Shown here: positions 1 through 64,000 of the stretch, in pieces
How the letters are laid out: the number at the start of each line of letters is the position of its first letter
How positions within the stretch are numbered: position 1 is the first letter of the stretch
Source of the DNA: Arthrobacter sp. CJ23
GTDB lineage: Bacteria > Actinomycetota > Actinomycetes > Actinomycetales > Micrococcaceae
Assembly (NCBI RefSeq): GCF_024741795.1
Contig: NZ_CP102950.1
Location: forward strand, 2,046,001-2,110,000
Direction of reading: 5' to 3'
DNA length: 64,000 nt
Program-made: the position numbers and the translations under genes
Notes under the pieces: model-generated
What the model was told of the DNA's origin: nothing
What the model saw: the letters and a program-made list of their open reading frames with translations, nothing else
The model's database searches: none

Positions 1-132
1 CATGTCCGGCGTCGTTAGATGCGCAATGAATAGCGAGAGACCACGGATGGAAAGGGTGATGGTACGTGGACTCTGGATTCGTGCCCGAAAGTCATGTCCC
101 GGCCCGGGTTGCTACGGCAAGGCAAGAAAGAA

Positions 133-240
133 GGTGTGCGCACCGTCCACACCTTGGGCGGCGGATCGAGTCGAAAAGGTACCGGACCGGCCCGGATTCC
201 CGATGTTTCCACGGGATCCCAGTGTTTGCAGGGGGCTGGA
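133..240 (+). repeat. Imperfect direct repeat, copy 1 (possible att-like sequence)
   Basis: About 105 bases match 15,480-15,582 in the same orientation. Shared blocks include CCCAGTGTTTGCAGGGG, ATGTTTCC, and a GTG-rich start followed by a TTGGGC block. Copy 1 continues into a tRNA T-arm-like sequence (GGTTCGAGTCCCACC) and a terminator; copy 2 does not. Displaced tRNA 3' ends next to decayed genes often mark integration sites, but this role is inferred. Confidence 0.5.
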
Positions 241-325
241 GTCCGGTTCGAGTCCCACCTCGGGCACGTGTCTTCCCAGTTCAGGGGCCTGTTGGCCGCT
301 GAGTGTGCACAAATGTTCACGAATT

Positions 326-346
326 GGCCCCTTCGGGGCCTTTTTT
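326..346 (+). terminator. Rho-independent terminator
   Basis: GGCCCC-TTC-GGGGCC forms a perfect 6-bp stem with a 3-base loop, followed at once by six T residues. It would end a plus-strand transcript crossing the T-arm-like sequence at about 240-270. No intact gene lies upstream inside the window. Confidence 0.75.
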
Positions 347-823
347 CGTTTCTTCGGGTGCCTCGCTTTCCATGGATGGTTAGGGTTCTGTGATCTTGTA
401 CCTCTTCATGAGGGATCCGGGTCCGAGCTACATGACTTCTGCCGATGGGTGGTTGTGGTTCGCGGCGCCGAGATGGTTGCGACAGCGTAAGGCTGTCGGC
501 GATGCTCCAAGCGAGTCCGTCAGGTTCGGCGTCGTTCTGTTAGCGGAGCCAACGCCGGGTCGAGTGGCCGGAGTGCAACTTGCGGTACCGGGAGCGGTCC
601 AAAGTCTCGCGAGGAACCAATGACTTAGGAGCGCCGAATGAGGGTTTGGATGTGAGCGGCGCGTAGCGCCCTGGTTGCGTGGAGGACCCGCCCGGCGGCA
701 ATGAAGCACCCTAATCGAGAGGCCGCGTCTTTCCCGTCCGGGTTGCGCGGACGCTGCATAGCGTTCCTTCTTTCGGGTGCGGAGGGTCTTGGGTCTGACA
801 CTGCTTGGGTGTAAGGATCGGCT

Positions 824-1762
824 ATGCCCGAGCGTTTGATGCTTCTTGATACCGCGTCGTTGTATTTTCGTGCTTTCTTCGGTGTGCCTGATTCGATCCG
901 CCACGCCGACGGTACACCGGTGAACGCTGTTCGCGGCTTGCTGGAGATGACCGCGCGGCTCATCACCGAGTATGGCGCGACGCATCTGGTGGCGTGTTGG
1001 GACGATGATTGGCGTCCTGGGTGGCGGGTGGATCTCATCCCCTCATACAAGTCGCACAGGGTCGCCGAGGCGGTAGCTGGTGCCCCGGACGTGGAGGTGG
1101 TGCCGGAGGCGCTTGTGGCGCAGGTTCCCATGATCCGCCGGGTGCTCCGTCTGGCGGGCATCGCCGTTGTCGGGGCTGCCGGGCATGAAGCCGACGACGT
1201 GATCGGCACCTATGCCAGTCAGGCCGATCTTCCGGTCGACGTTGTGACGGGGGACCGTGATCTGTTCCAGGTGGTCGATGATGCCCGCCGGGTGCGGGTC
1301 ATTTACACGGCGAGGGGCATGAGCAACCTTGAGGTCGTGACCGATGCCGTTGTCGTTGGTAAATATGGTGTGCTGCCGGAGCAGTATGCTGACTTCGCGG
1401 CGTTGCGCGGGGACGCCTCCGACGGGCTACCTGGCGTTGCCGGGATCGGGGAAACGACGGCGGCGTCGTTGCTCTTGACGTACGGCACGCTGGACGGGTT
1501 GCTCGCGGCCGCGGCGGATCCGGGCAGCGGGCTGTCAGCGCCCGTGAGGTCGAAACTCGCCGCCTCCGCCGGCTATTTGACGGTTGCGCCCGCCGTCGTG
1601 AACGTCGTGCGCGACCTCCCGCTGCCCACTCCCGATCAGGCCGGAGCGCGGCTGCACCCCGTCGCCGCAAATGCACGCACTGAACTCGAAAGCCTCGCAA
1701 GCGACTGGAACCTCGGCGGCTCGGTGCAACGATTGCTTGACGCTCTCGACCTCCGCCCATGA
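824..1762 (+). CDS. Stand-alone 5'-3' exonuclease (PolA N-terminal type)
   Basis: This 312-residue protein matches the 5'-nuclease domain of DNA polymerase I without the polymerase part. The N-terminus MLLDTASLYFRAFF carries the first metal-binding Asp. Residues ~122-130 (HEADDVIGT) and ~142-149 (TGDRDLFQ) hold further acidic metal ligands. Residues ~192-212 (LRGDASDGLPGVAGIGETTA) form the helix-3-turn-helix that grips duplex DNA. It would degrade 5' ends and RNA primers or flaps. An AAGGAT ribosome site precedes the ATG. Actinobacteria commonly carry such a protein beside PolA. The catalytic motifs look intact, and family assignment is secure. Confidence 0.9.
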   Translation: MPERLMLLDTASLYFRAFFGVPDSIRHADGTPVNAVRGLLEMTARLITEYGATHLVACWDDDWRPGWRVDLIPSYKSHRVAEAVAGAPDVEVVPEALVAQVPMIRRVLRLAGIAVVGAAGHEADDVIGTYASQADLPVDVVTGDRDLFQVVDDARRVRVIYTARGMSNLEVVTDAVVVGKYGVLPEQYADFAALRGDASDGLPGVAGIGETTAASLLLTYGTLDGLLAAAADPGSGLSAPVRSKLAASAGYLTVAPAVVNVVRDLPLPTPDQAGARLHPVAANARTELESLASDWNLGGSVQRLLDALDLRP

Positions 1763-1795
1763 GGGCAACCCCTGCGGTGTAACCGGAACAACCTG

Positions 1796-2050
1796 ACCAT
1801 TCGCTCCTGCGGCGGAATCGATCCACTTCGTTGCACGAGTCCCGCGCCCCTCGTCCCAGCTGACCCTCGACCTTGACGACTTCACCGGCGCACGAGGATT
1901 CGTCGCGAATCGAGCGCAAGTCCGACTCCTCAAGCGACTCATCTCGCAGATCGAGCGCGTTGTGAAGATCAGGGACCTCAGCGCCGCCGAATCTCGGTAC
2001 CCGACGGGCATCATCCACCGGGGCATGGACGCCAGGCTGTCCAAGGCGCA
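1796..2050 (+). pseudogene. Unidentified C-terminal-like fragment
   Basis: After a stop at about 1793 a frame runs into the next gene and reads as natural protein (segments such as LTLDLDDFTGARGF and RLLKRLISQIERV). No good start codon or ribosome site exists. It could be the remains of a displaced gene. I do not recognise the family. Confidence 0.2.
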
Positions 2051-2061
2051 AGATGAGGTGC

Positions 2062-3189
2062 ATGACAACAACCGTCATGATCCTCGGTGCCGGCTTCGGA
2101 GGGTTGGAACTCGCGAGCACACTGTCGGAGCGCCTTGCCGGCGAGGTCGACGTCACCCTCTTCGACCAGCACGAGGCCTTCGTGTTCGGCTTCTCCAAGC
2201 TGGAGGTCCTCTTCGGGCACCAGAACGCGGAACAAGTGCGGATCCCGTACCGCGAGATCCGCACGCCGGGCGTGGAGTTCCGCCAGGAGCGGGTGCTCGC
2301 GATCGACCCGGGGACGCGGCACGTCGTAACCGATGCTGCGGTTTACGATCCCGACATCGTCGTCGTCGCCCTCGGTGCCGACTACGACATCGCCGCCACT
2401 CCCGGCTTCGCCGACGGAGGGTTCGAGTACTACACGGTCGCAGGCGCCGAGCGGCTGCGCGACGAACTGGCGGCGTTCCGCGGTGGCCGGGTAATGCTGG
2501 CCGTGCTCTCCATCCCGTTCAAGTGCCCGCCCGCGCCATACGAGGCAATCCTGCTGCTCCACGACCGGCTCGTCGCCCGCGGCATCCGCGAGGGCAGCAA
2601 CCTTCACATGGTCAGTCCGCAACCGTCGCCCATCCCGGTCTCGCCCCAGGCATCGGCCGCGCTCGAACGCGCGATGGCCGAGCGTGGGATCGCGTACACG
2701 AAACGCCACAGGATCCATGGGATCGACCCCGACGCGCGCGTCGCGCAGTTCAAGGACCACGACGAGCCGTACGACTTGTTCATCGGCATCCCGACCCACA
2801 AGGTGCCCGACGTGCTCGTCGAGGCGGGCCTGACGCAGGACGGCTGGGTCGCGGTCGACCCCGTGACGCTGCAGACACCGTACGCGGGGGTGTACGCAAT
2901 CGGCGACTGCGCCGAGGCCGGGATCCCGAAGGCCGGCACCTTCGCCGAGAGCGCGGCCCACGTCGTCGCGGACGGCATCGTTCGCAGCATCCGAGGCGCC
3001 GGCGGATTGGCATCCGGGGGCACCGGGCTCTGCTACCTGGAGTTCGGCCACGGCGACGTCGGCCGCGTCGACGTCGACTTCCACGCTGACGGCGGGCCGA
3101 CCGCGCCGCTCCTGGGGCCGTCGCCGGCGTACGCCGCTGAGAAGGCGGAGTTCGGCGCGGTGCGACGCGCCCGCTGGTTCGGGGCCTGA
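2062..3189 (+). CDS. FAD/NAD(P)-dependent oxidoreductase, sulfide:quinone oxidoreductase-like
   Basis: A 375-residue flavoprotein of the SQR/flavocytochrome-c sulfide dehydrogenase group. The N-terminal GAGFGGLE loop binds the FAD ADP moiety. A second conserved block, PFKCPPAPYE (~155), carries the Cys typical of the group, and YAIGDCAEAG (~285) is the C-terminal FAD-binding motif. Such enzymes pass electrons from sulfide or related sulfur to quinone at the membrane. The ATG at 2062 is preferred over 2053 because GAGG lies five bases upstream. Rhodanese and persulfide-type genes follow within 6 kb, supporting a sulfur role. Substrate is inferred; a general NADH-type dehydrogenase remains possible. 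Confidence 0.75.
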   Translation: MTTTVMILGAGFGGLELASTLSERLAGEVDVTLFDQHEAFVFGFSKLEVLFGHQNAEQVRIPYREIRTPGVEFRQERVLAIDPGTRHVVTDAAVYDPDIVVVALGADYDIAATPGFADGGFEYYTVAGAERLRDELAAFRGGRVMLAVLSIPFKCPPAPYEAILLLHDRLVARGIREGSNLHMVSPQPSPIPVSPQASAALERAMAERGIAYTKRHRIHGIDPDARVAQFKDHDEPYDLFIGIPTHKVPDVLVEAGLTQDGWVAVDPVTLQTPYAGVYAIGDCAEAGIPKAGTFAESAAHVVADGIVRSIRGAGGLASGGTGLCYLEFGHGDVGRVDVDFHADGGPTAPLLGPSPAYAAEKAEFGAVRRARWFGA

Positions 3190-3264
3190 CGCGCCTCGCG
3201 CGTTCGGGCGACGGGCGTTCGGGTGCCGCAGGACCGGGTGACACCAACGATGACAATGCACCGC

Positions 3265-3429
3265 TCACCGCAGGCATCGCGGCAGCCACGTCGTGTCCTG
3301 TTTCTTGAGGATCATCTCGCTCATCTGAACTGCCTGGGCGTGGTGCGGGATCATCATCTGGGCGAACGTGGTGTCAGCCGCGTTCTGGTTCGCGGCCGCG
3401 CGGTGCTCCGGCGCGTGCGAAACCCCGGT
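3265..3429 (-). pseudogene. DUF305 protein fragment
   Basis: Directly beyond the stop codon of the upstream methyltransferase, the minus strand reads NAADTTFAQMMIPHHAQAV followed by QMSEMIL. This is the hallmark helix-His-His motif of DUF305 (ferritin-like, possibly copper-related) proteins. Only about 54 residues remain before a stop, and there is no start codon, against the usual 150-200 residues. It is best read as a truncated remnant. Confidence 0.55.
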
Positions 3430-4227
3430 TCACTCCGTCTGGGTGGACTCGTTGCTGGTGCGCGCGAGGAAGGACAGGCTCATGACGCCGTATTTCACGG
3501 TCGCGGCCCGGGCGCTGTCGGAGAGGAATTCGTAGTTGTTTCTCCTGGCTTGTTCAAGGCTGAACCCGTTGCCGGTGATCGTCTCCCGGTACGTGTCCGC
3601 CTGGGCGGCGCCGCCGATGCAGGCGGCCCACAGATCGGTGCTGCACACAATCTGGGGGGTGAGCGGTTTTTCGGTGACGATGTCGGCGATGGCGAGCCGC
3701 CCTCCGGGCCGCAGCACCCGTGCCGCCTCACGGAACACCGCGGCTTTGTCCGGGGATAGATTGATGGCGCCGTTGGAGATGACGCAGTCGAAGCTTGCGT
3801 CCGCGAACGGGAGGTCCTCGATGTGTCCTTTGACAAAGGTGACCTGGGGCATGCCGGCCTTCTTCCGGAGGCTTTCGGCCTTCTCCAGCTGGGGCTCGGT
3901 CATGTCCAGGCCTACCACCTGCCCGCCGTCGCCCACTTCAAGGGCAGCGGTGAAGACGTCCATCCCCGACCCTGAACCCAGGTCCAGGACTCTTTCCCCG
4001 GGTTTGAGGTCGGCCAGATCGAAGAAGTATCCGACGCCGGCAAAGGACCGGACGGCGCCTTCAGGGACGGCGTCGAGCAGCCTGTGCGGGTAGCCCAGAT
4101 GTTCCGCCAGTCCGCGTCCCATCCTGAAGTGGTACTTGCCCTCGGGGTTTTGCGCCACCGCACGGTAGACCTCCTTGACCTTGGCCTCGAGCTCGCTTCG
4201 GTCAACGGCAACTGTTGTCAGGTCCAT
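3430..4227 (-). CDS. SAM-dependent methyltransferase, ArsM-like
   Basis: A 265-residue class I methyltransferase. VLDLGSGSGMDVF (~84-96) is the SAM-binding motif I, and GLDMTEPQLEKA (~110) carries the acidic ribose-binding residue. SFDCVISNGAINLSPDK matches the arsenite/UbiE-type core, and the downstream CSTDLWAACIGGA resembles the Cys-containing block of arsenite methyltransferases. It may methylate a metalloid or a thiol. It starts 16 bases after the OsmC stop and is probably co-transcribed with it, both under the divergent ArsR-rhodanese regulator. A longer upstream frame exists but would overlap OsmC in another frame. Confidence 0.75.
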   Translation of the reverse strand: MDLTTVAVDRSELEAKVKEVYRAVAQNPEGKYHFRMGRGLAEHLGYPHRLLDAVPEGAVRSFAGVGYFFDLADLKPGERVLDLGSGSGMDVFTAALEVGDGGQVVGLDMTEPQLEKAESLRKKAGMPQVTFVKGHIEDLPFADASFDCVISNGAINLSPDKAAVFREAARVLRPGGRLAIADIVTEKPLTPQIVCSTDLWAACIGGAAQADTYRETITGNGFSLEQARRNNYEFLSDSARAATVKYGVMSLSFLARTSNESTQTE

Positions 4228-4243
4228 GGCTCTTGCCGTTCCG

Positions 4244-4810
4244 TCAGGCGATTTCGAGGGTGGTTTCGACCGGAACCGGATTGGCCAGGCTGTCGCGGAC
4301 AGGTGAGGTGTCCTGGACGTACTGGCACAGTGACCGAAGCTGCTCCGGGGTGCCGTTCGGGCTGGAGACCCGGGCGTGCGCGCGGATGGCGGTGAATCCG
4401 GCCCTGGGACCGTCCACTCCGAGGAAGCGCCGGACATCGATGTCGCCCTCCACTTCGAACTCCAGGCTGCTGAGCTCGATGCCCTGGGCCGCGGCGTTGG
4501 CGGCATAGCCTACCGCGTAGCAGAAGCCCAGCGCCTGCAGGAGCAGCTCAACGGCGTTGGGACCGGCGTTGTTCCCCAGGAGTACGGGCGGTTCGTCCCC
4601 TTCAAGCGTGAAATTCCCGGAGCGGGAGGTGTCGGGCTGGCCGGCGTGTGTGAATCCGAGGATTTGCCCGGTGTTGTGGGTGCCGTCGCGCCAGGTGCTG
4701 GATGCCTTGAAGGTAAAGCTGCCTTGGGCGGGATCCGCCTGGATCCCATGGATCGTGTCGAGCAGACGGTCGACATCGATGCCGTTGCGGATGGTCGCTG
4801 TAGTTGCCAT
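4244..4810 (-). CDS. OsmC family protein
   Basis: A 188-residue OsmC/Ohr-fold protein. The two family cysteines are visible in LGFCYAVGYAANAAAQG (~90) and SLCQYVQDTSP (~165), the second in the usual helix-to-strand position. Family members reduce organic hydroperoxides or handle reactive sulfur through a Cys pair. The ATG at 4810 follows an AGGCGA ribosome site; an upstream ATG at 4825 is also in frame. It leads a two-gene unit with the methyltransferase. Its promoter region holds the two palindromes at 4868-4935, so repression by the facing ArsR-rhodanese protein is likely. Confidence 0.85.
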   Translation of the reverse strand: MATTATIRNGIDVDRLLDTIHGIQADPAQGSFTFKASSTWRDGTHNTGQILGFTHAGQPDTSRSGNFTLEGDEPPVLLGNNAGPNAVELLLQALGFCYAVGYAANAAAQGIELSSLEFEVEGDIDVRRFLGVDGPRAGFTAIRAHARVSSPNGTPEQLRSLCQYVQDTSPVRDSLANPVPVETTLEIA

Positions 4811-4867
4811 CGCAATTCGCCTCATTCTGGTTGTCTCGGGGATCCCGGCAGGATCCCGGATGCCTAT

Positions 4868-4887
4868 ATTCAAGTAAACGCTTGAAT
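4868..4887. promoter_or_regulatory. Palindromic operator candidate for ArsR-rhodanese regulator
   Basis: ATTCAAGTAAACGCTTGAAT has perfect 7-base arms (ATTCAAG/CTTGAAT) around a 6-base centre. It lies 58 bases upstream of the OsmC start. Its half-site recurs in the second palindrome at 4920-4935. ArsR/SmtB repressors bind such imperfect ATTCAA-type dyads, so it is likely a metal- or sulfur-responsive operator. Confidence 0.7.
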
Positions 4888-4919
4888 AATTGAATAAAAC
4901 ACCCGGCAGGCGTATCTTG

Positions 4920-4935
4920 TCAAGTAGTTACTTGA
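4920..4935. promoter_or_regulatory. Second palindromic operator candidate
   Basis: TCAAGTAGTTACTTGA has perfect 7-base arms (TCAAGTA/TACTTGA) with a GT centre. It lies 21 bases upstream of the GTG start of the ArsR-rhodanese gene, where it would block that promoter and give autorepression. The half-site TCAAGTA is the same as in 4868-4887. Confidence 0.7.
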
Positions 4936-4956
4936 ATACGAATGGGAGGGGTCGAC

Positions 4957-5640
4957 GTGAGCGACAGGGCCGCAAAAGATGCGCTGTTTGATGCGTTTGC
5001 CTCGGTGGCAAAGGTGCTCGGCAGTGGGCGGCGTGCCGAGATCGTGGACGTTCTGGCCCAAGGTGAACGGGCCGTGGAGGAGATCGCGGAGGAAATCGGG
5101 CAGAGCATCGCGAACACTTCCCAGCATCTGCAGCAGCTCCTGCGGACGGGTCTGGTGCACACCCGTCGCGAAGGGACGCGGATCTATTACCGGGTCAGCG
5201 GCCCTGTGGTCATCCGCTTGTGGTCGGCTGTCCGCGAGGTGGCTTCTGAGCACGTCGCACGGCTCGATGAACTCGCGGACGCATACCTCGGGGACAGGTC
5301 GGCCTTGGACACCCTGACCCGGGCCGAACTGGGCCTGCGGATGGCTGCCGGAGACGTGGTTGTGATCGATGTCCGGCCCGAGCCGGAATTCCGCTCAGGC
5401 CACATCCCGGGCGCGGTCTCTGTGCCCGTCAAGGACCTGGCCGGAAGGCTGAAGGACCTGCCAGGGGACCGGACGGTCGTCGCCTACTGCCGCGGCCAGT
5501 ACTGCGTGTTCGCCGACGAAGCGGTGAGGATGCTCCACGAGCACGGTGTTCCCGCGGCCAGGCTCGAAGGCGGGTATCCCGAATGGGCTGCTGCCGGCCT
5601 GGCTGTCGAGGCCGGCGTGCGTGTGGTTGCCGGGCGATAA
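4957..5640 (+). CDS. ArsR-family regulator fused to a rhodanese domain (copy 1)
   Basis: A 227-residue fusion. Residues ~10-95 form an ArsR winged helix (LGSGRRAEIVDVLAQGE, then the recognition region ANTSQHLQQLLRTGLVHTRREG). Residues ~125-220 form a rhodanese domain with the active-site loop YCRGQYC, giving a catalytic Cys with a nearby second Cys. Such fusions are thought to sense persulfide or sulfane sulfur. GTG at 4957 is chosen because GGGAGGGG ends six bases before it; an upstream ATG at 4942 lacks a site. It faces OsmC and the methyltransferase across two palindromes. A close relative lies at 8383-9054. Confidence 0.85.
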   Translation: MSDRAAKDALFDAFASVAKVLGSGRRAEIVDVLAQGERAVEEIAEEIGQSIANTSQHLQQLLRTGLVHTRREGTRIYYRVSGPVVIRLWSAVREVASEHVARLDELADAYLGDRSALDTLTRAELGLRMAAGDVVVIDVRPEPEFRSGHIPGAVSVPVKDLAGRLKDLPGDRTVVAYCRGQYCVFADEAVRMLHEHGVPAARLEGGYPEWAAAGLAVEAGVRVVAGR

Positions 5641-5705
5641 CCCGCACGAAGCGGAGACCTGACGGGGAAATCGCGCTCAGCTTCGGTCAGCCGGGCTGTG
5701 TCCTG

Positions 5706-6989
5706 TCAGGACGCGGGGGGGTTGTGGTCGGTGCTGCGCATGCGGATGGCCACGAGCATGCCGGAGGCGGCGGTCAGGGCGGCGACGACGGCGACTGCGG
5801 CGGGGATGCCATAGGTGTCGGCGATGATCCCGGAGAGCAGGGCGCCGACGGCGAATCCGCCGTCGCGCCATAGCCGGTAGATCCCGATGGAGCGTGCGCG
5901 CCATTGCGGGTGGGCAACGTCGCCGATGGCGGCGAGGAGGGTGGGGTAGACCATGGCCGTTCCGAGGCCAAGGAAAACGGCGGCGGTCAGCCAGGTCCCG
6001 AAGTCGTGGCCGACGGCGATCATCGCCAGGGCGGCGGCCTGGACCAGCATGCCGCCGACGATCAGCCATTTGCGGCCGTATTTGTCCGACAGTGCCCCGG
6101 TGGCCAGTTGGCCGGCGCCCCAGACGGCGGGGTAGACGGCGGCCAGGATGCCGATTTTTTCGATGGTCAGTCCGGCGGCGGCGAACAGAACGGGGAAGAG
6201 TCCCCAGGCGAGTCCGTCGTTGAGGTTGTTGACCATGCCAGCCTGGCTGACCGAGGACAGTGATTTGTCCCGGAAGCTGGTCAGGGTGAAGATCTGCCGG
6301 TTGCTCAGCTGCCGGTGGGCGTCGGAGTGGGCGGAGACGTGGTTGGCTGCCTCCATCCGGGCATGGCTCCGGGTTTCCTTCACGGCGAAGACCGAGAGGC
6401 CGAGGCCCAGGGCGATATAGGCGGCGCCGAGCAGGAATGGTCCGGGCTGCAGCCCGTAGCTGGCGGCGATGTAGCCGGTGGCGAGGGCGGTCGCGGCGAC
6501 GCCGAGGTATCCTGCTGCCTCGTTCAGTCCCATGGCCAGGCCCCGCTTGGACGGGCCGACGAGGTCCATTTTCATGATGATGGTGGTGGACCAGGTCAGC
6601 CCTTGGCTGATGCCCAGGATTACGTTGGCTGCGACGATCCAGCCCCAGGACGGCCCGAAGATCAGCAGGACTGGGACGGGCAGGGCGATGAGCCAGCCGG
6701 TGATCAGCACGGGTTTGCGGCCGTAGCGGTCCGAGAGGGTACCGGCGAAGTAGTTGGTGGCTGCCTTGGCCAAGCCGAAGGCCAGGATGTAAGTCAGCGC
6801 GGACGTGTAGAGGTCTAGGTGAAAGACCTGCCCGGCCAGCAGCGGCAGGACCGTGCGTTCCTGGCCCAGGGTGCCGCCGACGAGGGCGTTCACGGCGACC
6901 AGGAGCATGAACTGGGCCAGGTTCTGCCCCAGGCCCAGCGTGATCGTCTCCCGGGCGCCCGCTTTGCCGGTGGTTCCGTGCTTGCTCAT
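5706..6989 (-). CDS. MFS transporter
   Basis: A 427-residue major facilitator with about twelve hydrophobic segments. The signature loops SDRYGRKPV (between TM2 and TM3) and SDKYGRKW (TM8-TM9) are both present. The ATG overlaps the stop of the metallo-beta-lactamase-rhodanese gene by four bases (ATGA), so the two are translationally coupled. Linked to sulfur genes, it may export or import a sulfur compound; the cargo is inferred. The 50-residue upstream extension of the frame lies inside the previous gene and is rejected. Confidence 0.85.
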   Translation of the reverse strand: MSKHGTTGKAGARETITLGLGQNLAQFMLLVAVNALVGGTLGQERTVLPLLAGQVFHLDLYTSALTYILAFGLAKAATNYFAGTLSDRYGRKPVLITGWLIALPVPVLLIFGPSWGWIVAANVILGISQGLTWSTTIIMKMDLVGPSKRGLAMGLNEAAGYLGVAATALATGYIAASYGLQPGPFLLGAAYIALGLGLSVFAVKETRSHARMEAANHVSAHSDAHRQLSNRQIFTLTSFRDKSLSSVSQAGMVNNLNDGLAWGLFPVLFAAAGLTIEKIGILAAVYPAVWGAGQLATGALSDKYGRKWLIVGGMLVQAAALAMIAVGHDFGTWLTAAVFLGLGTAMVYPTLLAAIGDVAHPQWRARSIGIYRLWRDGGFAVGALLSGIIADTYGIPAAVAVVAALTAASGMLVAIRMRSTDHNPPAS

Positions 6990-8278
6990 CCGGCCGTGGC
7001 CAGATCCGGGCTGGTTTCGACGTCGCTGCCGGCTGCTCTCGCCCAGTCGCCGGGTCCGCCGTTGAAGACTGCGATGCCGGTGCGGCCGGACCCGGCGAGG
7101 ATGCTCGCCCCGCCCATGGCGCGTTCGCCGTGGCCGCACATCACGATGACCGGACCTTTAGGGACAGCGGCGAGGTTGTCAGCGAGGTAGCCGAGTTCGA
7201 TGTTGACCGCGCCCGGGACATGTCCGGCCGCATACTCGCCGCTCTGGCGGATGTCCAGTACCGTGTCCCCTTCCTGCAGCCGATCGATCATGTCGCCGGG
7301 CTCGAGCAGGGCCACGTTGCCCGTGCCCTCGGGGGAACGGACGATGACCACGGGCCGGTCCGGGGTGGCGAGCCATCCGAGCCAGGTTGCGAAGGCCGGG
7401 CGGAAAGGGATCGAGAGGGAGCCGGGGACGTGGCCGGCGGCGTAGTTTGCCGGCCGGCGGGCGTCAATGACCTGCGCGCCGTCGGCGATGAGCGTCCCGA
7501 GGGCGGCCGCGGACAGGGGCATCAGTCGGGGCTCCCCGTGCAGGATGGCCGGGCCGGCCTTGTTGATTTCGCCCAGGCGGAGGAAATAGTCGGGGAAGGT
7601 GCCCAGGCTGCCCAGCAGGGCATCGACGAAGGCGTCTTCGCCCTCGAGCTGGAGCAGCGGGTTGGTGGCGCGTTCGGTGCCGATGGTGGTGATCCGCTCA
7701 CGGCTGCCGCCGGCGGAGCAGAAGGAACCGGCCCCGTGGGTGGGCCATACGGGGGTGCTGTCGGGGAATTCCATCAGCCGCTGCAGGGACCGGTACTGTG
7801 CCCGGGCCAGCGGTACCGTCATGTCCGGGCTGACCAGGTCGGTGCGGCCGGCGGTGCCCACCATCAGGGAGCCTCCGGTGAAAATCCCGGCCAGGTCCCC
7901 GCCGTCCAGCAGCAGGTAGGAGAGGTGCTCCGGGGAATGTCCTGGCGTGTGCAGGGCCTGCAGGGTGAACCGGCCCATGTCTACACGTTGCCCGTCGGCG
8001 AGTCCGGTGTGGGCGAAGCTGCGGGGCCCGACCTCGGGGGCCAGCACGGTCGCGCCCTCAACCGCGGCGAGTTCGGCGACGCCGGAGATGAAATCGGCGT
8101 GCAGATGGGTTTCCACAGCGTAGGCGATGCTCAGCCCGCGCCGGGAGGCCTCGGCACGAACCTGCCGCAGGTCCCGCTCGGGGTCCATGACGAGGGCGCG
8201 GCCGTCACCGAGGTCCAGCAAGTAGGTCGAGTTGCCCAGTCCCTCGTCCATGACGGGGATCAGATTAAAGGAGTCCAT
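6986..8278 (-). CDS. Metallo-beta-lactamase-fold protein with two rhodanese domains (persulfide dioxygenase-like)
   Basis: A 430-residue protein. The N-terminal metal-binding motif THLHADF (~58) and the later HTPGHSPEH match the persulfide-dioxygenase group of metallo-beta-lactamases. Two rhodanese repeats follow. The first (~245-335) lacks a catalytic Cys (IVRSPEGTG), and the second (~345-425) has VMCGHGERA. Such proteins oxidise glutathione- or bacillithiol-type persulfides and transfer sulfane sulfur. The ATG at 8278 has a GGAAGG site. It leads the operon with the MFS carrier and is divergent from the second ArsR-rhodanese gene. The degenerate first rhodanese is normal for the family. Confidence 0.85.
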   Translation of the reverse strand: MDSFNLIPVMDEGLGNSTYLLDLGDGRALVMDPERDLRQVRAEASRRGLSIAYAVETHLHADFISGVAELAAVEGATVLAPEVGPRSFAHTGLADGQRVDMGRFTLQALHTPGHSPEHLSYLLLDGGDLAGIFTGGSLMVGTAGRTDLVSPDMTVPLARAQYRSLQRLMEFPDSTPVWPTHGAGSFCSAGGSRERITTIGTERATNPLLQLEGEDAFVDALLGSLGTFPDYFLRLGEINKAGPAILHGEPRLMPLSAAALGTLIADGAQVIDARRPANYAAGHVPGSLSIPFRPAFATWLGWLATPDRPVVIVRSPEGTGNVALLEPGDMIDRLQEGDTVLDIRQSGEYAAGHVPGAVNIELGYLADNLAAVPKGPVIVMCGHGERAMGGASILAGSGRTGIAVFNGGPGDWARAAGSDVETSPDLATAG

Positions 8279-8318
8279 GGCTTGCCTTCCATGTCGGGCG
8301 GTAGGCTCGGCGGTGCGC

Positions 8319-8355
8319 TGGAATTCCACGAAAGCATGGAATAGTATTTGTTCCA
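8319..8355. promoter_or_regulatory. Operator region between the rhodanese operons
   Basis: TGGAATTCCA (8319-8328) is a perfect 10-base palindrome. TGGAA-N9-TTCCA (8337-8355) repeats the same half-sites. Both sit between the divergent genes starting at 8278 and 8383. They differ from the ATTCAAG half-site at 4868, suggesting that the two ArsR-rhodanese paralogues have separate DNA specificities. Confidence 0.55.
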
Positions 8356-8382
8356 GTATTACATGGATCTTTGGAGGAGCAA

Positions 8383-9054
8383 GTGGGAGACAAGACCAGG
8401 AAATCGGAACTCTTCGAGGAGTTCGCCCGGGTCGGCAAAGCCCTGGCCAACGGCAAGCGGCTGGAGCTGCTGGACCTGCTCAGCCAGGGGGAGCGGAGCG
8501 TCGAAACCCTCGCCTCCACCGCAGGGCTGGGGCTGAGCACTGCTTCGGCGCACCTGCAGACTCTTCGGCAGGGCGGACTGGTCACCACCCGGCGGGACGG
8601 CAACCGGATCCATTACGACCTTGCCGGCCCCGACATTCTGGCGCTTTACAGCCTGGTCCGATCCGTCGCGCAGGAGCACGTCGCCGACGTCGAAACCAAA
8701 CGCGTCGCTTACCTGGGGCTGGGGTCCGGCCGGGCAGGCGGGGAAGAAATTACCCGCGAGGAACTCCTGGCCCGCGCCCGGGCAGGAACCGTGACGGTCC
8801 TCGATGTGCGCCCGGACGAGGAATACAGCGCCGCCCACATCCCCGGAGCCATCTCCATCCCGCTGGAGGAACTCAGCGGCCGGCTCTCCGAACTGCCCGG
8901 GGACCGGGAAATCGTGGCCTACTGCCGCGGCGCGTACTGCGTCCTGGCCTACGAAGCCGTGGACCTGCTGCACGCCGCCGGACGTCAGGCCCGGCGGCTC
9001 CACGAGGGAATGCTGGAATGGCGCCTCGGTGGCCTGGCCGTCGAAGCTTCCTAG
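8383..9054 (+). CDS. ArsR-family regulator fused to a rhodanese domain (copy 2)
   Basis: A 223-residue fusion with the same layout as the protein at 4957. The ArsR winged helix (~5-95) contains LANGKRLELLDLLSQGE and the recognition helix region LSTASAHLQTLRQGGLVTTRRDG. The rhodanese domain (~120-215) has the active-site loop YCRGAYC. The GTG at 8383 follows GGAGG by five bases; a TTG at 8371 is possible. It is divergent from the metallo-beta-lactamase-rhodanese/MFS operon, which it probably represses until sulfane sulfur is sensed. Confidence 0.85.
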   Translation: MGDKTRKSELFEEFARVGKALANGKRLELLDLLSQGERSVETLASTAGLGLSTASAHLQTLRQGGLVTTRRDGNRIHYDLAGPDILALYSLVRSVAQEHVADVETKRVAYLGLGSGRAGGEEITREELLARARAGTVTVLDVRPDEEYSAAHIPGAISIPLEELSGRLSELPGDREIVAYCRGAYCVLAYEAVDLLHAAGRQARRLHEGMLEWRLGGLAVEAS

Positions 9055-9295
9055 CGAAGCCCCTGCCCGGTTCGACCATCTCGGGAGACCACAGTTCTGG
9101 AAGGGCCGGCCCTGCTATGGAGTGTCAGCAGAGGGCGAGGTAGGAAGCCCAGCCGCCACCGGCGCGACGCCACCACGCGGTTGCTGACGCTGTTGAGGCC
9201 AGCACGTCCTGCAGAATAGCTCCCCACCCAGAGAGCGCGCCGGCTCTGTGGGCACGGTTACCCGCTTTTCGGACAACATCGAGTCCAACGGCTAA

Positions 9296-10114
9296 CTACT
9301 TCCGTGCGGTCGTCAGGACGATGCAGATGTCGTCCGTGATGGTCCCGTCTTTCGTGAACGTTCGCCATCCGGCCACGACATCGTGCTCCAACGCGGCGCG
9401 AGCCTCGTCGTCGATCTGTGCGACGGCCGCCGCCAACGGGGTGCTGTGGACGTATTGCCAGAGAAACTCCCTCGGCTCGGGCAGAGTCAGCGACAGAGTC
9501 TTCGACCGAACCTCGGCGTTGCGGAATCCGGCGCCGCTCGTCAGCTTCTCGAGCTCCTGTGGTTCGTACAGCGAGAACACCGCTCGTATGAAAGCGGCTA
9601 CCTCGGGCTTGACGTGGCGCCCGAGCGCCTCCTCGAGAATCGCGAAGAGCGGCGGTGTCGGTCCGACCGTTGCAATGGCCAGGCGCCCTTCTGGAGCTAG
9701 AACGCGCCGCATCTCGCGCAGCGCCGACGCCTTGTCGGCCACGAACTGCAGGCCGAGCGAACTGAGCACGACATCGAAGGAGCCGTCGGCAAGCGGCAGC
9801 GATTCGGCATTGGCTTCGTGCCACTCGATCGCGGTGCCCGACGAGGGGGCCGACCGCGCAACCGCCAGCATTGCCTGATTGACGTCAAGCCCGGCGACGG
9901 CGCCCGTTGGGCCTACTTGCTGGGCTGCCAGACGGGTCACGACGCCTGTGCCGCACGCAATGTCGAGGACGCGCTCACCAACTTGCAGCCCGGCCGTGTC
10001 AAGCAGTGCGGTCGCGAATGGCGTTCCGATGGTCGGCACGAAGTACCGGTCGTAGTTCTCAGCCGCGTTGCCGCCGTATTGTCTGAACGAGACCGCTGAG
10101 GTCGATGTGCTCAT
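9296..10114 (-). CDS. Class I SAM-dependent methyltransferase
   Basis: A 272-residue methyltransferase. VLDIACGTGVVTRLAA (~45-60) is motif I, and GLDVNQAMLAVA carries the acidic residue. The later LPLADGSFDVVLSSLGLQF matches UbiE/COQ5-type enzymes. The substrate cannot be told from sequence. ATG at 10114 has an AAGGAG site, so the in-frame 37-residue upstream extension is rejected. It stands alone, followed by a frameshifted gene in the same direction upstream. Confidence 0.75.
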   Translation of the reverse strand: MSTSTSAVSFRQYGGNAAENYDRYFVPTIGTPFATALLDTAGLQVGERVLDIACGTGVVTRLAAQQVGPTGAVAGLDVNQAMLAVARSAPSSGTAIEWHEANAESLPLADGSFDVVLSSLGLQFVADKASALREMRRVLAPEGRLAIATVGPTPPLFAILEEALGRHVKPEVAAFIRAVFSLYEPQELEKLTSGAGFRNAEVRSKTLSLTLPEPREFLWQYVHSTPLAAAVAQIDDEARAALEHDVVAGWRTFTKDGTITDDICIVLTTARK

Positions 10115-10228
10115 GGCTTTCTCCTTCTCCGCAAAACCGTTCCTCGGCTTGCTCTTCATTGTTGTTGCGAGCGGTGATTCACTGAGGAGGACCTCTGGGT
10201 CCTTCCTGGTGGTGGATTGACGCAAGCT

Positions 10229-10524
10229 CTATGGGGTGATCGCAGCGAACTCGCGGATTCCCGACGGTTGCTGCATGAATGCCTGCGCCGCGTCAACCTC
10301 GTAGCACGTGTTGACGCTGAAGTCTCCGAGCGTCGTGTCCACGTGCCGTTGGATCGCCTCCACCGACGGATCCTCCCAGAGGCACGTCGCGCCGGTGCGG
10401 TCCCGAGCCGGGTAGAACTGCAGGCCGTGCACGCCGGGGGGCGCTCCTTCGTTCTTGATCAGATTCTCGCCTGCGCGAACGCCGCCGGCGTGTTCGTGAA
10501 CCGATGCTGTGTGTCTACGTACAT
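10229..10524 (-). pseudogene. DUF4242/nickel-responsive-like small protein, frameshifted
   Basis: A start codon at 10524 with AGAGG upstream opens MYVDTQHRFTNTPAAFAQA, then hits a stop. The continuation lies in the next frame as ENLIKNEGAPPGVHGLQF, then CLWEDPSVEAIQRHVD and CYEVDAAQAF, as in SCO4226/DUF4242 proteins. One missing base in GCGCAGGCGAGAATC (about 10,465) explains both halves. Either the gene is broken or the sequence has an error there. The frame with no defect would encode about 98 residues. Confidence 0.6.
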
Positions 10525-10653
10525 CTCGCACCTCTGGACTCTTCATTTTGTTGACGTTCATACTTGCTATAAGCAGTATCAGCTCGAGGCGGGACACCTG
10601 GCCATGACTGGTAAACCGGCAGTGTTGATCGAAACGCCAGAGTTTGCCGGGCG

Positions 10654-11671
10654 ATGATCGAACCGATGCGCGCTCCGGTCGAGCCCCTCAAGGAAGCGTT
10701 GGAGGGCTTGCGCCTCGAAGGCGCCATCTTCCTTCGCGCCGAGTACACCGAGGGCTGGGCTTTGGAAGGCCAGGGCGGGCCGGTCTTCGCTGCGGTGATG
10801 CATCCCGGGGCGGAGCGGCTCATCCTTTTTCCACGTCGTCGCGTCCGGACGCTGCTGGGTTTCGCGCGCCGACGGTGAGCGGTATTGGGCAAGTGCCGGC
10901 GAGGTGATCATGCTCCCGTATGGCGACGCGTTCCTGATGGGTGGGGTGGAGCCTGTCGAGCCCGTCTCCATCCTCAGCGTCGTCTCCCCGCCTCCGTGGA
11001 CCGAGATGCCGGTCGTCCGTCACGGCGGGGGCGGTCCGAGAACGGACGTCGTCTGCGGTTGCCTATATTCTGAGGATCCGCTGTTCGATCCTGCCCTGAA
11101 AGCGTTCCCCACTGCGTTCGTGGTCCGGCCGGCGCCCGGACCAGCACAGGCATGGTTCGACGCCAGCATCCACTATGCCATCGAGGAGTCGTCAGGACGG
11201 GGCGGGGGGCTTCAGTCGACCAAGCTGCCCGAGTTGCTGCTCGTCGAGGTTTTGCGGGCGCACCTCGCGAACGCTCCCGCGTCCGAGCGGGGCTGGCTCG
11301 CGGGGCTGCGTGATCCGCTGCTCGCGCCTGCGATGAAGGCCATCCATACGGCCCCCGAGCGCAAGTGGACGGTCGCCGATCTCGCCGTGGAAGCCTCGGT
11401 CTCTCGCTCGTCTCTGGATGATCGCTTTCGCAGCGTTCTGGGACTATCGCCGATCCGGTACGTCAGCGAATGGCGTATGCGCATCGCACACGATCTGCTC
11501 GCCACCACGGAAGTCACAGTCGCAGCGATCGCCAGGCGCGTCGGATACGGCTCCGAGGAGGCGTTCAGCCGGGCGTTCAAACGAGTACACGGGCAATCGC
11601 CGAGCCTGTGGCGCGCAGGCCGCCCGGGCGGACCGCAGTCGGAAGGAGGTCACCCGATCGTTGACGCGTAG
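10654..11671 (+). pseudogene. AraC-family transcription regulator, frameshifted
   Basis: The first frame (10654-10878) gives the start of a cupin sensor domain. The rest of the cupin (HVVASGRCWVSRADGERYWA, then AGEVIMLPYG) and the whole C-terminal AraC domain lie in another frame. The switch falls in a five-T run at 10826-10830; four T would restore one protein of about 338 residues. The C-terminal half has both helix-turn-helix units (WTVADLAVEASVSRSSLDDRF and VAAIARRVGYGSEEAFSRAF) and the closing GQSP motif. A sequencing error in the homopolymer is as likely as inactivation. Confidence 0.7.
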
Positions 11672-11676
11672 ACCTG

Positions 11677-11841
11677 GTGCCGATCTCTGACCTGGCGGCG
11701 AAAAGCGACTGCGCCAACCCTCAGCGCACCTGCGGTTCCTACGGCAGCCACGGGACCTGCACGGTCTGGAACAGCTGCGTGGACGGTGCCATCCGCTCGG
11801 GCCGTCGAGCTGCCGACGGGATCCTCGAGAAGCTCCCGTGA
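11677..11841 (+). pseudogene. Flavin monoamine oxidase C-terminal remnant
   Basis: A 54-residue frame ends in TVWNSCVDGAIRSGRRAADG and ILEKL. This matches the last segment of flavin amine oxidases, where the pattern GT-E-x5-G-x-DGA-x-RSG-x-RAA binds the flavin. The usual Gly-Tyr before Val-Asp is changed to Ser-Cys, and everything upstream is missing. It is probably a decayed end. Confidence 0.35.
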
Positions 11842-12005
11842 CCAACGTCCCGGCGGTCGACGGTCCAGCTCTGGACATCGACGTGATGGTCGCCTCTGGG
11901 GCGGCGGTAGCAAGGCGCACCGCTGACCGCTTCATGAACTTGGGGGAGGAGCTGCCGCCGGACCGTACGATTGCCTTGATGTTGGACAGCGGCTTGGCCG
12001 GGTAG
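11838..12005 (+). CDS. Small hypothetical protein
   Basis: A GTG overlapping the previous stop (GTGA) opens a 55-residue frame ending at a TAG. The middle is charged (VARRTADRFMNLGEELPPDR). I do not recognise it. Its only support is the overlap and reasonable codon use; it may be part of the decayed zone. Confidence 0.25.
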   Translation: MTNVPAVDGPALDIDVMVASGAAVARRTADRFMNLGEELPPDRTIALMLDSGLAG

Positions 12006-12032
12006 AGGCGTGAACTTGTGTGGACTCCGCTG

Positions 12033-12449
12033 CTAGGTGCGTCGTTTCCGCCGTGTGCGGATGATCTTCGGGGCGAGGGCTACGGCTAGTGCAGCCAATG
12101 GAACGATGACATCCGTCCAGTGGCGCCGGATCGGCTTGTATGTCGCAGTCCCGTCCCGGATCTCGATGAAGCCGAGTGGCCAGGACCCGACGCCGCCTCC
12201 ACCCCCACCGCCCTCGCCGGTCTTGTCGGAGCGGATCTCACGGCCAGAGCCGCCGCCGAACCCGAAGCCGACGCGGGCGACAGGGATGACGGTGACGCCT
12301 GCGCCGGTGATCGGCTCGCCGTAGACGGCGGCCACTGAGGCCCTCGCGCCGAGCTTATCGGCCAGACGCTCCAGAAGGATGGTGGGGGCGTGTGCTGCGG
12401 TGAGGTCCGGGACCTGACGGGCCGCGGTAGTCTCCTCGGGATGGTTCAT
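12033..12449 (-). CDS. GerW (YtfJ) family protein
   Basis: A 138-residue protein. The central stretch GEPITGAGVTVIPVARVGFG followed by a Gly-rich run is the GerW/YtfJ signature. The C-terminus has one membrane segment (DVIVPLAALAVALAPKII) and a basic tail, so it is probably membrane anchored. The family is named from Bacillus spore germination but is common in non-sporing actinobacteria, where its job is unknown. ATG at 12449 has a GGAG site; a 113-residue upstream extension has no site and is rejected. Confidence 0.8.
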   Translation of the reverse strand: MNHPEETTAARQVPDLTAAHAPTILLERLADKLGARASVAAVYGEPITGAGVTVIPVARVGFGFGGGSGREIRSDKTGEGGGGGGGVGSWPLGFIEIRDGTATYKPIRRHWTDVIVPLAALAVALAPKIIRTRRKRRT

Positions 12450-12823
12450 AGGGTCTCCTAGCGGGTCCGCTCGGCGGTGCTGAGTATGAGGGGCGGCTGC
12501 AGCGAAGTGGGACGTTTCGGGGAAGATGAGCTCGGAATGGTGAATCCCACGGCGGTGACTTTGGGGGAATTCAAGGGTGGCTGCACGACTCTTTGCGGTT
12601 CTTCCCGAGCCTAGCCCGCCAACAGGCCTCGTCAAGGATTTTCTGAGCGAGGCCTTTTGCTTCCAGAGGACGGATGTGTCTGTCCCCGGTGGAAGGGGGC
12701 GCCTTAGGGACGTTAGAAATCTGACAAGGACGTGCATGGCCGGGCGTCCATCCCTTGACAAGACTGTCGCCAAGGGAACTTGTTTCAATTATCTATTTGA
12801 ATATGAAAGGGAAGGTGGTGGCC
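12450..12823. other. Intergenic region with promoter-like sequence
   Basis: No gene is evident. TTGACA at about 12,756 followed by an AT-rich TATCTATTTGAATATG stretch resembles a promoter for the broken frames starting at 12824. An AAGGGAAGGTGG ribosome-like site sits just before the ATG at 12824. Confidence 0.3.
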
Positions 12824-13050
12824 ATGGCCACCATCCAGACCCCAAGGGCAGCAGTCCCGCGTCCGAACAGGCGCCGCACTCATGACGTTGGCTGGCCTGG
12901 CCTTCGTGGACTACGCCGCAATCTTCTTCACTCTCAACTTCACGGACGCGTTCCTGGAGCTAGGCCCCGAGCAAGTGGACAAAGGGAAGGCCGAGATCGA
13001 AGCGTTCAGCCCGGAGCTATACCACTACATCAGCACTGTCATTTCTACCG
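12824..13050 (+). pseudogene. Broken small gene of unknown family
   Basis: A good ribosome site and ATG at 12824 open a basic N-terminus (MATIQTPRAAVPRPNRRRT). Natural-looking sequence continues only in the next frame from 12882, with one hydrophobic segment (LAGLAFVDYAAIFFTLNF) and an acidic helix (GPEQVDKGKAEIEAFSPELY). One surplus base near 12,881 would join them. The frame then loses protein character at about 13,050. Family unknown. Confidence 0.3.
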
Positions 13051-13163
13051 GTACGCGATGGCTGAGGATGCCACCCACATCAGTCCTGTGCACGCGGTCA
13101 CCCGCCCGAGAGCGAACGCGGACCACAGTTCGACGCAGGGACTCACCTGCGCACAGTCACGAC

Positions 13164-13301
13164 GCCGGGTACCGCGCACTGAGCATCCAGCGCAAGGGTG
13201 GCAAGACCGCCATGGTCGCGGTTCCAGCTCCTGCCGTCGAAGCGCTTAACCGTTGCCTGGACACCAACGGCGCTGATCTGGTTCGGGGCATGGCCCGGGA
13301 G
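13164..13301 (+). pseudogene. Tyrosine recombinase (integrase) fragment
   Basis: The segment AGYRALSIQRKGGKTAMVAV and the following PAPAVEALNRCLD match the beta-strand pair after the first catalytic Arg of phage-type integrases (pattern RKGGK-x4-P). The catalytic Arg, His and Tyr blocks are missing. It is a short relic, but it supports a mobile-element origin for this zone. Confidence 0.5.
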
Positions 13302-13511
13302 CTACCCCGCCGCTGTTCACCAGGCGAAGCCAGGGCCGCTGCCCAGGCCGGCAACGGTGACGGTACTTCACAGGAACGGCCTCCGAACCCAATTCAACCC
13401 AAAAACTGGTAGCAAACGACGAGACTGATGTGCAGCTTGGTTCGATCGCATACGGTGGCGCGCTCGCCTTCAGATGCGTCGGGCCGCGCATCCCGAGCAA
13501 GAAAGTTTCCA

Positions 13512-14993
13512 TCATCGGGGGTCTCCCTTGAGTGCGCGGCCGGGGAACGCGTCCGTCAGCATGAGACCGCCCCGTACGACGGCTGTACCGCCGACGAAGA
13601 GATGGCGCACGCCGACGGACGGACGTGTGGAATCGAGGTAACTTGCGGTGTCGGAGAACCGCTCCGGCTCGATCACGACGATGTCGGCGTCTGCACCGAT
13701 ACCGATGTGGCCCTTGGTCCGTGCGCCGGATGCTGCATCATCGAGAACGCGCGCCGGCAAGTAGGAACAGCGCCGGAACGCCTCGAGCCAGCTCCAGGCG
13801 CCGGTCTCGCGCACCATCATGCGAATCGAACGGGCAAACGTTCCTGCCGTGCGAGGGTGGGTGGCGCCGCCGGCCGGCAGCGGCCATTGAAGGGATTCGC
13901 GAACCTCGCCGACCCACCCGACGGGCATGGCATCGCTCGCGACGATGGCATCGGGAAAGGCGAGGGCGCTCTGAAGCAGGGCCTGGTCGCTCGGATCCTC
14001 TTCGCTGAGGAACGCAACTATGCATTCGGCGGCCGGGTCTGTCCGGCGAATCTCGCTCAGGCGCGCGGCATCCGCAACCCGTTCACCGGTGCTGACGATC
14101 ATGATATCGCTCGGCTTGATGCCCCAGGCGCCGAGACGTTCCGGAGCGAGGAAGAATGCGCCGACCCCGGTGCTACCCGCGCCGTAGGGGTAGGTCTCCA
14201 GGGTGACGCGGTTTCCCTCGGCCTGAGAGCGTTCGAGCATGCCGAGCACACGGTCAATGTGGCGGCGGGAGGTGCTGTTGACGTGGCAGTGATGCATGGC
14301 CGCGCCGGTCTCGGCGGCGGCAATCATGATCTCTGCAGAGCCGTCGATCGGTGTCGTCGGGTCGGCCTCAATCAGTTCACGCACGTGGGTGAACGTGGGA
14401 GCGTTCGCTGCGGCCGCGAGACGCGCGACCGCAAGGAACTCCGCCGGAGCGGTGCGCGGCGCATAGCCGAGCAGGATGCCGATTCCGAGAGCGCCGTCTG
14501 CGATCTCTGTCTCGAGCTGCGCGAGCCAGGTGTTCAACTCACGCGGGCTCGAACTGCGCTGCCACTCTGGCTTGGCGAGTAAGCCGAGCGCGTTGTGCAC
14601 ATCGGCGACCGGTGCCTCGCCTAGGTGAGCAAAGGCGCGCGCCTGCGCCCAGGAGGCCGAAAAGCCGTAGTTGAGGGGGCGGCCCTCGCGGGCAGCATTG
14701 GCCATCGCCGCAGTGACGGGGGCCAGCCCAGCTTCGAGGTCAAGTGCCGTTGTCACTCCGTCCATCGCCTGCAGGCGCTGCCCGGCGATCGAATGAACGT
14801 GGCTGTGGAGGTCAACGAAGCCCGGGCCGACTATGCATCCGCTGACGTCGATGACCGCGGCCCCCTCGGTCTCGGCGGGGGACAGCTGGGCCCCTGCCGC
14901 GACTATACGGCCGTTCTCGATGAGGAGGTCGCCGATGTCGTCGTCTCCGGTGCCGGGGTCGATGACCCGTCCGCCCTTCAGAAGTGTGCGCAT
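13512..14993 (-). CDS. Amidohydrolase (D-aminoacylase/dihydroorotase-like)
   Basis: A 493-residue metal-dependent hydrolase. The N-terminal beta-sandwich strand LLKGGRVIDPGTG is typical. PGFVDLHSHVHS (~55) supplies the HxH metal ligands, and further His residues appear in TFTHVRELIEAD and HHCHVNST (~240-260). The C-terminal GHIGIGADADIVVIEPERF returns to the beta-sandwich. N-acyl-D-amino-acid deacylases and related amidases share this layout, but the substrate is not clear. ATG at 14993 aligns with family starts; a 19-residue extension is possible. Confidence 0.75.
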   Translation of the reverse strand: MRTLLKGGRVIDPGTGDDDIGDLLIENGRIVAAGAQLSPAETEGAAVIDVSGCIVGPGFVDLHSHVHSIAGQRLQAMDGVTTALDLEAGLAPVTAAMANAAREGRPLNYGFSASWAQARAFAHLGEAPVADVHNALGLLAKPEWQRSSSPRELNTWLAQLETEIADGALGIGILLGYAPRTAPAEFLAVARLAAAANAPTFTHVRELIEADPTTPIDGSAEIMIAAAETGAAMHHCHVNSTSRRHIDRVLGMLERSQAEGNRVTLETYPYGAGSTGVGAFFLAPERLGAWGIKPSDIMIVSTGERVADAARLSEIRRTDPAAECIVAFLSEEDPSDQALLQSALAFPDAIVASDAMPVGWVGEVRESLQWPLPAGGATHPRTAGTFARSIRMMVRETGAWSWLEAFRRCSYLPARVLDDAASGARTKGHIGIGADADIVVIEPERFSDTASYLDSTRPSVGVRHLFVGGTAVVRGGLMLTDAFPGRALKGDPR

Positions 14994-15105
14994 TGAGCCA
15001 GCTTGGCAGATTGCGGATGCCTGCCAATTGGTCATTCCGACAATCGGCACCCGGTGACATCGTCCGGTTGAACCACAACGAGCCTGCCAGTGACCAGTCT
15101 CACTC

Positions 15106-15246
15106 CTACGGGGCCCAGTTCAGCAGCCCCAGCACCTCAGAGGAGCCGGTCAGGCAAACCGCCCCACCTTCTCTGAGCATCCTGTGGCACCCGTCCCTAG
15201 TAGGGACGTGAATCGATCCGGGAACGGCGTCTAGGATCCCGTCAAT
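15106..15246 (-). pseudogene. DprA C-terminal fragment
   Basis: Minus-strand sequence ILDAVPGSIHVPTRDGCHRM followed by LREGGAVCLTGSSEVLGLL matches the end of the DprA Rossmann core (pattern AVPG-x-GCHRLLREGA-x-L-x-T). The rest of DprA, the single-strand DNA-binding transformation protein, is absent and no start exists. It is a relic. Confidence 0.5.
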
Positions 15247-15479
15247 ACCGTTGCGGTATGACTTACTGGATCTGGCCAGTCTCTCGGTTGAGGACAACGG
15301 ACACTCTGACCACGGAACATGGTTGGATTCAATCAGCTCGCCGGACGCCAGGCGCCTTTCCCCCATAGCCCAGCGTGACCGGGCTGGTCGCTGAAATGAC
15401 GCCGGCCAGCCTGAGAAAGTCATCTATGCAACGGTCTCCGAACTCGCGGACACCGCGGAGTTGGAGGATTTGGGGGGCT

Positions 15480-15582
15480 GTGCACAATGTGCACACTTTG
15501 GGCTTCGGACTGGGTCGTAATAGGTCGGATCGGGCCGAATTCCGCATGTTTCCGGGGGAGCCCAGTGTTTGCAGGGGCTGGA
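15480..15582 (+). repeat. Imperfect direct repeat, copy 2
   Basis: Partner of 133-240, same orientation. After the shared GCAGGGGCTGGA the two copies diverge: here AACTCTGGCAGACCC replaces the T-arm-like sequence. A perfect 7-base hairpin (GCTCTTC-AACAAT-GAAGAGC) follows at about 15,620. The two copies bracket the sulfur block and many gene fragments. Confidence 0.5.
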
Positions 15583-15694
15583 ACTCTGGCAGACCCACGG
15601 TGTTCTGTCCATTGTCGTGTGCTCTTCAACAATGAAGAGCGGGGCCTGTTGATCGTCGCTTACCGCAAATACGCTGAACCAACCTCACCGAGTC

Positions 15695-16537
15695 TTATGA
15701 AGTGCGCCAGGTGTATTCGGGCTCGAAGCCAAGCAGCCGCTTGGCTTTGTCGATGGAGAGCATGGTCTCGTGCTTGCCCAGTTCCTTGGTCACGTTCACG
15801 CCGGGGAAGACCTCTGCGGCCAGGCTGGCACTGGAACGGCTCATGACTGTGTCCGCGTTGGCGATGATGAACGCATCGAACCCGGGCTTGCCGTTTTCGA
15901 GGGCCCGCGCCACCGCCTGCGCGCCATCCCTGCCATCGATGTACCCCCACAGGTTCCACTTACGCAACCTGGCATCGGCGTCAAATGACGGGAACTGTTC
16001 GTAATCCTCCACGTCCATGACATTGGAGAAGCGCAGCCCCACAATGCTCAGCTCGGGGTCCCAACGCGTCAGCTCGACGGCCATCTGCTCCTCCAGATGC
16101 TTCACCAACGAATACGTGCTTTCCGGGCGGGCAGGGTATTCCTCGTCCACCGGGATATAGGGAGGGTCGACATCGAACGGCAGGCCCAACACTGTCTCGC
16201 TGGAGGCGTAAACCACCTTCTTGATGCCGGCCCGGCGGGCTGCCTGGAACACGTTGTACGTGGAGAGCATGTTGTTCTCAAACGTTGCAGCATCCGGGAC
16301 GATGCCGGGCGCGGGAATGGCACCCAGATGCACCACGGCATCGAAGCCGCTATGCCGGTCATCCAGCCCCATGAACACGTCCAGCACCTGGCCGTAGTCA
16401 CGTAGGTCCACGATCACCAGACCAGGGCTCCTCTCGCCCGCACGGTCCAGGTTCAACACGTGATGCCGGTCGTCCGTGAGCCGGCGTACCACGTGCCGCC
16501 CCAGCTTTCCGCTTCCACCGGTCACTGCAATTCTCAT
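15695..16537 (-). CDS. NAD(P)-dependent epimerase/dehydratase (extended SDR)
   Basis: A 280-residue extended short-chain dehydrogenase. TGGSGKLGRHVVRRL at the N-terminus is the Gly-rich NAD(P)-binding loop. The catalytic Ser sits in YASSETVLG (~108) and the Tyr-Lys pair in YSLVKH (~140). It would act on a nucleotide sugar or sugar acid. ATG at 16537 follows GAGGGAG by six bases; the 36-residue extension is rejected. It stands alone among fragments near the glycosidase cluster and may belong functionally with it. Confidence 0.8.
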   Translation of the reverse strand: MRIAVTGGSGKLGRHVVRRLTDDRHHVLNLDRAGERSPGLVIVDLRDYGQVLDVFMGLDDRHSGFDAVVHLGAIPAPGIVPDAATFENNMLSTYNVFQAARRAGIKKVVYASSETVLGLPFDVDPPYIPVDEEYPARPESTYSLVKHLEEQMAVELTRWDPELSIVGLRFSNVMDVEDYEQFPSFDADARLRKWNLWGYIDGRDGAQAVARALENGKPGFDAFIIANADTVMSRSSASLAAEVFPGVNVTKELGKHETMLSIDKAKRLLGFEPEYTWRTS

Positions 16538-17009
16538 CAATACTCCCTCGATATGCTTCTGCGGTTCGGACTGAACCCCTTCAGTATGGCCACTGAGGTC
16601 AGGCCTCTCTACAAGCCTGATCCGGTCCAACGGCGTTGAATCCAACCTCCATCATGCGCGCCCACGCGCCGGAACCCGACGAAAACGAGCGCAAGCGCCT
16701 CAGCAGCGTCATCGACTTTGCCGGAACTAACGGGCAATGCCAGCTATGGGCTGGGTTCGTACTCTCCAGACGCATTCGGGCCGCTTCGGCAGTCCGGAGC
16801 TCCCGCCGGTATGCAGAGCGTCCGCAATGATCAGGGAATGAAGATGCTGGAATCGCAAGGCAATGGTCGTAATCCACTGAACGGACCATCCGCGTACGTG
16901 CTCTTCCACCTCCAACTCTGCCGTTCATAATCTTGCGGACGAAGCTCCCGGTTTGTAGCGGCCAACCGTCGTTTGGGCTGGCGGCTTGTTTGAGCGAAGA
17001 AAATCCCCC
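16538..17009. other. Gene-free stretch
   Basis: No frame on either strand reads like protein and no palindrome stands out. It lies between an intact epimerase and a run of fragments and is probably degraded sequence. Confidence 0.4.
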
Positions 17010-17229
17010 GGGCGCATCATAGTCGCCACCGTCGAAGTCGCCGGTCCCGAGCACCTCGGCCTCGACGAGCTCATTCGCAAGGGTCTCAGCTCCAAGGCGA
17101 CCCCGCGAGGTCGTCACCGACCCCACCGCGCGCTACTTCTACGCCCTGCTCGAAGATCGCGAACTGCTACCCGGTAATGAAGCGACCATTTTTGACACCC
17201 GCTTCGAAGAATGGCTGAACCAGCAGTAG
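17010..17229 (+). pseudogene. NmrA-like/NAD(P)-binding protein, C-terminal fragment with frameshift
   Basis: The first frame reads RIIVATVEVAGPEHLGLDEL followed by IRKGLSSKATP. The protein continues in the next frame as REVVTDPTARYFYALLEDRE then LLPGNEATIFDTRFEEWL, a typical end of NmrA-type SDR proteins. The switch is in the CCCC run at 17101-17104; one C fewer restores it. The N-terminal NAD-binding part is missing, so this is a relic whatever the frameshift. Confidence 0.45.
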
Positions 17230-17324
17230 CCGGGCACGGCGGGGTGTCCTTCGCAGAGGACGCTGGAGGGCACCCCGTTCCCCGCTGCGCACCTTTTTCG
17301 GTGTAACGCAATACTTTCTGAAAG

Positions 17325-17453
17325 CACATCCGCGACGCGATCTCACGCGGCGAAACCCCAGACGGCGCCGCCGTCCTGTCCGCCTGGCGGGACAACGAGC
17401 CGGTCCCAGCCGTTGCTTCCAGCACAGATGGACGATCTTGTACAAACTGCTGA
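17325..17453 (+). pseudogene. Unidentified C-terminal fragment ending in C-x-N-C
   Basis: A natural-looking frame (RDAISRGETPDGAAVLSAWR, then DNEPVPAVAS) ends in GRSCTNC and a stop. No start or ribosome site is present. The last four residues share the C-x-N-C pattern with the end of the GH51 protein at 31837-33438. Family unknown. Confidence 0.25.
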
Positions 17454-17641
17454 GGGTTCGGATCACCGCCCGGTGCCGGAGTGAGGACCGGTCGGTCAAT
17501 GCCTCGCGTCACCCATCGCAGCGTATCGTTCAGCGCAGCGTTGGGCGGTGGGCCAGGCACAGTTGAATAGTCCGGCGGCCCGGAACGCGGGCCTTCCTCC
17601 TCCCAGCAGGTATACTGCCCCTCCACCGTTGACATCTGATC

Positions 17642-17677
17642 TGTTAGCGCTAACAATAGTCATGTGAGCGTTCACAT
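17642..17677. promoter_or_regulatory. Tandem LacI-type operators
   Basis: TGTTAGCGCTAACA (17642-17655) is a perfect 14-base palindrome centred on GC. ATGTGAGCGTTCACAT (17662-17677) is a 16-base palindrome with one mismatch pair. Both have the size and centre of LacI/GalR-family sites. The first is identical to 30410-30423. They lie just upstream of the small gene at 17701. Confidence 0.7.
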
Positions 17678-17700
17678 ACCAGATCGGATCGGTGATTGAG

Positions 17701-17895
17701 ATGATGTCTCGCACACTCGCACATTCCCGCCACATGCGGCGATACGTCTCCGAAGGCTGCTTTGTCCGTATCGGGACCATCGGCGTCGTAACAGTGGATC
17801 AAGCGCCGGACCAGCTGGGCTTCTTCGCGGTGCACGACCTCAGCGGCCAGACACACATAGTGAACATCGCAGATTTAATGTTCTCCGGCTTCTGA
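17701..17895 (+). CDS. Small hypothetical protein downstream of LacI-type operators
   Basis: A 64-residue frame whose second half ([20 protein letters not shown], then [18 protein letters not shown]) reads like a small beta-barrel. Two LacI-type operators lie 24-60 bases upstream, so it should be sugar regulated if expressed. The ribosome site is weak; ATG at 17701 or 17704, or GTG at 17692, could start it. It may be intact or the last piece of a larger locus. Function unknown. Confidence 0.4.
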
Positions 17896-17995
17896 GTGGC
17901 GGGATCCCTGTCCCGGCCTCGCCAGGGTGCGGAATATCGATGAAGATAGCCTCCCTACCCTGCCAGGGCGATTTGCAATGACTGCGCAGTGCCCA

Positions 17996-18238
17996 TCAGG
18001 AACCCCAACCGTTGATCCGCCGCCGGACGCGGATCTGCTTCTCCAACAGATCGCCGGTGCGGACCGCCAGGAACAACTCGCAGTCGTGCAACCCGAGCTC
18101 GTCATACGGCAGAGTACGGTCGGAGTTTCGCGAAACCCAGGCGCTGTGAGCCGCGCGATCCTCGGAATGGACGCAGAGGACTGACCAGACCGGCCGGCCT
18201 TCCACCGACTGACCGGGCTCGGGCAGAATCGGCGCTGT
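17996..18238 (-). pseudogene. Unidentified conserved-looking fragment
   Basis: About 80 residues read as ordinary protein ([20 protein letters not shown], then [20 protein letters not shown] and [11 protein letters not shown]) up to a stop. There is no start; the same strand upstream is in the GH51 fragment's other frame. I cannot name the family. Confidence 0.3.
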
Positions 18239-18254
18239 CCCGCACCCACAGACT

Positions 18255-18345
18255 TGCCCGCACCCGTCAGATACTCGACCCATTCGGCCATCTCCTGGAC
18301 CGTGCCTGACCCTATGTTGCCGTAGGCGTCGGCCCCGGGCAACTC
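18255..18345 (-). pseudogene. GH51 arabinofuranosidase fragment
   Basis: [20 protein letters not shown] followed by WVEYLTG is nearly the same as residues ~125-150 of the intact GH51 at 31837 ([20 protein letters not shown]). Only about 30 residues survive. It shows that a second GH51 copy once lay here. Confidence 0.6.
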
Positions 18346-18397
18346 GCAATGGGACATGAACTCATGAGTACCGAAAGCGTGCGCGCACGGCGGACGG

Positions 18398-20602
18398 TCA
18401 GCCGTCGACGCGGACCAGTCGCAACACGAGCGCCCGGTCCGGCTGGAAGGTCAGCAGGTCGAGACCCGCCTCCCGGAGAAGGCTCCCCGAGTAGGATGGC
18501 GCCTCGGCGTCGGAGTCGAGACCGGCGGTCTGGTCCAGCCAGTATGGGCTCAGCCACCAGGGGCCGAGCGAGTCGGGGCGAGCGGACTCGACGCGGTACC
18601 GCGCCTCCGCCAAAAGCCCTGGCAGGCGGACTCGACGTCGCGAATCCGCGGACAGCGCCGGCGTGACGATTGTGTAGATGGCCTCCGAGCCGTCGGCGGC
18701 CACGACACCGCGCAGGGCCGGTGCGTCAGGGTCGAAGTCGCCGTCGGCGACGACGCGGCCGGTGCTGATGAGTTCCCGATGCTCCTGATATGCCGAGATC
18801 CACCGGGAAAGGATGACCGCCTCCGCGTCTTCCAGCTCTCGGATGTCCCATTCAATGCCGAAATGACCGAGGAACGCGATCGCGCAGCGGGTGTGCAAAT
18901 CACTGGTGCGCCCGGTGACCGAGGAGACGGCTGAGGCAACGTGAGAGCCGAGCATCTCGGGCGGGACGAGGAGCCCGGTCCAGCGGAGCATTCGGGATCG
19001 GTCGAGGGGGTCATGATTGTCGGAGGTGTGCACGCGGTCGGTGCGCTCCAGGATTCCGAGGTCGACGCGGCCGCCTCCCGACGCGCAACTCTCGATCTCG
19101 AGCTCCGGGTGTCGCTGGCGCAGCTCATCGATCAGCTCGTACACAGCGAGGGTTTGATCGTGCACGGCCGGCGCTCCCGTCACCGGGTGGCCCGCGTCGA
19201 TCAGGTCGCGGTTATGGTCCCACTTGAGGTAGGTCACGCCGTGGTCCGTGACCAGGCCGTCGAGAACCCCGAGAATGTGCTTGAAGGCGTCCGGATTGCT
19301 CAGATCGAGGACCTGCTGGTAGCGGAAACGTGGCGGCAGTTCGGCGCCCGCCTTGAGGATCCAGTCGGGGTGCGCGCGGGCGAGGTCGGAGTCCTCATTG
19401 ATCATCTCGGGCTCCACCCACAGGCCGAACTCCATCCCGAGGCCTCGGACGTGCTCCGCGAGCGGGGCGAGACCGTCCGGCCACGACGCCGGGTCCGGGA
19501 TCCAATCGCCCAAACCGGCGGTGTCGTCCCTTCGGCCCAGGAACCAGCCGTCGTCGAGCACGAAGCGCTCCACTCCGAGGCTGGCGGCGCGCGTCGCGAG
19601 CTCTGCCAGAGTGTCGAAGTCCTGGTCGAAGTACACAGCCTCCCACACGTTGAGCGTGACGGGGCGTGGACGACGCGAAGAACGTGAGCGCTCCCGCAAG
19701 AAGCCGTGGTACCGGGCGGCGGCCGCATCCAGGCCCACCCCGAAGCTGCCGTAAACCCAAGGGGACGCGTAGCGCTCACCCCTTGCAAGGCGCACTTCAC
19801 CGGGCAGGAGGAGTTCGCCGCCGCGGAAGGCCAAATGCCCGTCGCTCCGCTCGACGGCGTGCTCGTGGTTACCGCCGATGCCGACATGGCAGAGCCACAC
19901 ACAGCCGGCGCTTGCGTCGAAGCCTGGCGTCCCGATGGCGACGACCGTCGTTGCGTCCAGGCCGGTGCGGCCGCGGCGGGACTCGCGGGTATGGGTCCCG
20001 AAGACGACGGGGTGACGCTGCGGGATCTTCTCGGTGGCCCAGCGGCCTGAGAAATCCAGTATTTCGCGCGCATCGGTCGGCACGCGCAGGGCTGGGTTCA
20101 CGCCGACTATTTCGAGGTGTTCGTGTGCATCGCTGTCATTGCGCACGCTCACCCGTGTCCGAAGCAGGCCAGAAGAGGAGAGATCGATCTCCAGATCGAT
20201 TCCGATTCCGGCCCACTCGTCGTTCGCATGGATGCTTACAAAGCCGCTCTCCCGCTGCACCACGGCGCCTTCGGCGAGCGTCTCGCCGTCCACGGCGACC
20301 GAGACCACGTCCAGCCGGGGTGACCACGCGGCGCCTGCGCGGTGGGCCCTGATGCCGGGAAGGCCGCCCCACCCGTGGGAGTGCTCGGGCAGGATGCCGG
20401 GCTCGTATGGGACGTCAGATAGCCCGTCCATGCCTGTGCGGACGCTGGTTCCGGCGTATTCGATGAGGTCGCGGTCACTCGCGTTGATCCGAGGACCCCA
20501 GTGCGCAATCACGGGCAGCGCACCTGCCGTTTGAGTGAGGAGAACGGACACGTTATCAGTGGTGAGGTGGATCACCCGGGGGAATGGCATAGAGACATTC
20601 AT
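18398..20602 (-). CDS. Alpha-galactosidase, GH36
   Basis: A 734-residue GH36 enzyme, the usual length. An N-terminal beta-supersandwich (~1-300) precedes a TIM barrel. [15 protein letters not shown] (~350) lines the active site. The nucleophile Asp lies in YLKWDHNRD (~450), and the general acid lies in [13 protein letters not shown] (~515), after [11 protein letters not shown]. It releases terminal alpha-galactose, or a related sugar, from oligosaccharides. No signal peptide is visible, so it acts in the cytoplasm on imported sugars. It is last in the LacI-GH95-GH36 unit, with its own operator-like palindrome 25 bases upstream. Confidence 0.9.
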
Positions 20603-20626
20603 ACCGTCAATCGCGGTGCTAGTAAA

Positions 20627-20646
20627 GTCAGAGATCGATATCTGAC
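20627..20646. promoter_or_regulatory. LacI-type operator candidate before GH36
   Basis: GTCAGAGATCGATATCTGAC is palindromic at 18 of 20 positions around a central CG. It lies 25 bases upstream of the GH36 start, in the gap after the GH95 gene. A related half-site, AGAGATCGAT, recurs at about 24,327 in the promoter region facing the binding-protein gene, so the LacI at 23177-24178 may use both. Confidence 0.55.
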
Positions 20647-20680
20647 GCGAAGCGGAGCCCCTATGACGGTGATCCAGTTC

Positions 20681-23086
20681 CTAGTGGTCCAGCCATTCCA
20701 GCTCGACGCGAACCGGGCGCTCGCCGATGTTGAGCCGGACGCCCTTCATCGGCTCACCGTCAACGCGGATTGCCGCGGCGCGGGGGAGCCGCATCCGCGT
20801 CCCTTCCGACGGTGCCAGCCATCCGGCTCCAGGAAGTCGACGCACCGTGAAGGAGGCACCTTCCGGCTCCCAGTCAAGACGATCGACGGCGAGGCCCCCG
20901 CGTGCGCGCAGTCCCGTCACGCTGCCGAGCGGCCATGCGGTGGGTACCGCCGGCAGCACCGACAGCGAGTCGGTACTGGACCCGAGCAGCATCGAGGCAA
21001 CGAGGCCTGGAAGACCTCCGCTGGCGTCCAGGTTGAAAATCCTGCCCGCATCGTGCGTTGTTGTCAGGGTCGGGCTCCAGTGCTCAATCGCGAGCCAGTT
21101 GACGCAGGTTTCGGCCGCTGCTGCATCCCCGAGCGCCGCAGCGGCCATCCCGACTTGGACGAGGCCGAATGCCATCTCCATCCGTCCAGGCGGCGCGGTG
21201 GGCGCCTCAGCACGCCACGCGATCTTGTTCCTCACGGTCGCAGAGGCGGCTGCACGCAATCGCGTCGCCTCCTCGCCGTCGCCGTCAAAGGCCGGATCGA
21301 TCTCGTACCACAGCGGGTAAAGCTGGGAGGCGTGGCGGTGCGCGATGTTCTCGTTCCACTGCGGGTCGAGCCACTCGGCGAGAGCGCCGTCGGCTGCGAC
21401 GCGATAGGGCGGCAGCCCGCGCAGGGCACGTGACCATCGTGCATCCAGGGAGCCGTCGCCGCGGGCTCGGCCGAGCAGCGCAGTCGCCCGGGCGGCATCG
21501 CGGAGAATGGCGACGTCGATCGTCGCGTCCGTCGCGAGGGGGACCCGGGCGCCTCCCGGTGTGTTCTCGGGCGAATAGGAAGGAACAATTCTGCGGACGC
21601 CGTCGACATTAAGCAGTGCAGTCTCGGCAAAACGGAGGACTCCTTCGGCCAGTTCCCACACCCTGTCATCGACGATCGATCGGTCGCCGGTAGTGGCGAC
21701 CGCGTCGGCTACGATCCGCAGAACCCAGCCACCGCAACCTGTCCAGAACAGGTGGGGGTATTGCTCGGCGAAATGGTCGGCGCGGCCGTGCGTCGACATC
21801 CGCGACGGTAACAACATTCCCTCGGCACCGAAGACGAGGCGTGCGTTATCGCGGTAGTCGTCGAGGTGCGGAAGTACGAGGTTAAGGAGCGACAGGGCAA
21901 GCTCAGGGGTGCCCGTCGGAGTCATGCCGGCCATCGCGCCGTTCTGCACGTTACCGTTCAGGGTGTAGTCGGCCGACCAGGCGGGCCGCCAGGTGCCCTG
22001 CCAGACACCCTGCAGGGTCGGTGGAAGCTCGCCCGTGGAGGCGATGATGTTCGCCCGGCCGCTCAAGTACGCTGCCTCGACCACGCGGCGGCGCGCGCCC
22101 TCGTCGCCCGTGCGGGCCTTCGCCCAAAGATCCTCGGTTCGTGTCTTGGACGAGGCGCCCTGCAGATTGAGCATCGACGCGCCGATCAGGGGGCAACGCG
22201 CTTCCCGCTGCTCGTTGCGGACTGTGTCCCACGACGAGGGCACGCCGCTGGCCGCTTCAGCCCTGTGCGGGGTGGTCGGCAGCGCGAGGTCCAGCCGGAT
22301 CAGCCGCGACGCCCCGGGCCCGGTCTGGACGCTGGAGCGTGTGACGTCTCCATCGACCTGCCACGGTGTCCCCGTTACTGCCGTGACGGCAGCGCGGATG
22401 GCAGTCGATCCATGGCCCGCGTCGGCCACGAGTGAGCCGCGGGCCCCACCCTCGACACTTGAGCTGACCGCGGCGGAGGCGTCGGGAACCCCGGTGTCAA
22501 AGGACGTTGGCGCGCCGGCACCCAGACCTAGCTCGACGATGCTTGTGCTCTCGGATTCCGATTCGAGCGCAAGCACGACAGACTCGCCACCGTGCGGGGC
22601 GATGAGCCGGAGTGCGTGCCGCCCGAGTTCAAGGTCGGTCCACTCAACGGCGACCTCGCCAAGAAGCGGATCGATGGTCCGCCGCAATTCGGCGACGCCG
22701 CCGGGGGTGCGGATGGTGAGCGTCGCGCAGAGACCGAGCGGGTCGGTCCAGATCAGGCCGTCGCCGTACCCGCTTGCGCGGGCTCCCTCGCTGAGCGCGG
22801 CGCCTGCGACGTCGGCATCGCCAGAGAGGAGCGCGTCCCGCAGCCGCTCCCTCACGGGAGCAAGGTCGGGTGCGTCAGGCCGCGGATTCACGGGGAGGAA
22901 GTAGCGCTCGTGCGCGAGGGAAATGGTGATCGCGTCGGCCGGACCGTATGCCACGGCGCCGACCCGGCCGCTGCCAACGATGAGTCCCTCTTCCCAGGAG
23001 GGGGCTTCGGTGGCCGTCACAAAGACGGGCCCCTCTTTCGCGGGGGACGCGGAGGACGCAGGGGCAGCGGGGGAAAGGTCAGTCAT
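20681..23086 (-). CDS. GH95 family glycosidase (alpha-L-fucosidase/alpha-L-galactosidase)
   Basis: A GH95 protein of 801 residues. The active-site segment LQGVWQGTWRPAWSADYTLN followed by GNVQ holds the N-x-N pair that assists the inverting reaction. The general-acid region is LAEWLDPQWNENIAHRHASQ, and FNLDASGGLPGL carries the catalytic Asp near the C-terminus. It removes alpha-1,2-linked L-fucose or L-galactose. No signal peptide is seen, so it is cytoplasmic. ATG at 23086 is preferred over 23092 because AAGGA is then correctly spaced. It lies 90 bases after LacI on the same strand. It differs clearly from the other GH95 at 37359, so substrates may differ. Confidence 0.85.
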   Translation of the reverse strand: MTDLSPAAPASSASPAKEGPVFVTATEAPSWEEGLIVGSGRVGAVAYGPADAITISLAHERYFLPVNPRPDAPDLAPVRERLRDALLSGDADVAGAALSEGARASGYGDGLIWTDPLGLCATLTIRTPGGVAELRRTIDPLLGEVAVEWTDLELGRHALRLIAPHGGESVVLALESESESTSIVELGLGAGAPTSFDTGVPDASAAVSSSVEGGARGSLVADAGHGSTAIRAAVTAVTGTPWQVDGDVTRSSVQTGPGASRLIRLDLALPTTPHRAEAASGVPSSWDTVRNEQREARCPLIGASMLNLQGASSKTRTEDLWAKARTGDEGARRRVVEAAYLSGRANIIASTGELPPTLQGVWQGTWRPAWSADYTLNGNVQNGAMAGMTPTGTPELALSLLNLVLPHLDDYRDNARLVFGAEGMLLPSRMSTHGRADHFAEQYPHLFWTGCGGWVLRIVADAVATTGDRSIVDDRVWELAEGVLRFAETALLNVDGVRRIVPSYSPENTPGGARVPLATDATIDVAILRDAARATALLGRARGDGSLDARWSRALRGLPPYRVAADGALAEWLDPQWNENIAHRHASQLYPLWYEIDPAFDGDGEEATRLRAAASATVRNKIAWRAEAPTAPPGRMEMAFGLVQVGMAAAALGDAAAAETCVNWLAIEHWSPTLTTTHDAGRIFNLDASGGLPGLVASMLLGSSTDSLSVLPAVPTAWPLGSVTGLRARGGLAVDRLDWEPEGASFTVRRLPGAGWLAPSEGTRMRLPRAAAIRVDGEPMKGVRLNIGERPVRVELEWLDH

Positions 23087-23176
23087 CGTCATCCTTGGTG
23101 TGCTGGGGGATCGCTACGCAGTTGTCTCGGAAAATCGAAACTTGTGCAAGCTCCGCTTTCGCAGGGCGTGCCCTCG

Positions 23177-24178
23177 TTATGCCGACTCTCGCTGGACGAG
23201 CGTGGTGCTAAGAATGGGCCGCCGGTCGACGTCGCGCCCTTGCAGGACCGCGAGGATCGTCTCTGCTGCGACGCGCCCCATATCCTCCAGCGGCTGACGA
23301 ACCGTGGTGAGTGTTGGATCCATGGTGGTCGCTATGGAGACGTCGTCGAAGCCGATCACGGCGACGTCGGACGGGACATCCCGACCAGCGGCCTGGAGGA
23401 CCCGAATCGCTCCGCTCGCCATCAGGTCGGAGGAAGCGAAGACGCCGTCGAGGTCTGGGTGTCGCTTGAGGAGGCGCGCCATCGCGGCCGAACCGCTCAC
23501 AAGGGTGAACTCGCCATGCACGATCGGGCTGTCGTCGATGCCGTGCTCCGCGAGCTCGTCGCGCCAGCCCCTGATGCGCTCGCGGGCTGGCTCCATATCG
23601 TTTGGGCCGGCGATGATGCCCAGCCGTCGCCGTCCGGCGTCGACCAGCGCCCTCGCGGCGAGCCTGCCGCCGCCATAGTTGTCCGAGTCGATGACTATCG
23701 CGTCGGGAGCAAGAGCGACGCGGGGGCGCCCAACCCACGCGATCGGCACGGGGGAGTCGACGAGCGCCCGCGCGAGATGGGTGATCTCGTGCTGAAGGAT
23801 GACGATCGCACCGTCTATCGCCCCCGAGCGCAGAAACCGTGGGATGCGGTCGCCTTCTTCGTGGTCGGCCGGCAACAGGACGGGTTGGACCTCGCCGGCG
23901 TAAAGGCCCTTCGCGGCGCCCTTGAGCACCGACGTGAAGAACGTGCCTGTCAGGCTGTCCAACTCGTTGAAGGCGACAATGAGCGCAATTGCCCCCGCGC
24001 GTCCGCCTCGCAGCACACGGGCGGCGCTGTTGGCCTCATAGCCCAGCTCCTTGGCGGCGCGCTCGACAGCCGCTGCCATCCTGACGTCGACTTTCGTCTC
24101 GCCCGCAAGTACCCGCGCAGCCGTGGCGCGGGACACGCCCGCTATTTTGGCAACGTCCACCAGGGTGGGTCTTGGCAT
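23177..24178 (-). CDS. LacI-family repressor
   Basis: A 333-residue LacI protein. The N-terminal helix-turn-helix is TLVDVAKIAGVSRATAARVL with the hinge YEANSAARVLRGG. The periplasmic-binding-like domain follows with the family blocks DGVFASSDLMASGA (~235) and DVAVIGFDDVSIA (~270). It is divergent from the sugar ABC operon and upstream of GH95 and GH36, so it most likely represses both sides until an imported oligosaccharide binds. Candidate sites are at about 24,320-24,340 and 20,627. Confidence 0.9.
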   Translation of the reverse strand: MPRPTLVDVAKIAGVSRATAARVLAGETKVDVRMAAAVERAAKELGYEANSAARVLRGGRAGAIALIVAFNELDSLTGTFFTSVLKGAAKGLYAGEVQPVLLPADHEEGDRIPRFLRSGAIDGAIVILQHEITHLARALVDSPVPIAWVGRPRVALAPDAIVIDSDNYGGGRLAARALVDAGRRRLGIIAGPNDMEPARERIRGWRDELAEHGIDDSPIVHGEFTLVSGSAAMARLLKRHPDLDGVFASSDLMASGAIRVLQAAGRDVPSDVAVIGFDDVSIATTMDPTLTTVRQPLEDMGRVAAETILAVLQGRDVDRRPILSTTLVQRESA

Positions 24179-24478
24179 TGTGCATCCTTCTGAAGGGTCG
24201 TCGACTATTGGCCTCGGTCCTTGGCGGGAGGCCAGGGCACCAGACTTCGATCTCTAGGCTCCCACGAGAACGAGAACCCGTCAGCGAAATCCGTCCCCTT
24301 GGCAAAACTTTGTTGTCTAACAGTATAGAGATCGATGCTCCGGTGAGTAATTCTTTTGCACGGATTGCTATTGCCTGATGCTGAACAGCAGGCTACCGTT
24401 GTGGCCAGAGATCGTTCTCTCACTCGGAGTCTGAAGGCTCTGACATCCCTTGCAAGTCCCCAACGAAGAGGAATTGTC
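24179..24478. promoter_or_regulatory. Divergent promoter region of LacI and ABC importer
   Basis: The 300 bases between the divergent genes are AT-richer than the surroundings. TTGTTGTCTAACAGTATAG at about 24,311 could supply promoter elements for the binding-protein gene. AGAGATCGATGCTC at about 24,327 matches half of the palindrome before GH36. No gene is present. Confidence 0.5.
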
Positions 24479-25756
24479 GTGAAAAGAAGCTTGACGGCGA
24501 TAGTCGCCACAGCAGCAGCACTTGCCGTCGCACTGACCGGATGCTCGTCATCTGGCGGAGGCGGTGCCAAATCGGGCGACCCGAATGCCGAGGTCTCCTT
24601 CTGGTCCTTCACCGGGATCAACGCAAAAGACAGCGTCAACGAGTACGCCAAGAAGGCGCCCGACGCCAAGGTCAAACTGACCGAGGTGGGCAGCACCACC
24701 GAGACTGCCACGGCCCTCACCGCCGCGCTGGCCGGGGGCAAGGTCCCCGACCTCGTCATGATCCAGAATGACGACTTGCCCAAGTTCGTCGAGAACAGCT
24801 CCAACTTCCTTGACCTGCGCACCCTCGGCGGCGACAAAATTGCCGACGACTACCTCGGCTGGGCAGCCGGCGCTGCGACCGCGACGGACGGCTCCGTCAT
24901 CGGCATCCCGACGGACGTCGGAGGACTGGGCTTCGCGTACCGTGCCGATCTCTTCGAGAAGGCCGGTCTGCCGACAAAGCCTGACGAGGTCGCTGCCATG
25001 TGGAAGGACTGGCCCTCGTTCATCGCAATGGGCCGGAAGTACACGGCCGCCACTGGTAAGCCGTTCGTCGACAATATCGAGACCAGCGTCTTCTTCTCGA
25101 CCGTCAACCAGGTCAGCGAGAAGTACTATTCGCCCGACGGCAAGCTCGTCTACGACACGAACCCCCAGGTGAAAGACGCATTCGACGTCGCCGTCCAAAC
25201 CCATGACGCCGGCATCAGTGCGGGTATAGCGGCCTGGTCCTCAGGCTGGGCTCCAGGCCGTGCGAACGGTGCCTTCGCCGTCACCATCGCTCCCTCATGG
25301 ATACTCAAGGGCATCAAGACCGACGCCCCCAACACCGCGGGCACGTGGCGCATCGCCAGCGTGCCCGGCGTCGGCGGCAACTGGGGTGGCAGCGTTATTG
25401 CCATCCCGGCCCGCGCCGAGCACCCCGAGGCCGCCTGGCAGTACATCAAGACGATGATGTCGGCCGAAGGTCAAACGGACCACTTCACGCAGTCGGGCAC
25501 CTTCCCGGCGGCAACCTCCGCCGTCGCAAGCCAGTCAGTCCTCGACTACACGGACCCGTTCTTCGGAGATTCGAAGATCGGCAAGGTCATGGCCACTTCC
25601 GTCCAGAAGTTCCCGTCGTTTTACAACGGCCCCGACACGACTCCGATCAACGGTGGGCTCCTCAACACGCTCGTCCAGCTGGAATCCGGCGGCGTCACCT
25701 CCGACAAAGCCTGGACGACCGCCCTTGACACGGCTAAGCAGGCCATCGGCGGCTGA
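24479..25756 (+). CDS. Sugar ABC transporter substrate-binding lipoprotein
   Basis: A 425-residue extracellular solute-binding protein (family 1, MalE/UgpB group). It opens with a short lipoprotein signal (KRSLTAIVATAAALAVALTG) and the lipobox Cys in LTGCSSSG, so it is anchored outside the membrane. The VPDLVMIQNDDLPKF block and late MMSAEGQTDHFTQSGTFP are typical. GTG at 24479 follows GAGGAA; the 41-residue upstream extension is rejected. It begins the importer operon, which continues with two permeases and GH3. No ATPase is present; a shared MsiK-type ATPase is normal in actinobacteria. Likely cargo is an oligosaccharide trimmed by the neighbouring glycosidases. Confidence 0.9.
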   Translation: MKRSLTAIVATAAALAVALTGCSSSGGGGAKSGDPNAEVSFWSFTGINAKDSVNEYAKKAPDAKVKLTEVGSTTETATALTAALAGGKVPDLVMIQNDDLPKFVENSSNFLDLRTLGGDKIADDYLGWAAGAATATDGSVIGIPTDVGGLGFAYRADLFEKAGLPTKPDEVAAMWKDWPSFIAMGRKYTAATGKPFVDNIETSVFFSTVNQVSEKYYSPDGKLVYDTNPQVKDAFDVAVQTHDAGISAGIAAWSSGWAPGRANGAFAVTIAPSWILKGIKTDAPNTAGTWRIASVPGVGGNWGGSVIAIPARAEHPEAAWQYIKTMMSAEGQTDHFTQSGTFPAATSAVASQSVLDYTDPFFGDSKIGKVMATSVQKFPSFYNGPDTTPINGGLLNTLVQLESGGVTSDKAWTTALDTAKQAIGG

Positions 25757-25775
25757 CCGTCCCACCCACCCGAGT

Positions 25776-25800
25776 GGCCCGGCGTGGACAGCGCCGGGCC
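25776..25800 (+). terminator. Hairpin between binding-protein and permease genes
   Basis: GGCCCGGCG-TGGACAG-CGCCGGGCC gives a perfect 9-base stem with no T-tract. In ABC operons such hairpins commonly stabilise the binding-protein mRNA and reduce permease expression rather than end transcription. That role is inferred. Confidence 0.6.
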
Positions 25801-25824
25801 GCCCCCTTCGACGGAGGTACCCCT

Positions 25825-26784
25825 GTGTCAACGGCGACAGCCACTCTCTCCCGCAAGCAGCGTAAAGGCCCGATTCAGAAAGCCACGCGGATCCGCAACT
25901 CGCTCTCCGAGCGCATCGCTCCCTACGCGTACGTTGCGCCCTTCTTCATCATCTTCATCGTCTTCGGACTTTTCCCCCTCCTCTTTACCTTCTACGTCTC
26001 GCTGTTCGACTGGAACCCCATAGGAAAGCAGACTTTCGTCGGGCTCAGGAACTTTGAGCAGCTCTTCGCCGACGGACGGTTCTGGAATGCGCTCCTGAAC
26101 ACGTTCGGGATCTTCCTGATCTCGACGATCCCGCAGCTGCTTCTCGCGCTCTTCCTCGCGCACTTGCTCAACCATGCGCGTCTGCGCTGGGCGAACTTCT
26201 TTCGCATGGCGCTGCTGGTTCCGTACATCACTTCCGTCGCGGCGACCGCGATCGTCTTCGCTCAGATCTTCGACAAGAACTTCGGCTTCATCAACTGGGT
26301 CCTGGGGCTGTTCGGGCTCCCGTCGGTGAACTTCCTTGCGACCAACTACGGCTCCTGGATCCTTATCTCGGCGATGGTCATGTGGCGCTGGTTCGGGTAC
26401 AACACGCTGCTTTACCTGGCTGGTTTGCAGTCGATGCCGCGTGAGATGTTCGAGGCGGCCTCCGTGGACGGCGCCTCGAGCTGGCAGCAGTTCCGGCACC
26501 TGACGATCCCGTCGCTGCGCCCCATCATCGTCTTCAGTGTCATCATGTCGACCATCGGCGGGCTGCAAATCTTCACGGAGCCGCTCCTCGTAGCGCCCGA
26601 ATCGGGCCTCACTTGCGGTGCGGGCCGGCAGTGCCAGACTCTCGCTCTCTTTCTTTACGAGCAGGGCTTCGGCCTCTTCAAGTTCGGTTACGGTTCCGCG
26701 ATCGGCGTCGTCTTGTTCGTGATCGTCGTCCTCGTATCGCTCCTCAACTTCTTCCTGTCCACCCGTACGAGAAAGGCCAGCTGA
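25825..26784 (+). CDS. Sugar ABC transporter permease (MalF type)
   Basis: A 319-residue permease with six membrane segments, the first being YAYVAPFFIIFIVFGLFPLL. The EAA loop appears as MFEAASVDGASSWQQFRHLT (~210), where the ATPase docks. GTG at 25825 follows GGAGG; the 17-residue extension is rejected. Its stop overlaps the next start (TGATG), so the two permeases are coupled. It imports the ligand of the lipoprotein at 24479. Confidence 0.9.
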   Translation: MSTATATLSRKQRKGPIQKATRIRNSLSERIAPYAYVAPFFIIFIVFGLFPLLFTFYVSLFDWNPIGKQTFVGLRNFEQLFADGRFWNALLNTFGIFLISTIPQLLLALFLAHLLNHARLRWANFFRMALLVPYITSVAATAIVFAQIFDKNFGFINWVLGLFGLPSVNFLATNYGSWILISAMVMWRWFGYNTLLYLAGLQSMPREMFEAASVDGASSWQQFRHLTIPSLRPIIVFSVIMSTIGGLQIFTEPLLVAPESGLTCGAGRQCQTLALFLYEQGFGLFKFGYGSAIGVVLFVIVVLVSLLNFFLSTRTRKAS

Positions 26785-27689
26785 TGTCCGATGTGATCGA
26801 TGAGGTTGTCCCGCAGCGGGTGGCCGCACGCGAAGTGAAGCCGGCCCGCCTCCCCAAGCGTCGCGGCAAAGGCGGCGGAGTCAGTCGGCGCGTGTACGTG
26901 TTCCTGGCCCTCGCCGTCGTCGTCTCTGTGTTCCCGCTGTACTACATGTTTGTCATCGCGTCCGCGGGAGCCACCGCCGTGACTTCGATCCCGCCGCGTA
27001 TGTACCCGGGCACGCAATTCTTCGAGGTCGCCGCGAAGGTGTTCGACACCGTCCCCTTCTTCGCCTCGCTGGTCAACAGCGTGTTCGTCTCGCTCACGAT
27101 CGCCGTCGTATCCGCCATCATGTGCGCGATGGCGGGCTTCGCGTTCGCCAAGCTTCAGTTCCCCGGCCGGAATCTGTTGTTCCTCATCGTCCTGCTGACA
27201 ATGACCGTCCCTGCGCAGCTCAGTGTGATCCCGCAGTATTTGATCGTGTCCGGGCTTGACTGGGTCGACACTCTGCAAGCAATCATCGTGCCTGGGCTGG
27301 CCAGCGCGTTCGGTATCTTCTGGATGCGCCAACACATGGCGACCACCGTCAGTGACGAGCTCATCCAGTCCGCCCGCATTGACGGTGCCAATTCGTGGCA
27401 GATGTTCTGGGGGATCGCATTCCCGGTGGTGCGTCCGGCGGCGTTCGTGCTCGGCCTGATTACGTTCACCGGGGTGTGGAACGACTTCATGTGGCCGTTC
27501 ATTGTCCTGAAATCGCCGGAGTTGTTCACCGTGCAGATCGCACTCAAGCAACTCCAGGCCAACCGTACGATCGATGTGGCTCTCGCCATGGGTGGTTCCT
27601 TCCTGGCTACCCTGCCGCTGCTGATCGTGTTCTTCTTCGTCGGCCGGCGCATGGTGTCGGGGATCATGGATGGGGCGTTCAAGGGCTGA
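26784..27689 (+). CDS. Sugar ABC transporter permease (MalG type)
   Basis: A 301-residue second permease with six membrane segments. The first is VYVFLALAVVVSVFPLYYMF. The EAA loop is LIQSARIDGANSWQMFWGIA (~195). Both its start and its stop overlap neighbours by one base (TGATG), so permease 1, permease 2 and GH3 are translated as a coupled set. Confidence 0.9.
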   Translation: MSDVIDEVVPQRVAAREVKPARLPKRRGKGGGVSRRVYVFLALAVVVSVFPLYYMFVIASAGATAVTSIPPRMYPGTQFFEVAAKVFDTVPFFASLVNSVFVSLTIAVVSAIMCAMAGFAFAKLQFPGRNLLFLIVLLTMTVPAQLSVIPQYLIVSGLDWVDTLQAIIVPGLASAFGIFWMRQHMATTVSDELIQSARIDGANSWQMFWGIAFPVVRPAAFVLGLITFTGVWNDFMWPFIVLKSPELFTVQIALKQLQANRTIDVALAMGGSFLATLPLLIVFFFVGRRMVSGIMDGAFKG

Positions 27690-30028
27690 TGCCGCACAAC
27701 ATCTCAAGCACAACCGCATTGCCCGAGACCGCACTAACGGATATGCCCAGCCAACAAGGCTGGCGGGACCGGTCGCTCCCTCCCGGGGAACGCGCCCGCC
27801 TTCTCACCGCCGAACTGACCCTGGAAGAGAAGGCGGCCCAACTCGGATCCGTCTGGCTTACCGATTCAGCAGACGATTTCGCGCCAAAACTGGAGGGCGG
27901 TCCCGAGACCTCAGCCGATCCCTTCAAAGACGGGCTCGGCCAGCTTACCCGCGTCTTCGGCACGGAACCGGTCACCGTCGCGGAGGGAGTGCGCCGCCTG
28001 CGCGAGCTGCAGGAGCGGGTCGTTGCCGGCAACCGCCTCGGCATTCCAGCCATCGCACACGAAGAGTGCCTCACCGGGCTTGCGGCCTATGGCGCGACCG
28101 CCTTCCCGACGCCACTCGCCTGGGCGGCGACGTTCGACGAGGATCTGGTGCGCCAGATGGCGGAAGCGATCGGCTCCGACATGCGCGCGCTCGGCATTCA
28201 CCAGGGACTTGCCCCCGTGGTCGATGTGGTGAAGGACTACCGCTGGGGCCGCGTTGAAGAGACCCTCGGCGAAGACCCCTACGTCGTTTCGCAGCTCGGT
28301 GCCGCCTATGTCGCGGGACTGGAGAGCACGGGGATCATTTCGACGCTGAAGCACTTTGCCGGGTACGCGGCGTCCCGCGGTGCCCGCAACCACGGCCCCG
28401 TCAGCATGGGTGCGCGCGAGTTCGCCGACACCGTGCTGCCGCCATTTGAGGCCGCACTGCGGCACGGAGGCGCCCGCAGTGTCATGACGTCCTATACAGA
28501 TATCGACGGGGTGCCGAGCAGCTCAAACCGGCACCTGCTGACAACGTTGCTGCGCGATCGTTGGGGCTTCGAGGGCACCGTGGTGGCCGACTACTGGGCC
28601 GTGCCGTTCCTCTCTGCGATGCATCACGTCGCGGTCGACGCGGCCGACGCGGGCCGGCTTGCTCTAGGCGCAGGAGTCGACGTCGAACTGCCGCAGACAG
28701 CTTCGTATGGCGAGTTGCCGCGCATGATCCGAGAGGGCATAGTCGACGAGCGCGACCTCGACCGCTCGGTGCAGCGCCACCTCCGGCACAAGTTCGAGGC
28801 GGGACTGTTCGATGACGCGCCGCTTGTCCCGGTCGATGCCGAAAGCGTCGACCTCGACAGCAGTCGCAATCGGGAGATCTCCTCGCGCATCGCCGAGGAG
28901 TCGGTAGTGCTGTTGCGCGACGAGGATGCGCTGGCGCTTCTCAGTACCGGGAACATCGCGGTCCTCGGCCCGGCGGCTGACCAATTCCGCAGCCTCGTCG
29001 GATGCTACGCGTTCCCCAACCATGTGCTTTCGAAACACCCTGGGCACGACCTCGGCATCAAGATTCAGACGGTGCTGGCCGCTATCCGCGAAGAGTTCGG
29101 AGCGGACCGGGTGCGATTCGAGACCGGTGGTGAAATCACTTCCGATGACTCCGACGCCGTCTCCGCCGCTGTTGCGCTCGCTCGCGACAGTGACGTGGCG
29201 GTGGTGGTAGTCGGAGACATTGCCGGGCTGTTCGGCGACGGTACCTCAGGCGAAGGCTGCGACGCCGCGGACCTTCGGTTGCCCGGCGGGCAGGACGCGC
29301 TCGCCACCGCCGTCCTCGACACGGGGGTGCCGACTGTCCTGGTCGTGTTGTCCGGTCGCCCGTATGCCCTTGGCAACTACGGGAAAGCGCGCGCCATCGT
29401 CCAGGCTTTCTTCCCCGGAGCCGACGGCGCCGCCGCGGTTGCCGGAGTACTCTCCGGTCGCGTCCCGGCAACAGGACGCCTGCCCGTGCAGATCCCGCGC
29501 TATCCCTACGCCTCGACGACGTACCTGCAGCCGGCGCTCGGGCTCTCGAACCCCGGGATCACCGCTCTGGACAACGCGCCGCTGTACCCGTTCGGGTTCG
29601 GGCTCACCCGGGGCGCGATCGTCTACGAAACAATCACCGCGGCCGCGAACCTCAGCACTGATGGCTCGCTCGACGCGGCCGTGACGATACGCAACGGCGG
29701 CGATGACACCGTAGAGGTCGTCCAGCTCTACGCGGCCTTCCCGTCGGCGCCGGTTGTTCGCCCGGCCGCACAGCTTATCGGGTACGCGCGGATCCCTATC
29801 CGGTCCGGTGAAACGCGGACCGTCTCCTTCCACGTAGATGCCGCCCGGCTCGCGATCACCGGCGAAGACGGGACGCTCGGAGTGGACCCCGGCCCGCTGC
29901 GGCTCATCGCCGGCCCGTCGGCTGCCGAGGCCCCGGTGACGGCTGAGGTGACAATCATCGGCGAGCGGCGATTGCTTGCAGAGCGCGCGCTGCGCACACC
30001 ATGGTCCATCGCCGTCCCGATCAGCTAG
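27689..30028 (+). CDS. GH3 beta-glycosidase (beta-glucosidase/beta-xylosidase type)
   Basis: A 779-residue GH3 enzyme. The (beta/alpha)8 domain contains the substrate-binding KHFAGYAASRGARN (~215), and the nucleophile Asp lies in GFEGTVVADYWAV (~300). The alpha/beta-sandwich domain follows (VVVVGDIAGLFGDGTSGEGC), and a fibronectin-III-like domain (~680-779) ends the protein. No signal peptide is seen, so it acts inside the cell on oligosaccharides delivered by the coupled importer. The start overlaps the permease stop (TGATG). Beta-glucosidase, beta-xylosidase and arabinofuranosidase activities all occur in this subgroup. Confidence 0.9.
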   Translation: MPHNISSTTALPETALTDMPSQQGWRDRSLPPGERARLLTAELTLEEKAAQLGSVWLTDSADDFAPKLEGGPETSADPFKDGLGQLTRVFGTEPVTVAEGVRRLRELQERVVAGNRLGIPAIAHEECLTGLAAYGATAFPTPLAWAATFDEDLVRQMAEAIGSDMRALGIHQGLAPVVDVVKDYRWGRVEETLGEDPYVVSQLGAAYVAGLESTGIISTLKHFAGYAASRGARNHGPVSMGAREFADTVLPPFEAALRHGGARSVMTSYTDIDGVPSSSNRHLLTTLLRDRWGFEGTVVADYWAVPFLSAMHHVAVDAADAGRLALGAGVDVELPQTASYGELPRMIREGIVDERDLDRSVQRHLRHKFEAGLFDDAPLVPVDAESVDLDSSRNREISSRIAEESVVLLRDEDALALLSTGNIAVLGPAADQFRSLVGCYAFPNHVLSKHPGHDLGIKIQTVLAAIREEFGADRVRFETGGEITSDDSDAVSAAVALARDSDVAVVVVGDIAGLFGDGTSGEGCDAADLRLPGGQDALATAVLDTGVPTVLVVLSGRPYALGNYGKARAIVQAFFPGADGAAAVAGVLSGRVPATGRLPVQIPRYPYASTTYLQPALGLSNPGITALDNAPLYPFGFGLTRGAIVYETITAAANLSTDGSLDAAVTIRNGGDDTVEVVQLYAAFPSAPVVRPAAQLIGYARIPIRSGETRTVSFHVDAARLAITGEDGTLGVDPGPLRLIAGPSAAEAPVTAEVTIIGERRLLAERALRTPWSIAVPIS

Positions 30029-30061
30029 TCGTCTCGTATCGCCAAGGCGGTTTCGACGGGC

Positions 30062-30301
30062 TCATTGTGACCCGAGGCGATCCCAGGCGCAACGCTCGAT
30101 GGTGGTGCCGAAGGGGACTGAGGGATCCAGCGCCACGAGGTATTCGCGGTCGTTCAGGCGTGTGACCAGGATGCCATGGTCTCCCAGGGCCATGGCTGTG
30201 GGGAGGAGGGCTTCGAAGGCCTCTGCCAGCTGGATGCTTAGTTCGGCGGCGCTGCCGGCTACGAGGTGCAGGCTTGGGGTGGGGTCCAGGGTGATAGTCA
30301 T
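30062..30301 (-). CDS. Small hypothetical protein, paralogue family member 1
   Basis: A 79-residue protein with AAGGA seven bases before the ATG. The C-terminal half, HGILVTRLNDREYLVALDPS followed by VPFGTTIE, closely matches proteins at 54943 and 59808. The N-terminal part is amphipathic helix (AAELSIQLAEAFEALLPTAM). No signal or membrane segment is visible, so it is cytoplasmic. Its promoter carries the perfect LacI-type palindrome at 30410. The pattern helix then two strands suggests a small alpha-beta fold. Function unknown. Confidence 0.75.
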   Translation of the reverse strand: MTITLDPTPSLHLVAGSAAELSIQLAEAFEALLPTAMALGDHGILVTRLNDREYLVALDPSVPFGTTIERCAWDRLGSQ

Positions 30302-30409
30302 GATGTGTCCTTGGCGAAGCAGGGTTTAATGCGGACGAAGTCCGTGCCGGAGTTAGAGTCGTCGGGCGGGCCACGGGTTCCGCGGCCCGTCTGACTCTGA
30401 TATAGAGTA

Positions 30410-30423
30410 TGTTAGCGCTAACA
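30410..30423. promoter_or_regulatory. LacI-type operator, perfect palindrome
   Basis: TGTTAGCGCTAACA is a perfect 14-base palindrome identical to 17642-17655. Read on the minus strand it lies between a TTGCCT (-35-like) and a CATACT (-10-like) element, upstream of the small gene at 30062-30301. A repressor bound here should block that gene. Confidence 0.7.
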
Positions 30424-30515
30424 CAAAAAAGGCAAGGCTGTTGACTCTTCCATTTGTCGAGGGCCGCCGGACCTGAGAAAAGTTGGAGGTAAGTCTTGAC
30501 GGCCGCCCGCCTCGG

Positions 30516-30582
30516 TGTAACGATAAACACCTCCCCGAGCAGCCGTCCTGACAATGATCCGGAATGGGCGTTTATCGATACA
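30516..30582. promoter_or_regulatory. Paired operator candidates upstream of LacI and GH51
   Basis: GTTTATCGTTACA (read on the minus strand, 30516-30528) and GTTTATCGATACA (plus, 30570-30582) match at 12 of 13 positions and face each other. Their centres are 54 bases apart, about five helical turns. A TTGACG -35-like element lies just before the first. They probably bind the LacI at 30798. Confidence 0.55.
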
Positions 30583-30631
30583 TCCTTGGCCATTGGCAGA
30601 CTCCTGGCGTGTAGGAAGAAAGGTGCGCAGT

Positions 30632-30797
30632 ATGAAAACCACACCATGAACCGCAGCGGTTTCCCCGGTCTCACCCCGGCCGTGGCGGCCGTCGCAGCTT
30701 TCGGCGGCTGCACGGGTGTTCTTCTTCGTCCAGCAGCGCTGCCCGGAAAGTTTCGGCTCTGCCGGCATCAAATAGGTCCCTGGAAACGAGGTCTGCA
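30632..30797 (+). pseudogene. 5' remnant of a sugar-binding lipoprotein gene
   Basis: AAAGG precedes an ATG at 30632. Split across frames the sequence reads MNRSGFPGLTPAVAAVAAFG and then GCSSSSSSAARKVSALPAS. This looks like a lipoprotein signal with a lipobox Cys and Ser-rich linker, the usual start of a solute-binding protein. It stops after about 45 residues and runs straight into the LacI gene. A deletion may have removed a transporter that once stood here. Confidence 0.35.
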
Positions 30798-31805
30798 ATG
30801 GTCACAATGTCTGATGTGGCGCGTCTGGCTGGTGTGTCGACGATGACGGTATCCAACGTCATCAACGGCCGCCGCTCCGTCAATACGGAGATCCGCAAAA
30901 GGGTGCTTCAGGCAGTGGAGCAGAGCGGATACACCATGAACCGTTCGGCCAGGACCTTGCGCACCGGAACGACGGGTGTGATCGGGCTTGCGGTTCCTAC
31001 CCTTAGCCACGCCTATTTCGGTGAGCTCAGCAGCAGGGTGATCGCCCAGGCAGCGGATCTCGGGTACCGCGTGGCCGTGGAGCAGACTGGCCAGCACGTC
31101 GAGGACGAACTCGACGCCATCGCCATGTCCCACAATCTGGAATACGACGGGCTGATCCTGTCGGCCCTGATGCTCGGACCGGAAGAAGCAACTCTTCTCA
31201 ATCAGTCCATTCCCCTGGTCCTCCTCGGCGAAAAGCGCTACGGGGAGGCCGTGGATCACGTGGTCATGCCAAATGCAGAAGGAACCCGTGCCGCAACCGC
31301 ACATCTGGTGGAGCAGGGCTGTCGACGCGTGGCCTGGGCGAGCAATCCCTCGCTGGAAACCGAGCTCCACAACGTGGTGCTGGACCGTCTCAGGGGTTAC
31401 CGCCAGGGGCTGGAGGAAGCAGGACTCATCGAGGACCCTGCTTTGCACGTGCCCATGGAACTGCCAAGCATGCGGCATGCTGCTGAGGGGATCAAGGAGA
31501 TGGTCCGCAACGGCGTCGAATTCGACGGCGTGGTCGCTGTGACCGATGCAGTGGCCTTCGGCGTTATCCGCGGCCTCAGGGACGCAGGGCTCCGTGTCCC
31601 CGAGGACGTGAAGGTCGTCGGCTTCGACGACATCCAGCAGGCGGAATTCTCCGTTCCCTCCCTTTCGACCATCGCCCCGGACCATGACTGGATGGTCGGC
31701 ACGGCGCTCGCTCTTCTCACCGAACGGATCAAAGACCGTTCTCCCCGCCCCGGGCGCGAGCTCGTGGCCCCCTTCCGGCTCATCGTCCGGGAATCAACTA
31801 ACTGA
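30798..31805 (+). CDS. LacI-family repressor of the arabinoside cluster
   Basis: A 335-residue LacI protein. The helix-turn-helix is [20 protein letters not shown], with hinge residues [15 protein letters not shown]. Ligand-domain blocks [14 protein letters not shown] and [13 protein letters not shown] are intact. ATG at 30798 has GAGG six bases upstream. It lies 31 bases before GH51 and is probably co-transcribed with GH51, GH127/146, GH27 and GH95. Likely operators are the pair at 30516-30582. Confidence 0.9.
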
Positions 31806-31836
31806 ATCTACTCAAAGACTTTGGAGAATCTTGAAC

Positions 31837-33438
31837 ATGGCATCTTCGCCCCGGCTCGTCGTCAATCTGGACATCGCGGGCCCCACCATCAGCCGCCACG
31901 TCTACGGCCACTTCGCTGAACACCTGGGCCGTTGCATCTACGGCGGTTTCTGGGTGGGGGAGGACAGCGAGATCCCCAACACCCGGGGGATCCGCAACGA
32001 CGTCGTGGAAGCCCTGCGTGAGCTGCGCATCCCCAATCTGCGCTGGCCGGGCGGCTGCTTCGCCGACGAATACCACTGGCGTGACGGCGTCGGCCCGCGG
32101 GAACAGCGCCCGCGCATGGTCAACTCCCACTGGGGCGACGTCGTGGAGGACAACTCCTTCGGTACTCATGAGTTCATGGACCTCTGCGAGATGCTCGGCG
32201 CGGACGCCTATGTCAACGGCAATGTGGGTTCCGGCACCGTCCAGGAGATGAGCGAGTGGATCGAATACCTCACCCGTGCCGATGATTCACCCATGGCTGC
32301 ACTCCGCCGGCAAAACGGCCACGACGAGCCCTGGAAGGTTCCCTTCTTCGGCATCGGCAACGAGCCCTGGGGGTGCGGTGGCCACTTCCGCGCGGAGGCC
32401 TACGCCGATGTTGCCCGGCAGTACAGCACCTTCGTCCGTTCCCACAATGGCAACGAGGTGTACCGGATCGCAGCCGGTGCCAACGCGGATGACGTGGCCT
32501 GGACCAAGGCCCTGATGGAGGCGCTGCCTGACAAGGGCGGAGTGGATCGCAAGCCGTTCCCGTACCAGGGCATCTCCCTGCACTACTACACCATGTCCGG
32601 CCACTGGGATGCGAAGGGCTCTGCCACTGAATTCAGCGAAGAGGAGTACTGGAAGACCGTCAAGGCAGCCCAGCACATCGAGACCCTGCTGAGTGCCCAC
32701 TCCACCATGATGGACGTCTATGACCCGCACAAGGCGGTGGGCCTGGTCCTGGATGAGTGGGGCACTTGGTGGGATGTGGAGCCCGGCACCAACCCCGGCT
32801 TCCTGTACCAGCAGAACACCGTCCGTGACGCCCTGGTGGCGGCCATCCACTTCGACTCCTTCCACCGCCACGCGGACCGCCTGGTCATGGCCAACATCGC
32901 CCAAACGGTCAACGTCCTGCAGGCCATGCTGCTCACTGATCCGGAGAGCGGCGCCCTGGTCAAGACCCCCACCTTCCATGTCTTCGCCATGAACGCCGGC
33001 CACCAGGACGCCGCGGTGCTGCACACGCACGTGGACTCCGGTGCCGCCCATGAGCTGGATGGTGCCCAGCTCCCGACATTTACTGCGTCTGCCAGCACCA
33101 AGGATGGCCAGGTGCTCATCTCCGTGGCCAATCTTGGACTGGAGGACGAGCGCGAGGTGGTCCTGGATCTGCGCGGCGGCGAGTTGGAGCATGTGGAGGC
33201 CCTGGTGCTCGGCGGAGACAGCGTCGCAGCGTTCAACGCGCCGGCGCATCCCAACGCCGTCGCACCTCGTCCGCTGGCCGTGAAGGAACGCGACGGCCAG
33301 TTGGTACTCCGCTTGCCGGCCCACTCGTTCGCGACCGTTCGCGGCACACTGGCCGGCCAAGCGCCTGAGGCCGCAGCCGCTACCGCCGCGGTGGCCACCC
33401 CTTCGGCCACCGGCAGCAAGCCCTGCCTCAACTGCTGA
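31837..33438 (+). CDS. Alpha-L-arabinofuranosidase, GH51
   Basis: A 533-residue GH51 enzyme. The acid/base Glu is in [13 protein letters not shown] (~170) and the nucleophile Glu in [12 protein letters not shown] (~307). The early [20 protein letters not shown] and [13 protein letters not shown] are family hallmarks. It releases alpha-L-arabinofuranose from arabinan, arabinoxylan or arabinogalactan fragments in the cytoplasm. ATG at 37 bases after GH51's neighbour LacI matches family starts, though its GGAG is 12 bases away; an in-frame TTG two codons upstream is better spaced. An Ala/Thr-rich tail ending in KPCLNC extends past the normal C-terminus and is unusual. Confidence 0.9.
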
Positions 33439-33454
33439 GCACTGAAAACGACCA

Positions 33455-33491
33455 CAGGTACCCCATCGTCTCGGCTTCGATGGGGTACCTG
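33455..33491 (+). terminator. Long hairpin after GH51
   Basis: CAGGTACCCCATCG and CGATGGGGTACCTG form a perfect 14-base stem with a 9-base loop, 17 bases after the GH51 stop. Only TTTG follows, so termination is probably partial. It separates LacI-GH51 from GH127/146. Confidence 0.7.
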
Positions 33492-33523
33492 TTTGACCTG
33501 CATTGTCATGAAACGAGACAACC

Positions 33524-35821
33524 ATGAATCGTGACTACCGGCCCCTGAGGCAGGTTCGGCTCCGCGAGGGCCGCTTCGCTGATGCCCAGCGGGTGAACCG
33601 TGAGGCCCTGTTGCGCCTGGACCCGGACCGCCTTCTGGCCCCGTTCCGCCGTGAGGCGGGCCTTCCTGCCGCCGCGGAGGGCTACGGCGGCTGGGAGTCT
33701 TCCGGGCTCGATGGCCACACCGCGGGCCACGTCCTTTCGGCCCTCGCCGTTGCCGTGGCGGGCGACGGCGACCGCCGCCTGGGGGAGATGCTTGGACGCA
33801 TGCTCTCCGGGCTGCGGGAAGCGCAGCTGGCCGGCGGCACGGGTTACCTGGGCGGTGTCCACCGCGGGCAAGCGCTCTGGGACGAGCTCGCCCGCGGTGA
33901 GATCACGGCGTCGCCCTTTGAGCTCAACGGCCGCTGGGTCCCCCTGTACAACCTGCACAAGACGCTGGCCGGCCTCATTGACGTCGCCTGGCACGTCCCC
34001 TCGGCGAAGGCGGACCGGCTCCTGGACCATCTGGGGAACTGGTGGCTGGAGATCCTGGCGCGCCTGGACCAGGAGATGCTGGAGGGCGTGCTGGTCACCG
34101 AGTTCGGGGGCCTCACCGAGGCGTTCGCCCGCTTGGCGCTGCTCCGCCGGGACACCCGCTACCTGCACCTGGCCAAGAGATTCGTCCGGGAGGAGCTCAT
34201 CGCGCGGGTGTTGGCCCTGCCCGGCGAGCGGGACCAGGATTCCCTGGCCGGCCTGCACGCCAATACGCAGATCCCCGTGGTGGTCGGCTACGCAACCATC
34301 GCCAGGGCGGCCCGCGAACTGGGTGCGGAAGACCGGGCGACCGCGCGCATCGGCGAGGCGGCCAAGGCCTTCTTCGACGACGTCGTGGGCAGGCGCAGCA
34401 GCGCGATCGGCGGCAACAGCGTACGGGAGCATTTCCACCGCAGGGACGACTTCTCCCCGATGTTCCTCGGCCGTGAGGGTCCGGAGAGCTGCAACAGCTA
34501 CAACATGGTCAAGCTCGCAGGCGAGCTCTATCTGTTGGAGGGAGAGAATCACTATCTGGACTACATCGAGGTGACGCAGTGCAGCCATGTGCTCTCCACC
34601 CAGCACCCGGAACATGGCGGGCTGGTCTACTTTACCTCGCACCGTCCCGGCCACTATCGGGTGTATTCAGCCGAGCAGGACGGCTTCTGGTGCTGCATGG
34701 GCTCCGGCTATGAGGCGCATGCGAAGCACGGCGCCCACGTGTACGTCACCGAGCGGGACGAACTCCGCATCACCTGGCTCCTCGCCAGTGAACTCAACTG
34801 GGAGGAACGGGGTGTGCAGATCTCCATCGACTCAGACTGGCCCGTTGGAAGCACCGCCCGCGTCCGGGTGACGGCGCCGGAACCGCAGGTGTTCACACTC
34901 GCCATCCGTGTCCCGCAGTGGGCGCGGGGGGCGGCCGCCGTGCTGGGCGACGGTCAATTGATCGATCACGATGACGCGGGCTGGTGGAACCTGCGCCGCA
35001 GCTGGGAGGGCACGGAGGAGATCCGGCTCACCATGGAGCGAGAGCCCCGCCTGGTCCCGGCCCCGGACGCTTCGGCCTGGGCATGGATCCAGTACGGGCC
35101 CACCGTCCTGGCCGGGGAGATACCCGACGACAGCTTGGACTACCGGGCGGGCGGGGCCAGAACAGCCCATATCGCCTCCGGCCCGCTCCGGCCCCTTTCG
35201 GACACCCCCGTGCTGCTCGCCGGAGACCTGGACGCAGTGCCTGGCGAGGGAGGGGAGCTTTCTGTCCTCGCCACGGACGGGCAGAGGGTCCGCCTGAAGC
35301 CCCTGCACAGGATCCACGATTCCCGGTACCTGCTCTCCTGGCCCGTGGCGCAGGACGGCAGCCAGGTCAGTGAGGTCCGGGACGCGCTGGTCGAGCAGGA
35401 CAGAGCGTCCACGGCCCTTGAAGCCCGGGTGGTGGATGGGATCACCTTCGGGGAGCAGCAGCCTGAACTCGACCACGAGGTCAGTGTTTCCCGCGCGGAA
35501 CGCGGCGTGACGGTGGACGGGACTCGCTGGCTCCGTCCCCAGGGGCCGCTCTCGCTCACGCTGCGCGACTGGACGACGATCGGCACGAGCCTCCGCGTCG
35601 AATGCGTTCCCGGGGAGGGAGAGGAGCCTTTCCTCCTCTCCGGCGGCGACCACCCGACGGCCGTGGAGGTCACCGCCGGGGCGGACGGCGTGTGGGAGAT
35701 GCCGTTCAGCACCGGAGGAGGGCAGGAGGCCCGCCTGCTCCTCGCCCCGCAGGAAGGCCGCCCCATGCCCCGGCTGAGCCGCCTGCTGCTGCTGACCGAT
35801 ACCGCGGATTCCCTCGGCTGA
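33524..35821 (+). CDS. Beta-L-arabinofuranosidase, GH127/GH146 group
   Basis: A 765-residue protein of the DUF1680-derived clan. The Zn-thiolate site is visible: Glu and Cys in GPESCNSYNMVKLAG (~325), and the Cys pair in GFWCCMGSGYEAHAKHG (~388). One Cys is the nucleophile, an unusual mechanism. The CCxGSGxE spacing fits GH146 better than classical GH127. The (alpha/alpha)6 barrel (~1-400) is followed by beta-sandwich domains. It removes beta-L-arabinofuranose from pectin side chains or plant glycoproteins. It has no signal peptide and starts 32 bases after the hairpin. Confidence 0.85.
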   Translation: MNRDYRPLRQVRLREGRFADAQRVNREALLRLDPDRLLAPFRREAGLPAAAEGYGGWESSGLDGHTAGHVLSALAVAVAGDGDRRLGEMLGRMLSGLREAQLAGGTGYLGGVHRGQALWDELARGEITASPFELNGRWVPLYNLHKTLAGLIDVAWHVPSAKADRLLDHLGNWWLEILARLDQEMLEGVLVTEFGGLTEAFARLALLRRDTRYLHLAKRFVREELIARVLALPGERDQDSLAGLHANTQIPVVVGYATIARAARELGAEDRATARIGEAAKAFFDDVVGRRSSAIGGNSVREHFHRRDDFSPMFLGREGPESCNSYNMVKLAGELYLLEGENHYLDYIEVTQCSHVLSTQHPEHGGLVYFTSHRPGHYRVYSAEQDGFWCCMGSGYEAHAKHGAHVYVTERDELRITWLLASELNWEERGVQISIDSDWPVGSTARVRVTAPEPQVFTLAIRVPQWARGAAAVLGDGQLIDHDDAGWWNLRRSWEGTEEIRLTMEREPRLVPAPDASAWAWIQYGPTVLAGEIPDDSLDYRAGGARTAHIASGPLRPLSDTPVLLAGDLDAVPGEGGELSVLATDGQRVRLKPLHRIHDSRYLLSWPVAQDGSQVSEVRDALVEQDRASTALEARVVDGITFGEQQPELDHEVSVSRAERGVTVDGTRWLRPQGPLSLTLRDWTTIGTSLRVECVPGEGEEPFLLSGGDHPTAVEVTAGADGVWEMPFSTGGGQEARLLLAPQEGRPMPRLSRLLLLTDTADSLG

Positions 35822-35845
35822 AGACATAGAACACAGGAGATTTCC

Positions 35846-37162
35846 ATGACTTTGACAACCCCCTCCCACCCGCCGATGGGCTGGAACAGCTGGGATTGCT
35901 ACGGAACCACGGTCACCGAAGAAGAGGTCCTGGCCAACGCCCGCTTCATGGCTGAGCATCTGCTCCCGTACGGCTGGGACACTGTGGTGGTGGACATCGA
36001 CTGGGCCGATCCCACTGCCCGGTCCCACGGCTACAACGACGGCGCACCCTTGGAACTGGACGGGTACGGCCGCCTGCTGCCAGACCCGGCACGCTTCCCC
36101 AGCGCCGCCGGTGGGCGCGGCTTCGCCCCACTGGCCGAACAGATCCACGCCATGGGCCTAAGGTTCGGAATCCACGTGATGCGCGGCATCCCCTGGCGAG
36201 CCGTGGAACAGAACACCATCGTCCACGGCACCGGGTTCTTCGCCCGCGACGCCGCCGATCCCTCCAACGTCTGCGAGTGGAACCCCCACATGCTGGGTCT
36301 GGACCACGGCCACCCGGGCGCCCAGGCGTATTACGATTCGCTGCTGGACCTGTACGCGGGCTGGGGTGTCGATTTCATCAAGGCTGACGACATGCTCTGG
36401 CCGTACCAGCAGGCCGACATCGAGGCCTTCGCCCGGGCCATCGAACGCTGCGGGCGGCCCATAATGCTGAGCCTCTCCCCGGGTAGGGACCTCTCGCTGA
36501 CCCGCCTTGACCATCTGCGAGGTCACGCCACCATGTGGCGGATCTGCGACGACCTCTGGGACCAGTGGGACCACGTGGAGCCGAACTTCTCCCGGTTTGC
36601 CCGCTGGGCTCCGCACGCGGGCCCCGAAGGCTGGCCGGATGGGGACATGCTCCCTCTGGGTCGCATCGGCATCCGGGCCGAGAGGGGGGAGCCCCGCGAC
36701 GACCGTCTGACGCCGGATGAACGGGTGACCCTCATGACCCTTTGGGTCATTGCGCGCTCGCCGCTCATGATCGGAGGAGATCTGCCGTCCTCGCACCCGG
36801 CGACCACTGCCCTCTTCACTAATGACGCGGTACTGGAGGTGCTGAAGAACTCCCGGGGGAGCCGGGAAATCTTCCGCGAGGGGCCGTTGATCCTCTGGGC
36901 CGCCGAGGGGGCCGGCGACACCCGCTACACAGCCGCCTTTAACCTTGCGGAGGCCCCGCTGGACCTAACACTCGATTTCGGGAACCTGGGCTTCCCGCTA
37001 GTCCCGGGTTGCAAGGTGGAGGAGCTGTGGACGTCGACGGCGCTTGAGCCGCGCACCGTGCTTGTCCAGTCGAATGCCGCTCGAGGAGTGGCGCCGGGCT
37101 GCCTGGCGATCGATCTGACATTGGAGCCCCACGGTGCGGCATTATTGCGATTCCAAGCCTAG
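35846..37162 (+). CDS. GH27 alpha-galactosidase/beta-L-arabinopyranosidase
   Basis: A 438-residue GH27 enzyme. PPMGWNSWDCYG begins the TIM barrel, VVVDIDWADP follows, the nucleophile lies in VDFIKADDMLWP (~178) and the acid/base Asp in MWRICDDLWDQWD (~232). The canonical nucleophile motif KxD is kept as KAD. Replacement of the usual recognition residues after it makes beta-L-arabinopyranosidase activity possible, a known branch of the family. AGGAG lies before the ATG, 24 bases after the GH127/146 stop, so it is in the same operon. Confidence 0.85.
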   Translation: MTLTTPSHPPMGWNSWDCYGTTVTEEEVLANARFMAEHLLPYGWDTVVVDIDWADPTARSHGYNDGAPLELDGYGRLLPDPARFPSAAGGRGFAPLAEQIHAMGLRFGIHVMRGIPWRAVEQNTIVHGTGFFARDAADPSNVCEWNPHMLGLDHGHPGAQAYYDSLLDLYAGWGVDFIKADDMLWPYQQADIEAFARAIERCGRPIMLSLSPGRDLSLTRLDHLRGHATMWRICDDLWDQWDHVEPNFSRFARWAPHAGPEGWPDGDMLPLGRIGIRAERGEPRDDRLTPDERVTLMTLWVIARSPLMIGGDLPSSHPATTALFTNDAVLEVLKNSRGSREIFREGPLILWAAEGAGDTRYTAAFNLAEAPLDLTLDFGNLGFPLVPGCKVEELWTSTALEPRTVLVQSNAARGVAPGCLAIDLTLEPHGAALLRFQA

Positions 37163-37358
37163 GAACCTGCCGGATCAAGGTGCGTCGATGGGCAGATGTT
37201 AGTGATCGACATTACACTGGCAAGCGGACTGCTCCTGCCGCAGTCGCCGGCATCGTGGCCGCATGCGGCCGATCCCAACACCTGGAGCCGGACCGCACCG
37301 TCCGGCCTCGTGCCAAGGGGTCTGTGACCGGTGCTGTGCGGAGCCGACTCTGGAAGGA

Positions 37359-39707
37359 ATGCCGTTGTCGAATGCCGAGCTCCGTACCGGGTCGGAGGTC
37401 ACCTTGACCACCCCCGCTGCCTCTTTCCCGGATTCCTTCCTGATCGGGAACGGCTCTCTCGGGGCGATCGTGCCGGGCCGGCCCGGTGTCGAGGAAATCG
37501 GCCTGAACCTGGACACTGTGTGGTCGGGCGGACCGCGCCGCCGTGCTCCCGCACAACGCGTGGAGACGGCGCATCGCCTCCGGGAAGCCATCGCGGCAGG
37601 CGATGTTGCGGCGGCCGACGCCGAAGCCCGCGCGCTGCAATCCGACGACTGGACGGAGTCGTACCAGCCGCTGGGTTCGCTGCGCTGGGAGTGGTCGAGG
37701 CCGGACCCTGATCTCAGCTACCGCCGTACGCTCGACATGGACCACGCGAGCGTACGGGTGGTCCACGGAGAGGCGACGCTTGATGCCTGGGTCTCGCAGC
37801 CCGACGACGTAATCGTCCTGCACCAACAGGGCGGTGTGGCGAGTGGCGAACTCGGTTTCGCGGCGGTGCACCCAGGCACTGATGTTGCGCGGGATGATGT
37901 TGGCGGCGTCCGGTGGCTCCGGGCGAGCGGTCGCGCGCCGCGCATCGCACTGCCGAACTATGTGGATGCTGTTGATGCGGTGGTGTACGGCGACGAACCC
38001 GCAGCAGCCGGTGCCACGGCACCGGCTGGCATGGGTTGGGCGGTGGTGGCGGCCGAGGCGCCCGTACCCGGCGGCGGCCGCCTCCTCATCGTCGCGGCAG
38101 CCGGGGGATTCCGTGGCTGGCAGAGTGATCCGAGCATTGATGTCGACGCCTTGTCCGCCCGGGCATCCGATTGCGTGGGGCGCGCGCTGGGCCGTGGGCT
38201 TGAGGAGTTGCGGGCCCGGCACCTCGCCGAGTATTCGGAGCTGTTCACGCGCGTGGAGATTGATCTCTCGGCATCGCCGGACCCCCGGGCCAGGCGCGCG
38301 CAGACCTACTTCGATCTCGGAAGGTACCTACTGATCTCCTCGTCGCGGCCCGGAACGCAGGCGGCAAACCTGCAGGGGATCTGGAATCCGGACATCCGAC
38401 CCGGGTGGAGTTCGAACTACACGACGAACATCAATGTGCAGATGAACTACTGGGCGAGCGAGCTGGTGGGCTTGCCTGAGGCAGCCGAGCCTCTCACTGA
38501 CCTCGCTCGTGAGCTTGGCGACGCCGGCCGTGTGACGGCAGCCGCGGTCTACGGTGCCGGCGGCTCCACCTGCCACCACAACAGCGACCTCTGGCGATAC
38601 ACGGAGCCGGTCCAGGGTGAACCGACCTGGTCGAACTGGGCGACCGGCCTGGCATGGCTCTGTGCACAGGTCTGCGATCGACTCGATTTCGACCCGCCGG
38701 CGAAGTTCGCGGAGGATGTTGCATTGCCGCTCCTGCGGGACAGTGCTGAGTTTCTCCTCGACATGCTTGCCGCAACGGCTGACGGGCAACTGATGGTCAG
38801 CCCATCCAGTTCTCCGGAGCACGCGTACACGCGAAATGGCCAGCGCGGCGCTGTGACCGCGGGTGCGACTGTCGATCAGGAGCTAGCGGCGCAAATCCTC
38901 GGCCGTTACGTGGATCTGACCCGTCGCCTAGGAACCGCAGAACCGCTCGCGCAACGCTGCAGCGACGCGCTCATGGACCTTTACCTACCTGGCGTCGACG
39001 CGGAGGGGCGGCTGGAAGAGTGGCCAAGCGGGCATGAACCCACCGAGCTGGATCACCGGCATTTGTCCCACCTGTACGGGGTTTTCCCAGGCGATCGCAT
39101 CACAGCGAGCAAGGAACCCGCACTCCTCGCCGCCGCACACACAGCGTTGCGCTCACGGCTGGACCACGGCGGCGGGTACACCGGCTGGAGCCAGGCATGG
39201 GTGCTTGCGTTGGCCGCACGCACGTTCGACCGGGACATCGCGCAGCAGGCTCTTGACCGCCTGACCGGCGATCTCGCCTCGGCATCACTACTCGACATGC
39301 ATCCGCATGCCCACTGGCCTGGTGGGGCGCTCTTCCAGATTGACGGCAATCTGGGAGCAGTCGCGGGGATCGTCGAACTGCTGCTGCAGAGCCACGATGA
39401 GGCGCTCAGCCTGCTGCCAACGCTGCCGCGGTCCTGGAGCGACGGACGCGCGAGGGGATTGCGGGCCCGCGGCGGAGTCTTGCTGGACATCGCCTGGTGC
39501 GGCGGCTCGCTCGCACAAGCCGCGATCACTCCGTCCCGGGACGGTGCCGTCACAATCGAAGCCGACGACGACTTCCGTCCTCACGTCACCGCGAGCGGTG
39601 GTGCCGTGGTCACGCCCACTGTTGGGCCGCCGTCGCGGGCCGGCCGCTGGAGGTGGAGCTGGCCGGCCCGCGGGGGCGAGATCTACCGTGTCGAGTCAAC
39701 GGGCTGA
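37359..39707 (+). CDS. GH95 alpha-L-fucosidase
   Basis: A 782-residue GH95 protein closer to the classical type than the one at 20681. LQGIWNPDIRPGWSSNYTTN, followed by INVQMNYW, has the N-x-N catalytic pair. The general-acid segment is EEWPSGHEPTELDHRHLSHL, and FQIDGNLGAVAG contains the catalytic Asp. It splits alpha-1,2-linked L-fucose with inversion. No signal peptide is seen. AAGGA directly abuts the ATG at 37359; a TTG at 37365 would be better spaced and could be the true start. The 196-base gap from GH27 may hold its own promoter. Confidence 0.9.
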   Translation: MPLSNAELRTGSEVTLTTPAASFPDSFLIGNGSLGAIVPGRPGVEEIGLNLDTVWSGGPRRRAPAQRVETAHRLREAIAAGDVAAADAEARALQSDDWTESYQPLGSLRWEWSRPDPDLSYRRTLDMDHASVRVVHGEATLDAWVSQPDDVIVLHQQGGVASGELGFAAVHPGTDVARDDVGGVRWLRASGRAPRIALPNYVDAVDAVVYGDEPAAAGATAPAGMGWAVVAAEAPVPGGGRLLIVAAAGGFRGWQSDPSIDVDALSARASDCVGRALGRGLEELRARHLAEYSELFTRVEIDLSASPDPRARRAQTYFDLGRYLLISSSRPGTQAANLQGIWNPDIRPGWSSNYTTNINVQMNYWASELVGLPEAAEPLTDLARELGDAGRVTAAAVYGAGGSTCHHNSDLWRYTEPVQGEPTWSNWATGLAWLCAQVCDRLDFDPPAKFAEDVALPLLRDSAEFLLDMLAATADGQLMVSPSSSPEHAYTRNGQRGAVTAGATVDQELAAQILGRYVDLTRRLGTAEPLAQRCSDALMDLYLPGVDAEGRLEEWPSGHEPTELDHRHLSHLYGVFPGDRITASKEPALLAAAHTALRSRLDHGGGYTGWSQAWVLALAARTFDRDIAQQALDRLTGDLASASLLDMHPHAHWPGGALFQIDGNLGAVAGIVELLLQSHDEALSLLPTLPRSWSDGRARGLRARGGVLLDIAWCGGSLAQAAITPSRDGAVTIEADDDFRPHVTASGGAVVTPTVGPPSRAGRWRWSWPARGGEIYRVESTG

Positions 39708-39721
39708 CCTCGCCTGCCGGA

Positions 39722-41752
39722 TCACCCGACGGCGGATAGTCGCTTCAGCAGTTCCGTCGCCTCGTCGGTGCGTGCGAAGACGGGCACTGACGTGATCGGC
39801 GCGTCAACTTCCACCCACTGGCCACCCGTGAAACGCTTGCCGGTCCGGACTTCTGTCCACGTCCCGGCTCCGGGAAGGTAAAGGCGGCGGCTGCGGGCTC
39901 CGGACTCGACAACCGGGGCTACGAGGATGTCGGCTCCAAACAAGTACTGGTCCGACACGATCCAGGCGGTGTCGTCATCGGGGAATTCGAAGAACAGGCC
40001 ACGCATGACCGGCACGCCGCTGGTGTGTGCCTGCTCCATCGCGGCACGCGTATAGGGGCGCAGGTCCTCGCGAAGTCGGATGTACTCGATCATGAGGTTT
40101 TCGAGCTCCGGACCGAAGCTCCACACCTCATTGTCAGAGCCTGTGTTGAGGCGGTGCTCGCCGGAAGCGGTGCTGACAGGGGCGCCGGGGCGCCTGTCGC
40201 CGTGGAGGCGCATGACGGGGCTGAAGGTGCCGAACTGGAACCACCGCGCCAGCAGTTCCCGGAACTGCGGGTCTTCTCCGTCGCCGCCCCCGAAGCCGCC
40301 GATGTCCGTCGTGAACCAGGGTATGCCGGCGGCTCCCATCTGGATGCCGGCCGTGATCTGGGCTTGAAGGTCCTGGAACGTGGAGTGAACATCTCCCGAC
40401 CAGACGAGCGCACCGTAGCGCTGCGAACCGGCCCATGCCGCCCGCACCAGCGAAACCTCCGGCCGCTCGCCGCGCTCAACGGCTTCACCGCCAATGGCCC
40501 GGACAAAGTCACGAGGATACTGGTTGGTCACCGCCCCGCCCGGCCCCGCGTGATAGCGGTAGTGATCAAAGTCGTAGATCGCAAACTCCGGCTCGGCCTC
40601 GTCAAGCCAGAAAAGCCGGATGCCGTGCGCCCCGTAGTTTTCCTTCAGGCGCTCCCGCAGGAAATCCCGCGCCCGGGGATTGGTCACGTCGATGAACCGT
40701 GCGTAATCGCCGTCGAAGAAGAACTGCACATCGATGCCACGCAGCGTTTTGACGAGGAGGTTTTCGTCCCGCAGGCGACCGAAGTTCCGCGACTCCGTGG
40801 ACACCTGCGGCCAGACCGACACCATGAGCTCGATGCCCATCTCCGCCAGTTCGCTGACCATGGCGCTCGGGTCCGGCCAGAACTCCTCTTCGAAGCACCA
40901 GTCACCCATCGCCGGCCAGTGGAAGAAGTCCGCGACGATGACGTCGATCGGGATCTCACGCCCGCGGTATTCCCGGGCGACTCCGAGAAGCTGCTCCTGG
41001 TTCCAGTACCGCAGCTTGCACTGCCAAAAACCGAGGCCATACTCAGGCATCATCGGAGCCCGCCCCGTAACTTCCGCGTAAGCGTCGGCGATCGCGGCCG
41101 GCCCGTCCCCGGCGACCACCCAGTAGTCGATCCCGTCCGTGATGCCAGCATGCCACTCTGTGCGGTTGGTCCCGAACACCACCCGTCCGATGGCGGGATT
41201 GTTCCAGAGGAATCCGTAGCCATCGCTGGAGATGACAAAGGGGACCGACGACTGGGAGTTGCGGTGGGCCAGTTCGAGCGTAGCTCCCTTCAGGTCAAGG
41301 GTGTCCTGCTGGTACATCCCCATGCCAACGAGACGCTCAGTGCGCGACGAGATGAACGACGCGGTGATCGCGCTACGGCCTCCGGCATGCGGTGCGTAGT
41401 CGCGGGCGATGAGTTTGAGCGCACCTCCGCCGCCCAGCTCCTCGAGCAATACGCGCCCATCGGAGTTCTCAAAGCGGAGCCGCAGTGAGCTCGTGAGGTA
41501 GCCTGCACCCCAGTTTGGGTGCTCTTCCTCCTGGGCGATGACCACCGTGCCTGCGACTTGCATGCGGACAGTCCGCCCGTCGATCCGATCGACGGCTGCA
41601 GTGCTGCGGGCCTCGGGAATCAAGGCCCCGTCGGCGTCGGGGAACTGCTCCTGCGAAGCACGGACGCGCACCCCCGCACCCCAGGCATCGATGCGGACGG
41701 TCTCACCGTCACCTCGCCACTCGATACCGGCCGGTGTGATTATCATGGTCAT
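39722..41752 (-). CDS. GH31 alpha-xylosidase-like glycosidase
   Basis: A 676-residue GH31 enzyme. The nucleophile Asp is in RLFWLDEAEPE (~385) and the acid/base Asp in GALVWSGDVHSTF (~455). The YGLGFWQCKLRYWNQEQLL block and late MRLHGDRRPG fit alpha-xylosidases rather than alpha-glucosidases. It would remove alpha-xylose from xyloglucan oligosaccharides in the cytoplasm. The gene is convergent with GH95 (15 bases between stops) and third in the minus-strand unit with two propeller glycosidases. Confidence 0.85.
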   Translation of the reverse strand: MTMIITPAGIEWRGDGETVRIDAWGAGVRVRASQEQFPDADGALIPEARSTAAVDRIDGRTVRMQVAGTVVIAQEEEHPNWGAGYLTSSLRLRFENSDGRVLLEELGGGGALKLIARDYAPHAGGRSAITASFISSRTERLVGMGMYQQDTLDLKGATLELAHRNSQSSVPFVISSDGYGFLWNNPAIGRVVFGTNRTEWHAGITDGIDYWVVAGDGPAAIADAYAEVTGRAPMMPEYGLGFWQCKLRYWNQEQLLGVAREYRGREIPIDVIVADFFHWPAMGDWCFEEEFWPDPSAMVSELAEMGIELMVSVWPQVSTESRNFGRLRDENLLVKTLRGIDVQFFFDGDYARFIDVTNPRARDFLRERLKENYGAHGIRLFWLDEAEPEFAIYDFDHYRYHAGPGGAVTNQYPRDFVRAIGGEAVERGERPEVSLVRAAWAGSQRYGALVWSGDVHSTFQDLQAQITAGIQMGAAGIPWFTTDIGGFGGGDGEDPQFRELLARWFQFGTFSPVMRLHGDRRPGAPVSTASGEHRLNTGSDNEVWSFGPELENLMIEYIRLREDLRPYTRAAMEQAHTSGVPVMRGLFFEFPDDDTAWIVSDQYLFGADILVAPVVESGARSRRLYLPGAGTWTEVRTGKRFTGGQWVEVDAPITSVPVFARTDEATELLKRLSAVG

Positions 41753-41836
41753 TTTGTCTCTTTTCGTGGGGATTGGGCCCCTTCTGGGCTCTCATCTACG
41801 TATGGCGTCACCTGCTGGTGCCAGGAGGGATCCGCG

Positions 41837-42787
41837 TCACCCCAGACGGCTGAGCCGCTGATACTCTTCGGCGGTCACGGGCAGCACGACGCCGTGGCAG
41901 GGGTCCTCTGGCAGCCGGAAGTCCTGCGAGGGAGTCCATTGTCCGCCGGACAGGCTGGTCGTCTCGAAGGGAACATAGCGGCGTTCCGGTGTGAACTCGT
42001 CGATCCAGAGGAACCACTTATCCTCAGTGTTCGCCTTATACACCAGCGGACCCTCGCCCCGGTTGATCGCGTCGAGTCCGATGCCCTCGGCTAGCGGCTT
42101 CCAGTCGACCGCGCTGAGGTATACGGCGATCTCTGAGAAGACTGACTTGCCGGTCGGCGCCTGTCCGCCCCGGGCGCGCTCATCCTTGATGAAGCGATAA
42201 TAGAGGCCCTCGCTTTCGATCACCGTGGCATCGATCGTCGACCAGCCCCGGTCGATCCATACGCGCGGCTCGGAGAACTCGCGGAAGTCGCGCGTAGTGG
42301 CGTACATGATCCGGTTGTAGCTCTCGCCCTCGTGTTCGGCGTTGTCGTAGAGCGTGGAGGACCAGTGGACGAGATAGGCCTCCTGCTCGGGATCCCAGAC
42401 AGACTCCGGAGCCCAGGTGTTGCCGGCCTCGGGCGGCGCGATCTCGACGAGACGGCCTTCTCCCCAAGTCACGAGATCCGTTGATTCCCAGACCATGATC
42501 GAGCGGCTGCCCCGGCGCTGGAGCCGCTCCCAGTCGTCGCAGTCGAATACGCGCAGGTCTGTTGCGACGAGGTAGAACCGCTTGCCATCCGGCGAACGCA
42601 CGATATGCGGGTCGCGGACGCCGCGTTCCCCCAAAGTCGAGTACAGGACGGGCTTGCCGCCGTTAAGGTCGTCAAAATGGAGGGGGTCGTTCCCATCGCT
42701 CAGGGCAAAATGGATCTGCTCTCCATCCACCGATTCGCGTTTGAAATGAACGTAGAGGTACCCCGCATACTCGCGGCTGGAACTCAT
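41837..42787 (-). CDS. GH43-like five-bladed beta-propeller glycosidase
   Basis: A 316-residue protein. The propeller blades carry GVRDPHIVRSPDG (catalytic Asp, ~58), GNTWAPESVWDPEQ (~122) and STIDATVIESEGLYYRF (~180). The pattern Asp, Asp, Glu around a central pocket fits GH43. The activity, arabinofuranosidase or xylosidase, cannot be told. No signal peptide is seen. It is the middle gene of the minus-strand unit, 84 bases before GH31. Confidence 0.8.
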   Translation of the reverse strand: MSSSREYAGYLYVHFKRESVDGEQIHFALSDGNDPLHFDDLNGGKPVLYSTLGERGVRDPHIVRSPDGKRFYLVATDLRVFDCDDWERLQRRGSRSIMVWESTDLVTWGEGRLVEIAPPEAGNTWAPESVWDPEQEAYLVHWSSTLYDNAEHEGESYNRIMYATTRDFREFSEPRVWIDRGWSTIDATVIESEGLYYRFIKDERARGGQAPTGKSVFSEIAVYLSAVDWKPLAEGIGLDAINRGEGPLVYKANTEDKWFLWIDEFTPERRYVPFETTSLSGGQWTPSQDFRLPEDPCHGVVLPVTAEEYQRLSRLG

Positions 42788-42881
42788 CAGACTGGACCAC
42801 TCCTTCTATGGTTATGGCGTAAGTAAAGTCGCTTCGGGTTAGTCATTTAGCTTGTGAACGAGTCGGCTGTAGCCGCGGGTT

Positions 42882-43826
42882 TCACGGTCCGCCCGGGGGC
42901 AATATCGGAGCGGTCAGCACCTCGTCCCGGTCACACACCAACCGCCCGTCGACGACACGCGCCCGAGCGACCTGAATCGAGGTGCGGCGGTGCGTGTAGA
43001 GGCTGTCGCTGGCCAGTTCGCCCGCGAGGCGCCCAGGGTGGGTGAAGTAGAAGACAAACGCGTCGTCGCCCACGACGACGACGTCGGCGTGGAGCCCGTT
43101 GCCGCCGTCGTCCTCACCCGAGCCCGACTCGGCGAGGATACGGTCCTGGATCTCCCAGGTGCGCAGGTCGGTGGAGCGGTGCACCCGCAGGCCGGCCCAT
43201 TCGTCAGTAAGCATCCAGTACGAGCCGCCCAGCGCGAAGACGTTCGGCCCTTCGTGGGGCAGGTTCTCCACGGCCGCGCCGCCCGGCCTCCACCGGTACA
43301 GGTCGGGACCGTCGGCCCAGTAGGTGTGGGTGCCGTGATCGTCGTCCTTGAACCACATGCGCCAGCCCCCTTCCGGGAGCGGGACGACGCACGCGTCGAT
43401 GACGTGCTGGGAGCCAAGGTCAAGCGTGGACTCGTATTCCCAGTGCGCAAGGTCCGTGCTGGTGTAGTGACGGATCACCGACGGGGCTCCCCACTTCGTC
43501 TGCACGCCCTCGATGTAACTGACGTACATGTGGTAGATCGCGCCGTCGTCCAAAACCTCAGGCGCCCAGAAAGTGTTCCGGCCCCAGCCGGTCTCCAAGC
43601 CCTGCACGGTCCCTCGGTAGGACCAGGTCGCTCCGCCGTCGGAGGAGGCAGCGATGCCTATGTCGGTGCCGAACACCCAGGAGACGTCGTCGATCGGGGG
43701 CGCCAAGACGCGGCGGTTGGTGTAGAACATCCACCACTCTCCGGCAGCCTGGTTCCAGATCACCGTCGGGTCGGCGGCTCCGTCGTGGATCGGGTCGCGG
43801 AACAGCGGTTTCGGGATGTCAGTCAC
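42882..43826 (-). CDS. Second GH43-like/propeller glycosidase
   Basis: A 314-residue propeller protein. FRDPIHDGAADPTVIWNQAA (early catalytic Asp), NTFWAPEVLDDGAIYHMYVS and IDACVVPLPEGGWRMWF are the blade motifs. It resembles GH43 and the wider GH32/43/68/117 fold group. GTG at 43826 follows GAGGCGGA; 16 upstream residues are rejected. It is the first gene of the unit leading to GH31. Specificity is unknown. Confidence 0.7.
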   Translation of the reverse strand: MTDIPKPLFRDPIHDGAADPTVIWNQAAGEWWMFYTNRRVLAPPIDDVSWVFGTDIGIAASSDGGATWSYRGTVQGLETGWGRNTFWAPEVLDDGAIYHMYVSYIEGVQTKWGAPSVIRHYTSTDLAHWEYESTLDLGSQHVIDACVVPLPEGGWRMWFKDDDHGTHTYWADGPDLYRWRPGGAAVENLPHEGPNVFALGGSYWMLTDEWAGLRVHRSTDLRTWEIQDRILAESGSGEDDGGNGLHADVVVVGDDAFVFYFTHPGRLAGELASDSLYTHRRTSIQVARARVVDGRLVCDRDEVLTAPILPPGGP

Positions 43827-44053
43827 CGTTCCGCCTCGGCACCGGACCGCGAGGACGTGGAAGACGGCTGGCACCTGGTGGAAGGTAAGTGTTCGGCATT
43901 GCGGATCTTCCTGCGGAAGGGTGATCGGATATGCGCCGCGGTCACCTTACTGTGAGTCGAGTCGGTCGCTGTCACTGTTGTACTCCTATGTGAATCATTT
44001 CGGAGGGATGAGGTGGTAAAGGGCTGGATCCCCGAAGCGAGGTGCCGATGACC
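43827..44053. promoter_or_regulatory. Upstream region of the minus-strand glycosidase unit
   Basis: This gap must hold the promoter for the genes ending at 39722. I see no clear palindrome or -35/-10 pair and no small gene. The IS remnant at 44054-44111 follows at its right edge. Confidence 0.3.
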
Positions 44054-44111
44054 TGAACTGCTCCCCGTAAGACAGGACTGATAAGCCAGTCCAACTTTCG
44101 GGGAGCAGTTC
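44054..44111. mobile_element. Deleted insertion-sequence remnant (IS3-family-like ends)
   Basis: GAACTGCTCCCCG (44055-44067) and CGGGGAGCAGTTC (44099-44111) are perfect 13-base inverted ends only 31 bases apart. Inside them AAAGTTGGACT (read from the right end) faces TAAGACAGGACT from the left, continuing the similarity as in real IS ends. TGAACTGC-C-CCCGAAAGTTGGA is a common IS3-group terminus. No transposase remains, so this is an internally deleted or MITE-like copy. It sits at the junction of the two glycan loci. Confidence 0.6.
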
Positions 44112-44146
44112 GTGGTCCCGGTTGCCCGGCCTTCTGCTGTATAGGG

Positions 44147-47100
44147 TTACGGTTCCCTGTGCAGGAACTCAACCTCCGCCAGGTTGGTGTTGCCGCCGTG
44201 TTCGTCGGACACCCTGACCTGGGCGTAGTCGACACGCTGTGGAAGCGTGAAGGTGTACCAGTTGGCCGCCGCCATTCCGGTGATCGTCAGAAATGTCTGC
44301 CACGTGGCCCCGCCGTCGTTGGAACCTTGGACAAAAGTTCCATTGCCGCGGCTTATGTGACTGGTTCTCGGGAATACCCGTACGATATCGGCCACAATGC
44401 GTGTTCCGTCGGTGGGTGTCACCGATGCCCAGCCATTCGCCGTCGTGGTGTCCGTGTACGTGGCAGTGTTGCCGTCAAACATCTTCCACCCGTTCTCCTG
44501 CGGCGTGCCCGTTCCCGGCCAAGCGCGTGTAGAGGCGTTCACCCATCCCTGAACTACCGGAAGCCGCTTAATCGCCGTATTCCACAGGGCAAGGCGGCTG
44601 CCGTCAGTCGTGGCCGTGAGCGTCCCGCAGTCCTTGCCGGATGTCGTCCGGCAGTCCACCGTGAACTGCACGTCGCGGCCGAACGCGACGTCCGTCGGAA
44701 GTTGGGCGGTGGCCTTCCAGTTGATTCCGTCACTGGACGTGGCTGCCGCGGGTTGTCCCTCGACGACGACATTCAGGCTGGAGAGCGGCTCGGCGGCCAC
44801 GGCATTGAACGCTACTGTGTCCCCGTTGGTTGCCAGGCCCTTGTCGGCGTTCGACGTTGAAATGGACAACGATGAAACAGCCGCCGCCAATTCGTGGCGG
44901 TTCCCGTGGATGCGGAGCTCACTGAACGAGGAGATGCCAGGGTATGCGGGGTCAGTTGGCACACCGGGATGGTCCACCTGGACTTTCAGGTAGCGGAAAG
45001 CCTGCCCTGCCACCTCGGCACGCACCGGAATGGTCTCCATGGCGAAGCCGGAGGCAGTGGTGTCCGTGGTTTCACGCTCCGTCAACAGGGTCCAGGCTCG
45101 TCCGTCGCGGGAACCATACACATTGGCCCCTTGGGAACGGTTGGCAAAGTTGTATCGGGCCTGCAGGCCAAACGCATCCGCTGAGACTTGGAAACCTTGG
45201 CCGAAGTCGAGGGTGAATGGTGCCCGCAGATCCCCGGTGGTGGTGTCGAAGTTTCCGTCTACCAAATTCATGGGTTGAATGCTGGCAGGGTTACTCGTAA
45301 CCAACCCTCGATAGTCGATTGATCCGTCGCTGGCAAGGTGCGGCGTCAGGAGTTTGAGTGCCTTGACCGCGTCTTGGAGACGAACGAGCTGATCAAGGAA
45401 GCCGGCGTCGTCGGCCGCATCCATGGCTGCGCGGACTTCAGCCCTAACCGTCTCGAAAGCTGCAGCGGACGGTGATTCGTAGACGGCCTTGGGATCGAAA
45501 CCGGCCAGGGCGGCGTCTAATGCGGCTTGGCGGTTCAACCCAATGATTACCGTGGCGGGTCGGGTCACGACGGTGGTGCCGTCGTCGGCAGTGACCTGGA
45601 AACTGTATTTGCCGGTTGCGTCGGCCGGTGCTGTCCACGTAAGTAGCCCGGTGCTGGGATCCAGCCGGGCACCCGAGGGCAGCCCTACCGAGGAATATTG
45701 GAGCGCCTCGCCACCGGCATCTGTGGCTGCAAGCGAGCGGGACAGCACGGTTCCTGCCAGCCCGATGACGGGAGTGACGGTGTCCTTGGGAAACTGCGGA
45801 ACCGTCAATTGCTTCTTGGCTTCGAGGTTCACGTAGTCAAAATCAACCTGCGTATCGTCCGTGCCCATCACAGTGAAGTAGGCCAGGTTCTCTCCGCCAA
45901 GGCTCTTGCCGGTCAGCTTCTCGGCGTCAACGTCATAGGTGACGTAGCGCCACTGACCATGAGTGTTGGGGAGGGGAACCGAGAGCCGGTTTGCAGGGTC
46001 CTTACCAATGGCGAGGGTAGCGGGTCCGTTGGTCCGAAACTGGATGCCTACGGGGCTGTAGCCGCTCCGGCTGACATACATGAGGGTACGTACCGCGATA
46101 GTGCGGCCATTGCCCGTCGCGTTGACCTGAACATATGTTCGCCCGTCTTCGCTCTTGACCTTGAGCTTGTTCCCGTCCGTTGCCGAGCTGCGCGTTTCCA
46201 GCTGCACCTTGGCGTCGGTAGCGGTGGGGCGGGTCTGGCCGGCAACTGAGGGCGGAAGGGACAGCCAGAACTCGGGGCTGTAGTCCGGGTTGCTTTCCCA
46301 GGAGTTGTACGCGCCGACGCCCCAGAAGAACTTTGGCCCATCAGCCTTGGCGTGCAGTTCGGCGACATAGGGCGCCTCACGTTCAACGTCCACTCCCAGC
46401 TCATACTTGTAGACGTTGTAGAGCTCGTCGATGGGATTGTACAAACGTCCCCGGTATGCCTCGGACAGTCGGCCCGGTCCGCCGGTGGTGTCTATCCACG
46501 GAATGTCGTAGCCGAGCATGTAACCGGTGAAGGCGTTCGCGGCCTTGAGGAGACGATTGCCCAGGAATTTGTAGGGCGAGACTGCATCCGGAGCCGTGGA
46601 GACGGTGCCGGCTGAAGGATCCACGGTGGTCCCTTGGATTGTCAGGAAACGGGCAATCGCCCCGGTGGTGTTGATGCCATCTCCGGCATGGGCCTGGTCG
46701 CGGCCCATCTCCTGGTGCTGAACGAAGGAGTAACCATAAGGATTGCGGGGATTGTCGGCCGAGATGAGGGGGAATTGGGCTGCGATGGAGCCGTTCTGCT
46801 CCGGCCGGGACGTCGAAGCGTTGACCGTGTACCACTCGACTGCCTCTGAGTAGCGGTCCCTGTTCCCGGTGAAGATGTACCCCGCGATGGCACCCACAAG
46901 AGGGTAGGTGTGCTGGTTCAGGTAGCGCCAATTGGTGTGCAGGAAAGTTTCCGTCATCGGCACGATGAGATTGGTGCTGAGCTTGCTGGTGTCTTGGTCG
47001 CTCCAGCCTAGGTCGTAGGCCGTGTACCCGGCAGGAACACTAGTGGAGCGGAAAATTTCGGCTGCCGCTACAAGTCTGTATAGAGGGACGCCGGAGTGAA

Positions 47101-47623
47101 TGTGGGCATCCGGGTAGTAGGCGTACTTGGCTGGGTCCATATTGCTCCACGTGCGTATGATCCGCATACCGTTCTCGCGGTAGACGGGATCGCCCGTGAT
47201 GACGTACAGAGTGGCCTGCGTGTAGGCTCCGAAGGCGTCCCGGATGAGCTTGCTCTGGACGCCTTGGGAGTTGAACGCGGTGGTGCCGGGCTGGTCGGTG
47301 GTGCTGCTGGCATTGGCGGAACGGAAGTCCCGCGCAGCGAAGGGCGTATCGGCCATGGCTTGGTAGTAGCTCTTCCATGGTTCCGTGCCGCTTTGTACCA
47401 TGGCGCGAGCATTGCGAAGGCTGTTGGCGCTTACGCCGATTCCAGGATGGACAAACCCGCTCGCGTCGACGCTTTCGGAAATGGTCACCTCCTGGCCAGT
47501 GTCGGCAACTGCGGGTGCCGAGCCGCCAAAGGCGGGTATGCCGCCGGCCGGTGCCACCAGGGCAACGGCGGCGGCAATCGTGAGCACGCGAGCCCATTGC
47601 CGCATGGTTGAAGGATGCTTCAT
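44147..47623 (-). CDS. Secreted multi-domain polysaccharide lyase-like protein
   Basis: An 1158-residue exported protein. Residues 1-41 are a signal peptide ending SAPAVAD. Residues ~60-445 resemble the (alpha/alpha) toroid of alginate-lyase-family enzymes (HTNWRYLNQHTYPLVGAIAG, then FVQHQEMGRDQAHAGDG with candidate catalytic His and Gln/Glu). A carbohydrate-binding beta-sandwich (~455-620), an Ig-like domain (~625-690), a helical FIVAR-like linker (~695-760), a discoidin-type domain (~770-905), another Ig-like part and a C-terminal discoidin-like domain follow. It would cut an acidic plant polysaccharide outside the cell. AGGAGGA precedes the ATG. It is divergent from the ABC importer at 48077, which probably takes up its products. 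Confidence 0.75.
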   Translation of the reverse strand: MKHPSTMRQWARVLTIAAAVALVAPAGGIPAFGGSAPAVADTGQEVTISESVDASGFVHPGIGVSANSLRNARAMVQSGTEPWKSYYQAMADTPFAARDFRSANASSTTDQPGTTAFNSQGVQSKLIRDAFGAYTQATLYVITGDPVYRENGMRIIRTWSNMDPAKYAYYPDAHIHSGVPLYRLVAAAEIFRSTSVPAGYTAYDLGWSDQDTSKLSTNLIVPMTETFLHTNWRYLNQHTYPLVGAIAGYIFTGNRDRYSEAVEWYTVNASTSRPEQNGSIAAQFPLISADNPRNPYGYSFVQHQEMGRDQAHAGDGINTTGAIARFLTIQGTTVDPSAGTVSTAPDAVSPYKFLGNRLLKAANAFTGYMLGYDIPWIDTTGGPGRLSEAYRGRLYNPIDELYNVYKYELGVDVEREAPYVAELHAKADGPKFFWGVGAYNSWESNPDYSPEFWLSLPPSVAGQTRPTATDAKVQLETRSSATDGNKLKVKSEDGRTYVQVNATGNGRTIAVRTLMYVSRSGYSPVGIQFRTNGPATLAIGKDPANRLSVPLPNTHGQWRYVTYDVDAEKLTGKSLGGENLAYFTVMGTDDTQVDFDYVNLEAKKQLTVPQFPKDTVTPVIGLAGTVLSRSLAATDAGGEALQYSSVGLPSGARLDPSTGLLTWTAPADATGKYSFQVTADDGTTVVTRPATVIIGLNRQAALDAALAGFDPKAVYESPSAAAFETVRAEVRAAMDAADDAGFLDQLVRLQDAVKALKLLTPHLASDGSIDYRGLVTSNPASIQPMNLVDGNFDTTTGDLRAPFTLDFGQGFQVSADAFGLQARYNFANRSQGANVYGSRDGRAWTLLTERETTDTTASGFAMETIPVRAEVAGQAFRYLKVQVDHPGVPTDPAYPGISSFSELRIHGNRHELAAAVSSLSISTSNADKGLATNGDTVAFNAVAAEPLSSLNVVVEGQPAAATSSDGINWKATAQLPTDVAFGRDVQFTVDCRTTSGKDCGTLTATTDGSRLALWNTAIKRLPVVQGWVNASTRAWPGTGTPQENGWKMFDGNTATYTDTTTANGWASVTPTDGTRIVADIVRVFPRTSHISRGNGTFVQGSNDGGATWQTFLTITGMAAANWYTFTLPQRVDYAQVRVSDEHGGNTNLAEVEFLHREP

Positions 47624-48076
47624 CGGTCCTCCTGGATCGATCAGTGTTGGCTGAGTGATGTAGTGCAGTTCTGCTGTTTACTCCGGAGCTGGGTGTTCGT
47701 ACGCGGCCGCACGGTAGCCCCGCGATTCATGGCGAAGGGGAGTAGCTCTTGACGAGCCTGAAAGCTTGTCGCCGTGAAATTCTGCGTCGCCGGTCCCGCA
47801 TGACCAAGGCTGTAACGGCCGATAGTCGGCAAGCTTAGCTGCGTGCCGGTGTTGAGGCAATCGTTTTCCTACAACCTTCTCCGGGCACCGCCATGTTGCC
47901 GGATTACTCTTCAGGCGACTTTGTGCCGCCTCTTGACACGCTGTGATTCTGATCTCAAAATAGAGGATAACGTTTTCCCAAAATTCCTATCCAAGCCTCC
48001 CAGCGGGAAAGATGCCATGGTGGCATCGTCTCCCGCTCCTCGGAGTCCCAACCTTCTACAGTCAAGGGAGTGTGCC
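47624..48076. promoter_or_regulatory. Divergent regulatory region of lyase and importer
   Basis: There is no gene. Two LacI-type sites are visible: GGCAATCGTTTTCC (47856-47869) and GGATAACGTTTTCC (47965-47978), the latter palindromic but for one pair. They are 109 bases apart, one towards each divergent gene. A related GGCAATCGTTATCT occurs at 57388 upstream of a LacI gene. Confidence 0.6.
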
Positions 48077-49072
48077 ATGCAACAGCGCATGACCACCCAA
48101 AAAGAGAACCCTGCAGCCACTGCGGACCCCGGCCACAAGGTCGCCGCCAGGCGCCCGCGAAAAAAGCGCAGCGGGGGCTCAGGCGTCTTGTTGCTCTTGG
48201 CCGCGCCGGGCATCGCATGGTTTGTGGTATTCGCCTACGCTCCCATGGCCGGCCTGATCGTCGCATTCAAGAACTTCGATGTCAGTAAAGGCATCTTTAA
48301 CAGTCCGTGGAGCGGCCTTGATAACTTCAAGTACTTTATCGAAAGCGGCGATGCACCCGCGATCGTGCTGAATACACTCGTTCTGAATGTTCTATTTCTT
48401 GCAGCGACGTTGGGAGCTGGACTGGCACTTGCCATCATGCTCAATGAACTGCGCGCCCGGGTCTTCAAGAAGTTCATGCAGTCTGCAATCTTTTTTCCAT
48501 ACTTCGTTTCCCCGATTGTGATCAGCATCATCCTGCAGGTCATCCTTGCCGGTGCGGGCGGCCACGGGGGTGCGGTCAACGATGCGCTCGGGCTGTTCAA
48601 TCTTCCCGAGGTCAGTTGGTACACAGAACCAGGGCCATGGCCTTGGATCCTCACCATCGTGAAAGTCTGGCAGTTGGGCGGCTACATGTCGGTCATTTTC
48701 CTGGCGGCCATCACCTCCATACCCGAGGACGTCTACGAAGCAGCAATGCTTGACGGCGCTACCCGGGCCCGGATGGCATTGTCCATTACGGTGCCTCTTC
48801 TGAAGCCGACAGCCGCCATCCTGATCGTTCTGGGCGTCGGCAGAATCTTTTACGGTGACTTCGGCACCATCTTTGCCATCATCGGCGACAACGGCACTCT
48901 TTTCTCCACCACTGACGTCATTGACACGTACGTCTTCCGTTCGCTCAGAACAATCGGTGACTTCGGCACTACCGCCGCGATTGGCCTGTTCCAGTCCGTC
49001 GTCGGATTCATCCTCGTCACAGTGGCAGTGCTAATCCAGCGCCGCTACTCCAAAGAAAGCAGCATTCTGTGA
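48077..49072 (+). CDS. ABC transporter permease (LplB type)
   Basis: A 331-residue permease with six membrane segments (first GVLLLLAAPGIAWFVVFAYA). The EAA loop is VYEAAMLDGATRARMALSIT (~225). The LplB/YtcP-YtcQ type imports oligosaccharides, often from pectin breakdown. ATG at 48077 follows AAGGGAG; a 78-residue extension is rejected. Its stop overlaps the next start (GTGA). Confidence 0.9.
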   Translation: MQQRMTTQKENPAATADPGHKVAARRPRKKRSGGSGVLLLLAAPGIAWFVVFAYAPMAGLIVAFKNFDVSKGIFNSPWSGLDNFKYFIESGDAPAIVLNTLVLNVLFLAATLGAGLALAIMLNELRARVFKKFMQSAIFFPYFVSPIVISIILQVILAGAGGHGGAVNDALGLFNLPEVSWYTEPGPWPWILTIVKVWQLGGYMSVIFLAAITSIPEDVYEAAMLDGATRARMALSITVPLLKPTAAILIVLGVGRIFYGDFGTIFAIIGDNGTLFSTTDVIDTYVFRSLRTIGDFGTTAAIGLFQSVVGFILVTVAVLIQRRYSKESSIL

Positions 49073-50055
49073 GCACTTCCACAACACCCGTCGTGGCAGC
49101 AGCGAATGATCCTGCTGTGGCAGACCGAATGAATCCCAAGCAACGTCGCACCATTTTCTCCAGGGCAACAAACCCGGGTTACAAAGGCACCAAACGAGCC
49201 ACCAGGCTTGAGCCCTTCACGGCCGTTAGCTACGTAGGCGTCACAATCTTTGGCCTCTTTGCCCTGATTCCATTGTGGATGATCGTGGCTGGCTCATTGA
49301 CGGCAGAGTCCACTCTGGCCCGTAGCGGTTACAGCTTCTTTCCCGAGCCGTTCTCGTTTGACGCCTATACTGCAATTTTTAGCGGAACGGCCGTCTTCCA
49401 AGGTTATGCTGCCACTTTATTCATCACGGTAGTGGGCACGGTCCTGTCCCTGTGTGCGACGGCGTCGCTGTCGTGGGTTATCGCCCGACGTATGCCCCGA
49501 ATCAGCAGGCCTTTGACGATCTTCGCCTATCTGCCCATGCTCTTCTCAGGTGGTCTTGTTCCGCTTTATCTGTTGGTAACGCAGGTACTGCAGCTGCAGA
49601 ACAGCTGGTTCGCCGTCATCCTTCCGCACATGATGGCCCCGTTCCTCGTGTTCGTGGCTGTCAGCTTTTTTCGGCAGCTCCCCGAGGAAATCCTCGATTC
49701 TGCAAAGGTGGACGGAGCTGGAGAGCTGCGGGTTTTCTTTGAGATCGTCCTGCCGTTGTCCAAGCCCATCTTGGCTGTCATAGGGCTGTTCTATGCCGTG
49801 GCCTACTGGAACGAGTGGTTCACGGCCCTGCTGTTCATCTCGGATCCGGAGAAGTACCCGCTGCAGCTAATGCTGCAGAATCTCATCGCGAACGTGACAA
49901 ACGCTGCGATGCTGCCCGGGTCCGGTTCGGTTGCTCCCATCTACCAACTTCGCCTTGCCCTGACCGTGGTTACCATCGGCCCCATCCTCCTGGCCTACCC
50001 ATTCGCCCAGCGCTATTTCGTCAAGGGCCTCACGCTTGGTGCCACCAAGGGCTAA
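49069..50055 (+). CDS. ABC transporter permease (LplC type)
   Basis: A 328-residue permease. Membrane segments start at YVGVTIFGLFALIPLWMIVA, and the EAA loop is ILDSAKVDGAGELRVFFEIV (~210). GTG overlaps the previous stop by four bases. It pairs with LplB-type permease 1; the ATPase is not in the window. Confidence 0.9.
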   Translation: MSTSTTPVVAAANDPAVADRMNPKQRRTIFSRATNPGYKGTKRATRLEPFTAVSYVGVTIFGLFALIPLWMIVAGSLTAESTLARSGYSFFPEPFSFDAYTAIFSGTAVFQGYAATLFITVVGTVLSLCATASLSWVIARRMPRISRPLTIFAYLPMLFSGGLVPLYLLVTQVLQLQNSWFAVILPHMMAPFLVFVAVSFFRQLPEEILDSAKVDGAGELRVFFEIVLPLSKPILAVIGLFYAVAYWNEWFTALLFISDPEKYPLQLMLQNLIANVTNAAMLPGSGSVAPIYQLRLALTVVTIGPILLAYPFAQRYFVKGLTLGATKG

Positions 50056-50132
50056 GCAAACTATCTCTGTTCCATCTTCGATCCCAAACATGGTCTGGCT
50101 TTACTATGCCAGCGTACAAAGGAGTGCAGCAC

Positions 50133-51689
50133 ATGATCCCCAACACATCAGTCTCCCGGCGTGGCTTCCTTGGACTCGCCGGCGGCCTCGGCGCCGCGGC
50201 AGCACTTGCCGGCTGCGGCACATCCGGTGCTTCAAGCACCGGCGGAGCTGTCACAGGAACGTCCGTAGCTGTCTTGCCCAGCACCGCCCCGGCTACATGG
50301 AATGCGGTCCTGACCAAGTTGAACGGCAAGCTCAAAAACGACTTGGGTTTCGAACTGGACGCACAATTCATTAACTGGTCCAACTACCAGCAGCAGTCCC
50401 TGCTCAAGTTCACGGCCGGGGAGAAGTTCGACTCGGCGCTGCAAGCGCTCTGGCTGAACATGGCACAGTTGCAGCAAAGCGGTTCGCTTGTCGAGCTCAC
50501 CAACGAGGTAGCCAAGTACAAGAACCTCAGCGCTACACTGCCAAAGAAGCTGCTGGAGTCCAACAGTTGGGACGGCAAGCTTTGGGGAATCCCGCAAGTC
50601 AACAGTGCGGCGCGGGTCCAGCACTTCGTCATTCGCCAGGACCTGGCCGACTCGCTTGGTTTCTCCACCATCACGGACTTCGAACAGCTCGAGCGCTTCT
50701 TCTACGCTGTGAAACAGAAAAACGATGGCACGGTGCCTTATGGTGCCCCTTCCAACAGTGGATACCTTCACGCAGTGCCCGTTCCCACCGGAATGTTCAA
50801 CGCCAGGTCCTGGCAGAGCCCGGACACCATCGCCCGCGCATTCAGCGGCAAGGGCATGTTCTTCATACTCGCCAAGGATGCTGCTAAGACGGGGTCCTCT
50901 GCGCCCGAGGCTTTCTGGGACGACGAAGGCGTAGTGGAAACCCTGCACAGGATCCGCAAGTACTACAACGACGGAATCATCAACGCCGACGCACTGAACG
51001 TGGATGGTGCCACTCTCACGAGTCAGTGGATGGCCGGCAAGTTTGCAGCAGGATGGGCAATGACCGATGGCACCTCCAGCAACTCCCTCAACACCTTGCA
51101 AAAGGCTGTTCCCAAGGCAGCACTGGCAAACATCATGCCGCTGAGCGGCGGTTTGTCCGCCAAGCCAAACCAGACCTTCCAAGCTGACAATATGGTCGTT
51201 GTGAATTCCAAGGGCGGCAACCTGGACCGAGCAATGCAGCTTCAGGACTGGCTCTCCATCAGGGAAAACCACGATCTCCTAACATATGGGATCGAAGGCA
51301 CTGACTGGGAACCTGCGGACGGCAATAAATTCAAGCGCCTCAATGACTACGCGTTTCCCGGATACGCACTTTCCTGGCGGCCAAGCCTGGAGCGAAAGTC
51401 GCTTTCCATCAGCCCCACCGAAGAGAAGATCTTCGACTGGGCACAGAACTTCGACAACTTCACTGTGGATCCCTTCGCTTCTTTCATACCTGACGTCACG
51501 CCCGTGAAACAGCAGGTTGCCGCAATGTCGAACGTCATCACGCAATTCGCCAACCCCCTCTTCTATGGCGTCGTGGACGTCGACACCCAATTGGACAAGC
51601 TGAAGAAGGCGGCGGACGGTGCCGGAGTCGCCAAATTGCAGGAAGAGATGGAAAAGCAGGCCAACGCCTACCTCAAGAAGCATGCCTGA
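50133..51689 (+). CDS. Extracellular solute-binding lipoprotein (LplA type)
   Basis: A 518-residue binding protein, long as is usual for the LplA/YtcQ class. The N-terminus SRRGFLGLAGGLGAAAALAG has a twin-Arg motif and ends in a lipobox (LAGC), so export may be by Tat with lipid anchoring. ATG at 50133 follows AAGGAG. It probably binds the oligosaccharides released by the secreted lyase and passes them to the two permeases. Confidence 0.9.
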   Translation: MIPNTSVSRRGFLGLAGGLGAAAALAGCGTSGASSTGGAVTGTSVAVLPSTAPATWNAVLTKLNGKLKNDLGFELDAQFINWSNYQQQSLLKFTAGEKFDSALQALWLNMAQLQQSGSLVELTNEVAKYKNLSATLPKKLLESNSWDGKLWGIPQVNSAARVQHFVIRQDLADSLGFSTITDFEQLERFFYAVKQKNDGTVPYGAPSNSGYLHAVPVPTGMFNARSWQSPDTIARAFSGKGMFFILAKDAAKTGSSAPEAFWDDEGVVETLHRIRKYYNDGIINADALNVDGATLTSQWMAGKFAAGWAMTDGTSSNSLNTLQKAVPKAALANIMPLSGGLSAKPNQTFQADNMVVVNSKGGNLDRAMQLQDWLSIRENHDLLTYGIEGTDWEPADGNKFKRLNDYAFPGYALSWRPSLERKSLSISPTEEKIFDWAQNFDNFTVDPFASFIPDVTPVKQQVAAMSNVITQFANPLFYGVVDVDTQLDKLKKAADGAGVAKLQEEMEKQANAYLKKHA

Positions 51690-51727
51690 CGAAGGACACG
51701 GAACAGACTTCGGGAGAAAGGCTCGTG

Positions 51728-53557
51728 ATGCTGTCATACCGGCTGACAATGCCTGCGGCAACGGCCACCGCAGTGGTCATCGCCGTCCATGGCTTGATGG
51801 AATCCGCCGCATGCCTCGAAGCTGCTGCTCCGCACTGGAATTCACGAGGATGGGTAGTCCTGGCATTGGATCTTCGCGGGCACGGAAGCTCCCCGCGCTG
51901 GTCTGAACAGGACCTCGAACAACACCCCGGCGATGTGATGGTCAGCGACATCCTGGAGGTCCTGCGATCGGACAAACTTCATGGTTTAGCTTCCCTTCCG
52001 GCCCTCTACTACGGTCACTCCGCCGGCGGGTCGGTGGCCGCAGCCCTCGCAGCCAGCATGCTGGAGCGGACACCGGCCGGGTTCCACCCGGCAGGTGTCC
52101 TGCTCGAAGACCCATTCTGGCGGCTGCCCGTCACACCATTGCAGGACCGGAGTGTCGCGGAAACTGCCTATGCGCACCTAGTTGACGTTCAATCCCGCAC
52201 CCCTGCTGAACGTGCCGAGATCCGGAGGCGCGAATGGCCCAACTGGAATGACGCAGAGATTCGGCGCAGCTGCAAGGCGCAGGAGGATTGCGACCCTCAA
52301 CTGGTTCTCAATGGCAATGTCATCCCCACCACGCCCTGGCCGGACTTGGTCGCCGAACTCACGGCGTCGGGAATCCCCACCCTGATCATCACCGGCACGG
52401 TCAGAACCGGGATCACCACGCAGCACCAGCAGATCGCCCGGGCGGCCGGGGCCGCCGTCGAAGTCTTCGACGGCGCGTCTCATTTCGTCCGCCGTGACAT
52501 GGAAGAGAAGTTCATGCAAACCGCAACACGCTTTTTTGCCGACACCTTGGCGGAGAAGGATCGGCAGCCGGCAAGGCCCGTTGCCATGGCAGTCATGGCA
52601 CCACCGGATCTCATCTCCAAGCTCATCTCGCCGCCCGCGATGAGCAAGTTGAACAGGCTGGCAGACCTCCGTGGGCAGGTGTTCGAAGACTTCTCGACGC
52701 CGGAGGCCCAGGCAGCGCTCGCGGAGACCGAAGTGCTCATTACTGGATGGGGTTGCCCAAAAATTGACGCGGATGTCCTTGCGGCCGCCCCCAAATTGCG
52801 CGCCATCATTCATGCCGGCGGAGCCATTGGAGGCAACATACTGCCCATTCCTGCCGGCAGGAACATTGTCGGTTCAAATGCCGGGGAAGCGAACGGGCGT
52901 CCCGTCGCGGAGTACACGCTGGCCATGATTCTGCTGGCCAACAAGCAGACTTTTGAGAGCATGCGGGTTTACCGGGAGCGCCGGGCGCCGATAGACCGGG
53001 AACAGGAATTTCCCGGCGCGGGAAACTACCTGAAGACAGTCGGTCTTGTGGGGGCTTCCCGGATCGGCCGTCACGTTGCCAAGCTGCTCCAGCCGTTTGA
53101 ACTGGAGGTGGTGGTTTACGACCCCTATTTGGAGGAAACGGAAGCCGAGGTTCTGGGCGTGAAGTTGCTTCCACTGCGGACGTTGTTGGCCCAGTGCGAC
53201 ATCGTGTCCCTCCATGTTCCCGTCACACAGGAAACCACAGCGATGATCGGAGCATCTGAGCTGGCGTTGTTGAAGGACGGTGCGACCCTCATCAACACGG
53301 CCAGGGGCGAGATCCTTGACCAGTCAGCCTTGGAAACAGAACTCGTCCGGGGACGCATCAATGCCATCCTCGACGTGGCTGTGCCGGATGTGCTTCCCCC
53401 GACACATCCGTTCTACGAGCTGCCAAATGTGGTGCTGACGCCGCACATCGCTGGTTCCATGGGCACGGAATTGCTCCGGATGGGGGACCACGTAGTGTCC
53501 GAAATGGAGCGGTACGTCAATGGACAGCCGTTCGCCTACCCTGAAGAGCTTTCCTAG
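51728..53557 (+). CDS. Fusion of alpha/beta hydrolase and D-2-hydroxyacid dehydrogenase
   Basis: A 609-residue protein with two enzyme parts. Residues ~1-275 are an alpha/beta hydrolase: oxyanion HGLMESAA, nucleophile Ser in YYGHSAGGSVAA (~96), and a late His in DGASHFVRRD (~255). Residues ~290-609 are a D-2-hydroxyacid dehydrogenase: NAD loop VGLVGASRIGRHVA (~430), catalytic Arg in INTARGEILD (~520) and the Glu/His region ending in TPHIAGSMG. An M-rich linker (VAMAVMAPPDL) joins them without a stop. Each half normally stands alone. Together they could hydrolyse an ester or lactone and then oxidise or reduce the hydroxyacid. It follows the importer by 38 bases. Confidence 0.8.
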   Translation: MLSYRLTMPAATATAVVIAVHGLMESAACLEAAAPHWNSRGWVVLALDLRGHGSSPRWSEQDLEQHPGDVMVSDILEVLRSDKLHGLASLPALYYGHSAGGSVAAALAASMLERTPAGFHPAGVLLEDPFWRLPVTPLQDRSVAETAYAHLVDVQSRTPAERAEIRRREWPNWNDAEIRRSCKAQEDCDPQLVLNGNVIPTTPWPDLVAELTASGIPTLIITGTVRTGITTQHQQIARAAGAAVEVFDGASHFVRRDMEEKFMQTATRFFADTLAEKDRQPARPVAMAVMAPPDLISKLISPPAMSKLNRLADLRGQVFEDFSTPEAQAALAETEVLITGWGCPKIDADVLAAAPKLRAIIHAGGAIGGNILPIPAGRNIVGSNAGEANGRPVAEYTLAMILLANKQTFESMRVYRERRAPIDREQEFPGAGNYLKTVGLVGASRIGRHVAKLLQPFELEVVVYDPYLEETEAEVLGVKLLPLRTLLAQCDIVSLHVPVTQETTAMIGASELALLKDGATLINTARGEILDQSALETELVRGRINAILDVAVPDVLPPTHPFYELPNVVLTPHIAGSMGTELLRMGDHVVSEMERYVNGQPFAYPEELS

Positions 53558-53558
53558 G

Positions 53559-53877
53559 ATGGACACATCAGTGACCCTCATTAGCAACCCTGTGCTGCCC
53601 GGGTTTTCGCCCGATCCCTCCTTGACCCGTGTGGGTGAGTGGCTCTATTTGGCGAACAGCTCCTTCGAGGGGTACCCGATTGTCCCCATCCACCGATCCC
53701 GTGACCTCGAAAACTGGGAGTTCGCTGGTTCGTTCTCTGGGCCGGAAGCGGTGTTGGACCTCAAGAGTCTGGGCGACTCGGCAGGTGTCTGGGCCCCGAC
53801 CTTGAGCTGGTCTGATGGTTACCGCTGACTTCACCGACTTTCAGTTCCAGCCGGGAGCGGAAGACCGGAGCGCATGA
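53559..53877 (+). pseudogene. GH43 gene with internal deletion
   Basis: ATG at 53559, next to the fusion gene's stop, opens a classic GH43 start (ISNPVLPGFSPDPSLTRVGE, then GVWAPTLSWSDG). After 89 residues it stops. Directly behind, another frame reads ADFTDFQFQPGAEDRSA, like the last residues of GH43 enzymes, and its TGA overlaps the LacI start (ATGA). Both ends of the gene survive and about 380 codons are gone. The intact end junctions show the gene was part of this operon. Confidence 0.65.
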
Positions 53878-54920
53878 ACATGACCTCAATGTCCGGTCCT
53901 CCTCCGAACCCAAAGGCTCCAGTCCTCGGGGATGTCGCGAAGCTAGCCGGTGTTTCGGTGCCAACAGTCTCCCGTGTGCTGACCAGCAGCAAATACGTTG
54001 CCCCCGGGCTCCGGGCCCAGGTGCTGAAGGCAGTGAACGACCTTGGCTATCGCCCCAACCTCGCCGCTCGCGCCACGCGGTCTGGGAAGCGTTCAATGAT
54101 GGCGGTTCTTACAGGTGCAACGTCCAACTATGGATACGCGCAAACCATCGAAGGCGTCGAAAGGGCTGCTCGACAAACAGGCATGTCCGTCATTATCGCG
54201 GTTGTGGACTCCGATGCCGAGGAGGCCGTCAAAGCCGCAATCGACCTCTTGCTGTCCCAGCCTGTCGCCGGCGTCATCATCCTGGAATTCGACCGCCCTG
54301 GATTGGCTGCAGTCAAGGCCTTCCCCCCGTCGATCCCTATGGTGACCGCGGGAGGAGGTACCGTAAGCCCCATCGGGACGGTTGGCGCCCTGCTCGACGA
54401 GCATGGAGCCGGCAAGGACGCGACAGACTACCTTCTTTCCCTGGGCCACCGCACAGTGCACCATGTAGCGATCCCCACCATGGGAAAGCAATCGGGGCGG
54501 ACAGAGGGTTGGAAGGCTGCTTTAGCTGCGGCGGGGATTCCCGTTCCCCGGATCCTGCATGCTACTTGGGAACCTGCCAGCGGCTACAGGATGGGGCAGA
54601 AACTCGCCGCCCGGAATGACGTCACTGCCGTGTTCTGCGGGAACGATGATGTCGCGATAGGCGTCATCAAGGCGTTCATGGAATGCGGCAGGCGAGTGCC
54701 GGAGGATGTGTCCGTGGTGGGTTTTGACGACCAGCCCCATGTAGCCATGTGGCGACCGCCGTTGACAACCATCCGGCAGGATTTCCAAGACCTGGGTGGG
54801 CGCGCGTTTCGGCTTCTGGAAACGGTATTGGGCGGCGACAGGCCTCAGCTTCCTTCCACCGTCAAGCCCAAACTCATTATCCGCGGCTCCACAGCTGCCG
54901 CCAGATCATTCGGCTATTGA
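53874..54920 (+). CDS. LacI-family repressor (twin A)
   Basis: A 348-residue LacI protein. Helix-turn-helix VLGDVAKLAGVSVPTVSRVL, hinge YRPNLAARATRSGKRS, then the ligand domain with VVIILEFDRPGLAAVKAF-like and DVTAVFCGNDDVAIG blocks. It is a recent paralogue of the LacI at 56305-57339, with long identical runs such as GAT-SNYGYA and LSQPVAGVIILEFDRPGLAA. It overlaps the deleted GH43 and is followed 22 bases later by a small gene. Confidence 0.9.
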   Translation: MNMTSMSGPPPNPKAPVLGDVAKLAGVSVPTVSRVLTSSKYVAPGLRAQVLKAVNDLGYRPNLAARATRSGKRSMMAVLTGATSNYGYAQTIEGVERAARQTGMSVIIAVVDSDAEEAVKAAIDLLLSQPVAGVIILEFDRPGLAAVKAFPPSIPMVTAGGGTVSPIGTVGALLDEHGAGKDATDYLLSLGHRTVHHVAIPTMGKQSGRTEGWKAALAAAGIPVPRILHATWEPASGYRMGQKLAARNDVTAVFCGNDDVAIGVIKAFMECGRRVPEDVSVVGFDDQPHVAMWRPPLTTIRQDFQDLGGRAFRLLETVLGGDRPQLPSTVKPKLIIRGSTAAARSFGY

Positions 54921-54942
54921 TTGACAACAGGAGAACTTCCTT

Positions 54943-55200
54943 ATGAATGCCATCACCATTGAACATGACCAAGAGACCATGAACCAGATTGGTCCAAGCC
55001 CCTCAACCATTCGCCTGCAGTTCTCACACGTCAGCGACGTGCTACCGGGCTTGGAGGCCGCCGTCCAGTCGTTGATCGGTGCCGCCAACCGGGATCGCAG
55101 GTGCGGCATCCTCATTGTTCGTCATGGCCCAGGCGACTACACCGCCACCCTCGATCCCTCGGTGAAGTTCGGCGAGACGGAGACGAGAATCCTCGCCTAA
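54943..55200 (+). CDS. Small hypothetical protein, paralogue family member 2
   Basis: An 85-residue protein with GGAG before the ATG, 22 bases after LacI and probably co-transcribed. The C-terminal part GILIVRHGPGDYTATLDPSV followed by KFGET matches members at 30062 and 59808. The N-terminal half has a helix (LEAAVQSLIGAANRDRR). It has no signal or membrane segment. Function unknown. Confidence 0.7.
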   Translation: MNAITIEHDQETMNQIGPSPSTIRLQFSHVSDVLPGLEAAVQSLIGAANRDRRCGILIVRHGPGDYTATLDPSVKFGETETRILA

Positions 55201-55320
55201 CCGTCCTGACTGAAGAACTCAGGAATATCGACCATTGTTTATAGATTGTCGGATTGGCCCTGACGCCGTCTGTAGGTCCTCCTCCAAGCTGATGTCCGCA
55301 AGCCCAGGCCCTTCTAAACC

Positions 55321-56262
55321 ATGAAAGCAGGTGCAGGCATGACGCCTTCCCCACATTCGACAGCAGCCGTCCAAACAGCAACCGCAGTGACCGACCAGCG
55401 CGCTCAAGTAGCCCAGCTGCACGGTGTTGGCGTGCTGTTCCACGAGGGCCGCTACTACGCATGGGGTGAAGAGAAAAGTGCAGGATCGCTCTTTACGTCC
55501 GTCGAGTGCTACTCAACTGAGAACTTTGCCGTTTGGCGCCACGAGGGGACTTCCCTTCGGCGAGGAGAGGCCGGCGATCTGGGGCCGGACAGGATCGTCG
55601 AGAGGCCAAAAGTCCTCTACAACCCCGACACGCAGACCTACGTGATGTTTTTACATATCGACTCACCGGATTACGCCGAGGCCAAGCTTGGCTTTGCCCG
55701 GTCAAAGTCACTGGTAGGGCCGTACGAATACCTGGGCAGCTCGCGCCCCCTCGGCAACTTAAGTCGGGACATCGGGGTATATCAGGAGCCTACCGGCTTG
55801 GGTGTGCTCATGTCCGAAGACCGGGAAAACGGGTTGCATCTGTACCGTCTGGCCCCGGACTACCTGAGTGTTGAGTCGGTTCTTTCCACTACTCTGAAAA
55901 ATGATGGAAGCCATGGTTACGAATCGCCGGCACTGGTGTTCAGCGGTGGCTTGTATTATCTCTTTGGCTCAGACTTGACCGGCTGGAACATGAACGACAA
56001 TAAATACGCCACAGCCGCCTCCCTTCTGGGCCCATGGTCGGAATGGCGGGATTTCGCGCCGCCTGGAAGCCGAACGTTCGATTCGCAGGTCAGCGCCGTC
56101 ATCCCCATCGTCGATTCCACTGATGTTTCCCATGTCTATTTCGGCGACCGATGGAACCGGGATGACCTCTACAACTCACTGCCACTTATCCTGCCAATCA
56201 GCATTGGCGGGGGGCGCGCAAGCCTTAGCTGGCTGGATGAGTGGTCCCTCGAACCCCAGTGA
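55321..56262 (+). CDS. GH43-like beta-propeller protein (galactanase-like subgroup)
   Basis: A 313-residue propeller protein. AQLHGVGVLFHEGRYYAWGE, then RIVERPKVLYNPDTQTYVMF and DGSHGYESPALVFSGGLYYL are typical of the GH43 subgroup with exo-beta-1,3-galactanases, in which the first catalytic Asp is replaced. No clear signal peptide is seen. Start 55321 or 55339. It lies between the small gene and the convergent LacI twin B. Its specificity, possibly arabinogalactan, is inferred. Confidence 0.75.
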   Translation: MKAGAGMTPSPHSTAAVQTATAVTDQRAQVAQLHGVGVLFHEGRYYAWGEEKSAGSLFTSVECYSTENFAVWRHEGTSLRRGEAGDLGPDRIVERPKVLYNPDTQTYVMFLHIDSPDYAEAKLGFARSKSLVGPYEYLGSSRPLGNLSRDIGVYQEPTGLGVLMSEDRENGLHLYRLAPDYLSVESVLSTTLKNDGSHGYESPALVFSGGLYYLFGSDLTGWNMNDNKYATAASLLGPWSEWRDFAPPGSRTFDSQVSAVIPIVDSTDVSHVYFGDRWNRDDLYNSLPLILPISIGGGRASLSWLDEWSLEPQ

Positions 56263-56304
56263 ATATTGCCGGGTCGAGATAGTCAGAGGTACCTCTGAGG
56301 CACC

Positions 56305-57339
56305 TTACTCGACGGCGGCAGTCGACTCCCGGATAACAAGCTTAGGTTTGATGCCCGAGGAACTGGGCGCAACGCCCGTGTCGATCGCCGAGGCCAACAG
56401 GGCGAATGCCCTGGCGCCCAGATCGCGGAAATCCTGCCGCACGGTGGTGAGGGCCGGGCGCCACATGGCAACGTAGGGCTGGTCGTCGAAACCAATCACG
56501 GAGACGTCCTCCGGGACGCGCTTGCCGTTGTCAAGAAGCGCGCTGATTACACCGATGGCAACGTCGTCATTGCCGCAGAAGACTGCCGTTACGTCATCTC
56601 TGGCCGCCAGCTCTTTGCCTACGCGGTAGCCGCTGGCTGGCTCCCAGGTGGCATGCACGACGGGTGGGATGGGGACACCGGCTGCCGTCAATGCTGCGCG
56701 CCAGCCTTCGGTACGGCCTGAATGTTTGCCCATTGTCGGAACGGAAACGTGGTGAACCGTCCGGTGGCCAAGCGACAGGAGATGGTTGGTTGCGTCCCTC
56801 CCCGCGCCGCGCTCATCGAGAAGCGCTGCGGGAGTTTTTCCAGTCCGCCTGCTTCCACCTCCGGCCGACACCAGCGGGACGGATTGGGGGAATGCCTTCA
56901 CCGCTGCAAGGCCAGGCCGGTCGAACTCAAGGATGATGACACCGGCAACGGGCTGGGAAAGGACGAGGTCGATGGCCGCGTTGACGGCGTCATCGTCATC
57001 GGACTCAATCACCGAGATGATCACGGACAGTCCGGCGTTCCGCGCGGCCTGCTCGATGCCTTCGATGGTCTTGGCATAACCGTAGTTTGAGGTTGCGCCG
57101 GTCAGCACGGCAACCATGGATCGCTTCCCGGACCTGGTGGCCCGCGCAGCTCCGTTAGGCCGATAACCGAGCTCCGCGACAGCATGCATAACCCGCTCGC
57201 GGAGTTCAGGCGCCACGTACTTGCTGCTGTTCAAGACCCGCGAAACCGTAGGCACGGACACTCCTGCGGCCTTGGCGACGTCGCTCAGCACGGGCACTTT
57301 CTGCTTTAGGGGATAGTCCGAATCCTTGGTCACAGACAC
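56305..57339 (-). CDS. LacI-family repressor (twin B)
   Basis: A 344-residue LacI protein. Helix-turn-helix VLSDVAKAAGVSVPTVSRVL is nearly the same as in twin A, so both may bind the same operators. The ligand domain is also very similar (VPLVSAGGG, DVTAVFCGNDDVAIGVIS). A site resembling the importer operators lies 49 bases upstream at 57388, fitting autoregulation. It is convergent with the GH43-like gene. Confidence 0.9.
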   Translation of the reverse strand: MSVTKDSDYPLKQKVPVLSDVAKAAGVSVPTVSRVLNSSKYVAPELRERVMHAVAELGYRPNGAARATRSGKRSMVAVLTGATSNYGYAKTIEGIEQAARNAGLSVIISVIESDDDDAVNAAIDLVLSQPVAGVIILEFDRPGLAAVKAFPQSVPLVSAGGGSRRTGKTPAALLDERGAGRDATNHLLSLGHRTVHHVSVPTMGKHSGRTEGWRAALTAAGVPIPPVVHATWEPASGYRVGKELAARDDVTAVFCGNDDVAIGVISALLDNGKRVPEDVSVIGFDDQPYVAMWRPALTTVRQDFRDLGARAFALLASAIDTGVAPSSSGIKPKLVIRESTAAVE

Positions 57340-57387
57340 CAGCGTAACGGCAATCCGGTGTGGACGGCCGAGGTTCTGGGTTTTGCA

Positions 57388-57401
57388 GGCAATCGTTATC
57401 T
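57388..57401. promoter_or_regulatory. LacI operator candidate before twin B
   Basis: GGCAATCGTTATCT shares 11 of 14 bases with GGCAATCGTTTTCC at 47856. It lies 49 bases upstream of the LacI twin B start, where it would give autoregulation and link the repressor to the lyase/importer region. Confidence 0.55.
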
Positions 57402-57485
57402 TCCGCTCTAGTGCTCTCGCCTACGACACGGGTCGAGCCCGTCTCCCAGGCCGGCCGCGGGCATGGCGCCTAAATACGGAGCGGC

Positions 57486-58019
57486 TCAGGCGGAGTTCGA
57501 CGACGGCGCGCGGCCGCCGTCGTCGTTCGCGTTCCGGCCGGACGCATCACCCAGCCGCCCGGCCGCCTCCTGTTGGATGCGCGCGGCTTTGGACGAATAG
57601 TCCGCGATGACGCGCAGTTCTTCGTCGCTGTACCCCTCCAGGAGACTCGCCATGCCGCCCATGAAGTCGACGAAGTGGGGCATTGCAGCCATGACCTGGT
57701 CCCCGACCAACTCGATCAGGACCTTCCGTTTATCGCCCTCGTGCCGGACCCGGCGTGCCACACCCTTGCTCTCGAGCCGTTGCATCAATCCCGTGACCGA
57801 GGCCGGAGCCAGCCCGGAATGTTCGCCGAATTCCCCCGCCGTCATGGGTCCGAAGCGCAGGAGGATGTCGATCGCCTTACCCTCGGTTGCGGACAGTCCG
57901 CGCAACTCGGACAGCTTTGTGTGGAACATGACGGCCGCCGTCGAAAGCTCCCGTCCCGAGGCAAAGACCGCCTCAAGCAAATCCTGGCGCTGAGTGTTGG
58001 GGCTCGGTTGGGTCTCCAT
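57486..58019 (-). CDS. MarR-family regulator
   Basis: A 177-residue MarR protein. The winged helix is visible in GPMTAGEFGEHSGLAPASVT, then GLMQRLESKGVARRVRHEGD, the wing being RHEGDKRKV. Helices at both ends form the dimer. It is divergent from the FAD monooxygenase at 58127 and probably represses it until a phenolic or drug-like ligand binds. A palindrome lies between them at 58085. Confidence 0.85.
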   Translation of the reverse strand: METQPSPNTQRQDLLEAVFASGRELSTAAVMFHTKLSELRGLSATEGKAIDILLRFGPMTAGEFGEHSGLAPASVTGLMQRLESKGVARRVRHEGDKRKVLIELVGDQVMAAMPHFVDFMGGMASLLEGYSDEELRVIADYSSKAARIQQEAAGRLGDASGRNANDDGGRAPSSNSA

Positions 58020-58084
58020 CCTCTGAGGCTAGCAAATTATTTCGTCTCACCGAAAGGATTGACGACGCCTGCTCGCCAACATAT

Positions 58085-58110
58085 ATTTCTTTTAACCGAA
58101 CGAAAGAAAT
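58085..58110. promoter_or_regulatory. MarR operator candidate
   Basis: ATTTCTTT and AAAGAAAT form perfect 8-base arms around a 10-base centre containing ACCGAAC, just upstream of the monooxygenase start. A related CCGAAAGG occurs near 58,052. MarR sites are usually dyads of this size. Confidence 0.6.
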
Positions 58111-58126
58111 CTCAGGGGAGTCCACC

Positions 58127-59392
58127 ATGCTGAACTGTCTCGTCATCGGGTCCGGAATCGCCGGACTCGCCACCGCCATCTCGCTGCAGAAAGCCGGCCA
58201 TCACGCCACTGTCTTCGAGGCCTACAGTGAGCCCTCGGACGGCGTCGGCGGCTTCCTCACCGTGGCCATCAATGGCTTCGATGCGCTGGAAACCCTCGGG
58301 CTCAAGGGCGCAGCCGCCGATCTGGGCTTCAGCACCCCGCAGATGTCCATGTATCTGGGTAGCACCGGGAAGCACCTCATCGACTTTGACTACGGCGGAT
58401 CCCTCTCTGACGGCACCACCGCCCGCACCATGACGCGTTCCGAGCTGTATGGCATGTTCCGCGAGGCGGCCAGCCGCCGCGGGATCCGCATCGAGTATGG
58501 CAAGCGGCTCGCTACGGTGAAGGAAGCGCCCGACGGCGTCACGGCCGTTTTCGCGGACGGCACCTCCGCGCGTGGAGACCTGGTGGTAGGCGCCGACGGC
58601 CTCCACTCGGCCGTGCGGCCGCTGATCGACCCCGCATCCCCGGCTCCGCGCAACATCCCCCTGCTCAACACCGGCGGGATCGTCGAAGCCGGGTTGCTCC
58701 CGGCAGAGCTCGTGGACGTCGAGCCGGGGCGCATGAAGATGGTCTTCGGCAAGCGCTGCTTCTATTGCTACATGCAGGACCCGGAGGGCAGGATCTGGTG
58801 GTTTGCCAACCCCCTGCAGCGGTCATCGGAGGATCCGGCCACCTTGGACCACAGCGCCCGCAAGTCCTGGCTGACTCACCTCGTGGCCGGGGACCGGACC
58901 CCCATGGCCAGGATCATCGCCGCTACTGACAGCATCGTCCGGCCGTACACCACCTCCGACTTTCCGAGCATTCCCAGCTGGCATCGAGGGAGCCTCGTGC
59001 TGGTGGGAGACGCTGCCCACGCTGCATCGCCGTCGTCCGGGCAGGGTGCCTCCATGGCCATCGAAGACGCCGTCGTGCTCGGGCGATCGCTTCGAGGCAT
59101 CTCGTCCGACGAGATCCCCGGCGCCCTGTCCCGCTATGAGAAAGAACGCAGGAGCCGGGCGGAATTGGTGGTCGAATGGGGCCGCCGGAATGCCGCCCCG
59201 AAGATCCGCGGCCAACTCAAGAGACTCTTCGAAGACCTGGTGTTGAAGGCTGTCTTCCGCTCACTCGCCCGGAAGACAGCCGACAACTTCGACTGGGTCT
59301 ACCGCCACCACATCGACTGGGATGCACCGGTGGTTCCCAGCGAGTCCGCTGCTCCCCGCCGGCCCGCTCGCCTCACACGTTCTGGAAAGTAA
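58127..59392 (+). CDS. FAD-dependent monooxygenase (TetX/aromatic hydroxylase type)
   Basis: A 421-residue class A flavoprotein monooxygenase. IGSGIAGLATAISLQKAGH is the FAD ADP-binding loop, VVGADGLHSAVR the DG motif, and LVGDAAHAASPSSGQGASMA (~290) the GD motif that binds the FAD ribityl chain. It hydroxylates an aromatic or polycyclic substrate using NAD(P)H and oxygen. Tetracycline-modifying enzymes share this layout, but many act on natural phenols. GGGGAG precedes the ATG. Control by the facing MarR protein is likely. Confidence 0.85.
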   Translation: MLNCLVIGSGIAGLATAISLQKAGHHATVFEAYSEPSDGVGGFLTVAINGFDALETLGLKGAAADLGFSTPQMSMYLGSTGKHLIDFDYGGSLSDGTTARTMTRSELYGMFREAASRRGIRIEYGKRLATVKEAPDGVTAVFADGTSARGDLVVGADGLHSAVRPLIDPASPAPRNIPLLNTGGIVEAGLLPAELVDVEPGRMKMVFGKRCFYCYMQDPEGRIWWFANPLQRSSEDPATLDHSARKSWLTHLVAGDRTPMARIIAATDSIVRPYTTSDFPSIPSWHRGSLVLVGDAAHAASPSSGQGASMAIEDAVVLGRSLRGISSDEIPGALSRYEKERRSRAELVVEWGRRNAAPKIRGQLKRLFEDLVLKAVFRSLARKTADNFDWVYRHHIDWDAPVVPSESAAPRRPARLTRSGK

Positions 59393-59585
59393 CCCTGCCG
59401 GCGTTGGCCCCGGACTGGGCTTCTCAGGACTGGGCGCCAGTGCGGAGTAATCGGGTAGAGAGCGGAGGGGTTGCCTGTTTGCGTCCGCGAGCCCCCATTT
59501 CATGTTTTCCACTCAAGTCAACCTGAATACCCTGTGTACCCTCCGACAGCGTCGGGCCGTGCGTCTTGGGGTAATGCGCGAGGGG

Positions 59586-59726
59586 TCAGATGAACGTCAG
59601 GCCGACCCAGGCAGTGGTGACGGGCGTGACGCCACCAAAGACGGCCCTGAACTCTTCCTCAAGTAGGGCACTCACGGACAGTTCGTCGGTATTCTCGTTG
59701 TTTTCTTCAAAGCGTGAGCCAGACAT
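59586..59726 (-). CDS. 46-residue peptide with double-glycine-type leader (possible RiPP/bacteriocin precursor)
   Basis: A perfect AAGGAG site six bases before the ATG supports expression. Residues 1-32 are acidic and end LLEEEFRAVFGG. Relative to Gly-Gly at -2/-1 there are Leu at -12, Glu at -8, Phe at -7 and Val at -4, the pattern of leaders cut by C39-type exporter peptidases. The remaining 14 residues, VTPVTTAWVGLTFI, are hydrophobic with four Thr and no Cys. It could be a modified peptide precursor, an unmodified bacteriocin or signal, or just a small protein. No exporter or modifying enzyme is recognised beside it; the upstream genes on the same strand are the metabolic operon. Confidence 0.5.
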   Translation of the reverse strand: MSGSRFEENNENTDELSVSALLEEEFRAVFGGVTPVTTAWVGLTFI

Positions 59727-59807
59727 CGTCGTCTCCTTAGAGTTGCATGTATAGCGGAGCACCCGCAGTGTCCGCGAGACATGCGGTGTGGATTGAGTGT
59801 TTGACGT

Positions 59808-60023
59808 TTATGTGGCCAATTCGGAGATCGTCCCGTGTGGAACGGAGTGGGAAAGCTCCACGGTGAACGTCTGGTGGTCATGTCGGGTCACCAGCACTCC
59901 GCGCCCGGGTTCCTTGAGAGCTTCCCGGATCGCTCCCTCGACGGCTCGGTCGAGCTTGTTCTCGAGCTCCCTGCGGTGGGTGATCCTGACCTCTATGGCA
60001 TAGCGGATCGTCGCGTCAATCAT
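59808..60023 (-). CDS. Small hypothetical protein, paralogue family member 3
   Basis: A 71-residue protein with AAGGA six bases before the ATG at 60023. GVLVTRHDHQTFTVELSHSV followed by PHGT matches members at 30062 and 54943. The N-terminal helix is highly charged (HRRELENKLDRAVEGAIREA). It is 89 bases downstream of the oxidoreductase and 81 bases upstream of the 46-residue peptide. Function unknown. Confidence 0.7.
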   Translation of the reverse strand: MIDATIRYAIEVRITHRRELENKLDRAVEGAIREALKEPGRGVLVTRHDHQTFTVELSHSVPHGTISELAT

Positions 60024-60112
60024 TGGGGTCCTTCTTCTGGCCTTGGTTTTTCTCATGGTCGTTGGTCTGGTGGGTATTGCTCCCTCGAACGGGAAGGGCT
60101 GACTTGCCGGCA

Positions 60113-61051
60113 TCATGGGGTTAGAACGAGCTTGCTGGGGGCGCCCTGTTGCTGCAGCTCCCAAGCCCGCTGGCAATCAGCGAGCGGGAGGGTCATCGTA
60201 TCGACGGTCAACGCGCCGGTGGCTGCAAGCCCGGTCAGTTTCAGGTAAGCGTCGCGGCGGACTTGAGCCGGCGGATCGACGTGGGCGAACCCGAGGATCT
60301 CCAGGCGTGTTCCGCGGATGAGGCTGGCCGGCAGCTGGATGGTTGCCGCGGCGGACTGGCCGATCTGGATGTGACGGGCGCCGCGGGCGGCGACGTGCAT
60401 GGCGGCCAGGGCGGGGTCGCCCCAGACCGGGTCGATGATGACGTCGAAGCCGCGGTCGCCTGCGACGTTGCGGAAGGCGCCCACCAAGTCGGCGTCCGGT
60501 GTGATCGTGACGGTCGCGTCGGCGCCCCGCTCAATGGAAAGGGCCAGCCGTTCGGGGTCCCTGTCTGCGGCGACCACCCTGCCCGCGCCGAGGGCTTTGG
60601 CGAGCTGGACGGCAACCGACCCGAGCGCGCCGGTCGCGCCGAGCACCAGCACATTCTGGCCGGGCTGCAGCTTCGCCCGCCAGGTGAGGGCGAGCCACGC
60701 GGCCAGTCCAGTGTTGCCAAGTGCGGCCGCGGTGACGTCGTCAACCCCGTCGGCAAGGTCGAGCAGATCATCCTCGGCAACGACTGTGCGTTCCGCCCAG
60801 GAGCCGTGAGGCGCCACCGGTGACGTGAAGAAGACCCTGCGGCCAGTGCCGGTCCGGCCTACTCCGTCGGCCCCGATCACGTAGGGCAGTGTTCCCGGGT
60901 CGCCGTAGGCGCCGGATGCCCGGGCAAGGTCGAGGTGGTGGACGCCGGCCGCGGTGATGTCGACGACAACATGGCCGGCGTCGGGCTGCGGGTCCGAAAA
61001 ATCTGCGTAGCTTGGCGTGGTTCCGGTATGGGTCAGAACGGCGGCTTTCAT
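60113..61051 (-). CDS. NADPH:quinone oxidoreductase/alcohol dehydrogenase-like MDR protein
   Basis: A 312-residue medium-chain dehydrogenase/reductase without zinc ligands (no GHE-x2-G motif). The NADPH-binding loop is VLVLGATGALGSVAVQLAKA (~145). MKAAVLTHTG is the usual start. It probably reduces an enone, quinone or enal. ATG at 61051 has AAGGAA; a 128-residue extension through the gap is rejected. It lies 65 bases after the FAH gene on the same strand. Confidence 0.85.
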   Translation of the reverse strand: MKAAVLTHTGTTPSYADFSDPQPDAGHVVVDITAAGVHHLDLARASGAYGDPGTLPYVIGADGVGRTGTGRRVFFTSPVAPHGSWAERTVVAEDDLLDLADGVDDVTAAALGNTGLAAWLALTWRAKLQPGQNVLVLGATGALGSVAVQLAKALGAGRVVAADRDPERLALSIERGADATVTITPDADLVGAFRNVAGDRGFDVIIDPVWGDPALAAMHVAARGARHIQIGQSAAATIQLPASLIRGTRLEILGFAHVDPPAQVRRDAYLKLTGLAATGALTVDTMTLPLADCQRAWELQQQGAPSKLVLTP

Positions 61052-61116
61052 ATTGTGTTCCTTCGTGTCTGGGTTGGGGGACTGGGTGGCCCGCGCTCGG
61101 CGATGTGCGCAGGTGG

Positions 61117-62055
61117 TCAGCCCGGTCGGTCTGTCTCGGCGGAGATGATCTGCACGCTGATTGTTCCGAGGCCGCTGATCCGCCCCTGGAGCTGGTCGCC
61201 GACGTGCATCCAGGTCCCGGTGCTGAGCCCGACACCGGCGGGAGTTCCGGTGAGCACGACGTCGCCCGGTTCGAGGGTCACGTGCTCGCTGATCCGGGAG
61301 ACAAGCTCGGGCACCGACCAGATCAGGTCGGAGGTGTTGGCATCCTGCCGGAGCTCGCCGTTGAGCCAAAACTGCAGCTGCAGGCTGGTGTCGTCGATGA
61401 AGCGTGCGGGTACGATGCCCGGCCCGAGCGGACAACTGTCGTCGAAGACCTTGCCGCCGAAGAGGTCAAACTTGACGAGGTGCTTGGGATGGCGCTGCCA
61501 GTCCCGCGCCGACAGGTCCAAGGCGATCGTGTAACCGGCGATGTGCTCACGAGCCCGGTCCACCGGGATGTGCCGGCCTCGCCGGCCGATGACGAACGCC
61601 AGCTCAAGCTCGTAGTCGAACTTCTCGGTCTGGGTGGGGTAGTGGACGGATCCACCCTGGCCGACGAGGGTGGTGGTGGGCGGTTTGAGGAAGAAGACCG
61701 GGATGTTGTCCTCTTTCGAGAAGTCCGTGTGGCCACCGTCGTTGAGGACGTGGTCGTAGAAGTTGGCGCCGGTGCAGATGACCTTGTTTGGGTACTGCAG
61801 CGGTGTTAGCCAGTCCTCGGGCTTTGCCGGCTCGGCGACCGGCCCGACTGGACTGCTCAAGAGGGCGTCGACGGCGGCAAGCAGCAGGGGCTCGGCGGTC
61901 TCCCAGTTGGCGAAGACGGTCATCAGCCCGGCCGCCGGATTGGCGGCCAGTATCTCGGGCGCGAGGTCGGTGAGCCTGTACAGGCGGCCGTCAGGGAGCC
62001 GGAGCACGGGGGTGGGCGTTCCGTCGATCCGGACGGTGGACAGGGAGAACGTCAC
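61117..62055 (-). CDS. FAH-family hydrolase/isomerase (fumarylacetoacetase-like)
   Basis: A 312-residue FAH-fold protein. FDYELELAFVIGRRGRHI (~145) carries metal-binding Glu residues, ALDLSARDWQ (~178) the Asp, and the end GDVVLTGTPAGVG (~270) is the family signature. It would cleave an acylpyruvate-type C-C bond or isomerise a dienoate, as in aromatic or sugar-acid breakdown. GTG at 62055 overlaps the kinase stop by four bases (GTGA), so it is coupled to the kinase. Substrate unknown. Confidence 0.85.
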   Translation of the reverse strand: MTFSLSTVRIDGTPTPVLRLPDGRLYRLTDLAPEILAANPAAGLMTVFANWETAEPLLLAAVDALLSSPVGPVAEPAKPEDWLTPLQYPNKVICTGANFYDHVLNDGGHTDFSKEDNIPVFFLKPPTTTLVGQGGSVHYPTQTEKFDYELELAFVIGRRGRHIPVDRAREHIAGYTIALDLSARDWQRHPKHLVKFDLFGGKVFDDSCPLGPGIVPARFIDDTSLQLQFWLNGELRQDANTSDLIWSVPELVSRISEHVTLEPGDVVLTGTPAGVGLSTGTWMHVGDQLQGRISGLGTISVQIISAETDRPG

Positions 62056-63098
62056 AGGGTCTGCTCCTTGATGTGCGTCGTGCCGGCGACGGCCGCACCG
62101 GGCGTCAGCATCCACTCGTCGACGATCGAGTCGACGGTCGATCCGGGCCGGGACATCAGGGCCCGGGCAAGGTCGCGCACCTGGCCGCGTTGCGGGGGTG
62201 CCAGGTACTCCACCGGGGAAGCGCCGTCGACGCGGGCCAGGGCGAGCAGCGGCAGCAGGGCCGCGACCCGGCCCATCAGGTCTGCCGCCGGCTCCCAGTC
62301 AATGTGCCGGGCGTAGCCATCCAGCAGCATGCGGACAGAGCGGTGCAGCCGCGCGGTGTGGTCGGGCACGATGATCGCCTTGAGCAGCAGGTGGTTCAGG
62401 CAGAACGCGACGTCGAACGCAGGGTCACCGAACCAGCCGCACTCCGCGTCGAGCAGTACCGGGCCATGCGGACCGAGAAGAATGTTCTTGGGGCTGACGT
62501 CGCCGTGCACCACCGTCAGATGCGTGCCGGCGGTCACCGCGGCGAGCTCCTCGATCCGGTCGGCCAGATCGGGGTTGGCACGGGCGGTGACCCGGAAATA
62601 GGGCTCGATGCGAAGGGCGCTGAAGTTGTCGTCGGTGGCGAACAGGTCCGCGGCCGAGGGGTCCTTGGCGCTCGCCGAGTGCAGCCGGCCGACCAGGTCG
62701 CCGACGGCGTGCGCGGCGGCCGGGTCTACCTGCCCGGCAAGGAGCTGGTCCTTCCAGACCGGGAAGTCCTCGGGCGGGAGGAATTGCATGGCGAACAGTC
62801 CGTCTTGCTCGTCGTGGGCGAGCACTTCGGGGACCTGCGTGGGAGCGACGGCGGCGGCAAACTGCAGCCACTCGTACTCCACCCGGTTGCGGGAGATGGG
62901 CGCGTGCCATTCCTGCGTCACCTTCAGCCGGGCCAACGCCCCTTTCACGCAAAGTGTTCGCCCAGGCAGGGACACCTGCCACAGGTCCGAGCTCACGCCA
63001 CCGGTCAAGGGGGTAAGTATTGCCTGTTCCTCTGGCTGCATCAGCTCGTGGCGGCGCAGGAAATCCTGCACGCGGGTCCGGGGCTCGGCGCCGTTCAT
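62052..63098 (-). CDS. Aminoglycoside phosphotransferase-fold small-molecule kinase
   Basis: A 348-residue APH/choline-kinase-fold protein. The ATP loop Lys is in TLCVKGALARLKV (~50), the catalytic loop is VVHGDVSPKNILLG (~198), and the metal site is VLLDAECGWFGDPAFDVAF (~213). It phosphorylates a small alcohol. It overlaps both neighbours by four bases, enolase upstream and FAH downstream, so its product is likely an intermediate of the same pathway. Resistance to an antibiotic is less likely in this setting. Confidence 0.8.
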   Translation of the reverse strand: MNGAEPRTRVQDFLRRHELMQPEEQAILTPLTGGVSSDLWQVSLPGRTLCVKGALARLKVTQEWHAPISRNRVEYEWLQFAAAVAPTQVPEVLAHDEQDGLFAMQFLPPEDFPVWKDQLLAGQVDPAAAHAVGDLVGRLHSASAKDPSAADLFATDDNFSALRIEPYFRVTARANPDLADRIEELAAVTAGTHLTVVHGDVSPKNILLGPHGPVLLDAECGWFGDPAFDVAFCLNHLLLKAIIVPDHTARLHRSVRMLLDGYARHIDWEPAADLMGRVAALLPLLALARVDGASPVEYLAPPQRGQVRDLARALMSRPGSTVDSIVDEWMLTPGAAVAGTTHIKEQTL

Positions 63099-64000
63099 CG
63101 GCCACCGTCAGCGGACAAGGCCAATGTGGGCAGATTCCTGAAGCCGAGCGTCGAGTCCTCGGCTATCCGCACCAGCTGGTTGTACTTCGCGAGTCGCTCG
63201 GAGTTCCGCACGGATCCGATCTTAATCTGCCCGGCTGCGGTGCCGACAGCCAAGTCCGCGAGGAAGTCGTCCTCGGTCTCCCCGGATCGTGCAGACACTA
63301 CAGGGGCGTAACCCGCGGCGCGCGCCTCGGCGACCACATCGAGGGTGCCCGTCAGGGTGCCGTTCTGATTGACCTTGACCAGGACCCCGTTTGCGACTCC
63401 GCGGGAGATGCCGTCGGCGAGCCGTTGGCTATTTGTGGTGAAGAGGTCGTCGCCGATCAACCTGACCCGATGGCCGAGGCGTTTGGTCAGCGTCTGCCAG
63501 CCAGCCCAGTCATCCTCGTCGAGCGGGTCTTCGATGGAGACGATCGCGAAACGGTCGACCCAGGACGAAACCATGTCGATCATGTCCGCGGTGCTGAGAT
63601 GCCGTCCCTGCCGGCGCAGGTGGTAGTCGCCGGCGTTGCTGTCGTACAGGGAGGTCGCAGCCACGTCGATGGCGATGGCTATGTCAGTGCCGGGCTGCAG
63701 GCCGGCGGCTTCAATGGATTGGGTGATGAGTTCGAGGGCCTCCTCGCCGGTGCGGCAGCCCGGGCTCAGGCCGCCCTCGTCGGCCAGCAGGGTCGGCAGC
63801 CCCCGTTCGGCGCAGAGGCCAGCGGCAGCCGCGCGGACGCGGGAGGTGAGCTGGATCGCTTCGAGTGCGGAGGTGGCCGCGACCGGTACGGCCAGGAAAT
63901 CCTGGACGTCCATACCGCGGCCGGCGTGGAGGCCGCCGGAAAGGATGTTGACCATCGGCATCGGCAGCACCGGCTCGTCGACGCCGGCGAGTTGAGCGAT
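63095..64000 (-). CDS. Enolase paralogue, C-terminal part (runs off the window)
   Basis: The 301 residues seen cover the barrel of an enolase; about 120 N-terminal residues lie beyond the edge. Metal ligands are present in IAIDVAATSLYD, SIEDPLDEDDW and LIGDDLFTTN. The base Lys is in LVKVNQNGTLT, the acid Glu in LADEGGLSPG, and the late Lys in GQIKIGSV. The usual SHRSGETED loop is SARSGETED, losing a substrate-phosphate His, and VNQIG is VNQNG. Together with its kinase partner this suggests a specialised enolase for another phosphorylated hydroxyacid rather than the glycolytic enzyme. Confidence 0.8.
   Translation of the reverse strand: MAQLAGVDEPVLPMPMVNILSGGLHAGRGMDVQDFLAVPVAATSALEAIQLTSRVRAAAAGLCAERGLPTLLADEGGLSPGCRTGEEALELITQSIEAAGLQPGTDIAIAIDVAATSLYDSNAGDYHLRRQGRHLSTADMIDMVSSWVDRFAIVSIEDPLDEDDWAGWQTLTKRLGHRVRLIGDDLFTTNSQRLADGISRGVANGVLVKVNQNGTLTGTLDVVAEARAAGYAPVVSARSGETEDDFLADLAVGTAAGQIKIGSVRNSERLAKYNQLVRIAEDSTLGFRNLPTLALSADGGR

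Follow-up and report, generated by a model that had tools for sequence, protein, structure and literature searches.

On the minus strand of the 64,000-nucleotide stretch of Arthrobacter sp. CJ23 analysed here (the window), positions 59586-59726 hold a gene of 46 codons plus stop that is real, conserved and under purifying selection. The encoded protein is MSGSRFEENNENTDELSVSALLEEEFRAVFGGVTPVTTAWVGLTFI, laid out as a helix at about residues 9-30 that ends in FGG and then a tail marked by Pro, Trp and Gly-Leu. We give about an even chance to its being a small protein that acts inside the cell, in an accessory or regulatory capacity, in the catabolism of aromatic amines (indole/anthranilate).

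The small gene and its relatives

A sequence-only reading of this DNA had pointed to an overlooked 46-residue minus-strand ORF with a perfect AAGGAG, and both are present as described, the Shine-Dalgarno sequence (59733..59738, minus strand) being 6 nt 5′ of the ATG. With the protein as query the gene was detected in 22 genomes, its own included, among 206 of the genus, and with the homologue from plasmid pAL1 as query the same 22 genomes of the genus were found. One of them (G169) has two copies. The set of loci considered below comprises 23 genome loci and pAL1, 24 in all, with 23 intact copies; the 12 that were located in named assemblies belong to strains of Arthrobacter and Pseudarthrobacter. 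In the copy of another carrier (L024/L022, G170:C16:12193-12329) the reading frame is disrupted, and this copy adjoins a PaaX-like gene and retains both the palindrome and the hairpin described further on.

A frame so short, and missing from 184 of the 206 genomes of the genus, might be supposed to be open by chance, but conservation refutes this and leaves it a negligible probability. All 23 intact copies, that of pAL1 included, are exactly 46 codons long, and an AGGAG or GGGAG core lies 5′ of the start codon at all 24 loci. The median dN/dS is 0.24 for 210 of 253 pairs, with the remaining 43 either outside the dS range of 0.05-2 or not computable. Third codon positions hold 5377 of the 10307 differences among copies, and mean dN is below mean dS in the N-terminus, the helix and the tail alike. 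Identity of the other intact copies to the window protein is 48-83%. When the 22 intact genome copies are aligned (A1), 13 residues do not vary (M1, E8, E24, E25, F26, V29, F30, G32, P35, V36, W40, G42 and L43); at some of these the pAL1 protein deviates.

No family in Pfam, NCBIfam or PHROG matches the 46-residue protein, and Rfam has no match within positions 59400-60100 of the window. The best match in a PDB profile search, to villin headpiece fragments (E 0.73), is taken as chance, and the AlphaFold model, with helices at 9-30 and 36-44, is of low confidence (mean pLDDT 62, pTM 0.30). An alignment search of 395 genomes sampled from the family, some of them of the same genus and with at most 18 candidates scored per genome, gave nine weak partial matches (E 0.0016-0.1) beyond the known copies among the candidates scored. 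Eight of the nine (L059-L063 and L065-L067) proved on translation to be 11-30-residue pieces in unrelated frames and were rejected. In a sample of 396 genomes from the order, the gene's own genome alone matched at E <= 0.001. Phage records held no credible relative, and the sole relative in plasmid records is that on pAL1.

The pAL1 copy (WP_162486283.1 / ARUE_RS24355; NC_009453.1, Arthrobacter sp. Rue61a) is annotated ‘hypothetical protein’. Like the window copy, to which it is 49% identical, it has 46 residues and the same succession of leader, GG and tail, but it is flanked by RidA and a PaaX-family gene in a plasmid region for anthranilate/quinaldine catabolism (the type-A context described below), whereas the window copy is chromosomal, lies behind another operon and is without the palindrome. 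Full-text searching, the coverage of which did not extend to the pAL1 sequencing paper, found no description of the small protein.

The double-glycine leader

The window translation confirms the leader EEEFRAVFGG, with Leu at -12, Glu at -8, Phe at -7, Val at -4 and Gly at -2 and -1, from which processing by a C39 peptidase had been proposed. A 2019 eLife structure paper (PMC6363468) describes recognition by C39 proteases as involving hydrophobic residues at -4, -7 and -12, Glu at -8 and then GG, and a protease pocket that narrows near the cleavage site, which is why the residues there are small (PMC6363468). The window copy has all of these features in common with C39/PCAT-processed double-glycine peptides, and its 14-residue hydrophobic tail is pheromone-like. 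Only this ORF, in the six frames of the 64-kb window, matches the 12-residue double-glycine pattern L...E[LFMIV]..[VILM].G[GAS], which was composed post hoc, after the ORF had been seen.

Despite this fit to the recognition positions reported for C39 proteases (PMC6363468), it is very improbable that the product is a double-glycine leader peptide that is cut at GG and exported, as bacteriocin or pheromone, by a C39-type ABC transporter. Peptidase_C39 (PF03412) was found in none of the 22 carriers, while control genomes were positive in 8 of 14 cases. In contrast to peptides processed in this way, the homologues conserve GG, GA or GS at -2/-1 incompletely. Homologues of unvarying length to the stop codon do exist, but GG itself is kept in only 20 of the 23 intact copies; the other three (L034, L036 and L038) have Glu or Asp at -2, group together as one branch (99/95 support) and retain the length of the ORF, the ribosome-binding site and the palindrome at the promoter. 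The tail had been noted to be free of Cys, and it is in the window copy but not across the homologues, three of which (L042-L044) have Cys. The small protein is probably not a C39 substrate.

A modified RiPP precursor, whether by a lanthipeptide, YcaO or SPASM route, was also considered and rejected, the modification enzymes being absent or rare in carriers: LANC_like was found in 0 of 22, YcaO in four and SPASM in one. The window's own genome has none of these three, nor Peptidase_C39. The sequence-only reading had allowed for a chance match of the leader, which is the best account of the protease motif but not of the gene. The resemblance of the window leader is real, and we interpret it as an amphipathic helix with a Gly cap. 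A near-perfect double-glycine leader is possible in genomes with no detectable C39 peptidase, and this counsels caution in mining for bacteriocins by motif only.

Gene neighbourhoods and the upstream region

Neighbourhoods were compared over about 20 kb around 22 loci and in the window, where only 4.3 kb is available upstream of the gene, with heuristic gene calls (ORFs chosen by length and GC3, then clustered). In 16 of the 23 genome loci, here termed type A, the next clustered gene downstream encodes a PaaX-like regulator of 286-296 aa. Such a gene is likewise directly downstream on pAL1, and its product is 72-83% identical to those of the 16 type-A loci. The one representative scanned has the Pfam domains PaaX, PaaX_M and PaaX_C and falls under the NCBIfam PaaX cut-off. 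StyA-like monooxygenases, one of them fused to a flavin reductase, are present in 15 of the 23 loci. A TPP enzyme occurs in 16, and eight have a PF04199 cyclase, which would be isatin-hydrolase-like. Taken together, the type-A enzymes suggest a breakdown of indole to anthranilate. For pAL1 the anthranilate CoA-thioester pathway has been published. A 2-aminobenzoyl-CoA monooxygenase/reductase-type gene (E <= 1e-200) is found in 22 of 22 carriers versus 58 of 184 non-carriers (Fisher p = 1e-10, uncorrected for shared ancestry); in the window's genome it is about 2 Mb from the small gene.

L034 and L038 have the small gene beside a StyA-type cluster without the type-A regulator (PaaX-2), in L032 and L035 an anthranilate-type set precedes it, and no gene cluster is common to all 23 neighbourhoods. 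The frequent adjacency and the shared palindrome could mean that the protein is a dedicated small partner, antirepressor or corepressor, of the PaaX-like repressor next to it, but PaaX-2 (at least 74% identity) is missing from six of the 22 carriers (G000, G103, G104, G135, G136 and G161), the best PaaX relatives of which are 44-50% identical, and two genomes (G185 and G176) have PaaX-2 without the small gene; such a partnership is unlikely. Another possibility is a regulatory upstream ORF, or leader peptide, the translation of which controls paaX downstream. Its location directly 5′ of paaX, at short spacing, in 16 of the 23 genome loci and the possible hairpin 5′ of it would suit this role, against which stand the seven of 23 loci, the window included, with no PaaX-2 gene downstream, the constraint on residues in all three thirds of the protein and the retention of paaX alone in G185 and G176. 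We consider it improbable. The lack of a universal neighbour argues against both a pure leader ORF and an obligate PaaX partner, because of those six carriers and two genomes. In G185 (L077) the sequence upstream of the PaaX-like gene has an apparent short remnant of the start of the small gene followed by unrelated sequence, and looks like a loss in that lineage with paaX kept.

MeqR2, the PaaX-type repressor of pAL1, is taken here to bind TGACGNNCGTcA and to be released by anthraniloyl-CoA, and this motif was used as a lead. Within 150 nt upstream of the small gene it does not occur in exact form at any of the 24 loci; with one mismatch it occurs at 17. A relaxed pattern, T[GT]ACGNNCGT[CA]A, chosen after the one-mismatch matches had been seen, is present within 150 nt upstream at 18 of the 24 loci, against a mean of 0.01 and a maximum of 1/24 in 200 first-order shuffles. 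Each of the 18 has a TTTACGNNCGT[CA]A copy 85-100 nt 5′ of the start, and this copy overlaps the -35 position of a putative promoter the -10 element of which is TATAAA- or ATATAC-like in most. At L037, L039 and on pAL1 the palindrome is upstream of RidA, which precedes the small gene. It is absent from the vicinity of the gene solely at three loci, termed type B, one of which is the window, where the 150 nt upstream contain no copy.

The MeqR2 motif does occur in exact form further away, at L034 (+7052, +8574 and +8761 from the ORF start) and L038 (+7073, +8596 and +8804), in and upstream of monooxygenase/SDR genes; these exact copies suggest that the cluster there shares the operator. The relatives thus resemble the MeqR2/PaaX-type regulation of quinaldine and anthranilate degradation in having a PaaX-like gene and a palindrome one base off the MeqR2 operator as taken here, but the likeness extends to most relatives and not to the window copy, and regulation here is predicted. 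By analogy, PaaX may control the small gene. Two PaaX-related regulators of quinaldine degradation are mentioned in the literature (PMC3534580).

In the 5′UTR a hairpin, GCATGT...GCGGACAC/GTGCTCCGC...ACATGC, is likely at 59745..59784 (minus strand), 5′ of the ribosome-binding site. Single-sequence folding gives a similar hairpin clearly in 15 of 23 genome loci, the window and L028 included, and approximately in L036 and L038. It is not the minimum-energy fold in L026, where its pairs are possible, or in L027, L032, L035, L037 and L039; L032 and L035 are without the 3′ half, and L037 and L039 have RidA coding sequence at that place. On the upstream alignment A2 (21 loci, with L037, L039 and pAL1 excluded) 76.5% of cells are paired in the window fold, and covariation is 0.130 versus 0.086 ± 0.011 for shuffles, 0 of 500 of which reach it, and at most 0.095 for slid registers. 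Two-sided changes affect five pairs, a number reached in 43 of 500 shuffles, and are more frequent when the register is slid by -1 (nine pairs and 12 cells versus five and 11), and RNAalifold on A2 predicted no pairs. As pair counting favours the hairpin by covariation score, though not by every measure, and RNAalifold does not predict it, it is graded only likely.

In type B (the window, L026 and L028) the gene follows, on the same strand, genes for an enolase, a kinase, an FAH protein, an oxidoreductase and a protein of 70 aa. In the window these minus-strand genes encode an enolase-like protein (63095..64000, cut by the window's end), an APH-family phosphotransferase (62052..63098), a fumarylacetoacetate-hydrolase family protein (61117..62115, the ORF as listed), a zinc-type alcohol dehydrogenase/quinone oxidoreductase (60113..61042, the stretch scanned) and, directly upstream of the small gene, the protein of about 70 aa (59808..60023), which has no Pfam match. 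Every one of the 22 carriers searched contains relatives of this last protein (1 to 11 matches in each genome, E <= 0.001), which belongs to an unnamed multicopy family of small proteins of the genus. On the other side a FAD_binding_3 monooxygenase gene (58127-59392, plus strand), convergent with the small gene, is beside a MarR-type regulator gene (57486-58019, minus strand), possibly as another aromatic catabolic unit.

Just upstream of what remains of the -10 region, and immediately past the stop codon that ends the 70-aa gene, the window ceases to resemble type A. At this junction (59785..59810, minus strand) the -10 remnant abuts that stop codon, with neither a -35 box nor a PaaX-type palindrome; a consensus scan of window positions 59300-60200 found no sigma-70-like site. 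The type-B copies (the window, G161 and the second copy of G169) are still under purifying selection, with pairwise dN/dS values of 0.24, 0.25 and 0.11. One relocation is suggested by the grouping of the type-B copies as one branch, with modest support (88/84), near the type-A copy of G169; the direction of change would be from type A to type B.

A proposed role and its alternatives

The accessory or regulatory role in aromatic-amine catabolism that we favour would work as follows. In most relatives the gene, directly before that for the PaaX-like repressor, stands at the head of the unit or after RidA and would be transcribed from the promoter with the PaaX-type palindrome over its -35 region. 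Since the palindrome overlaps that region, induction by a pathway intermediate is expected: a CoA-thioester, anthraniloyl-CoA by analogy with MeqR2, would release the repressor and so induce the small gene. Protection or tuning of the message is a possible function of the hairpin that precedes the ribosome-binding site. In the window, in G161 and in the second copy of G169, the 5′UTR and ORF appear to have been relocated behind a different operon, and as these copies have neither palindrome nor -35 box, they are probably expressed by read-through from it. The protein would be intracellular, as there is no C39 peptidase and no signal peptide apparent by eye, and its role accessory.

Alternatively, the product could be an exported or matured signalling peptide, dependent on a protease or exporter other than C39, that reports indole/anthranilate breakdown to neighbours. 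The leader-like helix with its conserved hydrophobic tail would be in keeping with this, as would the control by a catabolite-responsive repressor that the promoter palindrome suggests. No Sec-type signal is apparent by eye, however, the GG site is not invariant, carriers have few RiPP modification enzymes and the 23 neighbourhoods do not have one gene cluster in common; we regard such a peptide as unlikely. There is a slim chance of a new kind of catabolite-controlled signalling peptide in Arthrobacter, with a 46-residue precursor that a PaaX-type switch turns on during indole/anthranilate breakdown and that undergoes trimming and release independently of C39. If so, neighbours would learn from it of the consumption of indole, which is an interspecies signal in its own right.

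With an intracellular accessory or regulatory protein as the preferred reading, comparison is apt with small proteins such as SgrT and AcrZ, which regulate or assist catabolic and transport operons and are like the present one in size, operon setting and conservation from end to end. In Arthrobacter, a previously undescribed small gene under selection lies in catabolic regions of the anthranilate/quinaldine and indole types, and the prediction is that it would be induced together with the PaaX-controlled genes.
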